IMG/VR virus record: IMGVR_UViG_3300032160_001590
Location: 1 to 40,729 of that record
From: a virus
Length of the DNA stretch: 40,729 bases
Direction: 5' to 3' (one strand)
The notes under the pieces are model-generated. The model worked only from the letters and a program-made list of their open reading frames with translations. It did not search any database and was not told the origin of the DNA. The position numbers and the translations under genes are program-made. Below, one piece after another: positions 1 through 40,729 of the stretch. Within the stretch, counting starts at the first letter, position 1. Each line of letters opens with the position of its first letter.

Positions 1-348
1 GTGGAACTTGAGAGCATGACGCACGAGGAAGCGCGGGCGTATCTACTCGCCCAGGGGTTGCTAGAGACGGATTCGCCGAGGCCGCTGGCAGGGGGGGCGG
101 TCATGCGCATAACGCCGAGGGGACTGGACGTCTTCTCGCTACTGTTTGGGTTTTGTAAGGCGGCCGAGTTCAACGGGCGCGCGACCGCTGCGGAGACACG
201 GCTGGCCGCGATCCAGGCCCTCGTCGACGAGCAGGCCGAAGACGAAGCCCTATGGGCGACCGGGCTCGACGGCACCACGCCGATCGCAGAGGCATACCTG
301 CAGCAGGAGCTCCGCAAGCTGCACGCCCTGATCGAGGGGCACTCGTGA
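1..348 (+). CDS. Hypothetical early protein, 115 aa
   Basis: An unrecognised 115-residue protein that begins with GTG at the first base of the window. It is acidic and mostly helical in the C-terminal half, with an Ala/Glu-rich stretch around residues 60-115. No signal peptide, membrane segment or catalytic motif is visible. It overlaps the next gene by four bases (GTGA), so the pair is probably translationally coupled. If the genome is circular it would directly follow the integrase stop codon, making it the downstream end of the integration operon. The start could lie upstream, outside the window; an internal ATG at codon 6 is an alternative. Codon bias supports a real gene; the function is unknown. 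Confidence 0.6.
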   Translation: MELESMTHEEARAYLLAQGLLETDSPRPLAGGAVMRITPRGLDVFSLLFGFCKAAEFNGRATAAETRLAAIQALVDEQAEDEALWATGLDGTTPIAEAYLQQELRKLHALIEGHS

Positions 349-563
349 CCTTGACCTTCGAGCGCACGGCCGCGGTCGCCGCACTCGAGCGCGACTACGG
401 CGTCGCACGCGTACTACCGCCAGGCCCCGAGCGGGACGCCCTGCTCCGGGCTTGCGGAGTGCCGTGGCACACGCTGCTGGTCGATATCGGCGACGCCCTA
501 ACGGTCGCGTCGATCGACGAGCACGGCGCGGTGACGCTCCACGAGGTTAAGGACGGCCAGTGA
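345..563 (+). CDS. Small hypothetical protein, 72 aa
   Basis: A 72-residue protein of unknown function. I chose the GTG that overlaps the upstream TGA (GTGA at 345-348), because longer versions of the frame read through sequence with poor codon bias. The product looks like one small alpha/beta domain: an N-terminal helix rich in Glu and Arg, a central segment with a Cys-Gly turn, and a C-terminal strand pair ending HEVKDGQ. No motif identifies it. It closes the short operon that starts at position 1 and is followed by about 370 bases without a gene that hold a strongly structured element. Confidence 0.6.
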   Translation: MTLTFERTAAVAALERDYGVARVLPPGPERDALLRACGVPWHTLLVDIGDALTVASIDEHGAVTLHEVKDGQ

Positions 564-583
564 GGACTACGCCCCTTGAACGA

Positions 584-610
584 TGGAAGGCGCCACAAGG
601 GCGCCTTCCA
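584..610. terminator. Perfect 11-bp hairpin after the first operon
   Basis: TGGAAGGCGCC at 584-594 pairs perfectly with GGCGCCTTCCA at 600-610 around a 5-nt loop, 20 bases past the stop codon at 563. No T-run follows, so it would be an I-shaped terminator of the kind common in high-GC genomes, or the first helix of the structured RNA that follows. Confidence 0.55.
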
Positions 611-856
611 AGCTCTTGGCGCGAGCACACCAAGGAGGTGCGCTTGACAGCGTAGCCGAGTGCCCGGCGGAGCGCCGGGGATAACAGCCCGTGCCTCGTG
701 AATGGCCGGAACAACCGAGACCCCGCGCGTGCGGAGACCGTCTCGGCCGGCCAGCGGGACAGATGAAGGGCGCTTGTCATGGCCGCAGTCGGGCCGCCCG
801 CGCAGCATCAGGGCACCCCGGCGAGGGTGGTGTAAGCGAGGCACGGACACGTTTTT
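584..856 (+). ncRNA. Candidate structured noncoding RNA
   Basis: No convincing reading frame fills 564-934, but the plus strand has many complementary segments. Seen directly: an 11-bp perfect hairpin 584-594/600-610; a 7-bp hairpin 663-669/673-679; a long helix with 704-709 pairing 747-752, 715-721 pairing 740-746 and 723-726 pairing 731-734; a 10-bp perfect long-range pairing 689-698/837-846; an 8-bp pairing with one bulge, 645-652/771-779, which crosses the previous one as a pseudoknot; a hairpin 814-818/825-829; then TTTTT at 852-856. That fits a transcript of about 270 nt. The helix order does not fit a group I intron, and RNase P or tmRNA landmarks are absent. Strand is inferred from the T-run and the neighbouring genes. 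Alternative roles are an attachment or packaging site rich in inverted repeats. Confidence 0.5.
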
Positions 857-890
857 CTATAGCTGATCGTAGGTACTTCTCGGGTAGGAG

Positions 891-912
891 GGGCGCTCTA
901 CTGCGGGCGCCC
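891..912 (+). terminator. Hairpin upstream of zinc-ribbon gene
   Basis: GGGCGC at 891-896 pairs with GCGCCC at 907-912 around a 10-nt loop, 22 bases before the GTG at 935. It could attenuate read-through from the upstream element or sit in the leader of the next gene. The stem is only six base pairs. Confidence 0.3.
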
Positions 913-934
913 ACGGAGATAGAAAGGAGCACCA

Positions 935-1276
935 GTGAGCTTTCGACAGAGGGAGCGTGTGAGGCGCCGGAAGGCGCGGGCTGCGGTGGTGCGGGATCAG
1001 GCAGAGCAACGTAGCTCGGGTCTTCGCAGCGGCCGTTGGTGGCTGACGATCGTGAAACGCGATACGTGTTGTGCGCGGTGCGCGGGCATGTTGCGAGTGG
1101 GCCGCCCGATGGTTTTCAGGGCGACGCCGTGTGAAGCGTTGTGTCTGGCGTGTGCTGATCGTGACTCGTCGGTGAGGGCGCGTCCTTCGCTGCGTTGGGA
1201 AACGGATCGTAAGTCCGGGTCCTCTCAGAAAAATCGACCCCGGCGCGGCGCGCGTTCGGCGACGGCGCCCATGTAG
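935..1276 (+). CDS. Zinc-ribbon-like small basic protein
   Basis: A 113-residue basic protein. The N-terminal 30 residues are Arg-rich and helical (MSFRQRERVRRRKARA). Residues about 45-75 carry CCxxC and, about 20 residues later, CxxxCxxC, a plausible zinc ribbon; the RPSLRWE segment follows. Small proteins with this layout are, as I recall, widespread hypothetical proteins in actinobacterial genomes. The GTG start has a clear Shine-Dalgarno AAAGGAG (923-929) six bases upstream. The C-terminal tail is disordered, rich in Arg, Ser and Lys. Role unknown; nucleic-acid binding is a reasonable inference from the charge and the metal site. Confidence 0.7.
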   Translation: MSFRQRERVRRRKARAAVVRDQAEQRSSGLRSGRWWLTIVKRDTCCARCAGMLRVGRPMVFRATPCEALCLACADRDSSVRARPSLRWETDRKSGSSQKNRPRRGARSATAPM

Positions 1277-1333
1277 GGTGTCGTGGCTGCGCGAGGGTTG
1301 TGCTACGTCACCGTGGCCCGGTAGGATTTGCGC

Positions 1334-1438
1334 ATGATGAAGCTGTCAGTCTCCGTGTGGCTCCCGCGGCGCGTAGCGGTCGCGCTCGCGGTCGGCTGGC
1401 TGGTCCTGCTCGCCTACGAACTGGCGCGGTTGGTGTGA
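1334..1438 (+). CDS. 34-aa single-pass membrane peptide
   Basis: A very short gene starting at ATG 1334 (second ATG at 1337). The 34-residue product has a short basic N-terminus ending PRR and then one hydrophobic helix (VAVALAVGWLVLLAYELA), the layout of a single-pass membrane peptide with its N-terminus in the cytoplasm. It overlaps the following gene by four bases (GTGA at 1435-1438), which supports both reading frames. Peptides like this in phages can be holin accessories or membrane-acting early proteins, but nothing here shows which. Confidence 0.5.
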   Translation: MMKLSVSVWLPRRVAVALAVGWLVLLAYELARLV

Positions 1439-1593
1439 GACCGTTGTGTGAGGGCCGGTGGCGTCCCCTGCCGCCGGCGGTGATATGTGAGGATGACGCG
1501 CTGGCCGAGCTTGAGCGTTGGCTGGCCGAGCACGTCGACGAGTTCGTGCGAGGCGCGCAGGAGCTCGAACGGCGCCTGCTGGCCGCTCGTTAA
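1435..1593 (+). CDS. 52-aa hypothetical acidic protein
   Basis: A 52-residue protein starting at the GTG that overlaps the previous stop. It has one Cys near the N-terminus (PLCEG) and a second at ICEDD, then an amphipathic acidic helix (ALAELERWLAEHVDEF) continuing to the end. Longer versions of the frame from 1300 run through the membrane-peptide gene and have no better start. It is the last rightward gene before the bidirectional terminator at 1598-1629. Function unknown. Confidence 0.5.
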   Translation: MRPLCEGRWRPLPPAVICEDDALAELERWLAEHVDEFVRGAQELERRLLAAR

Positions 1594-1597
1594 CGAC

Positions 1598-1629
1598 GAA
1601 CGGCACCCCATGTTTCAGGGGTGCCGTTC
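1598..1629. terminator. Bidirectional terminator between convergent operons
   Basis: GAACGGCACCCC at 1598-1609 pairs perfectly over 12 bp with GGGGTGCCGTTC at 1618-1629 around an 8-nt loop. It lies five bases after the rightward stop at 1593 and 58 bases beyond the leftward stop at 1687, exactly at the meeting point of the two transcription units. There is no long T-run on either strand. Confidence 0.8.
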
Positions 1630-1686
1630 TGTGACCAGGAGGGGCGGTGAGTTCGAGCGTCTCGCCGCGTGTGTGAGTGTGGCAGG

Positions 1687-2091
1687 CTAGGCGGCGGACT
1701 CGGCCTCGGCTTCCTGCTCGGCGACGGACGCGCCCTGCTGGCCGGCGCCCGCGTGAGCGGCCTCCAGCTCGGCGCGCGCCTCGTCGCCCGGCGCCGGTGG
1801 CTGCTGCTCGCCGACAGTGCCGTCCGGCTCGGGGAGCTCGGCGTTGCCGGCGTCCGCCGGTGGCCCCTGGAGCAAGTGCTCGCTGGCGGTGGTGGCCGCG
1901 AGCACGAGCTCGTCGACCGTGCCCTGCTGGTCCTCGCCGGCCCCGGCCTGCGCGAGCTGCTCCTTCAACGACGTGATTTCGTCGTCGCGTTCGCTGATGA
2001 TCGTGTCGCGCCTGGCGAGCTCCTCGCCGTGGCGCTCCGCCGCGACGCTGAGGTCCGCGATCCGCTCCTTCAATGCTGTTAGGTCGAGCAT
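1687..2091 (-). CDS. Coiled-coil acidic protein, last gene of late region
   Basis: A 134-residue acidic protein. Residues 1-50 form a heptad-like coiled coil (LTALKERIADLSVAAERHGE onward); the remainder is rich in Ala, Glu, Gln, Gly and Pro and looks disordered. The ATG at 2091 has AGGAG about eight bases upstream. It overlaps the upstream membrane-protein gene by 13 bases and is the terminal gene of the leftward late unit. Small coiled-coil proteins beside lysis genes are common in actinophages, where I recall them annotated as hypothetical. No function is assigned. Confidence 0.65.
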   Translation of the reverse strand: MLDLTALKERIADLSVAAERHGEELARRDTIISERDDEITSLKEQLAQAGAGEDQQGTVDELVLAATTASEHLLQGPPADAGNAELPEPDGTVGEQQPPAPGDEARAELEAAHAGAGQQGASVAEQEAEAESAA

Positions 2092-2408
2092 GGTGGGGTC
2101 TCCTTGTGGTGGTGGTTGGGCGTGCGCCGCGACTTCACGGCGGCGTGGCGAGGGTGGCTACGGTCGGTCCTGAGCCAGCCGCGCGACGGATGGTCGCGGT
2201 GGTGGACCTTGCAGACGGGGTGGCCCTCCGCGTCGGGATGCCAGCCGAGACGCAGGCACCGGTGTTCGTGGCAGTTGTGCTTGTGCCAGAACAACACGAC
2301 GCCCGAGAAGATCGCCGTGGCACCCGCGATCCCGCTCCATAGCTGGTACCCAAGGCCCGTGAGCGGGTGCCAGAACGTCGGGAAATAGAACAGCGCGAGA
2401 TGGGTCAT
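2079..2408 (-). CDS. Small His/Cys-rich membrane protein
   Basis: A 109-residue protein whose start I place at the internal ATG 2408, where ATGA overlaps the upstream stop; longer versions of the frame begin with an Arg/Pro-rich shadow sequence. The N-terminus is aromatic (FYFPTFWHPLTGLGYQLW), followed by one hydrophobic helix (GIAGATAIFSGVVLFW). A cytoplasmic or periplasmic segment, HKHNCHEHRCLRLGWHP, then VCKVHH gives a Cys/His cluster that could bind metal. Proteins with the FWHKHNCH signature sit next to lysis genes in many actinophages to my knowledge and are usually unassigned. A role in lysis or membrane remodelling is an inference from context. Confidence 0.7.
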   Translation of the reverse strand: MTHLALFYFPTFWHPLTGLGYQLWSGIAGATAIFSGVVLFWHKHNCHEHRCLRLGWHPDAEGHPVCKVHHRDHPSRGWLRTDRSHPRHAAVKSRRTPNHHHKETPPCST

Positions 2409-2716
2409 GGGGGCGCCCCTTCGTGCTCGAGTGCGGGTGTGTGGTCTTCGCCGCGGTCTAGGCGCTCCTGGACGCGCGGGTGCGGCTCGCCGCGGTGGGC
2501 GAGGTAGTGCGTCTCCTCGACGAGCTGTGTCTGGTGGATTGCGTGCGCACGGAGCTCGGCATGACGGCGGCGTGCGGGCAGCACGAGATGGTGGTGGCCG
2601 AGCCATGCGAGCACCACGGCGAACACGGCCGACACCACGACGTCTACGGTCGTCCCGACGATCGCTTCACGGGCCGCTTCGATGTGGAAGCCCTGGAGTA
2701 GCAGCGTCGCGGTCAT
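2405..2716 (-). CDS. Small single-pass membrane protein of lysis region
   Basis: A 103-residue protein with a short amphipathic N-terminus, one transmembrane helix at about residues 20-42 (TTVDVVVSAVFAVVLAWLG), then a long charged, His-rich helical tail with the motif LAHRGEPHPRVQERLDRGED. It overlaps its neighbours by four bases on both sides (ATGA), so it is translationally coupled to the PAS gene upstream and the His/Cys membrane protein downstream. One membrane helix plus a long cytoplasmic tail fits a class III-like holin or a spanin-like partner, but this is inference from context only. Confidence 0.65.
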   Translation of the reverse strand: MTATLLLQGFHIEAAREAIVGTTVDVVVSAVFAVVLAWLGHHHLVLPARRRHAELRAHAIHQTQLVEETHYLAHRGEPHPRVQERLDRGEDHTPALEHEGAPP

Positions 2717-3099
2717 GCCGTGGTCTCGACGGGCCGCAGGTGCGCCATCACGAAGTTGCCGCGGCCGGCGACAGGGATCAGGTGAACCTCGACGGAGAAC
2801 TCGCTGCCGTCCCGACGGCAGGCGTAGATGTGCCGGTCGAGGCCCATCGGCCGAGTGCTGCGCGTCTCCGGGGCGGCCAGGAACGCGTCGCGTAGCCCGA
2901 CGTGGCCGTTGCGGTAGCGCTCCGGGAGCAGGATCTCCACGGGGTTGCCCTTCAGCGACCCGAGCTGCCAGCCGAACTCGCCGTACGCCTCCGCGTTCGC
3001 GGCGACGATGATGCCGTTCGCGTCGACGACGACGACGGGGTTCGACGCCTCGGCGATCAGCGCGACAACGCCTTGCGGGAGCGACGCTCGCCTGAGCAT
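2713..3099 (-). CDS. Stand-alone PAS-domain protein
   Basis: A 128-residue protein that is essentially one PAS domain. After a short N-terminal helix (residues 5-18) come NPVVVVDANGIIVAANAEA (20-38), the FGW turn, LLPERYRNGH (57-66), the PMGLDRHIYACRRDGSEF segment (84-101) and the closing strand VEVHLIPV. The LPERxRxxH and PMG..RRDGSEF..EV signatures match PAS sensor domains found in bacterial histidine kinases and diguanylate cyclases. No kinase, GGDEF or DNA-binding output domain is present. It lies between the holin-like gene and two small membrane proteins, with a 4-base overlap downstream. It may sense a ligand, redox state or light and act by protein-protein contact; the ligand and partner are not evident. 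Confidence 0.85.
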   Translation of the reverse strand: MLRRASLPQGVVALIAEASNPVVVVDANGIIVAANAEAYGEFGWQLGSLKGNPVEILLPERYRNGHVGLRDAFLAAPETRSTRPMGLDRHIYACRRDGSEFSVEVHLIPVAGRGNFVMAHLRPVETTA

Positions 3100-3109
3100 T
3101 GGGGGCGCC

Positions 3110-3415
3110 TCACCCGACCCCGAACAGGTGCAGGATGCCGGGCGCTTGTGTCACGACACCGACCGCGATAGCGCCGAGCAACGCGGCCTTATAGTCCCGC
3201 CACTTCCCACGACTCTCCGCACCCGCGGTCGTAGCGAGCCGCTCGCGCTCATACCTGGCGGTCTCGCGGTCTTCGAGCTTGCGGGTACGGCCGTTTGCGA
3301 GCGTCATCTGCTCGACGATCGCGGCCTGGCCGCCATCGAGCGCGTCCAGGCGCTCGATGATGAGGTCAATCCCTGCGATCCGGCTGAGGATGCTCGTCTT
3401 CCTGCGGTCAGCCAT
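3110..3415 (-). CDS. Putative holin (coiled coil plus C-terminal TM)
   Basis: A 101-residue protein starting at ATG 3415, with AAGGAAG about seven bases upstream; the longer frame upstream overlaps the XRE gene and looks like shadow. Residues 8-60 form an amphipathic coiled coil (SRIAGIDLIIERLDALDG), then a basic linker, then one hydrophobic C-terminal helix (AALLGAIAVGVVTQAPGILHLF). This layout, long soluble helix followed by a C-terminal membrane anchor near the lysin, is common for predicted actinophage holins. It is separated from the transglycosylase by the XRE gene and the possible small terminase. Confidence 0.6.
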   Translation of the reverse strand: MADRRKTSILSRIAGIDLIIERLDALDGGQAAIVEQMTLANGRTRKLEDRETARYERERLATTAGAESRGKWRDYKAALLGAIAVGVVTQAPGILHLFGVG

Positions 3416-3498
3416 CAAGGGCTTCCTTTCGCTTGCACGGCTTTCCCTGGTCGCCTCCCTGCCGGGTGGCCGGCCCCGCGGGGGGCCTCGTGAACGAC

Positions 3499-3735
3499 TC
3501 AGCGCGCGGGGCGCTCTGCTGCCGCCGCGAGGTCCGCGACGGCGACCCCGAACGCGCCCGCGATGCGCCTGACTGTCGTCCACGCGGGGTTCGACTGGCC
3601 GCGCTCGATCCGCGCATAGCTGCCAACGGCCAGGCCGGCGGCGCCGGCCACATCTTCCTGACTCATGCCACGCTCCGTACGCATCGCGCGGATCATCGCG
3701 GCGAGCGCAGGGTCAGCGGGCTCCATAGTCGGCAC
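3499..3735 (-). CDS. XRE-family helix-turn-helix regulator
   Basis: A 78-residue protein that is almost entirely an HTH_3/XRE domain: MIRAMRTERGMSQEDVAGAAG, then VGSYARIERGQSNP and VRRIAGAFGVAVADL, covering about residues 14-70. The RIERGQSNP turn is diagnostic. The start is GTG 3735 or ATG 3726; neither has a good ribosome-binding site, so a leaderless message is possible. Upstream lies an operator-like region with GCTAG at 3754, 3783 and 3801 and an inverted repeat at 3761-3774. It may be the lysogeny repressor or a local regulator of the lysis/PAS cassette. Its place inside the late leftward region is unusual for a prophage repressor. Confidence 0.85.
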   Translation of the reverse strand: MPTMEPADPALAAMIRAMRTERGMSQEDVAGAAGLAVGSYARIERGQSNPAWTTVRRIAGAFGVAVADLAAAAERPAR

Positions 3736-3806
3736 GTCATAAACATGCCTGCCGCTAGTCGTCTAAGTCCAGACGCCAGACCGCTAGCCCTCTGCCATCT
3801 GCTAGC
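3736..3806 (-). promoter_or_regulatory. Operator-like repeats upstream of XRE gene
   Basis: This intergenic stretch holds three copies of GCTAG (3754-3758, 3783-3787, 3801-3805), two of them within the palindrome GCTAGC and two preceded by CC, plus the inverted repeat GTCT-AAGTCC-AGAC at 3761-3774. Clustered short repeats ahead of an XRE gene suggest autoregulation. A weak -10-like TTTATG on the minus strand covers 3738-3743. Confidence 0.4.
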
Positions 3807-3851
3807 TTCTCGCGCGCCAGCGGCCCCTTCCCACCGTTGAGTCCGCTGGTA

Positions 3852-3884
3852 GCTCGGCGCCGGGGCCGCGACCCGGCGCCGAGC
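3852..3884 (-). terminator. Strong hairpin terminator, 13-bp stem
   Basis: GCTCGGCGCCGGG at 3852-3864 pairs perfectly with CCCGGCGCCGAGC at 3872-3884 around a 7-nt loop, 41 bases beyond the stop of the possible small-terminase gene at 3926. There is no T-run. It should separate the virion/lysin transcript from the XRE-holin-PAS cassette, which implies a separate promoter in 3736-3851. Confidence 0.75.
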
Positions 3885-3925
3885 ATTACCACTAGAGGAG
3901 CCGGCCGCCGCTCCGTGAACCTCTC

Positions 3926-4510
3926 TCAGGCTGTGCCCGTGTGCGCGACGAGCTGCGCGTCCTCTACAGGCTCGTCCTCCGCGTCGGCGTCCGCGTCGAC
4001 CCGCTGCGCCACACCCAGGCCCTCCAGCGCCCGGACAAGCTCGTCGATCGAGCGGTTCTCGCTGATCTGCGTCGGGCGGCCCTGGAGCGCCAGTTTCTTG
4101 TCGACCGCCTGCGTCCTGATCTGCGAGAGGTCACGGGCGACACGCGCCGGGTCTCCCACCGAGCCGGCGTTGAGCAGGCGTTGCGTGCTTTCCAGCGCCA
4201 TCGAGATAACTTGCGTGCTGAGCCGCGCCTCGGAAAGCAGGTCGTCGGCGAGCGCCTCCTCTAGTTTCGGCGCGAGTTCGTGACGGCGTTCGCGGAACAC
4301 CTCACTCTTGGGTGTGTGGCCGTCCCGGAAGACCGCGAGCTTCGCCGTGCTGCAGCCGTACCCCTGCTCGGCGAGGAACCGCGACGCGCGTTCGAGGTCG
4401 GGGAACGCGATCAGGCTCGCGTACACGAGCTCCATCGCCACGTCATCGCCGTCGAGGACGCGTTTCAGGGGTGCTTGCGTGACCGGCTCATCTACGACCG
4501 CGTTACTCAT
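3926..4510 (-). CDS. Possible terminase small subunit / HTH protein
   Basis: A 194-residue acidic, mostly helical protein. Residues 15-65 (VLDGDDVAMELVYASLIAFP through CSTAKLAVFRDGHTP) fit a small HTH-like head; residues 75-140 are a long helical region with STQVISMALESTQRLLNAGS; and VDKKLALQGRPTQISENRS leads to a Glu/Asp-rich tail. The order HTH head, long helices, and an LALxGRPT segment resembles small terminase subunits of other temperate phages, which bind pac/cos DNA and recruit TerL. However it lies far from TerL, at the end of the virion block next to lysis genes, so a regulatory DNA-binding role is possible. It overlaps the transglycosylase gene by four bases. No sequence search could be run. 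Confidence 0.45.
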   Translation of the reverse strand: MSNAVVDEPVTQAPLKRVLDGDDVAMELVYASLIAFPDLERASRFLAEQGYGCSTAKLAVFRDGHTPKSEVFRERRHELAPKLEEALADDLLSEARLSTQVISMALESTQRLLNAGSVGDPARVARDLSQIRTQAVDKKLALQGRPTQISENRSIDELVRALEGLGVAQRVDADADAEDEPVEDAQLVAHTGTA

Positions 4511-5532
4511 GGTTTCCTTCCTGGGAGCGGTGCGCCCGCTTCCATCTGGCCGGTGAGCTTGTAGAAGTTCCCGCGTTTGACTTCGGGCTTGTGCGGCACA
4601 TACACGGGGCTGCCGTCGGGTGTCTTGACGACCGTGCCGCCTGGGGCCTGGGCAACCACTTCATGCCCATAGTCCCGGTTCAAGAGTTCCTGTAGGCCCT
4701 TCGGGTCACGTTTCAGGCTGCCTTCGAGTTCCGGCACGCTGACCGGGTGGTGATCCTCGCGTTCAAGCGCGGATTTGGCCTGCGTCACTGCCGGGTAGCC
4801 CTTGCCCGTGATGTACGACGGCAACGTGACCTTCACGGGCGCCGTAGACGGTTTGCTCAGGTTCGCGGGTGCCTGCGCCAGGGCTTCGGCTTCCGCGCCC
4901 GTAGCGGCCGTGCCAGCGCTCGTCTGAGCCGCTGCTCCGGGGATCGTCCGGGTGCTCGTCGTCGGTGCGCCGGCCTTGGCGAGGATACCGAGGCTCACGA
5001 GCGGGTTTTCGCTGCCGCCCTTTTCGCTGCGGATCAGGCTCGCAAGCTGCGCGAAGCCGGCCGCCCGCGGGTTCGCGGTCGTCACACGTTCGGTGCGCGA
5101 TGGCCTGCCGGGCATACTCACGGCGCCGGTCGACGTGGTGCTCGGTTCGGCCGGGATCGGGATGTTCGAGCCCGAGCCGTAGCTTTTCGCGTTCGCCAGC
5201 GTCGAGTTGACGTACCCCGCCTGGTAGCCGCCCGCTGGGCCTGCGTTGTACGCGGAGAGCATCCCGCCGATCCCGCGGCCCTTGAACTCGGCGAGATACT
5301 TCGCGGCGCCGTTCGCCGCTTCGGCGAGATCCTGCGGGTTCTTCACGCCGACGCTGTGTGCGGTGGCGGGCTCGAGCTGGAGCGGGCCGAGGGCGCCCGC
5401 CGAGCTCGTTTTGTTGTCGGCGCCAAACGCCGTCTCGGTGCCGAAGACGCCCCACAAGATCGCCGGCTCGATGCCGTGAGCGTTCGCGGCCTGCGTGATG
5501 ATCGCCTTCGCTGAGGTGGGGGCGCCCGCCAT
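4507..5532 (-). CDS. Lytic transglycosylase (lysin or virion muralytic protein)
   Basis: A 341-residue protein starting at ATG 5532, with AAAGGAG eight bases upstream. Residues 5-125 form a lysozyme-like transglycosylase (SLT) domain: catalytic Glu33 in VFGTETAFG, the GALGPLQLEPATA strand, and SAYNAGPAGGY near residue 100. Such enzymes cut the MurNAc-GlcNAc bond of peptidoglycan with 1,6-anhydro product. The region from about 130 to 260 is Ala/Thr/Ser/Pro-rich linker; residues 260-341 form a second small domain containing LEGSLKRDPKGLQELLNRDYG. There is no signal peptide. It follows the internal virion proteins, so it could be a virion-carried muralytic enzyme or the endolysin. Confidence 0.85.
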   Translation of the reverse strand: MAGAPTSAKAIITQAANAHGIEPAILWGVFGTETAFGADNKTSSAGALGPLQLEPATAHSVGVKNPQDLAEAANGAAKYLAEFKGRGIGGMLSAYNAGPAGGYQAGYVNSTLANAKSYGSGSNIPIPAEPSTTSTGAVSMPGRPSRTERVTTANPRAAGFAQLASLIRSEKGGSENPLVSLGILAKAGAPTTSTRTIPGAAAQTSAGTAATGAEAEALAQAPANLSKPSTAPVKVTLPSYITGKGYPAVTQAKSALEREDHHPVSVPELEGSLKRDPKGLQELLNRDYGHEVVAQAPGGTVVKTPDGSPVYVPHKPEVKRGNFYKLTGQMEAGAPLPGRKP

Positions 5533-5563
5533 GCTCGTCTCCTTTCTGCTATCCGTATGCGGC

Positions 5564-5839
5564 ATGGCGCGATCGTTCATCAGGGCCGCCCTGACCACGA
5601 GCGTCCTCCTGGCCGTAGCGTTCGTCGCGGTCGAACTACTGTTCCCGCTGCACTACTGGGGCGTGACCATCGAGCGGGTGTTCGCCGTCTTCGGCGTGCT
5701 CATCTTCATCACGACCTGGGACCGGGCGTACGCCGAGAACCGTGCGACTAACGCGAAGCGAGAGAGCGACCGCCAGCTTTGGGAGCGAGAGAACCCCGGC
5801 TGGGACTACGACACCGGCAGCATCAGCCTTCCTTCCTGA
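5564..5839 (+). CDS. Rightward two-helix membrane protein
   Basis: A 91-residue protein encoded against the direction of the surrounding late operon. From ATG 5564 the protein has a basic N-terminus, two hydrophobic helices (TTSVLLAVAFVAVELLFPLH and ERVFAVFGVLIFITTW) and a charged soluble tail with TNAKRESDRQLWERENPGWD. Third codon positions are overwhelmingly G or C in this frame, and no leftward gene fills 5533-5822, so it is a convincing gene. Its 3' end overlaps the end of the 1329-residue gene by 17 bases. No strong ribosome-binding site precedes the ATG; starts further upstream would overlap the transglycosylase. It could be an independently expressed holin/antiholin or a moron expressed in the lysogen. 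Confidence 0.7.
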   Translation: MARSFIRAALTTSVLLAVAFVAVELLFPLHYWGVTIERVFAVFGVLIFITTWDRAYAENRATNAKRESDRQLWERENPGWDYDTGSISLPS

Positions 5840-8800
5840 GCGGCGTCGTTTCCTTGCGCAACCCGCCGCTTTCTTTGCGCGGGCCGGCTTCACGACGCAG
5901 CGATTCTTTGCGTAGGGAGCCTTCGGTGCTGCGAGGCTGCCCCGACTCGGTACGTTCCGTGGTTGTCTTGATCGGCTTGAACGCGGCCCACAGGCCCGGC
6001 GGGATGCCGAGCGCTTCACTGATCGGGTCGCGGTGGACGGTGCCTTTCGTCTGGAGGTTCCAGAGCGTCGAGCCCGTCGCCTGACTCTTGCCGCCGGCAG
6101 CCACCGCCATCGCCTGCCGGTAGGGCGGGATGAACGATTCCAGGAGCGCGAGCGCGGCGAGCTTGACTCGCTCTCCGGGCGCAGTGATCGGTTCCCGCTG
6201 CGCATTCTCTAGCGTCTGGCCGAAGCTGTTGCTGCCCGTGATCGCTTTGTACGCGTCCGCTACCTCCGGGGCGAGCAGGCTCACCGCGGTCGTCGGCAGC
6301 CCGAGCGGCGTGTTGCCCGCGCCCGACACGGCACCCTGCGGCGTGTAGTACTGCTGGCCGGCAACGAAGCCCTTGCCGATCGGGACCGACCCCTGCTGGT
6401 CGGCTTCGAGCTTCGTCGCGGGGTTCGCGTCGACGCCTTGGCCGAGGGCGCCGCGCTGCTGTGCGGTGGCCTGGTCGAGGATCGTCAAGAGCGCCGTCTT
6501 CGCCGGGTGATGGACCGGCATCGTTGTGTAGAGGAAGCGCAGACTGTTGGAGTACCAGCGCCAGAACGGGGCCACGGACAGGATGCGCTTCGTTGTCGGG
6601 GATGCGCTGTTCCAGTCGCCCCAGAACTGGATCATCTGCCGGCTGGCGTGGTCGATCGCCTTCGGGTCGAGCATGCCCTTGGCGATGCTGCGCTCGGCCT
6701 CCGTGACCGCACCGAAGGGGTGCAGGCTGGCGCCCATGATGCGCCTCGCCTCGTCGTTGGCGACCTTCCCCAGGCCCGCGATCTGTGCCGGGCGCTCCAG
6801 CACCTTGCGCTCCGCCTCGAGGATCTTCGACGCGACACCCGAGTAGGTCTGTGCCACTGCCTTGACCGCGCGCAGCGGGGCGCCTGCGATCGGGTGCGCC
6901 GCGCCTGCCCGGAGCGCTTTCGCCGTTGCGCCGAAGGGGGTGGTGGCGAGCTGGTCCTCGTTGATGTGGCGCTGGAGCATCTGCGTCTGGTGTGCGACGG
7001 TGCCGTGAACCTGCGCGGCGAGGCGCTGCGCGTTGAGCTCGGCCTCGGGGTGCTCACGCAAGAACGCGGGGTCTGACGCGGCCTGCTCGACGAGGTTCAG
7101 CAGCCGGTGCCCGCGCAGCAGGGAGATGGGGCCGACTTTGTTGACGGCCGCCCTGATACCGAGCTCCTGCCCCAACCCCAGGACGTGCTTCGTGGAGAAC
7201 GCGATATTGGCTCGCCGCCAGAATGACGCGGGGGCACGCAGCAGGGACACGTTCGCGTTGCCCGTGTCCTTCGTGTAGCGCTGGAGCTGTTTGACGATCG
7301 CGTCGTGGTACACGCCGACGGGTCCAGTGTCGAGATGCTGCAGCGTCGGGTCGGTCGGGAACTGGTCAAGGCCACGCTCCTGCGCCCACAGGTTCGGGTC
7401 GAGAGCGTCCCGTGGCGAGGCGATCCGGGCGAGGTCGCCGAGCACGGCCTTGGGGGCGAACGGGTGCGCGATCCTGCCGGGCCTCAGCTTCATCGACGGT
7501 TTTAGGTGTTCTACCTCGCGGATCGCGCGGTCGGCGTTGTCCCACGCCGACGTGTTGCCGTTCCTGTCGAAGTAGGTGGGGCCTTTGCCGCGCAGCTCGC
7601 GGGCGACCATCCGCGCGTGCCTGTCGTTCGGGTGCTCGTCGAGGAGTTTGGCGAGATGCTCCCGTGTCAGCGCGTACGTCTTGACCTGCATCCGCGACGC
7701 GAGGGCCTGGTCGATCAGGGCACGGTTGGAGAGATGCTGCTGGGTGAGCGCGTCGGGTGACACGTCGTACTGGCCGTGGGCGAACGCCGTGCCCGTACGG
7801 AACCTCTGCGGGTTGAAGCCTGCGTTGCGAGGGTCGGTTACGTCTTTGTAGTACGCGGAGGACGGGTCGACGTAGGGCCGGTTAGAGACGAAGCCGATCC
7901 GGTCCGGCTCGACGCCGTGGACGCTGCGCAGCTCGTCTTCTACCTGGCTGATCGGGATGTGCGTGCGGCCCGTCGCGGGTACGCCCGCGCGGCTTGGCGT
8001 GGCGATCGAGAACGGTGACTCCTGCAGGCTGCCGGGGGCGGGCTCGCCGAAGCCCTTGAGGTCCGCGACGGCCTGGTGGTGCGCCACGATGTTCGCCTGG
8101 TGGCGTGCCAGTAGCTCGCGGGGGGACGCCTGGGCGCCCTCACGAGCGATTTCGGCTTTCGTGCCCCTCCTCGCGGCATACGCGTCCTCTCTCGCTTTCA
8201 GGGCTTGCATGTAGCGGACGCCCGTCGCGTTGAGAGGAGGGTTCTCCTCGACCAATGGCTGCTGTCCGCGCCAGTGGAACTGAAACGGGTCGGTTAGCTT
8301 CGCGGCCCTGAGCGACTGCGGGTTCGCAACAATGTGGTGCTCGACGAGGGCGGGCTCTAGCCGTTTCAGGTCAGCCGCATACTTGCCGGCCGCCGCGTAC
8401 GCCGCGTGCGGGTTCCGCTCCAGGCGCCGGTCGTCGAGAAGGCCCTGGTAGTGCGCCACGTTCTGCATCCGAAGGTCGCGCTGTGCGCCCGTCTCGCCCG
8501 GCACATCGGCGTTGTGGTACTCAACGAGGTTGGCGAGCTGCGTGCGGTACAGCGGCAGTCCTGTCGCCGGGTCGAGCACTTTCGGGTCGGCGAGCAGTCC
8601 ACGGGCGAACGGGTTCACCGCCCGCGAGCCGGGGATCGGCACCGACAGGGACGTGCCCTTGATCGGCTGCCCCTTCAGCGCCGCCATGCGCGCGTCGACT
8701 ACCTGGCCGCGGTTGTTGCGGCGCACCGCCTCGAGCACACCGGCCTGCCGGTCGAAGTGCGTTGTGAGCTGGCGGGCGAGGTTCTTGCCACGGACGGTCT

Positions 8801-9812
8801 CGAGCGCCGTCTCCCCCGGACGAACGGAGGGGTCTTGCCCCTTCTGGTGCAGGTTCCGCACCAGCCCCTTGCTGTACGGGTCGCGCGGCACGGTCGCGGG
8901 GCCGAGAAGCTGCTGCGGCTCACGGCTAACGGTAGTGGCGCCCGGGTCCGCGAGCGACGCCGCCGACTGTGCCTCGGAGCCAAGTGCCCCCGACCTTGCA
9001 ACAGCGCCCGCGGCCCGGTCAGCAGCGGCAAGACCACCGGAGACTTCGAGCGCGGCGTACACCGGGTTCTTCTTCAGGTCGTGTAGCGCGCGTCCGGGGT
9101 GGCCGGTGAGCAGGCTCGCTGGCGCAGATTCTTTGACGTAGTTATTGACGAGCCGCCCGACTTCTTCGTTCGAGCGTCCCGGCGTGTCTGCGTTGACCCG
9201 ACTGTTCAGCGCCGCCTTCCCAGCCACGTACAGCGTAGGGAGCACCTGCGCTGGCAGTTCCACAATGTCACGGCCAGCGTTGCCGACGACTTCGCCGAGG
9301 CCCTTCAGGCCGATGTGCGCGTAGCCCTTCGTCTCGGCGGTGGCGAGCGCATTGCCGACCGCGCCCAGGCCCCTCTCTGCGGCGCCTTCTCCCGTGAACT
9401 CCTTCGGGACATCCGAGGCTATCGCCCCCACCAGGTGGGGCAGGCCCTCGATAGCGGCGAGCATGCTGCCCCCGCCACCGCCCGGCGTCGTCGTCGCGGT
9501 CGGCGGCTTGATCCCCGCGAGTGCCCGCGTTTCGGCCGCCACCCGCTGGTTGATCGCCTGCAGTAGTGGGCCGCCCGGCAGGCGAGGGGGTGCTGGGGTC
9601 GGGCGTGCCGCCGTGGCCTGCAGCTTGGGGGCACCTTCAAACAGCCGTCCGATCTTCCCGGCCGGTAGCTTGCCGACGCCCGTCGACCGGGACACTGGGG
9701 GGGCCGGCGCTAGCCCGCCCTTCAGCGGTGCGCCAGCGGGCGCGCGGGGGAGCACGGGCGCCGCCTTCGGTCTCGCCGGCAGACCGCCCGGCAGTGTCGT
9801 GGAGAGGGCCAC
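5823..9812 (-). CDS. Giant internal virion / DNA-ejection protein candidate, 1329 aa
   Basis: The largest gene of the window. The N-terminal about 100 residues are Pro/Ala/Gly-rich and disordered; the rest is a long, mainly helical protein with few cysteines. A hydrophobic-aromatic segment near residues 1120-1160 (FWGDWNSASP, LSVAPFWRWYSNSLRFLY) resembles conserved parts of large phage internal proteins. The C-terminus ends in a run of RKE-type repeats (LRKES, LRREA, PRKES, LRKET, LRKEG). In short-tailed phages the genes after the nozzle encode internal core proteins ejected with the DNA, and both size and position fit. It starts at GTG 9812, sharing one base with the upstream TAG. No peptidoglycan hydrolase or polymerase motif is seen. 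Confidence 0.6.
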   Translation of the reverse strand: MALSTTLPGGLPARPKAAPVLPRAPAGAPLKGGLAPAPPVSRSTGVGKLPAGKIGRLFEGAPKLQATAARPTPAPPRLPGGPLLQAINQRVAAETRALAGIKPPTATTTPGGGGGSMLAAIEGLPHLVGAIASDVPKEFTGEGAAERGLGAVGNALATAETKGYAHIGLKGLGEVVGNAGRDIVELPAQVLPTLYVAGKAALNSRVNADTPGRSNEEVGRLVNNYVKESAPASLLTGHPGRALHDLKKNPVYAALEVSGGLAAADRAAGAVARSGALGSEAQSAASLADPGATTVSREPQQLLGPATVPRDPYSKGLVRNLHQKGQDPSVRPGETALETVRGKNLARQLTTHFDRQAGVLEAVRRNNRGQVVDARMAALKGQPIKGTSLSVPIPGSRAVNPFARGLLADPKVLDPATGLPLYRTQLANLVEYHNADVPGETGAQRDLRMQNVAHYQGLLDDRRLERNPHAAYAAAGKYAADLKRLEPALVEHHIVANPQSLRAAKLTDPFQFHWRGQQPLVEENPPLNATGVRYMQALKAREDAYAARRGTKAEIAREGAQASPRELLARHQANIVAHHQAVADLKGFGEPAPGSLQESPFSIATPSRAGVPATGRTHIPISQVEDELRSVHGVEPDRIGFVSNRPYVDPSSAYYKDVTDPRNAGFNPQRFRTGTAFAHGQYDVSPDALTQQHLSNRALIDQALASRMQVKTYALTREHLAKLLDEHPNDRHARMVARELRGKGPTYFDRNGNTSAWDNADRAIREVEHLKPSMKLRPGRIAHPFAPKAVLGDLARIASPRDALDPNLWAQERGLDQFPTDPTLQHLDTGPVGVYHDAIVKQLQRYTKDTGNANVSLLRAPASFWRRANIAFSTKHVLGLGQELGIRAAVNKVGPISLLRGHRLLNLVEQAASDPAFLREHPEAELNAQRLAAQVHGTVAHQTQMLQRHINEDQLATTPFGATAKALRAGAAHPIAGAPLRAVKAVAQTYSGVASKILEAERKVLERPAQIAGLGKVANDEARRIMGASLHPFGAVTEAERSIAKGMLDPKAIDHASRQMIQFWGDWNSASPTTKRILSVAPFWRWYSNSLRFLYTTMPVHHPAKTALLTILDQATAQQRGALGQGVDANPATKLEADQQGSVPIGKGFVAGQQYYTPQGAVSGAGNTPLGLPTTAVSLLAPEVADAYKAITGSNSFGQTLENAQREPITAPGERVKLAALALLESFIPPYRQAMAVAAGGKSQATGSTLWNLQTKGTVHRDPISEALGIPPGLWAAFKPIKTTTERTESGQPRSTEGSLRKESLRREAGPRKESGGLRKETTPLRKEG

Positions 9813-11254
9813 TACAGCCCCACGAGGCTAGCGAGCTGCTGCGGCGTCAGGCTGATCCCGAGAGTCTTCAATGCGGCCAGCGTCGGCGCTGACACAGTGT
9901 GGTATTTCCAGAGTTCAAACGCGGCGTGCTGTAGGGTCGGGTTGACGATCTTCGGGTACCTCACGTTCACCGCTTTAGCTTTCCCGCCCTGTGTCACTTC
10001 GATCGTTTCGTAGCCTTTGCTGAGCGTGTTACCGATCTTGCCTTCGTTCACACCCTTCGTGCGAAGCGTCTGGATCGTCTGGAAAGCCGAGCCGATCTGT
10101 TCCACGAGCTTATTCTGCTCGCTCGTGGTGAGACCACCCGCTTCGAGCTTGTGCAGTTCGACCCGCGTTTTCGCCTGCGCCTGCGCCGTCGATGCCTTGT
10201 CTTTTGCCACTTCGGCGTTGAGCTTCGCTTCGCTGATGCCGACCCTGCGGGCTTCGAGGCCGAGCTTCTGCTGTGCCTGGGATTCATGGGTGCGTTCGGC
10301 ACGCTGCTTGCTCGCTTCGCTACCGATTTTGCTCTTGGTCGCGGCCGTCTGGTTCTGTGCCGCCACGTTCTTCAACCCGAGGCTCTGTAGGGTCGCGTAG
10401 TCCGTGACGTTTTTCTGGCCGAGTTCGTTTTCGATCCTCGCCTGGTCGCTGCCCGCCTTGCCGATCCGGGCGTTCTCGGCTTCCTGAATCCGACTGCCCT
10501 GTTTCTGGAAGAACCCGGTCATTTTGTCCTGGCCTTCGACGGCGCGCAACGCGGCGGCGCCCCTGATCCCGGCCATGAGGTTCTGCCCCGCCTGCGCGGA
10601 GTTCTGAGCGAACGTGTTATCAGCCGCCCCCGCCGCTGATTCGCGCTGCGCCTCCGCGTTGAGCTGAGCGCGCAACGCAGGGGCGATGTAGCCGGCGGTC
10701 TGCCCGGCCTGCTGCTGCCCGCTCGTTTCGATCGCTTTCCCCGCCTTCAGGGCGTTGTCCGCCGCGGCGTTCTCGAGCGTCTTCGCTGAGGCTTCCTGCT
10801 GAGCCGCGACACCGCCGAGCACGTTGTTGGCGGCGGCGGTGTCCGCGCTGAAGCGCTGCGACGCGCCGAGTTCGTTGCTGGAGACTTCCCGCGCCTGACC
10901 CTTCAACGGTTCGAGTTCGGACTTGAGCACTTCCTGGGCCTCACGCCGCGCGATCGTGCGAATGTCCCCCGAGCTCATGGAGCCTTCGAGGGGGTTGAAG
11001 ACCGTCCGCTGCGCCGGCTGCGCGGGCTGCCTCGCTGGCGCCTTCGCGGCTGCCCTTGGGGCTTTGGTGCTCATCGGGATCTTCGCCGCCGCTCGTGGCG
11101 CCTTCGGCATCTTCGGGGCGCCCGTCGCCTTCTGCTGACGCACACCCACGACCTTCGGGGCGCCGAGCGACACGGCAGCCGCGCTCTGGCGAACACCGGG
11201 AGGGGGGCCTGCTGCGCGGGGAGCTGCGGGGGCGAGCGTGCCGCCTGTAGGCAT
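9812..11254 (-). CDS. Ala/Gln-rich helical internal virion protein
   Basis: A 480-residue protein. Residues 1-90 are Ala/Pro/Lys-rich and disordered; residues 95-400 are almost continuous helix rich in Ala, Gln, Glu and Asn (ASQRFSADTAAANNVLGGVA, AERTHESQAQQKLGLEARR), typical of phage internal core proteins; the last 100 residues form a compact domain ending SLTPQQLASLVGL. The ATG has GGAGG six bases upstream. It is followed by the giant internal protein with a one-base TAGTG overlap. By order and composition it is probably one of three ejection proteins; no homology search could be done. Confidence 0.6.
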   Translation of the reverse strand: MPTGGTLAPAAPRAAGPPPGVRQSAAAVSLGAPKVVGVRQQKATGAPKMPKAPRAAAKIPMSTKAPRAAAKAPARQPAQPAQRTVFNPLEGSMSSGDIRTIARREAQEVLKSELEPLKGQAREVSSNELGASQRFSADTAAANNVLGGVAAQQEASAKTLENAAADNALKAGKAIETSGQQQAGQTAGYIAPALRAQLNAEAQRESAAGAADNTFAQNSAQAGQNLMAGIRGAAALRAVEGQDKMTGFFQKQGSRIQEAENARIGKAGSDQARIENELGQKNVTDYATLQSLGLKNVAAQNQTAATKSKIGSEASKQRAERTHESQAQQKLGLEARRVGISEAKLNAEVAKDKASTAQAQAKTRVELHKLEAGGLTTSEQNKLVEQIGSAFQTIQTLRTKGVNEGKIGNTLSKGYETIEVTQGGKAKAVNVRYPKIVNPTLQHAAFELWKYHTVSAPTLAALKTLGISLTPQQLASLVGL

Positions 11255-11255
11255 C

Positions 11256-11477
11256 TCAAATCCTCCGTGGTTTTTCGGGGGTCGCTGACTGGCCGATCAA
11301 GCCCGGCCGCTGCTGGATGCTCGGCTCTAGTTTCGGTAGCCCCGTCGGCCCGGTATTCGGCCCCGAGGTCTGCTTAGCCGTCTGGATTTTCTGAAGCCGC
11401 CTGATCGCCGCCTGGCGAGACACTTCACCCGAGAGCTGACCACCAGCCGCCGGGACGCCGGCGTTCGTCGCGTCCAT
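11256..11477 (-). CDS. Small hypothetical virion-region protein, 73 aa
   Basis: A 73-residue protein with a central basic helix (VSRQAAIRRLQKIQTAKQ) followed by a Gly/Pro-rich flexible tail. The ATG lies one base after the upstream stop, and the next gene starts immediately after its own stop, so it belongs to the internal-protein operon. No motif. It may be a small core or chaperone-like component. Confidence 0.55.
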   Translation of the reverse strand: MDATNAGVPAAGGQLSGEVSRQAAIRRLQKIQTAKQTSGPNTGPTGLPKLEPSIQQRPGLIGQSATPEKPRRI

Positions 11478-11478
11478 G

Positions 11479-12171
11479 TCAACCCACCGTCACGGCTTTC
11501 TTCGCGGCGGCTTTGCGGACCGCTGCGACTGGTTTCGCCGGGACACGGTTGGGCATCCCCACTCGCACCCAACCACGCGGGCTACCTTCTTCGTAGGGAA
11601 CGACACCGCCCTTGCCGGGAGGCCCGAGCACAGTCTTGGTGCCACCCGCGTTGCTCGGTACGGCCGGGTTGGTCGGCGCGACGTTCGTCGGTTCTGCTGC
11701 TGGCTTCGGCGGGTTTTCCTCAAGTTCTCTCTGCTGCTGTGCCTCGGCTGCGGTGACTGCGCGGTTCACGCCAAGGCCATAGCTAGCCACCGCGCTCCGT
11801 TCGGCGTCCTGGTATTTTTCGACCGCGTTACGTCGGACTTCCTGCGCACGCTCCCCTTTCTGCGCGTAGTCGGTCTGAGTGGTGCCCTGCGTCTTCGCCA
11901 GCACACCCGATTCCGCGAGGCCCGACGAGTTCGCCGCGTTCCGATTCGCCGTGAGCCTCAACGGCTCCGCGCGGAGCGAGACGCCCTTGTTGTACTGGTA
12001 CGCCGCGTTCGTGTCACGGGTCGCGCGCTGGTCCTCCGCGAGCGCTTTCTCCGTCGAGAAGTTCAGTGCGGCGATTTCGGCCCAGAAGGCGGCGGAGCCG
12101 GGGAAGGTCGGGCCGATCGCCCCCGCGGCACCGGGGCTCGCCTGCGAGATGGGCGTAAACGACTCAGCCAT
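11479..12171 (-). CDS. Helical internal virion protein, 230 aa
   Basis: A 230-residue protein. The N-terminal third contains AAFWAEIAALNFSTEKALAE; the central part is helical and rich in Ala, Arg, Asn and Gln (LTANRNAANSSGLAESGVLA and QKGERAQEVRRNAVEKYQDA); the C-terminal 80 residues are Pro/Gly-rich with a basic end. Repeated AANSSGLAESG-like helices occur in internal and ejection proteins of podoviruses. It is the first of the group after the nozzle/fibre genes. GAGAGGG precedes the ATG at 12171. Confidence 0.55.
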   Translation of the reverse strand: MAESFTPISQASPGAAGAIGPTFPGSAAFWAEIAALNFSTEKALAEDQRATRDTNAAYQYNKGVSLRAEPLRLTANRNAANSSGLAESGVLAKTQGTTQTDYAQKGERAQEVRRNAVEKYQDAERSAVASYGLGVNRAVTAAEAQQQRELEENPPKPAAEPTNVAPTNPAVPSNAGGTKTVLGPPGKGGVVPYEEGSPRGWVRVGMPNRVPAKPVAAVRKAAAKKAVTVG

Positions 12172-12181
12172 GTTTACCCTC

Positions 12182-12556
12182 TCAGTACGCTATCCAGGAG
12201 AACGAGATTTCCGCCGTGATGGATTTCTTCGTTTCCCCGTTGATTTTGAAGTGCGTCGCGTCGAAGCCCACGACGTTCAGCAACGGTATCTCTTCGAAGG
12301 TGGGGGAGTTATATGCCGTCGCCACGACCGCTTTTGGTTCCCGGCCGAGGCCGTGGGTCACTTCAAGCTGTGCGCTATCGAAGGAGGCCGTCCATTTCAA
12401 GACCCCTTTGCCAGCGGCGGGCAGTGCGGGGCTCTCACCTTTGCTCGGTCCCCCCGCTAGCCGCTGGTTGAGTTCGGCGAGTTGCTGGGCGAGCTGCTCA
12501 AAGTTGTGGGTGACATCCTCAAGCGACTGGACAGGTAGGTGACGAAGCGCGTCCAT
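12182..12556 (-). CDS. Small fibre-type protein with coiled coil and beta domain
   Basis: A 124-residue protein with an N-terminal coiled coil (LEDVTHNFEQLAQQLAELNQ), a Ser/Pro/Gly hinge, and a C-terminal beta domain (LEVTHGLGREPKAVVATAYN, then a strand ending ITAEISFSWIAY). Short coiled coil plus compact C-terminal beta domain is the usual layout of a trimeric phage tail spike or needle tip; the VTHGLGREPKAV segment recurs in small phage fibre domains as I recall. It follows another fibre-like gene immediately, with no gap. Confidence 0.55.
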   Translation of the reverse strand: MDALRHLPVQSLEDVTHNFEQLAQQLAELNQRLAGGPSKGESPALPAAGKGVLKWTASFDSAQLEVTHGLGREPKAVVATAYNSPTFEEIPLLNVVGFDATHFKINGETKKSITAEISFSWIAY

Positions 12557-13309
12557 CTAGCCGATGACCCAGGCCCATAGCTTGCGACCCTTGACCGTCA
12601 CTTTTCCCGCGGCCGACTTGTACTGCACCTGGACTTTGTACGTGCCCGCGGCGGCGGCGATTTTGACCTCGCCGCCAACCGGCACGCCCTTGCCGATTTC
12701 AAGCTCAACGCCCGTGGCAAACGTTTCGTAGTTGTAGCCGCCCGGCGTCCCGGTACCGCCCATGCTACCGATCGCAAACGGCAACCCTTCGAGGAAGATG
12801 GTTGACGCCGCCGAGCCCACCAGACCGATCGGTGACGATACCAAGGTAGCCCATTTTTCGGCCACTGTTCCTTTCGGACCGACGGCGGCGACGGTCGCCG
12901 TTTCGCACAGGTTCAATTGGGCGCCGTTCACAAAGATCGCAGCTCGTCCATCTTCGGCGACTGAGTTTGCCCACGACGCATGGAACGCCACGGCGATCAG
13001 CCCGTTTTCCGGCACCGTCACCGTCACTTCATCCGGCGTGGCGAGCGTCCCATAGGTGGCGGATTCGCGCGACTGTTCCGTGGCGATGATGCTCTTCTTC
13101 GATTCGAGCGGCAGGCCGACGAATTCGGCGAGCTTCGTTATCAGCGCTTCCGACAGGTTGCTTTCGTTGATGCCGTGTTCGCGCAGGTTTTCGTGGTCGA
13201 GTTCGCCGTTGACCACTTTCAGGATTTCGGCGAGGGCCGTATCGACCTTGGGCTCCGCAGTCGTATTTTTTTCGCCTACGACCGGGACCGTGTATTTCAG
13301 TTTCGCCAT
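12557..13309 (-). CDS. Fibre or needle-like protein, 250 aa
   Basis: The start is ATG 13309, just past the nozzle stop, with GAGG overlapping that stop; the longer frame starting at 13528 runs antisense-like through the nozzle gene. The N-terminus (PVVGEKNTTAEPKVDTALAE) and a helical segment with LREHGINESNLSEALITKLA are typical of phage fibre attachment regions. The rest is beta-rich with a jelly-roll-like pattern: VTVPENGLIAVAFHASW, then GRAAIFVNGAQLNL, ending GRKLWAWVIG. Position directly after the nozzle suggests the tail needle or a fibre bound to it. It uses GAA and AAA heavily, unlike TerL and portal. Confidence 0.6.
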   Translation of the reverse strand: MAKLKYTVPVVGEKNTTAEPKVDTALAEILKVVNGELDHENLREHGINESNLSEALITKLAEFVGLPLESKKSIIATEQSRESATYGTLATPDEVTVTVPENGLIAVAFHASWANSVAEDGRAAIFVNGAQLNLCETATVAAVGPKGTVAEKWATLVSSPIGLVGSAASTIFLEGLPFAIGSMGGTGTPGGYNYETFATGVELEIGKGVPVGGEVKIAAAAGTYKVQVQYKSAAGKVTVKGRKLWAWVIG

Positions 13310-13313
13310 GTCC

Positions 13314-15701
13314 TCAGCTCTTTCGGAATTGAACCATGTAGACGAAGGCGTCGACGATGAATGGTTCGTCGCTGTTGTTGCCCCAGCCGACGCTCCAGAC
13401 GTTCCCCACGCCGGGGGAGTAGATACGCGCGCTGCCGACAGTCTGTTCGCCGCCCCACAGCGATTCGCCTGGGCCTTCGACGCCCCATTCGCCGCTGCCT
13501 TCGCCCCACTCTTCTTCGTTGGCATCAAAGTTGGTGGGCACTTCCGGTTCGGCCTGCGACTGGTTGCCGATCGTTGCGGGTTCCTGACGGCCGCCCTCCA
13601 GGAAGTTTTTGTAGACCAACGGAATGATCTGCCCTTCGCCGTTGAAGAAGATTTGCCGGATGCGCTTCTTCAGGAACGGTGCTTTGATGCGGTGGCGGAA
13701 GATGTAGTACGCGAACGGTTCCCACGGAGATAGCCAGTAGGCTGCGAGGACACCCGTACCCGTGTATACGCTTTCGCGGTCGGTGTAGACGCCGGGCACG
13801 AATGCCTGCACGACCCCCGCGCGCACCGCGGGTGGGATCGCGTACAGCCCGACTTTGCCGTTCGCGGGCTCCCACGTCACCCACTGGTTAGAGGTAAGGT
13901 CGTGGAGCCACCACGATTTGAGCTGCACGTCATAGTCAACGGTGCGGTTAGCGACCGCGCTCGTGCCACTGGCGAAGCTCAGATAGTAGTGGTTGTTGTA
14001 GTAGGCGCCGGCGGCAAGCGTGCGTTTTGCGGGGTTGATCCCCAGGATGGTCGGCCGAATGTTGTAGCTCATCTCGTGAAGGCGAGAGCCTTCCGTGAGA
14101 TAGACACCCATGTTGGCGGTGAGGAAGAACGTGCCGCCGTTCGTCTCCACGACCGAGCGTTGGGCGATACAGCCAACTGTGTCAGAGAGGCGCCTGTTCG
14201 CGCCCGTGTTGAGGTCGTGAATAACCCAGGTGGCAAATTCCTTGAACACGCACAGGTACGGGCCGGTGCTGCCAATGGCCGTGATCGGGTAGCCGTCGGC
14301 CGAGTCGAAGCGCACGACGTTCGTGGCAGGCCACTGCGACGGGTCTGCCTGGGCGCCCCCTTCGCCGATGGAGACGAGTTCGGAGAACCATACCGCGGAC
14401 GGGTCTCCTGTGATCCCCGTCATCCAGATACGGTTCCCGAAGAACACCATGTACTGGCCGTTCGGGACGTGTTTGCCTTCCTTGTAGAAGTTCCGTTCGA
14501 TCGTGAATTTGATCGAGGACGCGGTTTCCTTCCACCCGGTTTCGCCCGGCAGCGACAACACCAACTCTTCCGAGCCGATCACCGCTTCGATCACGGCTTC
14601 GGTGATCGTCTCTTCTTTGCCTTCGAGTTCTACCTTGACCGTCGATTCAAATTTGACGGCGAGGCCCACATCGGAGCTGACGGCCGCCACCGTTTTCGAC
14701 TTCAGCGTGGACGTGTTCTGCGCGATGACGCCATCTGTCAGTTTCGGGGCGGATTCAACGCCCGTCCATTCTTTGACTTTGGTTTTGGCTTCCGCGCCCG
14801 TCCAATACTGCGGTTTGTCTACCCCGTTCACCATGTAGACCGGGCCTTGGCTCGCCACGCCCGTCGAGACGGGCGCTTGTACGAAGCTCCACAGCGAGCC
14901 GGCGGTGAAGCCGCTCCCGATTTCCGTCACTACGCCCGCGGTCGTGATCGACCATATCTTTTCGCCGTTGGACGCCAGCAGATAGGAGGTCCCGGCGATG
15001 TTGCACTCGAACAGCGACGTGTATTCGACACCAGCCAGAAAACTTTCTGAGGTGGCCGCGGCGCTAAAGTTCGAGAGGTGGTTCAGGTTCCCAGCGGCCG
15101 TCATCCCAACATAGCCGGTGGTGTACGTCGTATCGGCGGCGGCCACAAGGATCGCCCAGGTGCCCGCGTCCTTGCGCCACGCACGCACGATGCCTTCCCG
15201 TACCGTGACGCCGAGCGAGTCGCCGGCAACGAGTTCGGTCGTGACGGTCGCCAGCACGACCTTGACGCCGGCCGTCCACCGCTCGATCGTCACCGTCGTA
15301 AGGTTTGACCCTTCCGGGGCGAGCCCGGTCGCCCTCACCAGGTAGCCGGTCTTTTCAGCGGCGGCGAGGCACGCCCATAGACCAACGTATCGTTCGGGGC
15401 GGGGGATGGAGTCCAGTTCGACGCTAACGGCAGGATGCGCGAACACTTCGACGTTCCACCGGGCCGCTTCCTCCGTGGGGAGGGCCGAGCTGGGACGCCA
15501 CACGTTTTCTGTGACTTCCCCCGTGGTGGAGGCGCCCGTTATGACCGTCCATTTGCCGCCGTTGGACAGCGGTTTTTCGTTGGCGCGCACAAACGAGTCG
15601 AGCACACTCACAGACGGGAAGCCCGTACCTAGTTCGGGGAGGAACTGCGTTGAGCCGTAGCGCTTACGGATCGAGCCGCGCTCGGTGGAGACGACGTTCA
15701 A
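13314..15701 (-). CDS. Tail nozzle / DNA-stabilisation protein, beta-propeller (P22 gp10-like)
   Basis: A long beta-rich protein. ATWVIHDLNTGANRRLSDTVG, then CIAQRSVVETNGGTFFLTAN and MGVYLTEGSRLHEMS, is the characteristic blade of podovirus tail hub/nozzle proteins (P22 gp10, T7 gp12 type), which extend the portal-adaptor channel and stabilise packaged DNA. The given start is a TTG, but the frame stays open to 15815 and the extra residues (GFLKEGFVGGLNTIDSPYT, LAENETRDCLN) look conserved and belong to the protein, so the real N-terminus is upstream. No ATG, GTG or TTG is available there before an in-frame TGA at 15816-15818. The C-terminal 90 residues are acidic and Trp/Gly-rich. Confidence 0.8.
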   Translation of the reverse strand: MNVVSTERGSIRKRYGSTQFLPELGTGFPSVSVLDSFVRANEKPLSNGGKWTVITGASTTGEVTENVWRPSSALPTEEAARWNVEVFAHPAVSVELDSIPRPERYVGLWACLAAAEKTGYLVRATGLAPEGSNLTTVTIERWTAGVKVVLATVTTELVAGDSLGVTVREGIVRAWRKDAGTWAILVAAADTTYTTGYVGMTAAGNLNHLSNFSAAATSESFLAGVEYTSLFECNIAGTSYLLASNGEKIWSITTAGVVTEIGSGFTAGSLWSFVQAPVSTGVASQGPVYMVNGVDKPQYWTGAEAKTKVKEWTGVESAPKLTDGVIAQNTSTLKSKTVAAVSSDVGLAVKFESTVKVELEGKEETITEAVIEAVIGSEELVLSLPGETGWKETASSIKFTIERNFYKEGKHVPNGQYMVFFGNRIWMTGITGDPSAVWFSELVSIGEGGAQADPSQWPATNVVRFDSADGYPITAIGSTGPYLCVFKEFATWVIHDLNTGANRRLSDTVGCIAQRSVVETNGGTFFLTANMGVYLTEGSRLHEMSYNIRPTILGINPAKRTLAAGAYYNNHYYLSFASGTSAVANRTVDYDVQLKSWWLHDLTSNQWVTWEPANGKVGLYAIPPAVRAGVVQAFVPGVYTDRESVYTGTGVLAAYWLSPWEPFAYYIFRHRIKAPFLKKRIRQIFFNGEGQIIPLVYKNFLEGGRQEPATIGNQSQAEPEVPTNFDANEEEWGEGSGEWGVEGPGESLWGGEQTVGSARIYSPGVGNVWSVGWGNNSDEPFIVDAFVYMVQFRKS

Positions 15702-15793
15702 GCAGTCACGAGTCTCGTTTTCCGCGAGCGTGTAAGGACTGTCGATCGTATTAAGTCCGCCGACGAAGCCCTCCTTGAGGAACCCGGTTAGAA

Positions 15794-15849
15794 GGGCGTG
15801 CCACGCATCAGGCCGTCAGCAGGTTAGCCTGCGACCTTGGGGCACGCCC
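15794..15849 (-). other. Hairpin over the expected start of the nozzle gene
   Basis: On the minus strand GGGCGTGCC (15849-15841) pairs perfectly with GGCACGCCC (15802-15794); inside, GCAGG (15832-15828) pairs with CCTGC (15823-15819) around CTAA. A strong Shine-Dalgarno GGAAGGAGG (15865-15857) precedes GTG 15845, which is in the nozzle frame but meets TGA at 15818-15816 after nine codons. A second candidate, ATG 15808, is one frame off and stops after six codons. The structure could regulate initiation, promote recoding, or mark a mutated start. Confidence 0.5.
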
Positions 15850-15886
15850 CTCTGGTCCTCCTTCCAAGTTGTGTGACGCGCTCACG

Positions 15887-16102
15887 CTATCTCCCGAGCA
15901 CGCGTTTCGCCGCGATCATCCTTACGGCGCGGGCCTTGACCGCGGACTCCTGCGACCCGGAGAGGCCCTTGGCGCGCGGCAGGAACTCCTCTGCGAGCTC
16001 GGCGTGGCGGACATCGGGCATCGGGAAGCGTCCGCGCGGGTAGCCTTTCGACGGCGGAATGGTCGCCGAGGTCTCGTGCTGGCGTGGGGTCAGGGGGGTC
16101 AT
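15887..16102 (-). CDS. Small basic protein with RFPMPDxxHA motif
   Basis: A 71-residue basic protein. I start it at ATG 16102, where ATGA overlaps the upstream stop; ATG 16117 is also possible. The core GYPRGRFPMPDVRHAELAEE followed by LPRAKGLSGSQESAVKARA resembles a short conserved C-terminal motif found in several phage head proteins (RFPxPDxxHAxxAL, then GLSxxxKAKVRARA), familiar from other actinophage genomes. A role in capsid or DNA contact is plausible from the charge. It precedes the nozzle gene. Confidence 0.6.
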   Translation of the reverse strand: MTPLTPRQHETSATIPPSKGYPRGRFPMPDVRHAELAEEFLPRAKGLSGSQESAVKARAVRMIAAKRVLGR

Positions 16103-16248
16103 CGGGGGCGCCACCACATGGCGCGCTCACGGCGCTCGAGGCGCCTCACGAGGGCCAGCGTACGTGGGGCGGCCCGGCGCACCGGGAGTCGGCCCCACCG
16201 TAGAAGCGGGCGACTCCCTTTCGGCTTCAGCAAGATGTGGCCTTCCAT
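16099..16248 (-). CDS. Very basic 49-aa protein
   Basis: A 49-residue protein starting at ATG 16248 with AAGGGAG about five bases upstream. It is dominated by Arg and Lys (LLKPKGSRPLLRWGRLPVRR and LVRRLERRERAMWWRPR) with three Trp. It lies between the adaptor gene and the RFPMPD protein and overlaps the latter by four bases. The longer frame upstream runs into the adaptor gene and is rejected. Such small basic proteins may bind DNA or RNA in the head; no family is recognised. Confidence 0.5.
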   Translation of the reverse strand: MEGHILLKPKGSRPLLRWGRLPVRRAAPRTLALVRRLERRERAMWWRPR

Positions 16249-16261
16249 CGTCGCTCCCTTC

Positions 16262-16915
16262 CTAGATGACACGGCCGCCGTAGCCGCTGCCGGTCCAGCT
16301 CCCGTCGAGCACGCGTGGCCGGTCGACGACGCGCCACTGGACATCTGTGGCGTACGCGTCGAGGTCTTCCTTCCACCGTGCTTTGTGGGACTGCGCCATT
16401 TCGGCGTCGTCCTCCGCTTCAAAGGCCCGCACCACCGCATACGTGACGAGCAGGTGCAGGTAGTTCCTGTTCACCAGCGGCACGTCGCTTTCGACTTTCA
16501 GCGTCGGCGCGTTCTTGATGTAGCGGACTTCGAGGGTGTCCGTCGCGTTGTTCGGGGTGGGGAACACCCATAGTTCGTTTTGGTAGAGCGTATACATCTC
16601 GGGTGGGCCTTCAAACCGGGCTGGTGCGCTCATGTCGAACTGCTGAATGTCTAGCGGGCGTAGCCGGGCGACGAGTTCGGGGTAGTAGATGTCCTGGATG
16701 CGCAGGAAATCGGCGGGCAGCGGGTACTTCCATGTGCCTTGTTTGACTGTGAGCACCCACGTTTCCTGGAATTCGGGGGCCTCGACCTCACGCGCGATCT
16801 GGTACTGCCCCTCGTTCACCCAGTTTTCGACGCGTTTGCGGTTGACCTGCGGGCCGTCGTTGAAGCCGAACTGGAGTACCTCGTTGACGACTTCCCCGAA
16901 CGTTTCGAGAGGCAT
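16262..16915 (-). CDS. Head-to-tail adaptor protein (P22 gp4 / T7 gp11-like)
   Basis: A 217-residue protein. The N-terminal helices (VNRKRVENWVNEGQYQIAR) and the beta segment TWKYPLPADFLRIQDIYYP followed by GPPEMYTLYQNELWVFPTP match podovirus adaptor proteins, which form a dodecameric ring under the portal and receive the nozzle. The C-terminal half is helical (LLVTYAVVRAFEAEDDAEMA) and ends in a flexible Gly/Arg tail. The ATG follows the upstream TAA directly. Its place between coat genes and the nozzle agrees with this role. Confidence 0.75.
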   Translation of the reverse strand: MPLETFGEVVNEVLQFGFNDGPQVNRKRVENWVNEGQYQIAREVEAPEFQETWVLTVKQGTWKYPLPADFLRIQDIYYPELVARLRPLDIQQFDMSAPARFEGPPEMYTLYQNELWVFPTPNNATDTLEVRYIKNAPTLKVESDVPLVNRNYLHLLVTYAVVRAFEAEDDAEMAQSHKARWKEDLDAYATDVQWRVVDRPRVLDGSWTGSGYGGRVI

Positions 16916-17152
16916 TTACTTATCCCCCTGGGACGCGCTATCGGATGCTGGACCGTCCTTCTCCGTCGCCCTGTCAAGCTGCGCCTGCCACGCCGTGACC
17001 TCGGCCGGGAAGCGCTCGCCCGAGTAGCCGGGCCATTCACGCGCGGGGATAACCACCGCCTCATGCTCAAGCTCGGTGATGTTCTCGCCGTCGTCGAGGA
17101 CAAAGACTGGGTGGACTATCACCTTGACGAGGCGAATCCGCTCGGCGCTCAT
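16916..17152 (-). CDS. Small acidic hypothetical protein, 78 aa
   Basis: A 78-residue protein with an N-terminal beta hairpin (RIRLVKVIVHPVFVLDDG), a strand (LEHEAVVIPAREW), and a helical acidic tail ending in Asp/Ser-rich disordered sequence. It overlaps the YadA-like fibre gene by four bases and abuts the adaptor gene. It may be a small capsid or fibre accessory; no family recognised. Confidence 0.6.
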   Translation of the reverse strand: MSAERIRLVKVIVHPVFVLDDGENITELEHEAVVIPAREWPGYSGERFPAEVTAWQAQLDRATEKDGPASDSASQGDK

Positions 17153-18363
17153 GTGCTTTCGTCTTTCACGAGCCCGATACCCGCCAGGGCTTCAAGCAGC
17201 GTTTTCATCACTTTTTCCATTTCGGTGCTCTTTTTGCCCGTCACTTTGCCCTGTGCGGCTACCGCGTGGTTGAAGAATCCCATCTGTGTCGCGTTGAACT
17301 GCAGCTTCGCGTTGGGAAATTCGCCATAGACGAGCGGCGTGGCAGACTGGGCATTGCCCAGGTAGAGTTGGTTGTTGTATTCGGCGCTCGCCGCCGGCCC
17401 GGCCTGCCGGCCGATCAGGACATTGCCTTCGCCTTTGGTCACGGCATGGCCGGCTTCGCACCCGAGGGCGACATTCTTCGACCCTGCCGTGCAGTTTTCC
17501 AGGGCGCTTTCGCCGACGAGCGTGTTTTCGTTGCCCGTCACCATCTTCTTAGCGGCGATGCACCCGATGATCGTGTTGCTACCACACGTCGTGCCAGCCA
17601 GCAGTGCTTCGCTACCGATCACCACGTTTTCGTTGCCCGTGGTCAGCGCGAGCGCGGCCTTGAACCCGAGTAGAGCGTTGGCGGTGCCGGACGTGATACC
17701 CGCGCCAGCTTCATACCCGACCGCCACATCGTTGTTCGCGCCCAGGAGTGCGTGCAGGACGTTGTAGCCGATGCCCGTGTTGCGTTCCCCGCCTTCGCCA
17801 CCTTTGACGCTGTAGAGCGCCTGGTGCCCGATCGCAATGGAGCCCGTCGCGTTGACGCAGTGGAACATCGCTTCGGCTCCGACCGCAGTCGTGCTTTCGA
17901 CTTCGGTCGCGTTCTGGAGCGTGCCGGCGCCGATCGCCACGTTGTTGCTGAACGAGCTGCCATTCTTCATTGCGTTCAGCCCGACCGCCGTATTCTCGTT
18001 ACCAACGGCGTTTTTTTCCAGCGCACCGCACCCAAGGGCCGTGTTGCCCGACCCCGTGGTAACACCCCCCAAGGCTTTTACACCAAATGCCGTGTCTTCT
18101 TCGCCCGTCGTCAACGTGGCGAAGGTAGACCCAATGGCGACGTTGCCCTTGGCGTCTTCTTTGTAGCGTGCGCCGAGAACTTCGTTTAGTCCGTAGGGTA
18201 CGACGAGCTCGCGTCCCTGCGCATCCTTTACCCCGCCGCCCTCTGGACGATCCGATTCGAGGGGTTCTGAGTTGAGTTCGCGGAAGGCGATGATCCGCCG
18301 ACGAAAGCCGTCACGGCGAAGGCCACCCGCTTCGTATTCAGCGCTCGCGGGAGATTGCGCCAT
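17149..18363 (-). CDS. YadA-head-like repeat fibre (receptor-binding candidate)
   Basis: A 404-residue protein. Residues about 74-325 consist of some fifteen repeats of the form N-x-[AVL]-[IVL]-G-x-x-A-[LMG] (for example NTALGCGAL, NTAVGLNAM, SIAIGHQAL, NVVIGSEAL, NTLVGESAL), the signature of the left-handed beta-roll head of trimeric autotransporter adhesins. A fibre-type module follows (NQLYLGNAQSATPLVYGEF) and a C-terminal helix (MEKVMKTLLEALAGIG) likely trimerises. There is no secretion anchor or signal peptide, so this is a virion fibre, not a surface adhesin. It probably binds the host cell or decorates the head, as it lies among head genes. Confidence 0.75.
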   Translation of the reverse strand: MAQSPASAEYEAGGLRRDGFRRRIIAFRELNSEPLESDRPEGGGVKDAQGRELVVPYGLNEVLGARYKEDAKGNVAIGSTFATLTTGEEDTAFGVKALGGVTTGSGNTALGCGALEKNAVGNENTAVGLNAMKNGSSFSNNVAIGAGTLQNATEVESTTAVGAEAMFHCVNATGSIAIGHQALYSVKGGEGGERNTGIGYNVLHALLGANNDVAVGYEAGAGITSGTANALLGFKAALALTTGNENVVIGSEALLAGTTCGSNTIIGCIAAKKMVTGNENTLVGESALENCTAGSKNVALGCEAGHAVTKGEGNVLIGRQAGPAASAEYNNQLYLGNAQSATPLVYGEFPNAKLQFNATQMGFFNHAVAAQGKVTGKKSTEMEKVMKTLLEALAGIGLVKDEST

Positions 18364-18782
18364 CAGACACCCTCTGGCAGGAAGATCCGGTTCTTGGCCT
18401 GTAGATCCTTACGCACTGCGTAGGCGAGCCGTTCTGCTACCTCCCCGGTCTGCTCGTGGAAACGATGGTCCGCGTCACGCCGCGCCTGCGCGTCCATACG
18501 ATCCATTTCGCCCACGAAGTCGTAGGAGGGGTGCGCGAGCCGTTCTACGTGCTCGATGAGCCGGCCGTCGAGCTCGGTCGTGGTCGTCACGAGCCGTTCA
18601 CGGCCATCCTCGCCGGTTTCGACGACAACGAAGTACTCCCCTCGCTCGTTCCAGTGCAGCGAGAGGGAGGGGTCTATCTGCGCTAGCCGGCGGGCGACAT
18701 CGAACACGTCCTCGTCGATGCACACCCGCCGGCCGTCGCGGCCGGTCCTCACCTGGGCGAGCGATGCCGGCTCGAGCTTCAT
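18363..18782 (-). CDS. Hypothetical virion-region protein, 139 aa
   Basis: A 139-residue alpha/beta protein: an N-terminal DNA-binding-like basic stretch (VRTGRDGRRVCIDEDVFDVA), then strands LSLHWNERGEYFVVVE and LVTTTTELDGRLIEHVERL, and a C-terminal charged helix (DAQARRDADHRFHEQTGEVA) ending FLPEGV. It overlaps the fibre gene by four bases. It resembles small structural or head-completion proteins in layout, but no family can be named. Confidence 0.6.
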   Translation of the reverse strand: MKLEPASLAQVRTGRDGRRVCIDEDVFDVARRLAQIDPSLSLHWNERGEYFVVVETGEDGRERLVTTTTELDGRLIEHVERLAHPSYDFVGEMDRMDAQARRDADHRFHEQTGEVAERLAYAVRKDLQAKNRIFLPEGV

Positions 18783-18783
18783 C

Positions 18784-19227
18784 CTATTTCCCGTAGGCGT
18801 AGACGACGGTCGACATTTTCCCGAGTTTCATTTTCGTGGACGTTTTCGCCTCGATCAGGGGTTTGCCGATCCCCGCCGTTTCCTGCTGGAACACCCGCAG
18901 GAACGGCTTGCCGCCAACGATGTCGATGGTGGCGAGCGTCGCTTCTTTGACCTGTTTGCCCGATTCGTAGGTTTCTTTGTCGAGGCCCAGGATCGGGTGG
19001 CACCAGATGGCGCCGAACAGTTCCGCGTGGGAGCCGCCCGTTGCCTGCGTGCCCGTGATGATCCCGTCCGTCAACCCGAGTTTTTCGGGCAGGAGTTCTA
19101 CGCCGCCTTCGGCGTATTCTTCTTCGGTCGCGGGAATCGTGATCTTCGTGATGGTGAACAGACAGTCCGTCAGCTTCATCACGAAGGGTTCGCTGTAGAC
19201 GATGGTTGCTGCGGCTATGGCTGACAT
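18784..19227 (-). CDS. Capsid-associated protein candidate, 147 aa
   Basis: A 147-residue protein rich in beta strands with high Thr, Ile, Val and Lys (FVMKLTDCLFTITKITIPAT, then ATLATIDIVGGKPFLRVFQ), and no charged coiled coil. It directly follows the major capsid gene, separated by a strong hairpin. A cement/decoration or head-completion role is likely from position. The ATG has AGGAG about seven bases upstream (minus strand 19239-19235). Confidence 0.6.
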   Translation of the reverse strand: MSAIAAATIVYSEPFVMKLTDCLFTITKITIPATEEEYAEGGVELLPEKLGLTDGIITGTQATGGSHAELFGAIWCHPILGLDKETYESGKQVKEATLATIDIVGGKPFLRVFQQETAGIGKPLIEAKTSTKMKLGKMSTVVYAYGK

Positions 19228-19248
19228 GGCAGCTCCTTAGAAGGTCGA

Positions 19249-19284
19249 CGAGCCCCCCACCCGGCGCTACAGGTGAGGGGCTCG
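19249..19284 (-). terminator. Hairpin after the major capsid gene
   Basis: CGAGCCCC at 19249-19256 pairs with GGGGCTCG at 19277-19284, extended inside by CACC 19258-19261 with GGTG 19272-19275, 14 bases beyond the capsid stop. It lacks a T-run. A partial terminator or mRNA-stabilising end here would raise capsid message relative to downstream genes. Confidence 0.7.
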
Positions 19285-19297
19285 CGTAGGGGTTGGC

Positions 19298-20560
19298 CTA
19301 GAACGGCGCGTCGTCCGAGCAGAATTCGATGCGGCCGGTGCGGTTCGGGGCGACGCAGCCGAGGGCCGCGTACCACTTGAACCACGCCTGCCAGACCGCC
19401 GCGTACGTGCCGGTCCCGGCGGTCTTCAGGTGGAAGATGCCGCCGTTCTCCATTTCCAGCCAGCCGGGCTTCGTCTGCTCGAACCACTTCAACGCGCTCT
19501 TGTTGAAGCCGAACGCGAGGCCCTTCGGCGCGTCGTCGTCCGCGATGACGGGAACCTCGTTGACCATGATCGCCGAGTACCCGCCGTGAACGTCCACGGC
19601 CTTCGCGTCGTTGAAGCGCTTGTTGGACTGGTAGGAGTCCGCCAGTCGGCGCCGCACACCGCGGGTCGTGAGGAACACTTCCACGTCCCCGTTGCCCTGG
19701 GCGCCCACGTTGTCGGCGAGCTGCTCGAACAGCGACTCCCCGGCCACGGAGGTTTTCGAGACGGATTCCCCGGCCTTGACGGTGTTGCCTTTCCAGAACG
19801 CGTTCCCGGCCGTCGCGCTGTTGACGGAGTGCAGCGTCCGTTCGTTTTCGGTGATGTTGCGGAGGCCGTCCATCTCCTCGTTGCGGTTCCCCGAAATGTA
19901 GATCGCGTATTCCGTGCTCGACCCGAGTTCCGAGCCTCCCGTTTCGAGTTTCTTCGAGAGGACGAGCTTGCGGGTAGACACGACACGTTCGACGACTTCG
20001 GCGCCTTCGATGCCTTTGGATTCCGTTTTACCGTTGGATTCCTTGAGAACATCGATCACGTCACCCACCTGGATGTACTGCATTTCCGATTCGTTGACGA
20101 TCAACAGTTCGGTTTCTTTCGATTTCGTTTCGGCTTTGGCGAGAACGCCGTTGCCGAGACCGAACGCCTGACGGTTAATGTCCTTGCGCATGTCGACCGC
20201 GACACCCTTGGACTCCGCTTCGACGGCGCTGACGAACGCGCCCTCGTTGGTCTTGGACGCCTCGATCACCTGGTCGGTCAGCTCGATCCCGTACGTGTGG
20301 TAGCGCAGGGGAACGATCGCGTCGAGGTAGACCTGTGCGCCGGCCGTCGGGAGCGTCCCACCATCAGCGATGGATTTGCGCCCACGGTTGCGGTTCTTGT
20401 GCAACGGCACCACGGCCCTACGGCCGGTGTGGTCGATGTGGTCGGCGTCCCGCTCGATCTGGTCGAGCAGGTACGTCTTCTGGTTGAGCTGCTCCACGAT
20501 CGGACCCACATACAAGTCCTTGAGCGCGGAATCGAACGATGCGAGGGTCTGAGTAGCCAC
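19298..20560 (-). CDS. Major capsid protein
   Basis: A 420-residue protein placed immediately after the scaffold gene and followed by a hairpin. The N-terminus (MATQTLASFDSALKDLYVGP) and LLDQIERDADHIDHTGRRAV resemble HK97-fold coat proteins of actinophages; VEVFLTTRGVRRRLADSYQ with GGYSAIMVNEVPVIADDDAP is the P-domain strand pattern typical of this fold, in which the protein would bind a specified substrate site only in the capsid lattice. GTG 20560 has AAGGAG eight bases upstream. It is the strongest capsid candidate in the window by size and by context between scaffold and adaptor. Confidence 0.85.
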   Translation of the reverse strand: MATQTLASFDSALKDLYVGPIVEQLNQKTYLLDQIERDADHIDHTGRRAVVPLHKNRNRGRKSIADGGTLPTAGAQVYLDAIVPLRYHTYGIELTDQVIEASKTNEGAFVSAVEAESKGVAVDMRKDINRQAFGLGNGVLAKAETKSKETELLIVNESEMQYIQVGDVIDVLKESNGKTESKGIEGAEVVERVVSTRKLVLSKKLETGGSELGSSTEYAIYISGNRNEEMDGLRNITENERTLHSVNSATAGNAFWKGNTVKAGESVSKTSVAGESLFEQLADNVGAQGNGDVEVFLTTRGVRRRLADSYQSNKRFNDAKAVDVHGGYSAIMVNEVPVIADDDAPKGLAFGFNKSALKWFEQTKPGWLEMENGGIFHLKTAGTGTYAAVWQAWFKWYAALGCVAPNRTGRIEFCSDDAPF

Positions 20561-20583
20561 TTCGGCGTCTCCTTACTTAGGGG

Positions 20584-21399
20584 TTAGGTCTGCTGTCGCA
20601 TCCGTTCCCTGAGCTGCTCGCCCGCCTCCTTGAAGCTGGTGGTGGGCTTGAACGCCGGGGTGCCCCCCGCTGTGAGGGCCGCCCCAGGCTGCGCCGTCTT
20701 GTCTTCGACGAAGGCGCGCTGCCCGGCGGTCGCTATCTCCCTGAAGCGCTCGAAACCGGCCCGTACCCACGAGTTGTCACCAACGGGGAGCTCGGCGCCC
20801 TTCGCGTCATACGCGAGAGGCATCCCGAGGTCGAGGATCATCGCCCGTTCGTCTGTGGTGAGCTCCAGTTTGAACTCCGTCTGGAGCGCCGCGAACGCCT
20901 GGTCGATGCCCGTCGTCTCGGTGTCGAGTGCCCGTTCGGCCTCAAAGGTGTCGAGCCGCTCCTGGATCGGGGCGGTTCGTGCCTCTGCTGCCTGGTCGAT
21001 GAGCTGTTGGGCCTCCTCCCGCGTCAGCTCGCCACTCTGCTCTGCGTCGGCGACCTGCTCTTGCTCTGCGAGGGTGAGTCCCGCTTCCTGGGCCGCCTGC
21101 GCCAGCCAGCCTTTGAACGCGCCATCGTCTGACGTGACCTGCTGGTGCCATGCAAGTAGCTGTGAAAGCTGCTCGGGGTCGTAGCCTGTCAGGGTGTCGC
21201 GGACATCGTTGAACGGTGCCCACGTCTTCTGTATCTCGGCTGCTTCTGCGATACGACCGTTGACGTTTTTCTCAGCGTCTTTGAGGTAGGCCGCGACTGT
21301 CTCCCGGCCGTCCTCGGGAACGGATTGAAGGTAGGAATCGAAGATCCCCGGTGTACCGGCGTCCCCCTGGCCCGCGTCGGGCTGTAGGTCGTCAGTCAT
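20584..21399 (-). CDS. Scaffolding protein
   Basis: A 271-residue highly acidic, helical protein rich in Glu, Gln, Ala and Asp (LLAWHQQVTSDDGAFKGWLA, LTLAEQEQVADAEQSGELT), with a C-terminal Lys/Arg-containing helix (SFKEAGEQLRERMRQQT) that fits the coat-binding end of a scaffold. It lies 23 bases before the coat gene. Scaffolding proteins guide procapsid assembly and then leave. The ATG has AAGGAG about seven bases upstream. No protease domain is seen, so scaffold exit would be without phage-encoded cleavage here. Confidence 0.75.
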   Translation of the reverse strand: MTDDLQPDAGQGDAGTPGIFDSYLQSVPEDGRETVAAYLKDAEKNVNGRIAEAAEIQKTWAPFNDVRDTLTGYDPEQLSQLLAWHQQVTSDDGAFKGWLAQAAQEAGLTLAEQEQVADAEQSGELTREEAQQLIDQAAEARTAPIQERLDTFEAERALDTETTGIDQAFAALQTEFKLELTTDERAMILDLGMPLAYDAKGAELPVGDNSWVRAGFERFREIATAGQRAFVEDKTAQPGAALTAGGTPAFKPTTSFKEAGEQLRERMRQQT

Positions 21400-21493
21400 T
21401 GTGTTTCTCCTTCTGCGCTGTAGCAGCCCTACCCGACCGCTGTACCGAAGCCCTGGCGGTTCGTGGAGGGTGAGTTGCCCCTGGCGCTACTCT

Positions 21494-21509
21494 GCCCCCG
21501 GTCGGGGGC
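21494..21509 (-). terminator. GC hairpin upstream of scaffold/capsid unit
   Basis: GCCCCCG at 21494-21500 pairs with CGGGGGC at 21503-21509, with a 2-base turn; in practice the inner G-C pairs would open to make a 4-base loop. A second partial stem (CTTTCC / GGAAAG, 21510-21531) precedes it in the transcript. The element lies between the Ala-rich repeat gene and the scaffold gene, so scaffold and capsid may have their own promoter in 21400-21490. Confidence 0.6.
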
Positions 21510-21534
21510 CTTTCCGCGTTATGCGGGAAAGCTC

Positions 21535-22536
21535 TCAGTCTTCAAAGATGGCGATGAAGACCTTGCGTGCCACTGCGCCGCCGGCTTTGGCGGTCGCTTT
21601 CGCGGCAAGCCTGATGCTGGCGGTCGCCCGCGCGGCGCTCGCGGTCGCCGCGCTTGCTCGCGCGGCAACGGGGATGCTCGCAATGGCCTGTGCCGCGCTT
21701 GCCGTAGCCGCGCTGACTTTGGCGGCGAGCGAGATCCTAGCGTTGGCCTGTGCCGCGATGACGTTCGCAGCAGCGGCTTTCGCGGCGAGCTGGACTGCCG
21801 CCTGTGCTCGTGCCGTGACCCCCGCCGCCGGGGTAGCTTTCGCTGCAAGCGTCACGCTGGTTTGGGCGCTCGCGGCGGTCTTGGTAGCGGGTGTGGCCGT
21901 GTCAGCGAGGATGAGCGCACTCGCGCCAACGGCGTGCTGCACCTGGGCGGCCGCGGCTTTCGTGACGATCGCCACGGGCGTTGTCCCTGCCGTGGCGACC
22001 ACGCCCGTTGCCCGTGCCGTGGCCGCGAGCGTCACCGCCGTTTTGCCGGCCGCAGTCGCGGCCCCGCTTTCCGTGCCTACACCCTTGAACCATATCGGCC
22101 CCAAGGCGCCTGGGAACGAGAATTCCGTGGTTTTTTCGAGTTTGGTGTACGCTTTTTTCGTACTGAGCTTGTCTTTGAGAGTCCCGCCCGGTTCGGTCAG
22201 TTTGTAGTGAATCGTGCCGCCGATGGGCAGGAACGCCAGCCAGTAGAACGTGCCTTTGACGACTTTTATGGACAGCCCAGTGACTTTGATTTCGGCGCTT
22301 TCTCCCGGTTTACTGCCAAACGTCCCCTGACCTAGCACTTCGGTCGGGACTTCGGCGCTCTCTTCGTAAACGCCCAGGATCAGGCTCGTCGCGGTGGGTG
22401 CTATCGTGCCCGTTTTCAGGATCAGTTCTTCGATCGTTCCGGTGTGCTGCGCTTCAAAGCGCCAGAACGCGATCTGCGCCGCGTTACCAGTTTCGTTATG
22501 CGGGGCGGTGGTTTCGCTACCGATCAGCAGCGCCAT
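21535..22536 (-). CDS. Beta-domain plus Ala-rich tandem-repeat protein
   Basis: A 333-residue two-part protein. Residues 1-155 are a beta sandwich (AAQIAFWRFEAQHTGTIEEL, TSLILGVYEESAEVPTEVLG, TFYWLAFLPIGGTIHYKL) like phage fibre or carbohydrate-binding modules. Residues 160-320 are about eight degenerate units of around 20 residues, nearly only Ala, Thr, Val, Ser, Lys and Arg (SVTLAAKATPAAGVTARAQ, AVQLAAKAAAANVIAAQANA, RISLAAKVSAATASAAQA, RIRLAAKATA-like). The repeats are visible in the DNA as a period of about 60 bases. A head fibre with a repeat stalk is the best guess; the repeat fold is unknown to me. Confidence 0.6.
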   Translation of the reverse strand: MALLIGSETTAPHNETGNAAQIAFWRFEAQHTGTIEELILKTGTIAPTATSLILGVYEESAEVPTEVLGQGTFGSKPGESAEIKVTGLSIKVVKGTFYWLAFLPIGGTIHYKLTEPGGTLKDKLSTKKAYTKLEKTTEFSFPGALGPIWFKGVGTESGAATAAGKTAVTLAATARATGVVATAGTTPVAIVTKAAAAQVQHAVGASALILADTATPATKTAASAQTSVTLAAKATPAAGVTARAQAAVQLAAKAAAANVIAAQANARISLAAKVSAATASAAQAIASIPVAARASAATASAARATASIRLAAKATAKAGGAVARKVFIAIFED

Positions 22537-22539
22537 CGC

Positions 22540-23010
22540 TTATTCACATTCGATGACGAGTTCTTTGGCGGGGATCGTGAATTCGGTGGTGGCTTTGTTG
22601 ATCGTCACGGGTGTCGTCAATTTCCCGAACACGTATATCCCTTTGGATTCGGCGGCATCTTCACCCTGTTTTGCCTTTTCGAGGACGGCGAAGGTTTCGA
22701 GTTTCTTTTCTTCCGCGCCGGTAATTGCTTTGAAGGTGATCGCGTTTTTGTTCACGTACTTCGTCTTTTTGGCTTCGGCTTCCGTACCTTCACCTTTGGT
22801 CACTTCCCATTCGATCGTGTCGACCTCGACGCGCGCCCAGCCTTCCGCTTCTTTGAATTCAGCTTCACCGAATTCTTTGGCGGTTGTCTGTTTTTTGAGC
22901 GCGGCCGGGGCTATCGAGGACAGGCCGAGGTAGGCTTTCGCAGCCGCCCATTCGGCTTTTTTCAGGATGAGGTTGAGGACACGTTCCTCGGTACCGAGAC
23001 TGGCAGGCAC
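22540..23010 (-). CDS. Fibre/decoration-like protein, 156 aa
   Basis: A 156-residue protein whose GTG start at 23010 shares one base with the upstream TAG; the longer frame upstream is an Arg-rich shadow. Its N-terminus (LNLILKKAEWAAAKAYLGLS) and the EGWARVEVDTIEWEV segment match a family of small phage tail-fibre-type proteins in which a helix is followed by LGLS, GYAR and W motifs. The C-terminal half is strand-rich with many Lys and Glu written GAA/AAA. It likely decorates the head or forms fibres together with the adjacent beta proteins. Confidence 0.6.
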   Translation of the reverse strand: MPASLGTEERVLNLILKKAEWAAAKAYLGLSSIAPAALKKQTTAKEFGEAEFKEAEGWARVEVDTIEWEVTKGEGTEAEAKKTKYVNKNAITFKAITGAEEKKLETFAVLEKAKQGEDAAESKGIYVFGKLTTPVTINKATTEFTIPAKELVIECE

Positions 23011-23378
23011 TAGGGCACACTTTCGGAGTAGGTGTACGAGACGGCGACTTTCTGTGCGCCTGAGAGTTCTACGGTGAGCGCGTCGCCTACTTCGCCGGTT
23101 TCGGGCTCCCAGTGCATGAATGCGCCGGGGTTCCCGAGATACCACTCATAGATCGTTTTGCCGCCGAGCTTCACTGTGGCGAGCACCTCGCCGGGGTTTT
23201 CCTGCGACGAGGACAGGGCGATCCAGTAGAGGGTGAGCTGCTCCCCGGCGGCGGGGGTGTGGAGGGTGGCGCTCGCTTCGATCGCAGTCGCCGTCGTGAT
23301 CTTGCCGCCAGCGAAGCGGTTCGTTAGACCTTTCTGTGCTTCATGTGCGTTCCCGGCGATAGCGTCGTAGCCGCTCAC
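23010..23378 (-). CDS. Beta-rich capsid decoration candidate, 122 aa
   Basis: A 122-residue beta-rich protein (IEASATLHTPAAGEQLTLYW, ATVKLGGKTIYEWYLG, ALTVELSGAQKVAVSYTYSE) with an N-terminal segment AHEAQKGLTNRFAGGKIT. The alternation of Thr, Val and aromatic residues suggests a jelly-roll or Ig-like fold. It overlaps neighbours by four bases (upstream) and one base (downstream). A decoration protein of the head is likely; receptor binding is the alternative. Confidence 0.6.
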   Translation of the reverse strand: MSGYDAIAGNAHEAQKGLTNRFAGGKITTATAIEASATLHTPAAGEQLTLYWIALSSSQENPGEVLATVKLGGKTIYEWYLGNPGAFMHWEPETGEVGDALTVELSGAQKVAVSYTYSESVP

Positions 23379-23629
23379 CGCTGGACCGCCATCGGGGCCT
23401 CCTCACGGTGGGTGGGCTCCTGCCCCGACTGGTTCGGCTGCGCGGCCCTCAGCGCCGCCCTACGCCCCGGTGACGCGTTCAGGAGGTCGAGTTCCTGCCC
23501 CACCTGGCCGAGCTTGAACAGCACCTCGTTGTAGGCGGGGTCCTCGCGCCAGCGGTCGCGTGCTTCCTCGATCGCCTTGCAGAGTTCCTCGCACGGGTCA
23601 CGGAGGGGATGCCAGCCGAGGGTCGCCAT
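23375..23629 (-). CDS. Small helical hypothetical protein, 84 aa
   Basis: An 84-residue protein: two Cys near the N-terminus (DPCEELCKAIEEARDRW), then helices (EVLFKLGQVGQELDLLNAS) and a polar C-terminal tail. It sits between a Pro/Gly-rich protein and a beta-rich decoration candidate and overlaps the latter by four bases. Possibly a small structural or assembly factor; no family recognised. Confidence 0.6.
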   Translation of the reverse strand: MATLGWHPLRDPCEELCKAIEEARDRWREDPAYNEVLFKLGQVGQELDLLNASPGRRAALRAAQPNQSGQEPTHREEAPMAVQR

Positions 23630-23632
23630 CGG

Positions 23633-24283
23633 CTACCGGGCCGTCGCAAACATCTCTTTGGCCTTCTGGCGGGCGCGCGTCCAGCCGTCCCCGGCGAGTG
23701 GCTCTTTCGTGAACGGCGGGACCCCCTCGAACGCTGCGCCCTTGTTCGTGTCGGCCGGCGGTTTGGCGGGGGCCTTCACGTCACCGACGCGTGCGCCGCG
23801 GGCGGGCGCTGGTGCGGGCGTGACCGACTCGGCGTTACCCTCGCTCGAGGGGCCTTTCTCCAGCTCTTTGAGCGCGGCCATGCGCCGGATGTCGACGATG
23901 CCCTTCGGCATCTCCTCGGCGCTGAGGTTCGAGACGAGGTTGCCGCCGGACGGGACGGGGCCGGTGCCGTGTAGGACGCTCGGCTCGGATTTGTCGTGCA
24001 TGTTCACGGCCGGGTCGGGGATGTCGGCTGAGCCGGGCCGGTTGCTGCGCGTGTTGCCGCCGCCGCCGTCGTGGTTGACCTCGGCCGGCATCGAGCGCTC
24101 CGCGGCTCCCTGAGCCTCCCGCGCGCCGGGCGAGGGCGGCTGGAGGGCTTTGCCGCCGCGCTTACCCACGTCGCCCTCGACGCGTTTGAGTAGCTCGACG
24201 GTCGTCTCGTGCTCCTTGTCGCTGCCGTGCTCTGCGTTGAAGTCACCGATCGCCCTTAGAAGGGCCGGTGTGGACTTGCTCAT
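23633..24283 (-). CDS. Pro/Gly-rich protein downstream of portal, 216 aa
   Basis: A 216-residue protein with a short N-terminal helical part (LLRAIGDFNAEHGSDKEHE, TTVELLKRVEGDVGKRGG), a long disordered Pro, Gly, Asn and Ser-rich middle, and a C-terminal basic helix (DGWTRARQKAKEMFATAR). The ATG has AGGAGG about nine bases upstream and overlaps the portal stop by four bases. The composition suggests an assembly factor, scaffold accessory or head-to-tail linker; no family recognised. Confidence 0.55.
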   Translation of the reverse strand: MSKSTPALLRAIGDFNAEHGSDKEHETTVELLKRVEGDVGKRGGKALQPPSPGAREAQGAAERSMPAEVNHDGGGGNTRSNRPGSADIPDPAVNMHDKSEPSVLHGTGPVPSGGNLVSNLSAEEMPKGIVDIRRMAALKELEKGPSSEGNAESVTPAPAPARGARVGDVKAPAKPPADTNKGAAFEGVPPFTKEPLAGDGWTRARQKAKEMFATAR

Positions 24284-26406
24284 TGCGTTGGTCCTCCTGT
24301 GGGGGTTGGCTGTGGTTCGCCGGACGGTTCCCTCGATGGTTTTAGGCCCGCCTGTGCCTCGATCTGCCGTTTGATGTCAGGCGGCGCGTCCTTGTAGTTC
24401 AAGGACTCGGCCGGGGAGGGCTGCGGCGGACCATGCGGTACGGCGCCTGGTGTGCCGTCTGGTGCGCCTGCGCCCATCATTGGCGCCATCCCGGCGATGA
24501 GCTGCCGGCGGTGTTCGTTGACGTGCAGTTCCATCGCCTGTCTGACCTGCGGGTCGAGCTGCAGGTACGTCGGCCCCTTCTGGAATTCGCCGTGGCCTTC
24601 GATATGCGCCTGGTGGTCGTCGAAGGCGTTGATACCGAGCGGGACACCATGCGCGATCTGCTGGTTCTCACGGTTGATCTGCGACTCGTCGACGCCGATG
24701 TCACCAAACAGTTTCTCCAAGCCACCGGCCTCCAGGTCACGCATGACCTTCGCCAACATGCGCCGGTTCATCGGCTGCTGGCCCTGGTACTGGAAGTAGA
24801 GCTGCAGCATCTCCTGGATCGCGGCCTGCTTCGCGGCCTTCGATTTCGGGAACTGGCTGCCGGCCTGCACTTCGACGTGCGTGTTACCCCTGAGCAGCGC
24901 GCCGCGGAACAGCACGGCGTCGAGGGAGGAGTTCTCGCCGACGATCATTATGGTGCGCTCGTCCGTCCAGTACTTGGCGACGAGCTTCAACAGGGCGCTC
25001 CCGGCGTACCCGAGCTGTTCCTCCATCGCGTAGATCGCGGGTCCGAGCCTCGTGTCGTCGGCCTCCTGCAACAGGTTGATCGCGGACGCCGCGGTGACGC
25101 CCGCCGGCACCTGCGCGCCGGATACCTCGTGCTGGCCGGAAATGTCCTGCATCGACTGTTCGATCTTTTCCTGCTGCTGCAGGACGTAGGCGGGCATCGC
25201 CGGTGGCTGAAGGTAGGACGGGACCGCGTTGGGCACCGTGTCGTCGTAGTCGATGCGCTCACCCGGCACGCCGCTGTACTCGACTTTGGCCTGCTTGCAC
25301 GCCAACAGTGCGGGGTTGCCGGTGCGCTGTGCTGACTCGATCACCTGCGAGCGGCTCTTGTTGAGCTCGGTCTGCGGGCCGCGGAGCTGCTCGACGACGC
25401 TCGTCGGCCAGAACCGGCCGGGCACCGGGATACCCACGAACATGACGTACGGCAGGTGCTCGTACGGGTTGGGGCCTTCGTAGAGCATTTTGCCTTTGCT
25501 CCACACCGCACGGCGCCCTTCGAGGTGTGTGGAGTTCGGCTTGCACCAATACTCCCGGAGCAGGACGCCCTTGTAGTTGCTGGTGCCGCCCATCTGGTAG
25601 GACGGGAACATGCGTGCTTCGGTGGGGCCGGGTGCGATGTCGGTGTCGGGCTCCAGCTCGACGCTGTAGTGCTGCTTGACGTACTCGGGGCTCTTGATGT
25701 TCTCCTGGATGCACCACTCGCAGTCCTCGAGGCGTTTGCCGATCGGGTCGGCGAGGAATTCGAACGGCGCAACCGTTTCGATGTGGACGTCCCCGGTGGC
25801 GATCACCTTCGACTGGAGTCCTTCCGGGAGGCTGCCTTCCTCGTCGACGACCTCGTGTGGGCGCATCGGGGCGCCCGTCTCGGCGTGCATGACGGGCTTG
25901 CCGTCGCCGTCCGCGAGGATCGCCACCTGCTGCCCCTTCGCGGAGTCCCACGTCACCTTCCAGAGCCCGGCGCCGGTGATCTGCGACCACAGCAGCGCGT
26001 CCTCCAGATGGTTGCGCATGTGCAGGTGCCGCCAGAGGTAGGCGAGCACCTTCTCGCCCATCATCGACGCGAGCAGGTCGGCGTCTTCGGCGGTCGTCGG
26101 GATGACCTGCCATGCCGGCTTCTCCTTCGTCAGCTTCGCCAGCGCCGTACGGACGATCCCGATGATGCGGTTGTCGGTGATCGTGACACGGTGCGGGTCA
26201 AGCCGTGGCCGGTCCAGGCGCCCGCGGTTCCAGAACAACCACTGTTCCCCGAAGTAGTAGGCGTAGTTCAGGTGCCATGTCGGTTCAAAGCGTGACCGGG
26301 CGCCCCGTGCCATCGTGGCGAGCTTGTTCAGGTCGGCCGTGGTTACGTCTTTGTAGTACAGGCCACCGGGTTTCCGCCCCATGCCCGTCGTTGGGTAGGC
26401 CGGCAT
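24280..26406 (-). CDS. Portal protein (podovirus type)
   Basis: A 708-residue protein. Conserved portal features: early aromatic helix (WHLNYAYYFGEQWLFW), TDNRIIGIVRTALAKLTKEKP, the wing strands with VAPFEFLADPIGKRLEDCEW, and PYVMFVGIPVPGRFWPTSVV followed by LRGPQTELNKSRSQVIESAQ; the QEKIEQSMQDISGQHEVSGA helix then GVTAASAINLLQEADD is the stem/crown signature of P22/T7-type portals. It forms the dodecameric channel through which TerL packages DNA. The last 80 residues are Pro/Gly-rich and may be a barrel or disordered tail. Start ATG 26406 directly follows the upstream TAG. Confidence 0.9.
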   Translation of the reverse strand: MPAYPTTGMGRKPGGLYYKDVTTADLNKLATMARGARSRFEPTWHLNYAYYFGEQWLFWNRGRLDRPRLDPHRVTITDNRIIGIVRTALAKLTKEKPAWQVIPTTAEDADLLASMMGEKVLAYLWRHLHMRNHLEDALLWSQITGAGLWKVTWDSAKGQQVAILADGDGKPVMHAETGAPMRPHEVVDEEGSLPEGLQSKVIATGDVHIETVAPFEFLADPIGKRLEDCEWCIQENIKSPEYVKQHYSVELEPDTDIAPGPTEARMFPSYQMGGTSNYKGVLLREYWCKPNSTHLEGRRAVWSKGKMLYEGPNPYEHLPYVMFVGIPVPGRFWPTSVVEQLRGPQTELNKSRSQVIESAQRTGNPALLACKQAKVEYSGVPGERIDYDDTVPNAVPSYLQPPAMPAYVLQQQEKIEQSMQDISGQHEVSGAQVPAGVTAASAINLLQEADDTRLGPAIYAMEEQLGYAGSALLKLVAKYWTDERTIMIVGENSSLDAVLFRGALLRGNTHVEVQAGSQFPKSKAAKQAAIQEMLQLYFQYQGQQPMNRRMLAKVMRDLEAGGLEKLFGDIGVDESQINRENQQIAHGVPLGINAFDDHQAHIEGHGEFQKGPTYLQLDPQVRQAMELHVNEHRRQLIAGMAPMMGAGAPDGTPGAVPHGPPQPSPAESLNYKDAPPDIKRQIEAQAGLKPSREPSGEPQPTPTGGPTQ

Positions 26407-27093
26407 CTAGCCCTGTACCACGAAGAAGAGTTCTTCTTTGGCGGCGGGTTCCGCGGTCAGCGTCACTTCGATTTCTTCCGCGGAGACGTACACGACTTTT
26501 TCGATAGCGACCTGTTCGACGGCGACTTTCGCGGACGCCTTCCACGCCACGACACCCACATACCCGATGTTCAGGCCGTGTTTGATTTTGACTTTCGGTT
26601 TCGCTTCGTGTTTCGCGGTCCACGCGGCGAGGATCGTGCGGACCACGCCAGCGGTGCCAAGGATCACTTCGCCTTCCACGGCGCCCGCTACGGGCGTGGT
26701 GGCCTTTTTCACCTTTTCCGGTTCGATCGAGTTCGCTACGACCTTCGCGCCGGTGAGCGTCCCGTTTTTGACCTTCGTCCCGGTGACGGCTTCGTTGGCG
26801 AGCTTGGGTTCCGTGACCGCCCCGTTGTCGATTTCGGCGGTGCTGACGCCTTCCGTGGTGGGCTGCTGCACTTCGAGGGTCGCGCCGCCTTCTTCGGCGA
26901 TGAACCACTGGCCGGCCTGCTGTTCGATCGTGAGCGTCTGGCCTTCGGTGAGTTCGCCCGTTTTGTTGGTGGAGGACACGGAGGGTTCTTCCTTGTAGAA
27001 CACCTTCGAGCCGAGGCACTTCACGACCACCTTCTCGTCTTCGACGGGCGTGACGTGTACCGGGTGCTTCGAGTCGACCTGTACGCTAGGCAT
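26407..27093 (-). CDS. Fibre with AVTxxKL-type repeats, 228 aa
   Basis: A 228-residue protein started at ATG 27093, with GGAGG six bases upstream. After an N-terminal beta domain (VKCLGSKVFYKEEPSVSS, LTIEQQAGQWFIAEEGG) come short repeats typical of phage fibres: VSTAEIDNGAVTEPKLANEA, VTGTKVKNGTLTGAKVVANS, each about 10 residues per strand, which form triple beta helices in other fibres. A C-terminal strand-rich part (YVGVVAWKASAKVAVEQVAI) ends FFVVQG. Lys and Glu are mostly AAA/GAA. A head fibre or receptor-binding fibre is the likely role. Confidence 0.6.
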   Translation of the reverse strand: MPSVQVDSKHPVHVTPVEDEKVVVKCLGSKVFYKEEPSVSSTNKTGELTEGQTLTIEQQAGQWFIAEEGGATLEVQQPTTEGVSTAEIDNGAVTEPKLANEAVTGTKVKNGTLTGAKVVANSIEPEKVKKATTPVAGAVEGEVILGTAGVVRTILAAWTAKHEAKPKVKIKHGLNIGYVGVVAWKASAKVAVEQVAIEKVVYVSAEEIEVTLTAEPAAKEELFFVVQG

Positions 27094-27436
27094 TGCTACC
27101 TCCAACATGGACGTTCTCGGGGACCTCTCGGCCGATGTAGTCGAGTTCCTGCGCGGTAGGTGCTGTGCCTACGCTCACGAAGTCGGGGACCTCCTGGCCG
27201 ATGTAGGCGAGCTCTGCCGCGTCGGGCGGCGGCTCGGGCGGCTCGTACCCGTCGGGTGTGCCCTGCACCTGCACGCGTTCGGGGTGCTGTATCCGGTCGA
27301 GCAGGCTCGCACGCTCGTCCGCTGCGCTTTGCAGCAGCTTCGTCACGATCTCTCCCCACGCGTTGTTCTCGTGCTCGCGCAGAACGAGCAGGGCGACGAT
27401 CACGACCGCGGCGAACGCGGCTACAGCGGCGGTCAT
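27086..27436 (-). CDS. Membrane-anchored protein with duplicated YIGxEVP motif
   Basis: A 116-residue protein started at ATG 27436 (ATGA overlap upstream). One N-terminal membrane helix (AAVAAFAAVVIVALLVL) is followed by a charged helix (REHENNAWGEIVTKLLQSAA) and a tail with an internal duplication: ELAYIGQEVPDFVSVG and ELDYIGREVPENVHVG. Small proteins with a REHENNAWxEI segment after a membrane helix occur among head genes of actinophages, to my knowledge unassigned. A membrane protein amid structural genes is unexpected; it may act in assembly or in lysis timing. Confidence 0.6.
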   Translation of the reverse strand: MTAAVAAFAAVVIVALLVLREHENNAWGEIVTKLLQSAADERASLLDRIQHPERVQVQGTPDGYEPPEPPPDAAELAYIGQEVPDFVSVGTAPTAQELDYIGREVPENVHVGGSNA

Positions 27437-27765
27437 GCGAGTACCGCCGTCCAGCACACGCAGTCTTTTCCTTTTTCAGCGTCGACCCATATTTCCGCGA
27501 GGGACGCGCACTCGATGAACACGGGCGCCTGTTTCTTTTCGAGGGGGATACCAACGAATTTGTGGAGTGTTTTTTCGGCCTTCGTCACACCACCGATGAC
27601 TTTCCCGCCGACGGCCATGAGCGCCCCGACGTTCGACGGGTCGGCGGCGACCCACACGCCGACCACCGTGAATTCGAGGCTGGCGGTAGAGAGCTGTACC
27701 GCAGTGCCTTCCGTCACGACTTCGGTGTTGCCGCTGTAGAGACGCGTGCCCTGTTTGCTGGCCAT
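27433..27765 (-). CDS. Beta-rich structural protein, 110 aa
   Basis: A 110-residue beta-rich protein (TRLYSGNTEVVTEGTAVQLS, FTVVGVWVAADPSNVGALMA, TLHKFVGIPLEKKQAPVFIE) with three Cys near the C-terminus. It lies two bases after the previous stop and overlaps the membrane-protein gene by four. Probably a decoration or fibre component; no family recognised. Confidence 0.6.
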   Translation of the reverse strand: MASKQGTRLYSGNTEVVTEGTAVQLSTASLEFTVVGVWVAADPSNVGALMAVGGKVIGGVTKAEKTLHKFVGIPLEKKQAPVFIECASLAEIWVDAEKGKDCVCWTAVLA

Positions 27766-27766
27766 G

Positions 27767-28159
27767 TCAGGCCACCGCCCCTGCGAGCTCCTTGCGCGGG
27801 AGCTTACGATGGTCGATCCTGACGGGCTCGGGGCGCACGGCGAGCGCCTCCTCCATCGTCTTCGCGTACCGCTGGGCCTGTCGGAGGGCCTTGTCCTTCT
27901 CGTCGAGCCGGCGGGCGAGCTCGGCGCAGTGCGCGTGCAGCTCCGCGTCGTCGGTCATGCCGAGTAGCCGGGCGCCGGCCTTGACGCAGTTCTCGCAGAG
28001 GATCAGGTCGTCCATGTTGACCTGCACCGTCTCGTCGTTGCCGTACCCGCGGTCGCAGGCGGCGTCGAAGTCGATGTGCCGCACGTCCTGGGCGTTGAAG
28101 CACGCCGAGCAGTGGATCGGCTTGCCGGCTTCACGGATCTCGTTCGCTAGCCGTGTCAC
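27767..28159 (-). CDS. Zinc-binding coiled-coil protein, 130 aa
   Basis: A 130-residue protein started at GTG 28159, where GTGA overlaps the upstream small gene. The N-terminal part holds two Cys pairs in a zinc-finger layout (HCSACFNAQ and LCENCVKAG, about 40 residues apart, with His and Asp between), and the C-terminal half is a coiled coil (AHCAELARRLDEKDKALRQA). Phages often encode such small zinc proteins near terminase, where they may assist packaging; here the role is inferred only from position. Confidence 0.7.
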   Translation of the reverse strand: MTRLANEIREAGKPIHCSACFNAQDVRHIDFDAACDRGYGNDETVQVNMDDLILCENCVKAGARLLGMTDDAELHAHCAELARRLDEKDKALRQAQRYAKTMEEALAVRPEPVRIDHRKLPRKELAGAVA

Positions 28160-28281
28160 TCGCCCCACCTGTCCCGCATCGTGTCGGCGTGGCGTTTGGC
28201 GTGCGCGAGCGCCCCGCACGGGGTCTTGCCGGCCGCGCGCCACCGAAGGTAGCTGACGTGTAGGCGTTTCATGCGTGTCAT
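28156..28281 (-). CDS. Basic 41-aa protein between TerL and zinc protein
   Basis: A 41-residue basic protein (MTRMKRLHVSYLRWRAAGKT, then GALAHAKRHADTMRDRWGE) that overlaps TerL upstream by ATGA and the zinc-protein gene downstream by GTGA, so both boundaries are fixed by coupling. Very small basic proteins next to TerL can be HNH accessories or DNA-binding factors; the Arg/His content fits nucleic-acid contact. No family recognised. Confidence 0.6.
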   Translation of the reverse strand: MTRMKRLHVSYLRWRAAGKTPCGALAHAKRHADTMRDRWGE

Positions 28282-29825
28282 GCGAATATGCCTCCCATTG
28301 GTGTGCGGGGAACCTGGCGTTTGCCGAATCTCTTGCCGGTGATGTCTTCACGCATCGCGCGCTCCACTGGGCTCATCAGCCGTTCGTCCTCGGCCTCGTC
28401 GGCCGCGTAGGGCCTGGAGGCGACGATGTAGCGCAGCGCGTCGAGGCAGTGATCGTCGGCCTTGACGGGCTTCTCCTTCGGGTCGTCAGCGGTGCGTGTC
28501 GGCGTCGTCCAGCGGTACTTGCGGAACTGTTCGATCGTGACGGTGCAGTTCGCGCAGATCAGGAGCCGCCGGGCCTGTAGGCGCTCCTTCACACGGTTGA
28601 TGCCGGCGGTCACACTGTTCTGCCCGAGGATCGTGACTATCCCGTTGTCGGTGAACTCCATCTGGTCTGAGCGGCCCGTCTGGTGAACGATGTTGCGGGC
28701 GGACGGGTCGATGACATACCAGTCGGGGGCGATCGGGACGATGGCGCCCGTGTCGGTGTGCTGTCCCCACTTCTGGTTCACGAGCTTCATTGCCTGCGCG
28801 ACCTGTTTGACGGTGTGCCCCTGCAGCGTCAGCTCGTCGAAGACGACGAGCGTGTCGTCCTGCGTGAGGTAGCTCCACAGCACGGCGGCCATGTGCCTCA
28901 TGCCGGGGTCGATGCCGGTGTAGATCGGCGCGGCACGCGGCAGTAGCCGGTTGCCGTCATCGTCCTGGGCGATCTCGGGGATGACGTGGAAGTTGCGGGA
29001 GAACTCGTCGTAGATCATCCCCGCGAAGTGAACGAACCGGCCCGATTTGCGGGCGTCGCGTTCCTCCTTGCTCAAGCCTTTCAGGACACGCCGCTTCGTC
29101 GTCTCGTCAAGGTGCGGGTTGTCGTCCATGTCCACCAGGACGACCATGCCGTCCTCGAGGGTGCCTTTCGTCCACGGCTCCCAAATCTCGTCGTACATCC
29201 ACGACATGCCGTGCAGCGGGGTCATCGTGAATAGCTCGTCGCCGCCGTAGTCGATGAGACGCATCAGGCCCTCGCGGCGAATGTTCGACGGGGGCTCCTC
29301 GTCGTAGTGCAGACGGTGCTTCGCGGCGCCCCCGAACTTGTCGAGATCCTGCTCGAACGTGAGGAAGTCGATCGTGGAGCCGTTCACGAACGTCAGCTTG
29401 CGGAGCGTCTTGTCGTACGCCCGGTCGAACCTGCCGCCCTTGAGCTGCCCCTTCGGCGCCCATTCGCGGAGCTTCGTGAAGATGACGCCCTCCATCGTGC
29501 TCGTGAAGTCCGGCGCCACGATCCGGCAGTGAAACGGCGGCCGGTAGTGCTTGAACGGCCTAAGCGTCTCGGGTACGCAGTCCTCGTCGACGCACTGGAT
29601 CAGGTCATCGAGGATGCCCGCGGTGGTCTTGCCTGAGCGGTTGCCGCCGAGGAACGCCTTCAATGGCAGCCGCGACTCGTGGAACACGCGCTGCTTCGGG
29701 TGGGGTTCGTACCCGAGTAGCGGGTTCTGGCGCAGCGCCGTCTCGTACTCCTGGAGCAGACGGTGGGCTTCGTCCTGCTGCGCCGGCGGGAGACGCTCGA
29801 TCGCCCGCCGGTCTATGCGGAGCAT
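28278..29825 (-). CDS. terL: Terminase large subunit
   Basis: A 515-residue ATPase-nuclease that packages DNA through the portal. Walker A is GGNRSGKTT at residues 60-68; Walker B is LHYDEE with Asp175-Glu176; the coupling motif follows in LFTMTPLHG. The C-terminal RNase H-like nuclease begins at YTGIDPGM with Asp306, continues with LVVFDELT and ends with KADDHCLDALRYIVA. The length and order match phage terminases of the P22/T7-like podovirus group. The ATG lies one base after the preceding stop. The C-terminal tail (FGKRQVPRTPMGGIFA) is basic. A high-confidence call. Confidence 0.95.
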   Translation of the reverse strand: MLRIDRRAIERLPPAQQDEAHRLLQEYETALRQNPLLGYEPHPKQRVFHESRLPLKAFLGGNRSGKTTAGILDDLIQCVDEDCVPETLRPFKHYRPPFHCRIVAPDFTSTMEGVIFTKLREWAPKGQLKGGRFDRAYDKTLRKLTFVNGSTIDFLTFEQDLDKFGGAAKHRLHYDEEPPSNIRREGLMRLIDYGGDELFTMTPLHGMSWMYDEIWEPWTKGTLEDGMVVLVDMDDNPHLDETTKRRVLKGLSKEERDARKSGRFVHFAGMIYDEFSRNFHVIPEIAQDDDGNRLLPRAAPIYTGIDPGMRHMAAVLWSYLTQDDTLVVFDELTLQGHTVKQVAQAMKLVNQKWGQHTDTGAIVPIAPDWYVIDPSARNIVHQTGRSDQMEFTDNGIVTILGQNSVTAGINRVKERLQARRLLICANCTVTIEQFRKYRWTTPTRTADDPKEKPVKADDHCLDALRYIVASRPYAADEAEDERLMSPVERAMREDITGKRFGKRQVPRTPMGGIFA

Positions 29826-29826
29826 C

Positions 29827-30063
29827 TCAGACTTCGGTGAACGAGGATTCTTTCGCCGTCGGCATGAGGTTGTTCACGGAGCCGGGGATCAACTGCTTCA
29901 CCGCGATCCCCGCTTCCGCGGCCGAGTTGGCGTTTTCGACCTTCACGAGCGTCGCTTCGAGGATGTTCGCCTCGTTGATCTTCGCGCCGTTGTGGGCTTC
30001 TTTGACCTTTTCTGTTCGCCCGCGTGACTGGACCTCCGCGAGCACATAGAACGTCTCGGCCAT
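29827..30063 (-). CDS. Small beta-alpha structural protein, paralogue 3, 78 aa
   Basis: A 78-residue protein beginning FYVLAEVQSRGRTEKVKEAH and containing ATLVKVENANSAAEAGIAV, ending SSFTEV. Together with the two genes upstream it forms a set sharing a first strand [FA]-Y-[IV]-x-x-[FA] ending in Q, the helix S-A-x-E-A-x-x-x-V, and in two of three a closing S-S-[FL]-x-E-V. Lys and Glu are mostly AAA/GAA. Function unknown; likely head-associated since it sits just before TerL. Confidence 0.6.
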   Translation of the reverse strand: MAETFYVLAEVQSRGRTEKVKEAHNGAKINEANILEATLVKVENANSAAEAGIAVKQLIPGSVNNLMPTAKESSFTEV

Positions 30064-30064
30064 G

Positions 30065-30367
30065 TCACGTCACGAGTTTGAAGTTGGTGTTCGGTTTCAC
30101 GACCGCACGCTCACCGCCCGCATTCTGAGCAAACTTGGAGCGCACCACTTCGATCGCTTCCGCCGCGGATTCCGCCAACACCTCCACGAGCTTGCACGAC
30201 GCGACCCCCGACTTCGCCTGGAGGTACAGCGACGACCCGGCCGTTTCAAATTCGCACGAGCCGACCGTGACGCCTTCTTTTTCGCCGAGTTTCGCCGTCG
30301 GTTTCTGGACATACCCCGAGGCGGCCTCCTGAATGTCGAACGCGACGATATACGCTTCGATTGCCAT
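30065..30367 (-). CDS. Small beta-alpha structural protein, paralogue 2, 100 aa
   Basis: A 100-residue protein (MAIEAYIVAFDIQEAASGYV, then KLVEVLAESAAEAIEVV) with two Cys in the central sheet. It has GGAGA six bases before the ATG at 30367. It shares the first strand and the SAxEA helix with its neighbours on both sides, so the three genes probably arose by tandem duplication. It ends NFKLVT. No known family. Confidence 0.6.
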   Translation of the reverse strand: MAIEAYIVAFDIQEAASGYVQKPTAKLGEKEGVTVGSCEFETAGSSLYLQAKSGVASCKLVEVLAESAAEAIEVVRSKFAQNAGGERAVVKPNTNFKLVT

Positions 30368-30376
30368 AGCGTCTCC

Positions 30377-30787
30377 TTACGGGAGCATGTTGACTTCGGA
30401 GAGCGAGGAGGTTTTCCCCGCCAGGGCCTTGTTGTTCACCATCGCCCCCGAAGTGCCGACCGGCGTGCCGCCGGTCCCACCCGACGGGACAGGCCCCTGC
30501 GTGAGGAACACCCGCACGGCCTCCGCGGCTTCTTCAGCGGATTCCGCTTCGACGGTCACGACCTTCGCGTTCTGGATTTCGTTCGTGATGAGCACGCCCG
30601 GCAACGCTGCCGGGCCGCCCGCGTTTTTTTCACCGGATTTCGTGACGACTTCTTTTTCTTTGTACGCCACCGGGGCCTGGGAACCCGCGTCCTGCAGGTT
30701 GAAAATGACCGTGAACTTTTCTTTGGCGAAGAACAGCTCGACGCAGGTGGGGCGGTGGTTGTCCGCATGGTTGATACCGAGTCTCAA
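30377..30787 (-). CDS. Small beta-alpha structural protein, paralogue 1, 136 aa, TTG start
   Basis: A 136-residue protein starting with the rare codon TTG at 30787, supported by a perfect AGGAGG five bases upstream (30798-30793). It contains FTVIFNLQDAGSQAPVAYKE and KVVTVEAESAEEAAEAVRV, then a Gly/Pro-rich stretch and the ending SSLSEVNMLP, shared with the 78-residue paralogue. Codons are strongly GAA/AAA. It is the longest of the three paralogues and may be a decoration protein. Confidence 0.65.
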   Translation of the reverse strand: MRLGINHADNHRPTCVELFFAKEKFTVIFNLQDAGSQAPVAYKEKEVVTKSGEKNAGGPAALPGVLITNEIQNAKVVTVEAESAEEAAEAVRVFLTQGPVPSGGTGGTPVGTSGAMVNNKALAGKTSSLSEVNMLP

Positions 30788-30796
30788 GACGGCCTC

Positions 30797-30961
30797 CTAC
30801 TTGGTTGCGCAGCGCTTACACATCGTCATGCCAGGGCATTTGCCCGCCGCGATCCTCTCGGCGAGCGCCGGCTGAACGCAGAACGTCGCGCCCTTCGTGC
30901 CGCACACCGCACGGCCGACACCCGCACGGCCATCAACGGCCTTGTGGTAGACGCACCTCAT
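30797..30961 (-). CDS. Cys-rich 54-aa zinc-binding protein
   Basis: A 54-residue protein with Cys at 3, 20, 28, 42, 48 and 51 (MRCVYHKAVD, AVCGTKGATFCVQ, KCPGMTMCKRCATK). The last four could bind one zinc ion together with His6. ATG 30961 overlaps the stop of the upstream gene (ATGA), and the TAG is followed at once by the AGGAGG of the TTG-started gene. It is too short for many gene finders. Family unknown; a nucleic-acid or protein-interaction role is guessed from the finger. Confidence 0.65.
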   Translation of the reverse strand: MRCVYHKAVDGRAGVGRAVCGTKGATFCVQPALAERIAAGKCPGMTMCKRCATK

Positions 30962-31344
30962 TTGCCGCGGCGTCCCGCGAGCTCCGAGTCGCGCCGCAGC
31001 AGACCCGAGTAGCCGCCCGTCAAGCTCATCTTCCCCGGCCGTGCCGGCACATGCGCCCGCACGCCCTGCCCTTCGCTCATCGAGTCCGTCTCGCTCGCAG
31101 GCTTCGCGTACGCGTGCCGCGCCACAGCGGACGGTTTGAGCATCCCGAAGTCCCGCTTCACGCCCGGCAGCCGCGGCAAACGCTTCACACCCGGCCTGTA
31201 CGTCTCATGCGATTCACTGGACGGGCTGGCCTTCACGTTCTGGCGCTGGCCGGCACGACTCGACTTCTCAATACTCCAGCGACGCGCGATATCCGGGTGC
31301 TCAGACTCCATGAACACCCGCTGCGCGCTCGAAAGGAATGGCAT
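30958..31344 (-). CDS. Basic protein with SxAQRVFM motif, 128 aa
   Basis: A 128-residue basic protein. Its start MPFLSSAQRVFMESEHPDIA matches a short N-terminal motif frequent in phage head-region proteins (MPFxSxAQRRFF, with a following P and basic helix). The rest is polar, Lys/Ser/Pro-rich and probably disordered, with GVKRDFGMLKPSAVARHAYA. GGGAGG lies six bases before ATG 31344. It is the first protein gene downstream of the tRNA in the late unit. Possibly a DNA-contacting head protein. Confidence 0.65.
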   Translation of the reverse strand: MPFLSSAQRVFMESEHPDIARRWSIEKSSRAGQRQNVKASPSSESHETYRPGVKRLPRLPGVKRDFGMLKPSAVARHAYAKPASETDSMSEGQGVRAHVPARPGKMSLTGGYSGLLRRDSELAGRRGK

Positions 31345-31381
31345 GGCGGGCCTCCCAGCAAGACGACGGAGGATCGAAGGA

Positions 31382-31454
31382 TGGCGGGGGCCGGACTCGA
31401 ACCGGCGACCTTCGGCGTATGAAGCCGACGAGCTACCGACTGCTCTACCCCGCG
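31382..31454 (-). tRNA. tRNA-Met (anticodon CAU)
   Basis: On the minus strand a full cloverleaf reads from 31454 to 31382: acceptor CGCGGGG, U8-A9, D stem GAGC/GCUC with loop AGUCGGUA, anticodon stem UCGGC/GCCGA with loop UUCAUAC (anticodon CAU, 31421-31419), variable AGGUC, T stem GCCGG/CCGGC with loop UUCGAGU, acceptor CCCCGCC, discriminator A. CCA is not encoded (TCC follows). Position 1 is C and 72 is C, an initiator-like unpaired first base pair, but the anticodon stem lacks the three G-C pairs of initiator tRNA. It probably supplements methionine or initiation decoding during late expression. Confidence 0.9.
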
Positions 31455-31572
31455 ACGCGAGACAGCCAAGACCACGAGAGCACAGCGAGGGCTAGAGCCG
31501 CCATGCTGGCCCACGACACTCCACGGCGCCGCAAGCAGTCAGTCTCAGCCGACGCGCAGCGTAGCACAACCG
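31455..31572 (-). other. Intergenic region upstream of tRNA-Met
   Basis: A 118-base gap between the 79-residue protein and the tRNA, both leftward. It likely holds promoter elements for the tRNA and late genes, but no clear -35/-10 pair stands out. The small hairpin CCCC-GAAC-GGGG at 31580-31591 lies within the end of the upstream gene. Confidence 0.35.
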
Positions 31573-31812
31573 TCAACCACCCCGAACGGGGCCGGCCATC
31601 GAGCGCGGACGCCGGACCGCCATGCCGCTATACGGCAACGTCACAGGCCCCTCCGTCGGCCACCCCGACAACGCACGCTGCAACAACCACAACGCGTCGC
31701 GCATCAGCACCAGCGACTCGGCGCCCATCCCCTCAAGACACCCCTCCGGCAACTCCACCTGCAAATGCGTACACCCATCCAGGTCAACCCACGTCGACGC
31801 CCGCGCCGCCAC
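31573..31812 (-). CDS. Hypothetical protein, 79 aa
   Basis: A 79-residue protein started at GTG 31812, directly after the previous TAG. It has an N-terminal segment with one Cys (WVDLDGCTHLQVELPEGCL), a helix (SLVLMRDALWLLQRALSGW) and a basic tail ending GPVRGG. Third codon positions are G/T-rich rather than G/C, like the neighbouring genes of this skewed block. Function unknown. Confidence 0.55.
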   Translation of the reverse strand: MAARASTWVDLDGCTHLQVELPEGCLEGMGAESLVLMRDALWLLQRALSGWPTEGPVTLPYSGMAVRRPRSMAGPVRGG

Positions 31813-32118
31813 CTACACCACACCCTCATCGCCCGCCGCGAGTTCCCCCACCAAGAACAACATGCCACGCGGCCCCGACGGGAACCCCTGATCCACGTAC
31901 ACGCACGACTCCGGCACCCTCGGACACGCCGCAACATCCCAAACCGTCATCGGCCCCGGCGCCGCAGCCACGTCCGCAAGATGCCGCTCACCACAAAACA
32001 CGCACGGCGCCAGACGCCTCACCACAGACGCCGGCAACACATAGCGGCCCGGCTCATACCGCTCCGCCCGCCTCCGCCACGCACGACCCATCGCGTCGAT
32101 ATCGTCAGCGAGACTCAC
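31813..32118 (-). CDS. Small zinc-binding-type protein, 101 aa
   Basis: A 101-residue protein: a basic N-terminal helix (DAMGRAWRRRAERYEPGRY) then PCVFCGERHLADVAAA and CPRVPESCVYVD, giving two Cys pairs separated by about 27 residues, a probable zinc ribbon. The C-terminal part is strand-forming. ATG 32118 overlaps the upstream stop (ATGA). It is part of the three-gene unit that opens the leftward region. Confidence 0.6.
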   Translation of the reverse strand: MSLADDIDAMGRAWRRRAERYEPGRYVLPASVVRRLAPCVFCGERHLADVAAAPGPMTVWDVAACPRVPESCVYVDQGFPSGPRGMLFLVGELAAGDEGVV

Positions 32119-32435
32119 GACGGCTCCCGGAAGCCCGCGAGGAAGGTCGCCGTCTCCCTGCTGAGGGTTGGGTCGTCGTGATCGGTGCGAGCAGTTACAA
32201 ACTGCATATGACGCTCAAGCAGCGCCAGCGCCTCGGTCAGTGCGTAGGCTGGCACGACCTCCATGTCGATCAGCGGACCCGGAAGGTCGGGGCCGTGGAC
32301 AACGAGCCGCGTCCCAGCGTCATCCTCCACCCGAACCAGACGCCACTCCATCCTCTCGCCCACGTCCGACAAGACTGTGATTGCAGCCGGCTCGCTCTCC
32401 CGACCACCCCAAAACTCATCAGCAGACACAGGCAC
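32115..32435 (-). CDS. Hypothetical protein, first gene of leftward region, 106 aa
   Basis: A 106-residue protein that I start at GTG 32435 (second GTG at 32429); the longer frame upstream is hydrophobic shadow from the G/T-rich tract. Acidic, with strands (AITVLSDVGERMEWRLVRVE, TRLVVHGPDLPGPLIDMEVV) and a helix (YALTEALALLERHMQFV). Three Met and no Cys after residue 1. It is the promoter-proximal leftward gene at the divergent region. Function unknown. Confidence 0.6.
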   Translation of the reverse strand: MPVSADEFWGGRESEPAAITVLSDVGERMEWRLVRVEDDAGTRLVVHGPDLPGPLIDMEVVPAYALTEALALLERHMQFVTARTDHDDPTLSRETATFLAGFREPS

Positions 32436-33319
32436 CCCACCAGCATAACCCCCAACACCCACCAAACACAAGCACCACCAAACCCCGCGAGACACCCCAA
32501 AACACAGTACCACCCACTCCCATGGGAGCACTCATCCGCCATTCGTCGCCTACCCCCTGCCATGTGGGCAGGCAATGGCATGTGGGAATGTCAGCGAGCA
32601 ACGCCAAGCCTGCGCCGCAGCGCCAGGCAGGCACGTAGGCATGCGCACGTCACGTTGCGTTGAGCACCACGGATCGGGCCTCGATCAGACCCCGTAGGGC
32701 AGTGGTGTGTCGCGCTGCCTGTCGCACACGGCCGGATATGGCGCTGTAGAGCCGTTCCGCTCATATGTGCGGCATCTAGCCGCCGCGTTCGCGGGGTCGA
32801 TGTCGTCTACGCGCTGCAGGGTGTTTAGACGGTCGCGGAGACGGACATCGCAGCGGACAGAATCGGGGTCACAATCGCTGGTCGCCGAGTCACAGGACAC
32901 ACGAGCTCGTCGCAGTCGGCGGACGGAGCGAGCGTCGCTTTCGGTCGCTGTTTGCTCGCGTGTTGGCGGTCTGGCGTGGTGTTTATACGGTGGTAGTGGC
33001 GTGTTGTGTGTGGTGCAGAGTGCAGTGCGGTGGGTTGTGTGCTGGTGGGGTGTGTTGCGGTTTGTGTTACTACTGTGTGTTGTTGTATCCGTGTGGTGGT
33101 GTTGTTGTACTGGCGTTGGTGGTTGGGGCTTTGTGCGCGTGTGTGTGCGTGCGCGTGACCTGGGCGTTGGTGGTGCTGCTCCTGGTCTACTGCGGTGGCG
33201 CTTGGCTCTTGCGCTGGTGGTGATGGTGGGGCGTGGTGTGGCTGTGCTCTGTGGCTGGTGGTGGCGGGGCTTGCCCTACAGGGCCACCGTCCACCCGCAC
33301 GCTATCGTGGCTGTCAAGT
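32436..33319. promoter_or_regulatory. Divergent control region with strong G+T skew
   Basis: An 884-base gap between leftward and rightward units. Seen directly: the palindrome CTCCCATGGGAG (32517-32528), direct repeats of CATGTGGG at 32561-32568 and 32579-32586 (period 18), an inverted repeat TGCCAT/ATGGCA (32558-32563, 32575-32580), and about 250 bases of G/T-rich DNA on the plus strand from 32970 to 33260. The frames translated there are Cys/Val/Trp-rich and not convincing; one 22-residue hydrophobic peptide from GTG 33157 is conceivable. It may be a bidirectional promoter region or a replication origin. Confidence 0.45.
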
Positions 33320-33796
33320 ATGGCTGCTTGTGGGTTGCGTTTGTGGCTTGGCCGGGAGGGTGCGTTGTTGGATGCGCGGCTTGCCGCGGCGGGGTTTTCG
33401 GGGATGGAGGGGTATTTGGTGTCGGGGGTTTGGGCTGGGTTCGTTGGTCGGTATCTGGCGGATGGGGGGACGTTGAGGTTGTGTGTGGTGTGTGATGGGG
33501 CTGGTGTGGTTTTGCGGCATCGGACGTGGGTTCGTGTGCCTGGTGGGGAGCTGTTCAGTGATGTGGTGCCGGTGTGTGGCGCGTGTTGGGGCGAGCTGGT
33601 GGGGCTGGCGTCCAGGCGGCGTGGTGTGGGTGTGTACGCGCTGGCGATGGAGGTCCGTGCCGGGCGCGGCGGCGAGCGTGTCGACGTCGGGTATTTCAGG
33701 GCGCCTACGCCGCCTGCTGGCCTGCGTGGCAGGGCGCTTGGGTTGTGGTGGCGGGACTATCACCGTTCGCGTGGCCGCGGCCGTAGATCCGCGTGA
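33320..33796 (+). CDS. Zinc-ribbon-type early protein, 158 aa
   Basis: A 158-residue protein started at ATG 33320. It contains CVVCDGAGVVLRHRTWVR and CGACWGELVG, two CxxC pairs about 33 residues apart, a probable zinc ribbon in the middle. The N-terminus has EGALLDARLAAAGFSG, a helix-like segment, and the C-terminus is basic (WWRDYHRSRGRGRRSA). No good ribosome-binding site precedes the ATG. Third positions are G or T-rich (TTG, GTG, GGT), unlike the G/C pattern elsewhere. A nucleic-acid-binding early regulator is the inference. Confidence 0.6.
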   Translation: MAACGLRLWLGREGALLDARLAAAGFSGMEGYLVSGVWAGFVGRYLADGGTLRLCVVCDGAGVVLRHRTWVRVPGGELFSDVVPVCGACWGELVGLASRRRGVGVYALAMEVRAGRGGERVDVGYFRAPTPPAGLRGRALGLWWRDYHRSRGRGRRSA

Positions 33797-33855
33797 CGGT
33801 CGGCGTGACCGTCACGCGCGGCGCAGGCTTCGTCTCACACAGTTTGTATAGGTGC

Positions 33856-33885
33856 CCTTGACAAACGTTCCTGGATCTGTCAAGG
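33856..33885. repeat. Inverted repeat CCTTGACA / TGTCAAGG
   Basis: CCTTGACA at 33856-33863 and TGTCAAGG at 33878-33885 form a perfect 8-bp inverted repeat with a 14-base spacer, in the gap between two rightward genes. The left arm includes TTGACA, the consensus -35 box, but no clear -10 box lies 16-18 bases downstream. It looks like an operator. Confidence 0.5.
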
Positions 33886-33908
33886 TGGGGTTATCACGGT
33901 AAGTAGGG

Positions 33909-33940
33909 TGCTCCCGCGCAGCTAGGAACTGCCGGGAGCA
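33909..33940 (+). terminator. Hairpin upstream of GTG 33965
   Basis: TGCTCCCG at 33909-33916 pairs with CGGGAGCA at 33933-33940, extended by GCAG 33918-33921 with CTGC 33929-33932 across one bulged C, with a 7-base loop. It lies between the zinc-ribbon gene and the next gene and could terminate the first or be part of the leader of the second. A short ORF of 16 codons starts at ATG 33940. Confidence 0.55.
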
Positions 33941-33964
33941 TGGACACCAGAAACGGGGTTTCCA

Positions 33965-34372
33965 GTGCCAGCAGCAACACTAGCCAGTAGGGAGAGCAGG
34001 GGCAAGTCGCGGTCGCGGCTGCTCAAGATTGAGTGCGACTCGTGCGGGATGATCCTTCGCGGGTCAGCGGGCGCGTTGTCGGGCGGGATGCCGGCGTGTT
34101 CGTGTGGTGGACGGCTCGAGGTTGCGGAGCTCGCGTCGCTGGAGCGTGTAGACCCCGCGCTGTTCGAGGAACGCGTGAACATGCTCGGGCTAGGCGACCG
34201 TAACCAGCTTATGCGGACGCTCGGCTATGACGACGCGGTGATCCGCCGGAAGTGCGACGAGCACCGGCACGCGCCGCCGCGCTGCAAACACGCGGGTTGT
34301 GGCGCGTTCAAGCCTGCTGGCGAGCTGTATTGCGCCCGGCACCGTCACCTAGACGACACGGTGCCGTTCTGA
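33965..34372 (+). CDS. Zinc-binding protein with CDSCGMILRGSA motif, 135 aa
   Basis: A 135-residue protein with GTG start 33965. The central region holds CDSCGMILRGSAGALSGGM followed by CSCGGRLEV, a four-Cys zinc ribbon, then LEERVNMLGLGDRNQLMRTL-like helices and a C-terminal second finger (CKHAGCG, YCARHRH). This arrangement is recognisable from actinophages as a conserved hypothetical protein. It ends with TGATG overlapping the next gene. A DNA-binding or recombination-accessory role is plausible but not shown. Confidence 0.7.
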   Translation: MPAATLASRESRGKSRSRLLKIECDSCGMILRGSAGALSGGMPACSCGGRLEVAELASLERVDPALFEERVNMLGLGDRNQLMRTLGYDDAVIRRKCDEHRHAPPRCKHAGCGAFKPAGELYCARHRHLDDTVPF

Positions 34373-34929
34373 TGCAGCAGCTTGACCTAGACGGCCAGTT
34401 TCACGACCTTGCGCCGCGCTCACGGGCGCTCCGCTTGTTCGAGCCGGCGCCGAACCAGCTTGCAGGACAAACACACATGACCATCAACGAGCAAGGAGCA
34501 GACACCATGACCAGCAGCGGAATACCGCGGGACGTACAGGACGCGATCGCCAGTGCGATCAGCGGCAATGACCCGCTCGACGACGTGCTAGGCGTCGTGG
34601 AGCGTTGGCACGAGTCAGTCGGCGAGTACAACGGCTGGCGGAACTATGAGACGTGGGCCGTCTCGATGTACCTCGACGGCAACTACGACGGCGAGGGGAC
34701 GTACCTGTCGGCGCTCGAGCACGTCAAGGCCGTCGTGAAAGACACGGCCGCCGAAGACGCGGAGCGGTCGCCGGTTCAGCCTGTCGCGGACGCGCTGCAT
34801 AGCTGGGTGACGGAGAACGTGCGCAGCAGCGACAGCAGCCTAGCGACGGACCTTCTCGGCGCGTCGCTTGAGTCCGTGGACTGGCGCACGCTCGCGGAGC
34901 ACAAGATCAGCGAGACGGCCGAATCGTGA
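34372..34929 (+). CDS. NYETW-motif protein (DUF7249-like), 185 aa
   Basis: A 185-residue protein. The motif NGWRNYETWAVSMYLDGNY near residue 95 matches the NW-NYETW signature of a family found in many phages and archaea (Pfam DUF7249 as I recall). An acidic helical tail follows (ALEHVKAVVKDTAAEDAERS). The ATG at 34372 shares one base with the upstream stop; an internal ATG at 34507 has a strong AGGAG eight bases upstream and would give 140 residues, so a shorter product or two start sites are possible. Function of the family is unknown. Confidence 0.65.
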   Translation: MQQLDLDGQFHDLAPRSRALRLFEPAPNQLAGQTHMTINEQGADTMTSSGIPRDVQDAIASAISGNDPLDDVLGVVERWHESVGEYNGWRNYETWAVSMYLDGNYDGEGTYLSALEHVKAVVKDTAAEDAERSPVQPVADALHSWVTENVRSSDSSLATDLLGASLESVDWRTLAEHKISETAES

Positions 34930-35108
34930 CCGCCGACGACGTCAAGCAGGCCGACGAGAAGGTCCGCGCGGCGAAGGGCAACTATGAGCGGGCGTGCGCT
35001 GAGCGCCGCGAACTCATCGAGCGGGCGATAGTCGACCGTCACTTCACCGCGAGCGAGATAGCGCGCATCCTCGGCGTCTCTCGCGCCCGTGTCGGCCAGC
35101 TACGCTGA
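34926..35108 (+). CDS. Small helix-turn-helix protein, 60 aa
   Basis: A 60-residue protein that overlaps the upstream stop (GTGA). After a charged helix (VKQADEKVRAAKGNYERACA) comes FTASEIARILGVSRARVGQL, a sigma-70 region 4/HTH-type recognition motif at the C-terminus. It closes the rightward early operon just before the intrinsic terminator. Likely a DNA-binding regulator; an RNA polymerase-associated factor is an alternative. Confidence 0.7.
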   Translation: MTADDVKQADEKVRAAKGNYERACAERRELIERAIVDRHFTASEIARILGVSRARVGQLR

Positions 35109-35134
35109 CCCTCCAGGCCGCACCAGTAGCGTCT

Positions 35135-35157
35135 AGCCGCCTGTTTGGCGGCTTTTC
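35135..35157 (+). terminator. Rho-independent terminator at convergence
   Basis: AGCCGCC (35135-35141), loop TGTTT, GGCGGCT (35147-35153), then TTT. A textbook intrinsic terminator 27 bases after the rightward stop at 35108 and at the meeting point with the leftward unit ending at 35186. Confidence 0.9.
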
Positions 35158-35185
35158 GCTTGCTGGAGCCAGATTCGCCGGCCCA

Positions 35186-35422
35186 CTAGCGCGTTCTAAG
35201 GGCTTGCGGGCGGGTTGGCCTTGTGATCCATCGCCCGTTTCGCGGCGTGTAGTGCGCGTGCATCCAGGCGATCACCGGCACGATGGCGAACCCTGCCGTC
35301 TCCGCGGGCGCGCACACTCCCGCGAGCGCTGCCCATGCTTCGCGCGGCGAGCGGAAGATGAACGGTGACGCGAGCGCGCCCGTTGGTCCCCACACGATGA
35401 CGCACGCGCGTTCGCGGTTCAC
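35186..35422 (-). CDS. Hypothetical protein, last gene of the 38-kb leftward unit
   Basis: A 78-residue protein started at GTG 35422; the longer frame upstream lies inside the previous gene. It has strands and helices (ACVIVWGPTGALASPFIF, REAWAALAGVCAPAETAGF, AIVPVIAWMHAHYTPRNGRW) resembling a small alpha/beta domain. No ribosome-binding site is obvious. The end meets the terminator at 35135-35157. Function unknown. Confidence 0.5.
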   Translation of the reverse strand: MNRERACVIVWGPTGALASPFIFRSPREAWAALAGVCAPAETAGFAIVPVIAWMHAHYTPRNGRWITRPTRPQALRTR

Positions 35423-35433
35423 GCGCGCCGTGG

Positions 35434-35976
35434 CTAGAGCACAGCCGTCCAGGAGCCGCCGAGGATGCCTTGCTGCGCCGGGATGACACGGGTTGGGGCG
35501 TTTGGGCACTCCCGCTCGCCGCAGGCGCTACAGCGGCGCCTAACGGTGCGCTCCGGCTGGTCGTAGAGGTGGGACTGCCGCTCGAGCATCGAATCGACCC
35601 ACTCTGCCATCGCGTCGCCCATGAGCAGGGTGTCGGGTTTCTCCTGCCGGCGGCGGTCACGCTCGGCCGCACGCTGGTCGCACGTCAACGCGAGCCATGC
35701 CGCACGCGCCCGGTCGCGCTCGGCCTGGGCGAGCTCGTGCTCGCGCTGCTTCGCGTCACGGTCGCGGAGCTCGTCCGCGGTGAGGATCTCCATGCCGACC
35801 CAGTCGTCGACGTCATCGCCGCCGCCCTGAATCTCGACGACCGTCCCGTCTGTGCAGTGCAAATGCAGCCGTGACTTGTCGGGCCTGCCGTCGTGTGGCG
35901 AAGGCGGCGAGAGCTTGACGTAGCGGATGGTCTTACCGTCGAGCGGGCTTGCGGGCACTGAGACGGCCTCCATCAT
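35434..35976 (-). CDS. Zinc-finger and coiled-coil protein, 180 aa
   Basis: A 180-residue protein. Residues 15-60 are strands (IRYVKLSPPSPHDGRPDKSR, LHLHCTDGTVVEIQGGG); a charged coiled coil follows (AKQREHELAQAERDRARAAW, RAAERDRRRQEKPDTLL), and the C-terminus carries RRRCSACGERECPNAPTR, a three-Cys zinc site (with Cys65-type residues elsewhere). Phage proteins of this kind are often early recombination or replication accessories, but no family is named. It overlaps the 20-residue gene upstream (ATGATGA). Confidence 0.65.
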   Translation of the reverse strand: MMEAVSVPASPLDGKTIRYVKLSPPSPHDGRPDKSRLHLHCTDGTVVEIQGGGDDVDDWVGMEILTADELRDRDAKQREHELAQAERDRARAAWLALTCDQRAAERDRRRQEKPDTLLMGDAMAEWVDSMLERQSHLYDQPERTVRRRCSACGERECPNAPTRVIPAQQGILGGSWTAVL

Positions 35977-36035
35977 GCCGCCAGCGCCTCGTCGATCCGC
36001 TCCAGGCTGCCTTCGAGCTGGGTCCGGTCGCTCAT
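35973..36035 (-). CDS. 20-aa peptide coupled on both sides
   Basis: A tiny gene of 21 codons (MSDRTQLEGSLERIDEALAA) that overlaps its neighbours by four bases on both sides (ATGA at 36032-36035 and TGA within ATGATG at 35973-35976). It is one amphipathic helix. It may be a coupling leader that carries ribosomes to the next gene rather than a functional protein, but the double overlap argues it is translated. Confidence 0.5.
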   Translation of the reverse strand: MSDRTQLEGSLERIDEALAA

Positions 36036-36241
36036 GCTTCCGCCTGCAACAGTTTGAGCCGGTGGCGCATCATGCGGAGTCGCTTTCGTGCCCGGCCGTT
36101 CGACGTTGCGGCGAGCGCTTCACAGATACGCCGTGCGTCACCGAGACTCGACGTGTACTGCTCAAGCTCGGGTGGCGTGCTCCTCGCGCCGCCGGCTTCA
36201 CGCGACGGCGCCCCGGCGACCGGCTGGCGTTCCGCGGTCAT
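36032..36241 (-). CDS. Small basic helical protein, 69 aa
   Basis: A 69-residue protein with a Pro/Ala-rich N-terminal third and a C-terminal basic helix (ARRICEALAATSNGRARKRL, RMMRHRLKLLQAEA). It overlaps the genes on both sides by four bases. Single Cys. It may bind nucleic acid. No family recognised. Confidence 0.6.
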   Translation of the reverse strand: MTAERQPVAGAPSREAGGARSTPPELEQYTSSLGDARRICEALAATSNGRARKRLRMMRHRLKLLQAEA

Positions 36242-36462
36242 CGTGCCCGTCCCGCGAGCGCGGTCTCGACACGCCGTAGAGACCGTTCGAGCTCGCCACG
36301 CGTCTTGATTGTCAGCCGTGCGCGTGTCTCGGCGCTCTCACGATCAACCCGCGGAAGATCACCGTCGGCGACCATTGCCATCAGGCGCCGGCTCAAGAGG
36401 GCGCAGCGCTTTATCTGGCCTCTGAGCTGCTTGCGCAGCCGGGTCGCCTCCTGCGGCGTCAC
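36238..36462 (-). CDS. Small helical protein, 74 aa
   Basis: A 74-residue, almost all-helical basic protein (ATRLRKQLRGQIKRCALLSR, RLMAMVADGDLPRVDRESAE, ELERSLRRVETALAGRAR). Start GTG 36462 overlaps the upstream TGA (GTGA). The long frame beyond the start runs antisense to its neighbour and is rejected. A nucleic-acid-binding or assembly factor is possible; unknown. Confidence 0.6.
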   Translation of the reverse strand: MTPQEATRLRKQLRGQIKRCALLSRRLMAMVADGDLPRVDRESAETRARLTIKTRGELERSLRRVETALAGRAR

Positions 36463-36731
36463 GACGACCGCGCCTCGTTCCAACGGTCGATGTCGGCCTC
36501 GACCATCGCCCTGCGCTCCTTCCGGGCGCGCTGTTCGGCTGCGACTCGTCGGTCCTCGGCGTCGCGGTAGGCCAGCATCTCGTCGAGCGTCTGGCCGATG
36601 CCGAGCACCTGGTCGAGCCGCTGGTCGAGGTCGAACGCGTCTATCTCGTCGGCGAGGTACTGGTCGAGGATGTCCTTGGCCTCGGGCGGCTCGTACGGCA
36701 GCGCCAGCGGGTCGGCCACGTCGCCTAGCAC
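36459..36731 (-). CDS. Acidic helical protein, 90 aa
   Basis: A 90-residue protein with alternating acidic and aliphatic residues (DILDQYLADEIDAFDLDQRL, DQVLGIGQTLDEMLAYRDAE) and a basic C-terminal helix. I start it at GTG 36731, whose GTGCTAG overlaps the stop of the upstream gene, an arrangement repeated 212 bases upstream; a start at 36773 would extend the N-terminus by 14 residues. It resembles an ASCH-operon accessory or antitoxin-like helical protein; function unknown. Confidence 0.6.
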   Translation of the reverse strand: MLGDVADPLALPYEPPEAKDILDQYLADEIDAFDLDQRLDQVLGIGQTLDEMLAYRDAEDRRVAAEQRARKERRAMVEADIDRWNEARSS

Positions 36732-36943
36732 GGGCGCTCGAAACGTGGTGCGCAGCAACGCCCGCACGAGCACTGACAGGTGGCCTCAAGAGCGCGATCA
36801 AGGAACGGTCCGCAGGCGCAAGGCTGCTCGCGGGCGCACAGTTCGCACTCCGGCCCGTAGACGATTCGTTCGACCGTCTCTACCGATGTCGCGTGCGATG
36901 TCACCACGTTTGCGCTCGGCGGCGACGCTGTGTCGCCTAGCAC
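36725..36943 (-). CDS. Cys-rich 72-aa metal-binding protein
   Basis: A 72-residue protein with ten Cys, nine of them in the C-terminal half (ECELCAREQPCACGPF, then TCQCSCGRCCAPRFERPC). The spacing fits one or more zinc or iron-sulphur sites. GTG 36943 shares GTGCTAG with the stop of the preceding gene, and its own TAG overlaps the next gene in the same way. Codon bias is good. A redox or zinc-storage role is conceivable; no family recognised. Confidence 0.6.
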   Translation of the reverse strand: MLGDTASPPSANVVTSHATSVETVERIVYGPECELCAREQPCACGPFLDRALEATCQCSCGRCCAPRFERPC

Positions 36944-37212
36944 GGAGGCTCCCCACGCATCGCGCGCACCGTCGCGGCCACTTCCTCGCTGCCGAGCATC
37001 CCGGCGAACAAGTGCGGGTCGATCGGCTGGTCGCGATGCGCACGTATCGGCTTCACGTAATGCTCCGTCAGGAGCGCGTCCAGCTCCGCGGCCGTGAGCA
37101 CCGGCCCCGGCGGTTGCCGTGGCAGCGGCGGGAGAGTGCGCCAAGACTGCTCTAGCCACGGTGCGATCAGGCGTGCGAGACGCTCGCGTAGCTGTGCCGC
37201 GCGGTACCTCAT
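36937..37212 (-). CDS. Helical basic protein, 91 aa
   Basis: A 91-residue protein started at ATG 37212 with AAAGGGG nine bases upstream; a GTG at 37317 overlapping the previous stop would add 35 low-complexity residues. It has a basic amphipathic helix (LRERLARLIAPWLEQSW), a Pro-rich turn and an acidic helix (ELDALLTEHYVKPIRAHRDQ). Its stop is embedded in the GTGCTAG of the next start. Function unknown. Confidence 0.55.
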   Translation of the reverse strand: MRYRAAQLRERLARLIAPWLEQSWRTLPPLPRQPPGPVLTAAELDALLTEHYVKPIRAHRDQPIDPHLFAGMLGSEEVAATVRAMRGEPPC

Positions 37213-37313
37213 GCGTTCACCCCTTTCGGTACGTTCCCGCGTTCGGCGAGCGGAGTGCGGTGGGTGCTGGACAGTGCGCGTCGCCGTGCCAGTCCCATCC
37301 TCGTTGTGCCGTT

Positions 37314-38024
37314 TCACCGGAGCGCCGCCTCGAGCAGGCGCGCTTCACCTTCGAGCTTGCGCAACTGCTCGCGTGCGCGTGGTGTGCGCGCGAGCCGCCG
37401 CGCCGTACCGATTGCCTCCTGCATCGCCTCATGCTGGCCGGTGAGGCCGCCCGCGCGGTTCGCGTCCGCCTGGATCGCGTAGTGAGCGAGCACGCTCGCG
37501 GACGGGCTCTCACCCTCGGAGCGCATCGCACGGACGCTCGCCGCGGTATAGCCATGATCCTCGTCGCGGGCAGGCGGACGCGCGGCGCCACACCGGCAGA
37601 CCTCCTGCTTATCCTGAAACGCCCGGCCGCACGTCACAACACGCCCGTCTTGGAGCTTGACGCGTGCCCGACAAATCGGCGGGACGGGTGTGCTCGCGCG
37701 CAGCAGCCGCGGCGTGTCCGTCAAGTCGCCCAACGCGAAGCTAACGAGCCACGCGTACTGCCATCCCCGGCCCGCTGTTTTCCACCATGCCCGGAGCTCC
37801 ACCGGGTTACGGAAACCCGCGCGCTGACACTCACGGAGCGTCACGTCCTCGATCTCTGATTCCCGCGCGCCTGTAACCGTCAGCTCGCCGTGCGCACGGC
37901 CGCCGTAGGCGATCGTGTAGCAGCGTCCCGCGCTGTAGCGGCACTCAGCGTCGCGTGCCGGGACCGGCTCTAGCGTGATCGCGCCCGCGAGCACGAGCGG
38001 CCCACGGTCGGGGGCGAACTTCAC
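37314..38024 (-). CDS. ASCH-like domain protein, 236 aa
   Basis: A 236-residue protein started at GTG 38024, with GGAG about seven bases upstream; the longer frame upstream is Arg/Ser-rich shadow. Residues 1-120 fit an ASCH/PUA-type beta barrel: LVLAGAITLEPVPARDAECR, GRCYTIAYGGRAHGELTVTG, then EDVTLRECQRAGFRNPVELR and AWLVSFALGDLTDTPRLL. ASCH proteins bind RNA or modified nucleotides in other systems. The C-terminal half has a Cys cluster (ICRARVKLQDGRVVTCGRAF, CRCGAARPP) and a helical end. It heads the leftward operon, downstream of a good promoter. RNA binding is an inference. Confidence 0.6.
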   Translation of the reverse strand: MKFAPDRGPLVLAGAITLEPVPARDAECRYSAGRCYTIAYGGRAHGELTVTGARESEIEDVTLRECQRAGFRNPVELRAWWKTAGRGWQYAWLVSFALGDLTDTPRLLRASTPVPPICRARVKLQDGRVVTCGRAFQDKQEVCRCGAARPPARDEDHGYTAASVRAMRSEGESPSASVLAHYAIQADANRAGGLTGQHEAMQEAIGTARRLARTPRAREQLRKLEGEARLLEAALR

Positions 38025-38099
38025 TCGCGCGCTCCGGCAGCAGAGCTCATCGACCGGAGCGTAGCACTGCCACCACGCGCCTCTCCAGCCAGTGACACG

Positions 38100-38129
38100 G
38101 GTAGGGAATAAGGGGTACAACGGTAGGGA
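38100..38129. repeat. Operator-like direct repeat GGTAGGGA
   Basis: GGTAGGGA occurs at 38100-38107 and 38122-38129, a 22-bp period (two helical turns), each followed by A/T-rich bases. It lies between the leftward promoter and the ASCH-like gene, where a bound repressor could block transcription. Confidence 0.45.
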
Positions 38130-38152
38130 TATGTCCGTGCGGGTCGGCCGGG

Positions 38153-38181
38153 CGTATATCACAACCGCGCGACCAGCACAA
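38153..38181 (-). promoter_or_regulatory. Leftward early promoter candidate
   Basis: On the minus strand TTGTGC (38181-38176) and TATACG (38158-38153) are separated by 17 bases. It would start transcription near 38146 toward the ASCH-like gene, with a leader of about 120 bases containing the GGTAGGGA repeats. Confidence 0.5.
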
Positions 38182-38308
38182 CTACTCGCGCGGGCCTGAT
38201 TCGGTAAAACCGCCCTGTCAGAGCCAGATCGCCTCAGAAATTCGTGGCCGCTACCTCTCGATAGCGACCGCCGCGACGACACTTGCGGCCGACCGGAGCC
38301 GTGTGCCT

Positions 38309-38321
38309 TAATATTTCAATG
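38309..38321 (+). promoter_or_regulatory. -10 box and leaderless start
   Basis: TAATAT at 38309-38314 lies only four bases before ATG 38319. With a -10 box this close the transcript would begin at or near the ATG, a leaderless message, which is common in Actinobacteria. TTGCGG at 38283-38288 is a possible but too distant -35 box. Confidence 0.5.
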
Positions 38322-38678
38322 ACTTCGAGTCGCACGCAAATTCAGCGGGTGGCCGCGCTCCTCCGCGAGCGCGGCCCGCTCGGCATAACTTGCGTGGACT
38401 TCCAGGGTCCCCACGTTGCCGATGGTGGCCGCCCGGTTTTGCGGCTAGGCGCGCGGGTCTGGGAGTTGCAGACTCGGCATGGTCACGTGATCGAGAGCGA
38501 GCTGGTCACACTGTCCGGGGGGGCTCGCGTGTCTCGCTATCGCCTCGTCGGCTCGTCGCCGGGGTGCATGACACCAGCGCCGCTGCCGGGCGTGGCCGAC
38601 GCCGGCCTGGAGCAGCTCGGCCTCGACGTCGGGCTCGCGCGGCCACGCGCGCGCTGTGCGGTCCTGGGGGCCGAGTGA
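38319..38678 (+). CDS. Winged-helix DNA-binding protein, 119 aa
   Basis: A 119-residue protein, first gene of the rightward lysogeny block, read from a likely leaderless ATG. Residues 3-75 form a winged helix: TQIQRVAALLRERGPLGIT (H1-H2), RPVLRLGARVWELQTRHG (recognition helix) and VIESELVTLSGGARVSRYRL (wing). Phages often use such proteins as small regulators or directionality factors. The C-terminal 35 residues are Leu/Ala/Arg-rich. It is a natural candidate for control of the divergent region, opposite the ASCH-like gene. Confidence 0.7.
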   Translation: MTSSRTQIQRVAALLRERGPLGITCVDFQGPHVADGGRPVLRLGARVWELQTRHGHVIESELVTLSGGARVSRYRLVGSSPGCMTPAPLPGVADAGLEQLGLDVGLARPRARCAVLGAE

Positions 38679-39046
38679 TGGGCAGCCTCTGCGGAGCCAT
38701 CACCGGTGACCATCTTGGGCCGGATATGGACGGCGAGCCGCTGTTCGACCCGCGTGACGCGCTCCAGCTCGCGCGTCAGCTAGCCGTCGCGAGCTGTCTC
38801 TTGAGGGTGTTCCCCGCCGCCGACGTGGGTATCGACGACGGTGGGGCGCTCGTCGGGGGCCGCCTGCTCGCCTGGCCCGAAGCGGATCAGATCGCACGCG
38901 ACGTCGGTCTCGGGGACGTGCTCACCGCGATCGACCAGCGGCTCGCCGCGCCCGAGCGGAAGTTTGTCCTGCTCGAGGTCCACGAGGACGCGCAGGTTGC
39001 CGCCGTGCAGGACGCGCAGCAGCTCGCGCTGGGGACCGCGCTGTGA
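38678..39046 (+). CDS. Hypothetical protein in lysogeny block, 122 aa
   Basis: A 122-residue protein started at ATG 38678 (TGATG with the upstream stop; GTG 38675 is also possible). It is largely helical and hydrophobic in part (LQLARQLAVASCLLRVFPAA) with acidic strands (RKFVLLEVHEDAQVAAVQDA). It sits between a winged-helix gene and an excisionase-like gene and overlaps the latter. Function unknown. Confidence 0.6.
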   Translation: MGSLCGAITGDHLGPDMDGEPLFDPRDALQLARQLAVASCLLRVFPAADVGIDDGGALVGGRLLAWPEADQIARDVGLGDVLTAIDQRLAAPERKFVLLEVHEDAQVAAVQDAQQLALGTAL

Positions 39047-39261
39047 CCCCGTCGAAGATCCGGGCGCCGATCAGCCGGCACGCGTACACCGTGGTGGAGG
39101 GAGCGGCGTCGATCGGGATGGGTCCGGGCTGGTTTCGTGAGCACGTTCTGCCTGACCTCCAGGTCGTGCGCGTCAGGCAGGCGGGTAAGGCCACGACGGT
39201 GCTTGTCCCACCATCCGAGATCGAGCGGTGGGTCCGTGAGCACCTTGAGGCCGCAGCGTGA
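39043..39261 (+). CDS. Excisionase-like helix-turn-helix protein, 72 aa
   Basis: A 72-residue protein started at GTG 39043, overlapping the upstream TGA (GTGA). It has the layout of MerR-type excisionases: a strand-helix (AYTVVEGAASIGMGPGWFRE), a wing (LQVVRVRQAGKATTVLVPP) and a closing helix (SEIERWVREHLEAAA). Excisionases bind att DNA and bias integrase towards excision. Directly upstream of the integrase cluster, this assignment is natural, although a general HTH regulator is possible. Confidence 0.65.
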   Translation: MTPSKIRAPISRHAYTVVEGAASIGMGPGWFREHVLPDLQVVRVRQAGKATTVLVPPSEIERWVREHLEAAA

Positions 39262-39314
39262 GCACGGCTTGTAGTATGCTTCCCCGCACTGCTACCAACA
39301 TGCCGGGAGGCACG

Positions 39315-39548
39315 ATGACCCAGGACGAGAAAGACGAGAAGGTCCGCGAGAACAGGCTACGGGCAGCCGCCGAGCGCCAAGGGCTCAAGCTGAGCAAGTC
39401 CCGTAGTCGTGACCCTAGGGCCATCGGCTACGGCTGCTGGCTGATCGTAGACGCTAACAATCGGGTTGTGGCGGGCGTAGGGGGGACCGGGCGCCCGGAG
39501 ATGGACTTGGATCAAGTTGAGCGGTACCTGACGGAAGGTGAGCGCTGA
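39315..39548 (+). CDS. Small conserved actinobacterial protein, 77 aa
   Basis: A 77-residue protein started at ATG 39315 with GGGAGG four bases upstream; an upstream frame is rejected because of poor codon bias. It has the pattern AAAERQGLKLSKSRSRDPRA, YGCWLIVDANNRVVAG, and EMDLDQVERYLTEGER, which I recall from many small actinobacterial and actinophage proteins placed near integrases. It overlaps the integrase start by one base (TGATG). The family function is not known. Confidence 0.75.
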   Translation: MTQDEKDEKVRENRLRAAAERQGLKLSKSRSRDPRAIGYGCWLIVDANNRVVAGVGGTGRPEMDLDQVERYLTEGER

Positions 39549-40729
39549 TGCACACCGAAACGGCAGCGACAGGGGTCACGCGGCGCCACAGTAGCGCTTG
39601 CTCTTTGAGTCGGGGCGGCAAGAAGTGCTCGTGCCAGTATCCGCTCCCGACCCTCCAGGCGAAGGTCAGCAAACCCGGCACGGGCCGGTGCGACACGAGA
39701 GACTTCGCGGCGGACGAACTGGCGGCTGCGCGTGAGTGGCGGGTCCTCCAGAAAGCCAAGAATCGGAAAGGTGAAGCAGCCGCGAAAGAATCGCCGCGCC
39801 TCGAACAGTACGCCCTGGAGGTTTGGTTGCCGGCGGTACGGGCCGAGGTCGATCGTGGCAAGAGGAAGGTGCAGACCGTCGAGGCGTATGATCGCCATCT
39901 GCGGAGCTACATCTTCCCCCGGTTCGGCCAGACGCGCCTTGACGACTTGCGGCCTGGACCCTTGCAGGAACTCCTAGACGACCTGAAAGCGCAGGGCCTC
40001 TCGGAGAGCACGGTCGACAGCGCGTTCACACCACTGAAGGGTCTCGTGCGGTTCGCGGTCAAACGTGAACACACGAGTTCTAACCGGGTCGTGGTGGACA
40101 AAGATCGGGTTGTGTCGCGCGAGAAACGGACGGTCGAGCTGCCCGTGCTCGTGAGCATGATCGCCGCCCTTCCTGAGACGGAGCGCGGCGTGTGGGCGAC
40201 GGCGGGCCTCGCGGGGCTGCGACGTGGCGAGCTGGCGGCGCTGCGGCCCGAGGATGTCGACCTGACGGCCGACACGCTGGAGGTCTTCCGCGCGCTCGAC
40301 TCGAAGTATCGTCTTGGTCTGCCGAAGGGCGGCAGGGGGCGCAAAGTACTCATCCTGGACGAGCTGCGGCCGTTCCTGCGCCGGCAGCTGCTTCTCGCGG
40401 ACCCGGCGCAGGACTATCTGTTCGGGAAGCCTCAGCGGATCTTCCGCGCCGTCGAGCCCGCGCGCAGATCGTGGAAGACGCACGGCCTGCCGACCGACAT
40501 GGGTTTGCATCACTTTCGGCATTGCTTCACGACCTACCTGCACGGCGCAGGCGTGTCGACGAAGGTGATCGACGACGCGATCGAACATGTCACGCCCGGC
40601 TTGACGCTGGGCCTTTACGTGCATGTCCAGGCGAGCGACCGCACGCTGGCGAAAGAGCAGTTCAGCGCCTACTACAAGCGCATGTTTGTCGCAGATGATG
40701 TCGCACAAGCCGGGATCGGGGCTCTGTAG
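39548..40729 (+). CDS. int: Tyrosine-type site-specific integrase
   Basis: A 393-residue integrase. Residues 15-50 hold a Cys-rich N-terminal arm (CSLSRGGKKCSCQY, RCDTR). The core-binding domain spans about 85-175 and the catalytic domain about 195-385. Catalytic residues: Arg225 in AGLRRGELAALR, His321-x-x-Arg324 in LHHFRHCFTTYL, His347 in IEHVTPG, and nucleophile Tyr357 in LGLYVHV. It joins phage attP with host attB and, with the excisionase-like gene product, excises the prophage. No attP core or tRNA 3'-end match is visible close by. The stop codon is the last codon of the window. Confidence 0.95.
   Translation: MHTETAATGVTRRHSSACSLSRGGKKCSCQYPLPTLQAKVSKPGTGRCDTRDFAADELAAAREWRVLQKAKNRKGEAAAKESPRLEQYALEVWLPAVRAEVDRGKRKVQTVEAYDRHLRSYIFPRFGQTRLDDLRPGPLQELLDDLKAQGLSESTVDSAFTPLKGLVRFAVKREHTSSNRVVVDKDRVVSREKRTVELPVLVSMIAALPETERGVWATAGLAGLRRGELAALRPEDVDLTADTLEVFRALDSKYRLGLPKGGRGRKVLILDELRPFLRRQLLLADPAQDYLFGKPQRIFRAVEPARRSWKTHGLPTDMGLHHFRHCFTTYLHGAGVSTKVIDDAIEHVTPGLTLGLYVHVQASDRTLAKEQFSAYYKRMFVADDVAQAGIGAL

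Follow-up and report, generated by a model that had tools for sequence, protein, structure and literature searches.

A putative pseudoknotted leader RNA associated with a Cys-rich protein gene in actinobacterial integrated elements

In the window, by which we mean the whole 40,729-nucleotide stretch of viral DNA analysed here, the region at 584-856 appears from a comparison of loci to encode a real structured RNA, which is absent from Rfam and is better supported than a single sequence could show. Its pseudoknot, formed by two long-range helices (X and B), is well supported as a conserved structure by covariation, and the RNA probably controls or partners the gene that follows it, which encodes a Cys-rich protein. 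The first-pass annotation, made from one sequence, had a new, pseudoknotted phage RNA among its candidates, and both the covariation in homologous loci and the lack of any Rfam match bear this out.

The region and the element that carries it

The gene-free stretch of about 270 bases is indeed non-coding by codon-position GC and codon usage and lies between the ORFs at 342-563 and 935-1276. The helices listed in the annotation all exist on the + strand, including helix B, a perfect 10-bp pairing of 689-698 (5' arm CCGTGCCTCG) with 837-846 (3' arm CGAGGCACGG), and a composite stem predicted in the window (703-709/747-753 and 715-721/740-746, with an AACAA bulge). Helix X pairs 673-680 (CGCCGGGG) with 816-823 (CCCCGGCG) on the same strand, and the short GC hairpin H1 (663-669/673-679, + strand) is mutually exclusive with X because it overlaps the X 5' arm. 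Upstream, a + strand hairpin of 11 perfect bp with a 5-base loop (584-594/600-610) is possibly a U-less terminator or the first stem of the leader. By eye, we also found on the + strand a local hairpin of the form GCGG GACA...TGTC..CCGC (754-761/775-786), absent from the MFE fold of the window, and a GAGG..CGC..TAGC motif (635-657); a TAGGAGGG motif with a hairpin (880-911, + strand) lies between the pseudoknot and the gene. The TTTTT at 852-856, which had been noted as well, is present but does not follow a terminator stem; no terminator was found there and the run is not conserved across loci. The region holds no tandem repeats and no tRNA match.

From this one sequence alone, the case for a structured RNA is weak. 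A perfect helix of at least 10 bp occurs in 5.7% of dinucleotide shuffles, and the MFE z-score is -3.1 for 575-870 and -1.8 for 612-850, where the 5' hairpin is left aside. The + strand of 584-856 ranks among the best 3.6% of 448 contig windows, helped by the 11-bp hairpin at 584-610, and the reverse strand folds no better than the + strand. This chance-level doubt is outweighed by the six homologous loci described below, in which B is supported by covariation.

The contig is probably a trimmed actinobacterial provirus. Its last base is also the last of a tyrosine integrase gene (39548-40729, Pfam PF00589), and one ORF begins on its first; its structural genes are podovirus-like, PHROGs matches were obtained for the portal and the large terminase, and the phages in the collection whose portals come closest, at ~27% identity, are mostly actinobacteriophages. 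The RNA region lies ~600 bases from the left edge and the integrase at the right, so that the "early region" of the annotation is a loose description of the left edge of a provirus. In 17 records with terminases 56-77% identical, the structural genes align with those of the contig, and nothing aligns with window positions 1-2000. Downstream of the leader, no more than about three small genes of the window come before a hairpin at 1595-1632. This strong hairpin (AACGGCACCCC..GGGGTGCCGTT) stands directly after the last small + strand gene and has the look of a terminator separating convergent gene blocks.

Other features of the contig were observed in passing. A 34-aa small ORF (MMKLSVSVWLPRRVAVALAVGWLVLLAYELARLV) at 1334-1438 reads as a single membrane-spanning peptide, and 2713-3099 encodes a PAS-domain protein of the provirus (TIGR00229, E = 5e-9). 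A stretch of ~3 kb at 31318-34371, adjoined by a tRNA-Met gene (31379-31455, - strand), is without coding signal by the contig's codon usage and carries long C/A-rich runs (G/T-rich on the other strand).

Homologous loci and the pairing of helices X and B

The downstream gene (935-1276, + strand) encodes a 113-aa basic Cys-rich protein (CxxC..CxxC), which has no match in Pfam, NCBIfam, PADLOC or PDB and only one marginal match in PHROGs, none to a PHROG toxin. Among 399 genomes of one actinobacterial class, homologues were found in G492 (61% identity), G631 (47%) and G717 (42%), and a profile of these three run against 232 genomes of their order brought in G823 and G810; a weak profile match in G655 was set aside, and a phylum-wide sample of 277 genomes gave no further homologue. 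All five genomes belong to one actinobacterial order, and a non-coding leader precedes the gene in each. The gene after the leader is always of the Cys-rich family, while the genes upstream differ between loci. The window and these five loci make up the six that we compared.

Compensatory changes keep both helices in homologous loci, as is expected of a structured RNA. Helix B of the window is replaced by CCGTGTCC/GGACACGG in G631 and by GCGACGC/GCGTCGC in G823, the letters changed and the pairing kept, which are the compensatory substitutions that the annotation had proposed to look for in this helix. Helix X reads CGGACGGTCCCGGC/GCCGGGGCCGTCCG in G492, GGCCCAGTAG/CTACTGGGTC in G631 and, with one G-U, CCGGCGAC/GTCGTCGG in G823. 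The X 5' arm lies at -262 to -275 and the B 5' arm at -243 to -261 from the start of the Cys-rich gene, and the 3' arms lie at -119 to -122 from the start codon for X (four loci) and at -99 to -102 for B (three loci). Each X arm lies upstream of the corresponding B arm, and the two helices therefore cross, forming a pseudoknot that ends ~85 bases before the start codon; in the window, about 117 bases separate the B 5' arm from the X 3' arm. The annotation thus chose the right helix in B, but the partner that it named finds no support: 645-652/771-779 does not rank with the best zone pairs, the 3' arm of this helix can also form part of the hairpin 754-761/775-786, and the supported crossing helix is X.

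To compare own with foreign pairing, the zones of the window +/-12 bases were taken and the 5' zone of each locus was paired with the 3' zone of every locus. For X, the own arms were the best of all assignments (1/720, and 1/120 without the window); for B, they ranked 6/720, and 0.05 without the window. An unbiased scan contrasted own and swapped arms for 364 pairs of 32-base zones between -380 and -40, at spacings of 70-170 bases. With all six loci, the highest ranks went to the X zones (z about -4.0) and the B zones (-3.8); without the window, the X zones were again first (z = -4.1) and the B zones were the next distinct pair (-3.0). The strongest value of the scan was -2.7 kcal/mol in the coding region against -6.0 in the leader, and a coarser zone scan supported the same two helices. 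X and B are clear in three to four of the six loci, G717 and G810 being without clear helices, and a loose pseudoknot search rose clearly above shuffles in the window and G492 only. Letter by letter, the leaders are ~50% identical, which is near background; MAFFT alignments of them misplace the arms and were left out of the pair counts.

The leaders share further features, most of them noted by eye. The GAGG..CGC..TAGC motif stands before X, short GC hairpins occupy the place of H1 in other loci, an A-rich linker precedes B, and, ahead of the B 3' arm, several other loci have (G)CCGGAGA and the window has GGTGTAAG. An AGGAGGG-like motif occurs about 50-60 bases before the start in five of the six leaders, and look-alikes of the local hairpin 754-786 occur in G823, G492 and G631. 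Apart from these, a perfect hairpin of 11-14 bp with a 5-base loop lies upstream at about equal distance from the gene in the window, G492 (14 bp) and G823 (12 bp), in the latter two inside an upstream open frame.

The elements carrying these loci are diverse. G492 is a prophage with a portal, a capsid/protease, a terminase-like ORF and a tyrosine integrase nearby, and its leader precedes, on the same strand, the Cys-rich, terminase-like, portal and capsid genes. Between this leader and a divergent integrase lies a tRNA-like fragment (GGACTCGAACCGATGACC; L326, 9700-10800), which is possibly an att core flanked by the two. The G823 element (L336, 8516-18600) is ~10 kb long, begins after a tRNA-Glu gene, and carries an HTH-like ORF, the leader, the Cys-rich gene and small genes, with an integrase 8-9 kb downstream; no structural genes were recognised in it, and it is possibly a phage satellite. 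The leaders of G631 and G810 follow tRNA-Asp and tRNA-Pro genes at a distance of a few hundred bases. Judged by position, the leader and the Cys-rich gene seem to form a module that occupies the ends of different integrated elements, close to tRNA genes or integrases, and is carried presumably by prophages and by a smaller integrative element.

Known RNAs and competing explanations

Direct searches found no relative of the RNA. Rfam 15 gave nothing relevant in the window at the gathering score or at E<=10 and only tRNAs in the five homologous loci, so that no family was matched at or above its gathering threshold. blastn against phages and plasmids returned no match to the region, and DNA searches of the 17 related podovirus records, 29 further records and two actinobacterial genome samples (397 and 399) yielded short chance matches only. 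A single-sequence covariance model found no match in related phages, whose records are also without the Cys-rich gene, and scans with the neighbouring proteins in viral contigs, phages and plasmids gave no useful relative. Several candidates were dropped. Matches of a 14-mer and a gapped motif in viral contigs were due to chance and lacked the B partner. The part CCGGGGATAACAG, a putative look-alike of 23S rRNA, matches a sole genome locus (L241) that is not rRNA. A micro-ORF, TTG ACA GCG TAG after AAGGAGGTGCGC (632-655), has no start codon there in other loci, and the shared TAG therefore seems to be an RNA motif. Readthrough of a stop codon ahead of the pseudoknot was rejected as the downstream frames close within ~40 codons and, by eye, share no sequence.

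The architecture also departs from that of known classes. In group I introns the 5' strand of P7 directly precedes the 3' strand of P3, and the B 5' and X 3' arms are too far apart for this order, which agrees with the annotation. The same distance and the absence of an Rfam match argue against the nested double pseudoknot of HDV-like ribozymes, with its short P3 and catalytic C in J4/2. Ribosomal protein leaders such as those of S4 and S15 are pseudoknotted and autoregulatory. The present element resembles them as a pseudoknot leader at fixed spacing before a small basic protein gene, whereas its protein is not ribosomal, binding is only putative, and the RNA is longer. GOLLD and ROOL are ornate non-coding RNAs with pseudoknots and are often linked to phages. 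These large phage RNAs (named in PMC12286853) are much larger than the present one and are in Rfam, with no match to either here. The RNA-based replication origins of mycobacterial cluster A prophages, which are extrachromosomal, beside parABS and without integrase (PMC7157519), are likewise non-coding RNAs of actinobacterial temperate phages, but the elements described here carry integrases.

Among the rival explanations, an independent trans-acting or scaffold RNA of the element, which merely lies upstream of the gene, is unlikely. The ornate structure of about 230-300 nt, the T-run and the 85 bases to the start codon would suit it, but the near-constant spacing to the start codon across loci is unexpected for a separate RNA, and the T-run is neither conserved nor part of a terminator. 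We give a somewhat poorer chance to an RNA-protein pair like AbiF or a type III toxin-antitoxin system, in which the released RNA binds and neutralises the protein of the next gene. The layout is shared with the abiF RNA (RF03085) or RCd22 and AbiF: in prophages, a conserved structured RNA immediately precedes a small protein gene and has the same orientation (PMC12373285). RCd22, however, has about 100-130 nt, two short abiF motifs, a U-tract terminator and an Abi_2 partner (PMC12373285), whereas the element here has a single long-range pseudoknot and an unrelated Cys-rich protein, with no RF03085 match. The tandem short pseudoknots that precede a ToxN-like gene in type III systems have no counterpart in this repeat-free region, and the protein is unlike PADLOC models and matches no toxin in PADLOC, Pfam or PHROGs. 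An antitermination or attenuation element (like put or EAR RNAs), which would let polymerase pass operon terminators near the att site, is improbable. It would fit the gene order of G492 and the hairpins on both sides of the pseudoknot, but in the window only about three small genes precede the apparent terminator, and the operon is not the same in all loci.

Chance complementarity in GC-rich DNA, with the loci sharing only the gene, is more improbable still. The single-sequence fold is only mildly above shuffles, no homologue appears at sequence level and two of the six loci are unclear; yet X and B lead the unbiased scan, also in the five other loci without the window, and X is the best of 720 assignments. 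The least probable reading is a site acting as DNA, with a strand that folds: a single-strand origin, an origin of transfer or an accessory site of recombination. The element-end position near tRNA/att sites or integrases and a weak, sub-threshold NikA-like match in the G823 element speak for it, but crossing helices and constant start-codon spacing are typical of RNA, and the reverse strand has no better fold. The att or pac site that the annotation had also offered finds no support: the RNA lies beside and not on the tRNA/att end of the elements, no tRNA match falls in the region, where an att core would be identical to a tRNA end, and the terminase gene (28278-29825) is about 28 kb away.

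Proposed working of the leader and its significance

The explanation that we prefer, tentatively and at somewhat under even probability, is that of a long structured 5' leader which forms an autoregulated switch with the Cys-rich gene in a mobile module. The leader would extend on the + strand from about 612 (or 584) to about 930 and be co-transcribed with the Cys-rich gene, the pseudoknot with the hairpins between its arms forming the core. The position before one gene family is conserved, and action in cis on the Cys-rich gene is suggested by the fixed spacing, the fixed downstream gene and the varying upstream genes. Competition between X and the local H1 would give two leader shapes, one of which would let a ribosome or polymerase reach the gene. 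Autoregulation by leader binding is known for some ribosomal proteins. The signal here would most likely be the Cys-rich protein itself, basic and probably zinc-binding, which would bind its own leader; the H1/X switch and this ligand are conjectural and have less support than action in cis. RNA and gene would move as a unit, located at the ends of prophages and of smaller integrative elements. The lack of clear helices in G717 and G810, the low identity of the leaders and the distance of the pseudoknot from the start codon count against this explanation. Its fullest form is doubtful: actinobacterial prophages and smaller integrative elements would share a novel pairing of RNA and protein, in which the pseudoknot leader switches between H1 and X, either is sensed by its own Cys-rich protein or restrains that protein, and decides whether the genes at the element's end are on.

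If true, the module would join two uncatalogued families, one of RNA and one of protein, within one actinobacterial order, where full prophages and a smaller integrative element share it, and would give a handle on the control of genes next to the att ends in such elements. The analysis also shows that fast-evolving phage RNAs that are unseen by BLAST and Rfam are reachable via the neighbouring gene and can be confirmed by pairing alone.
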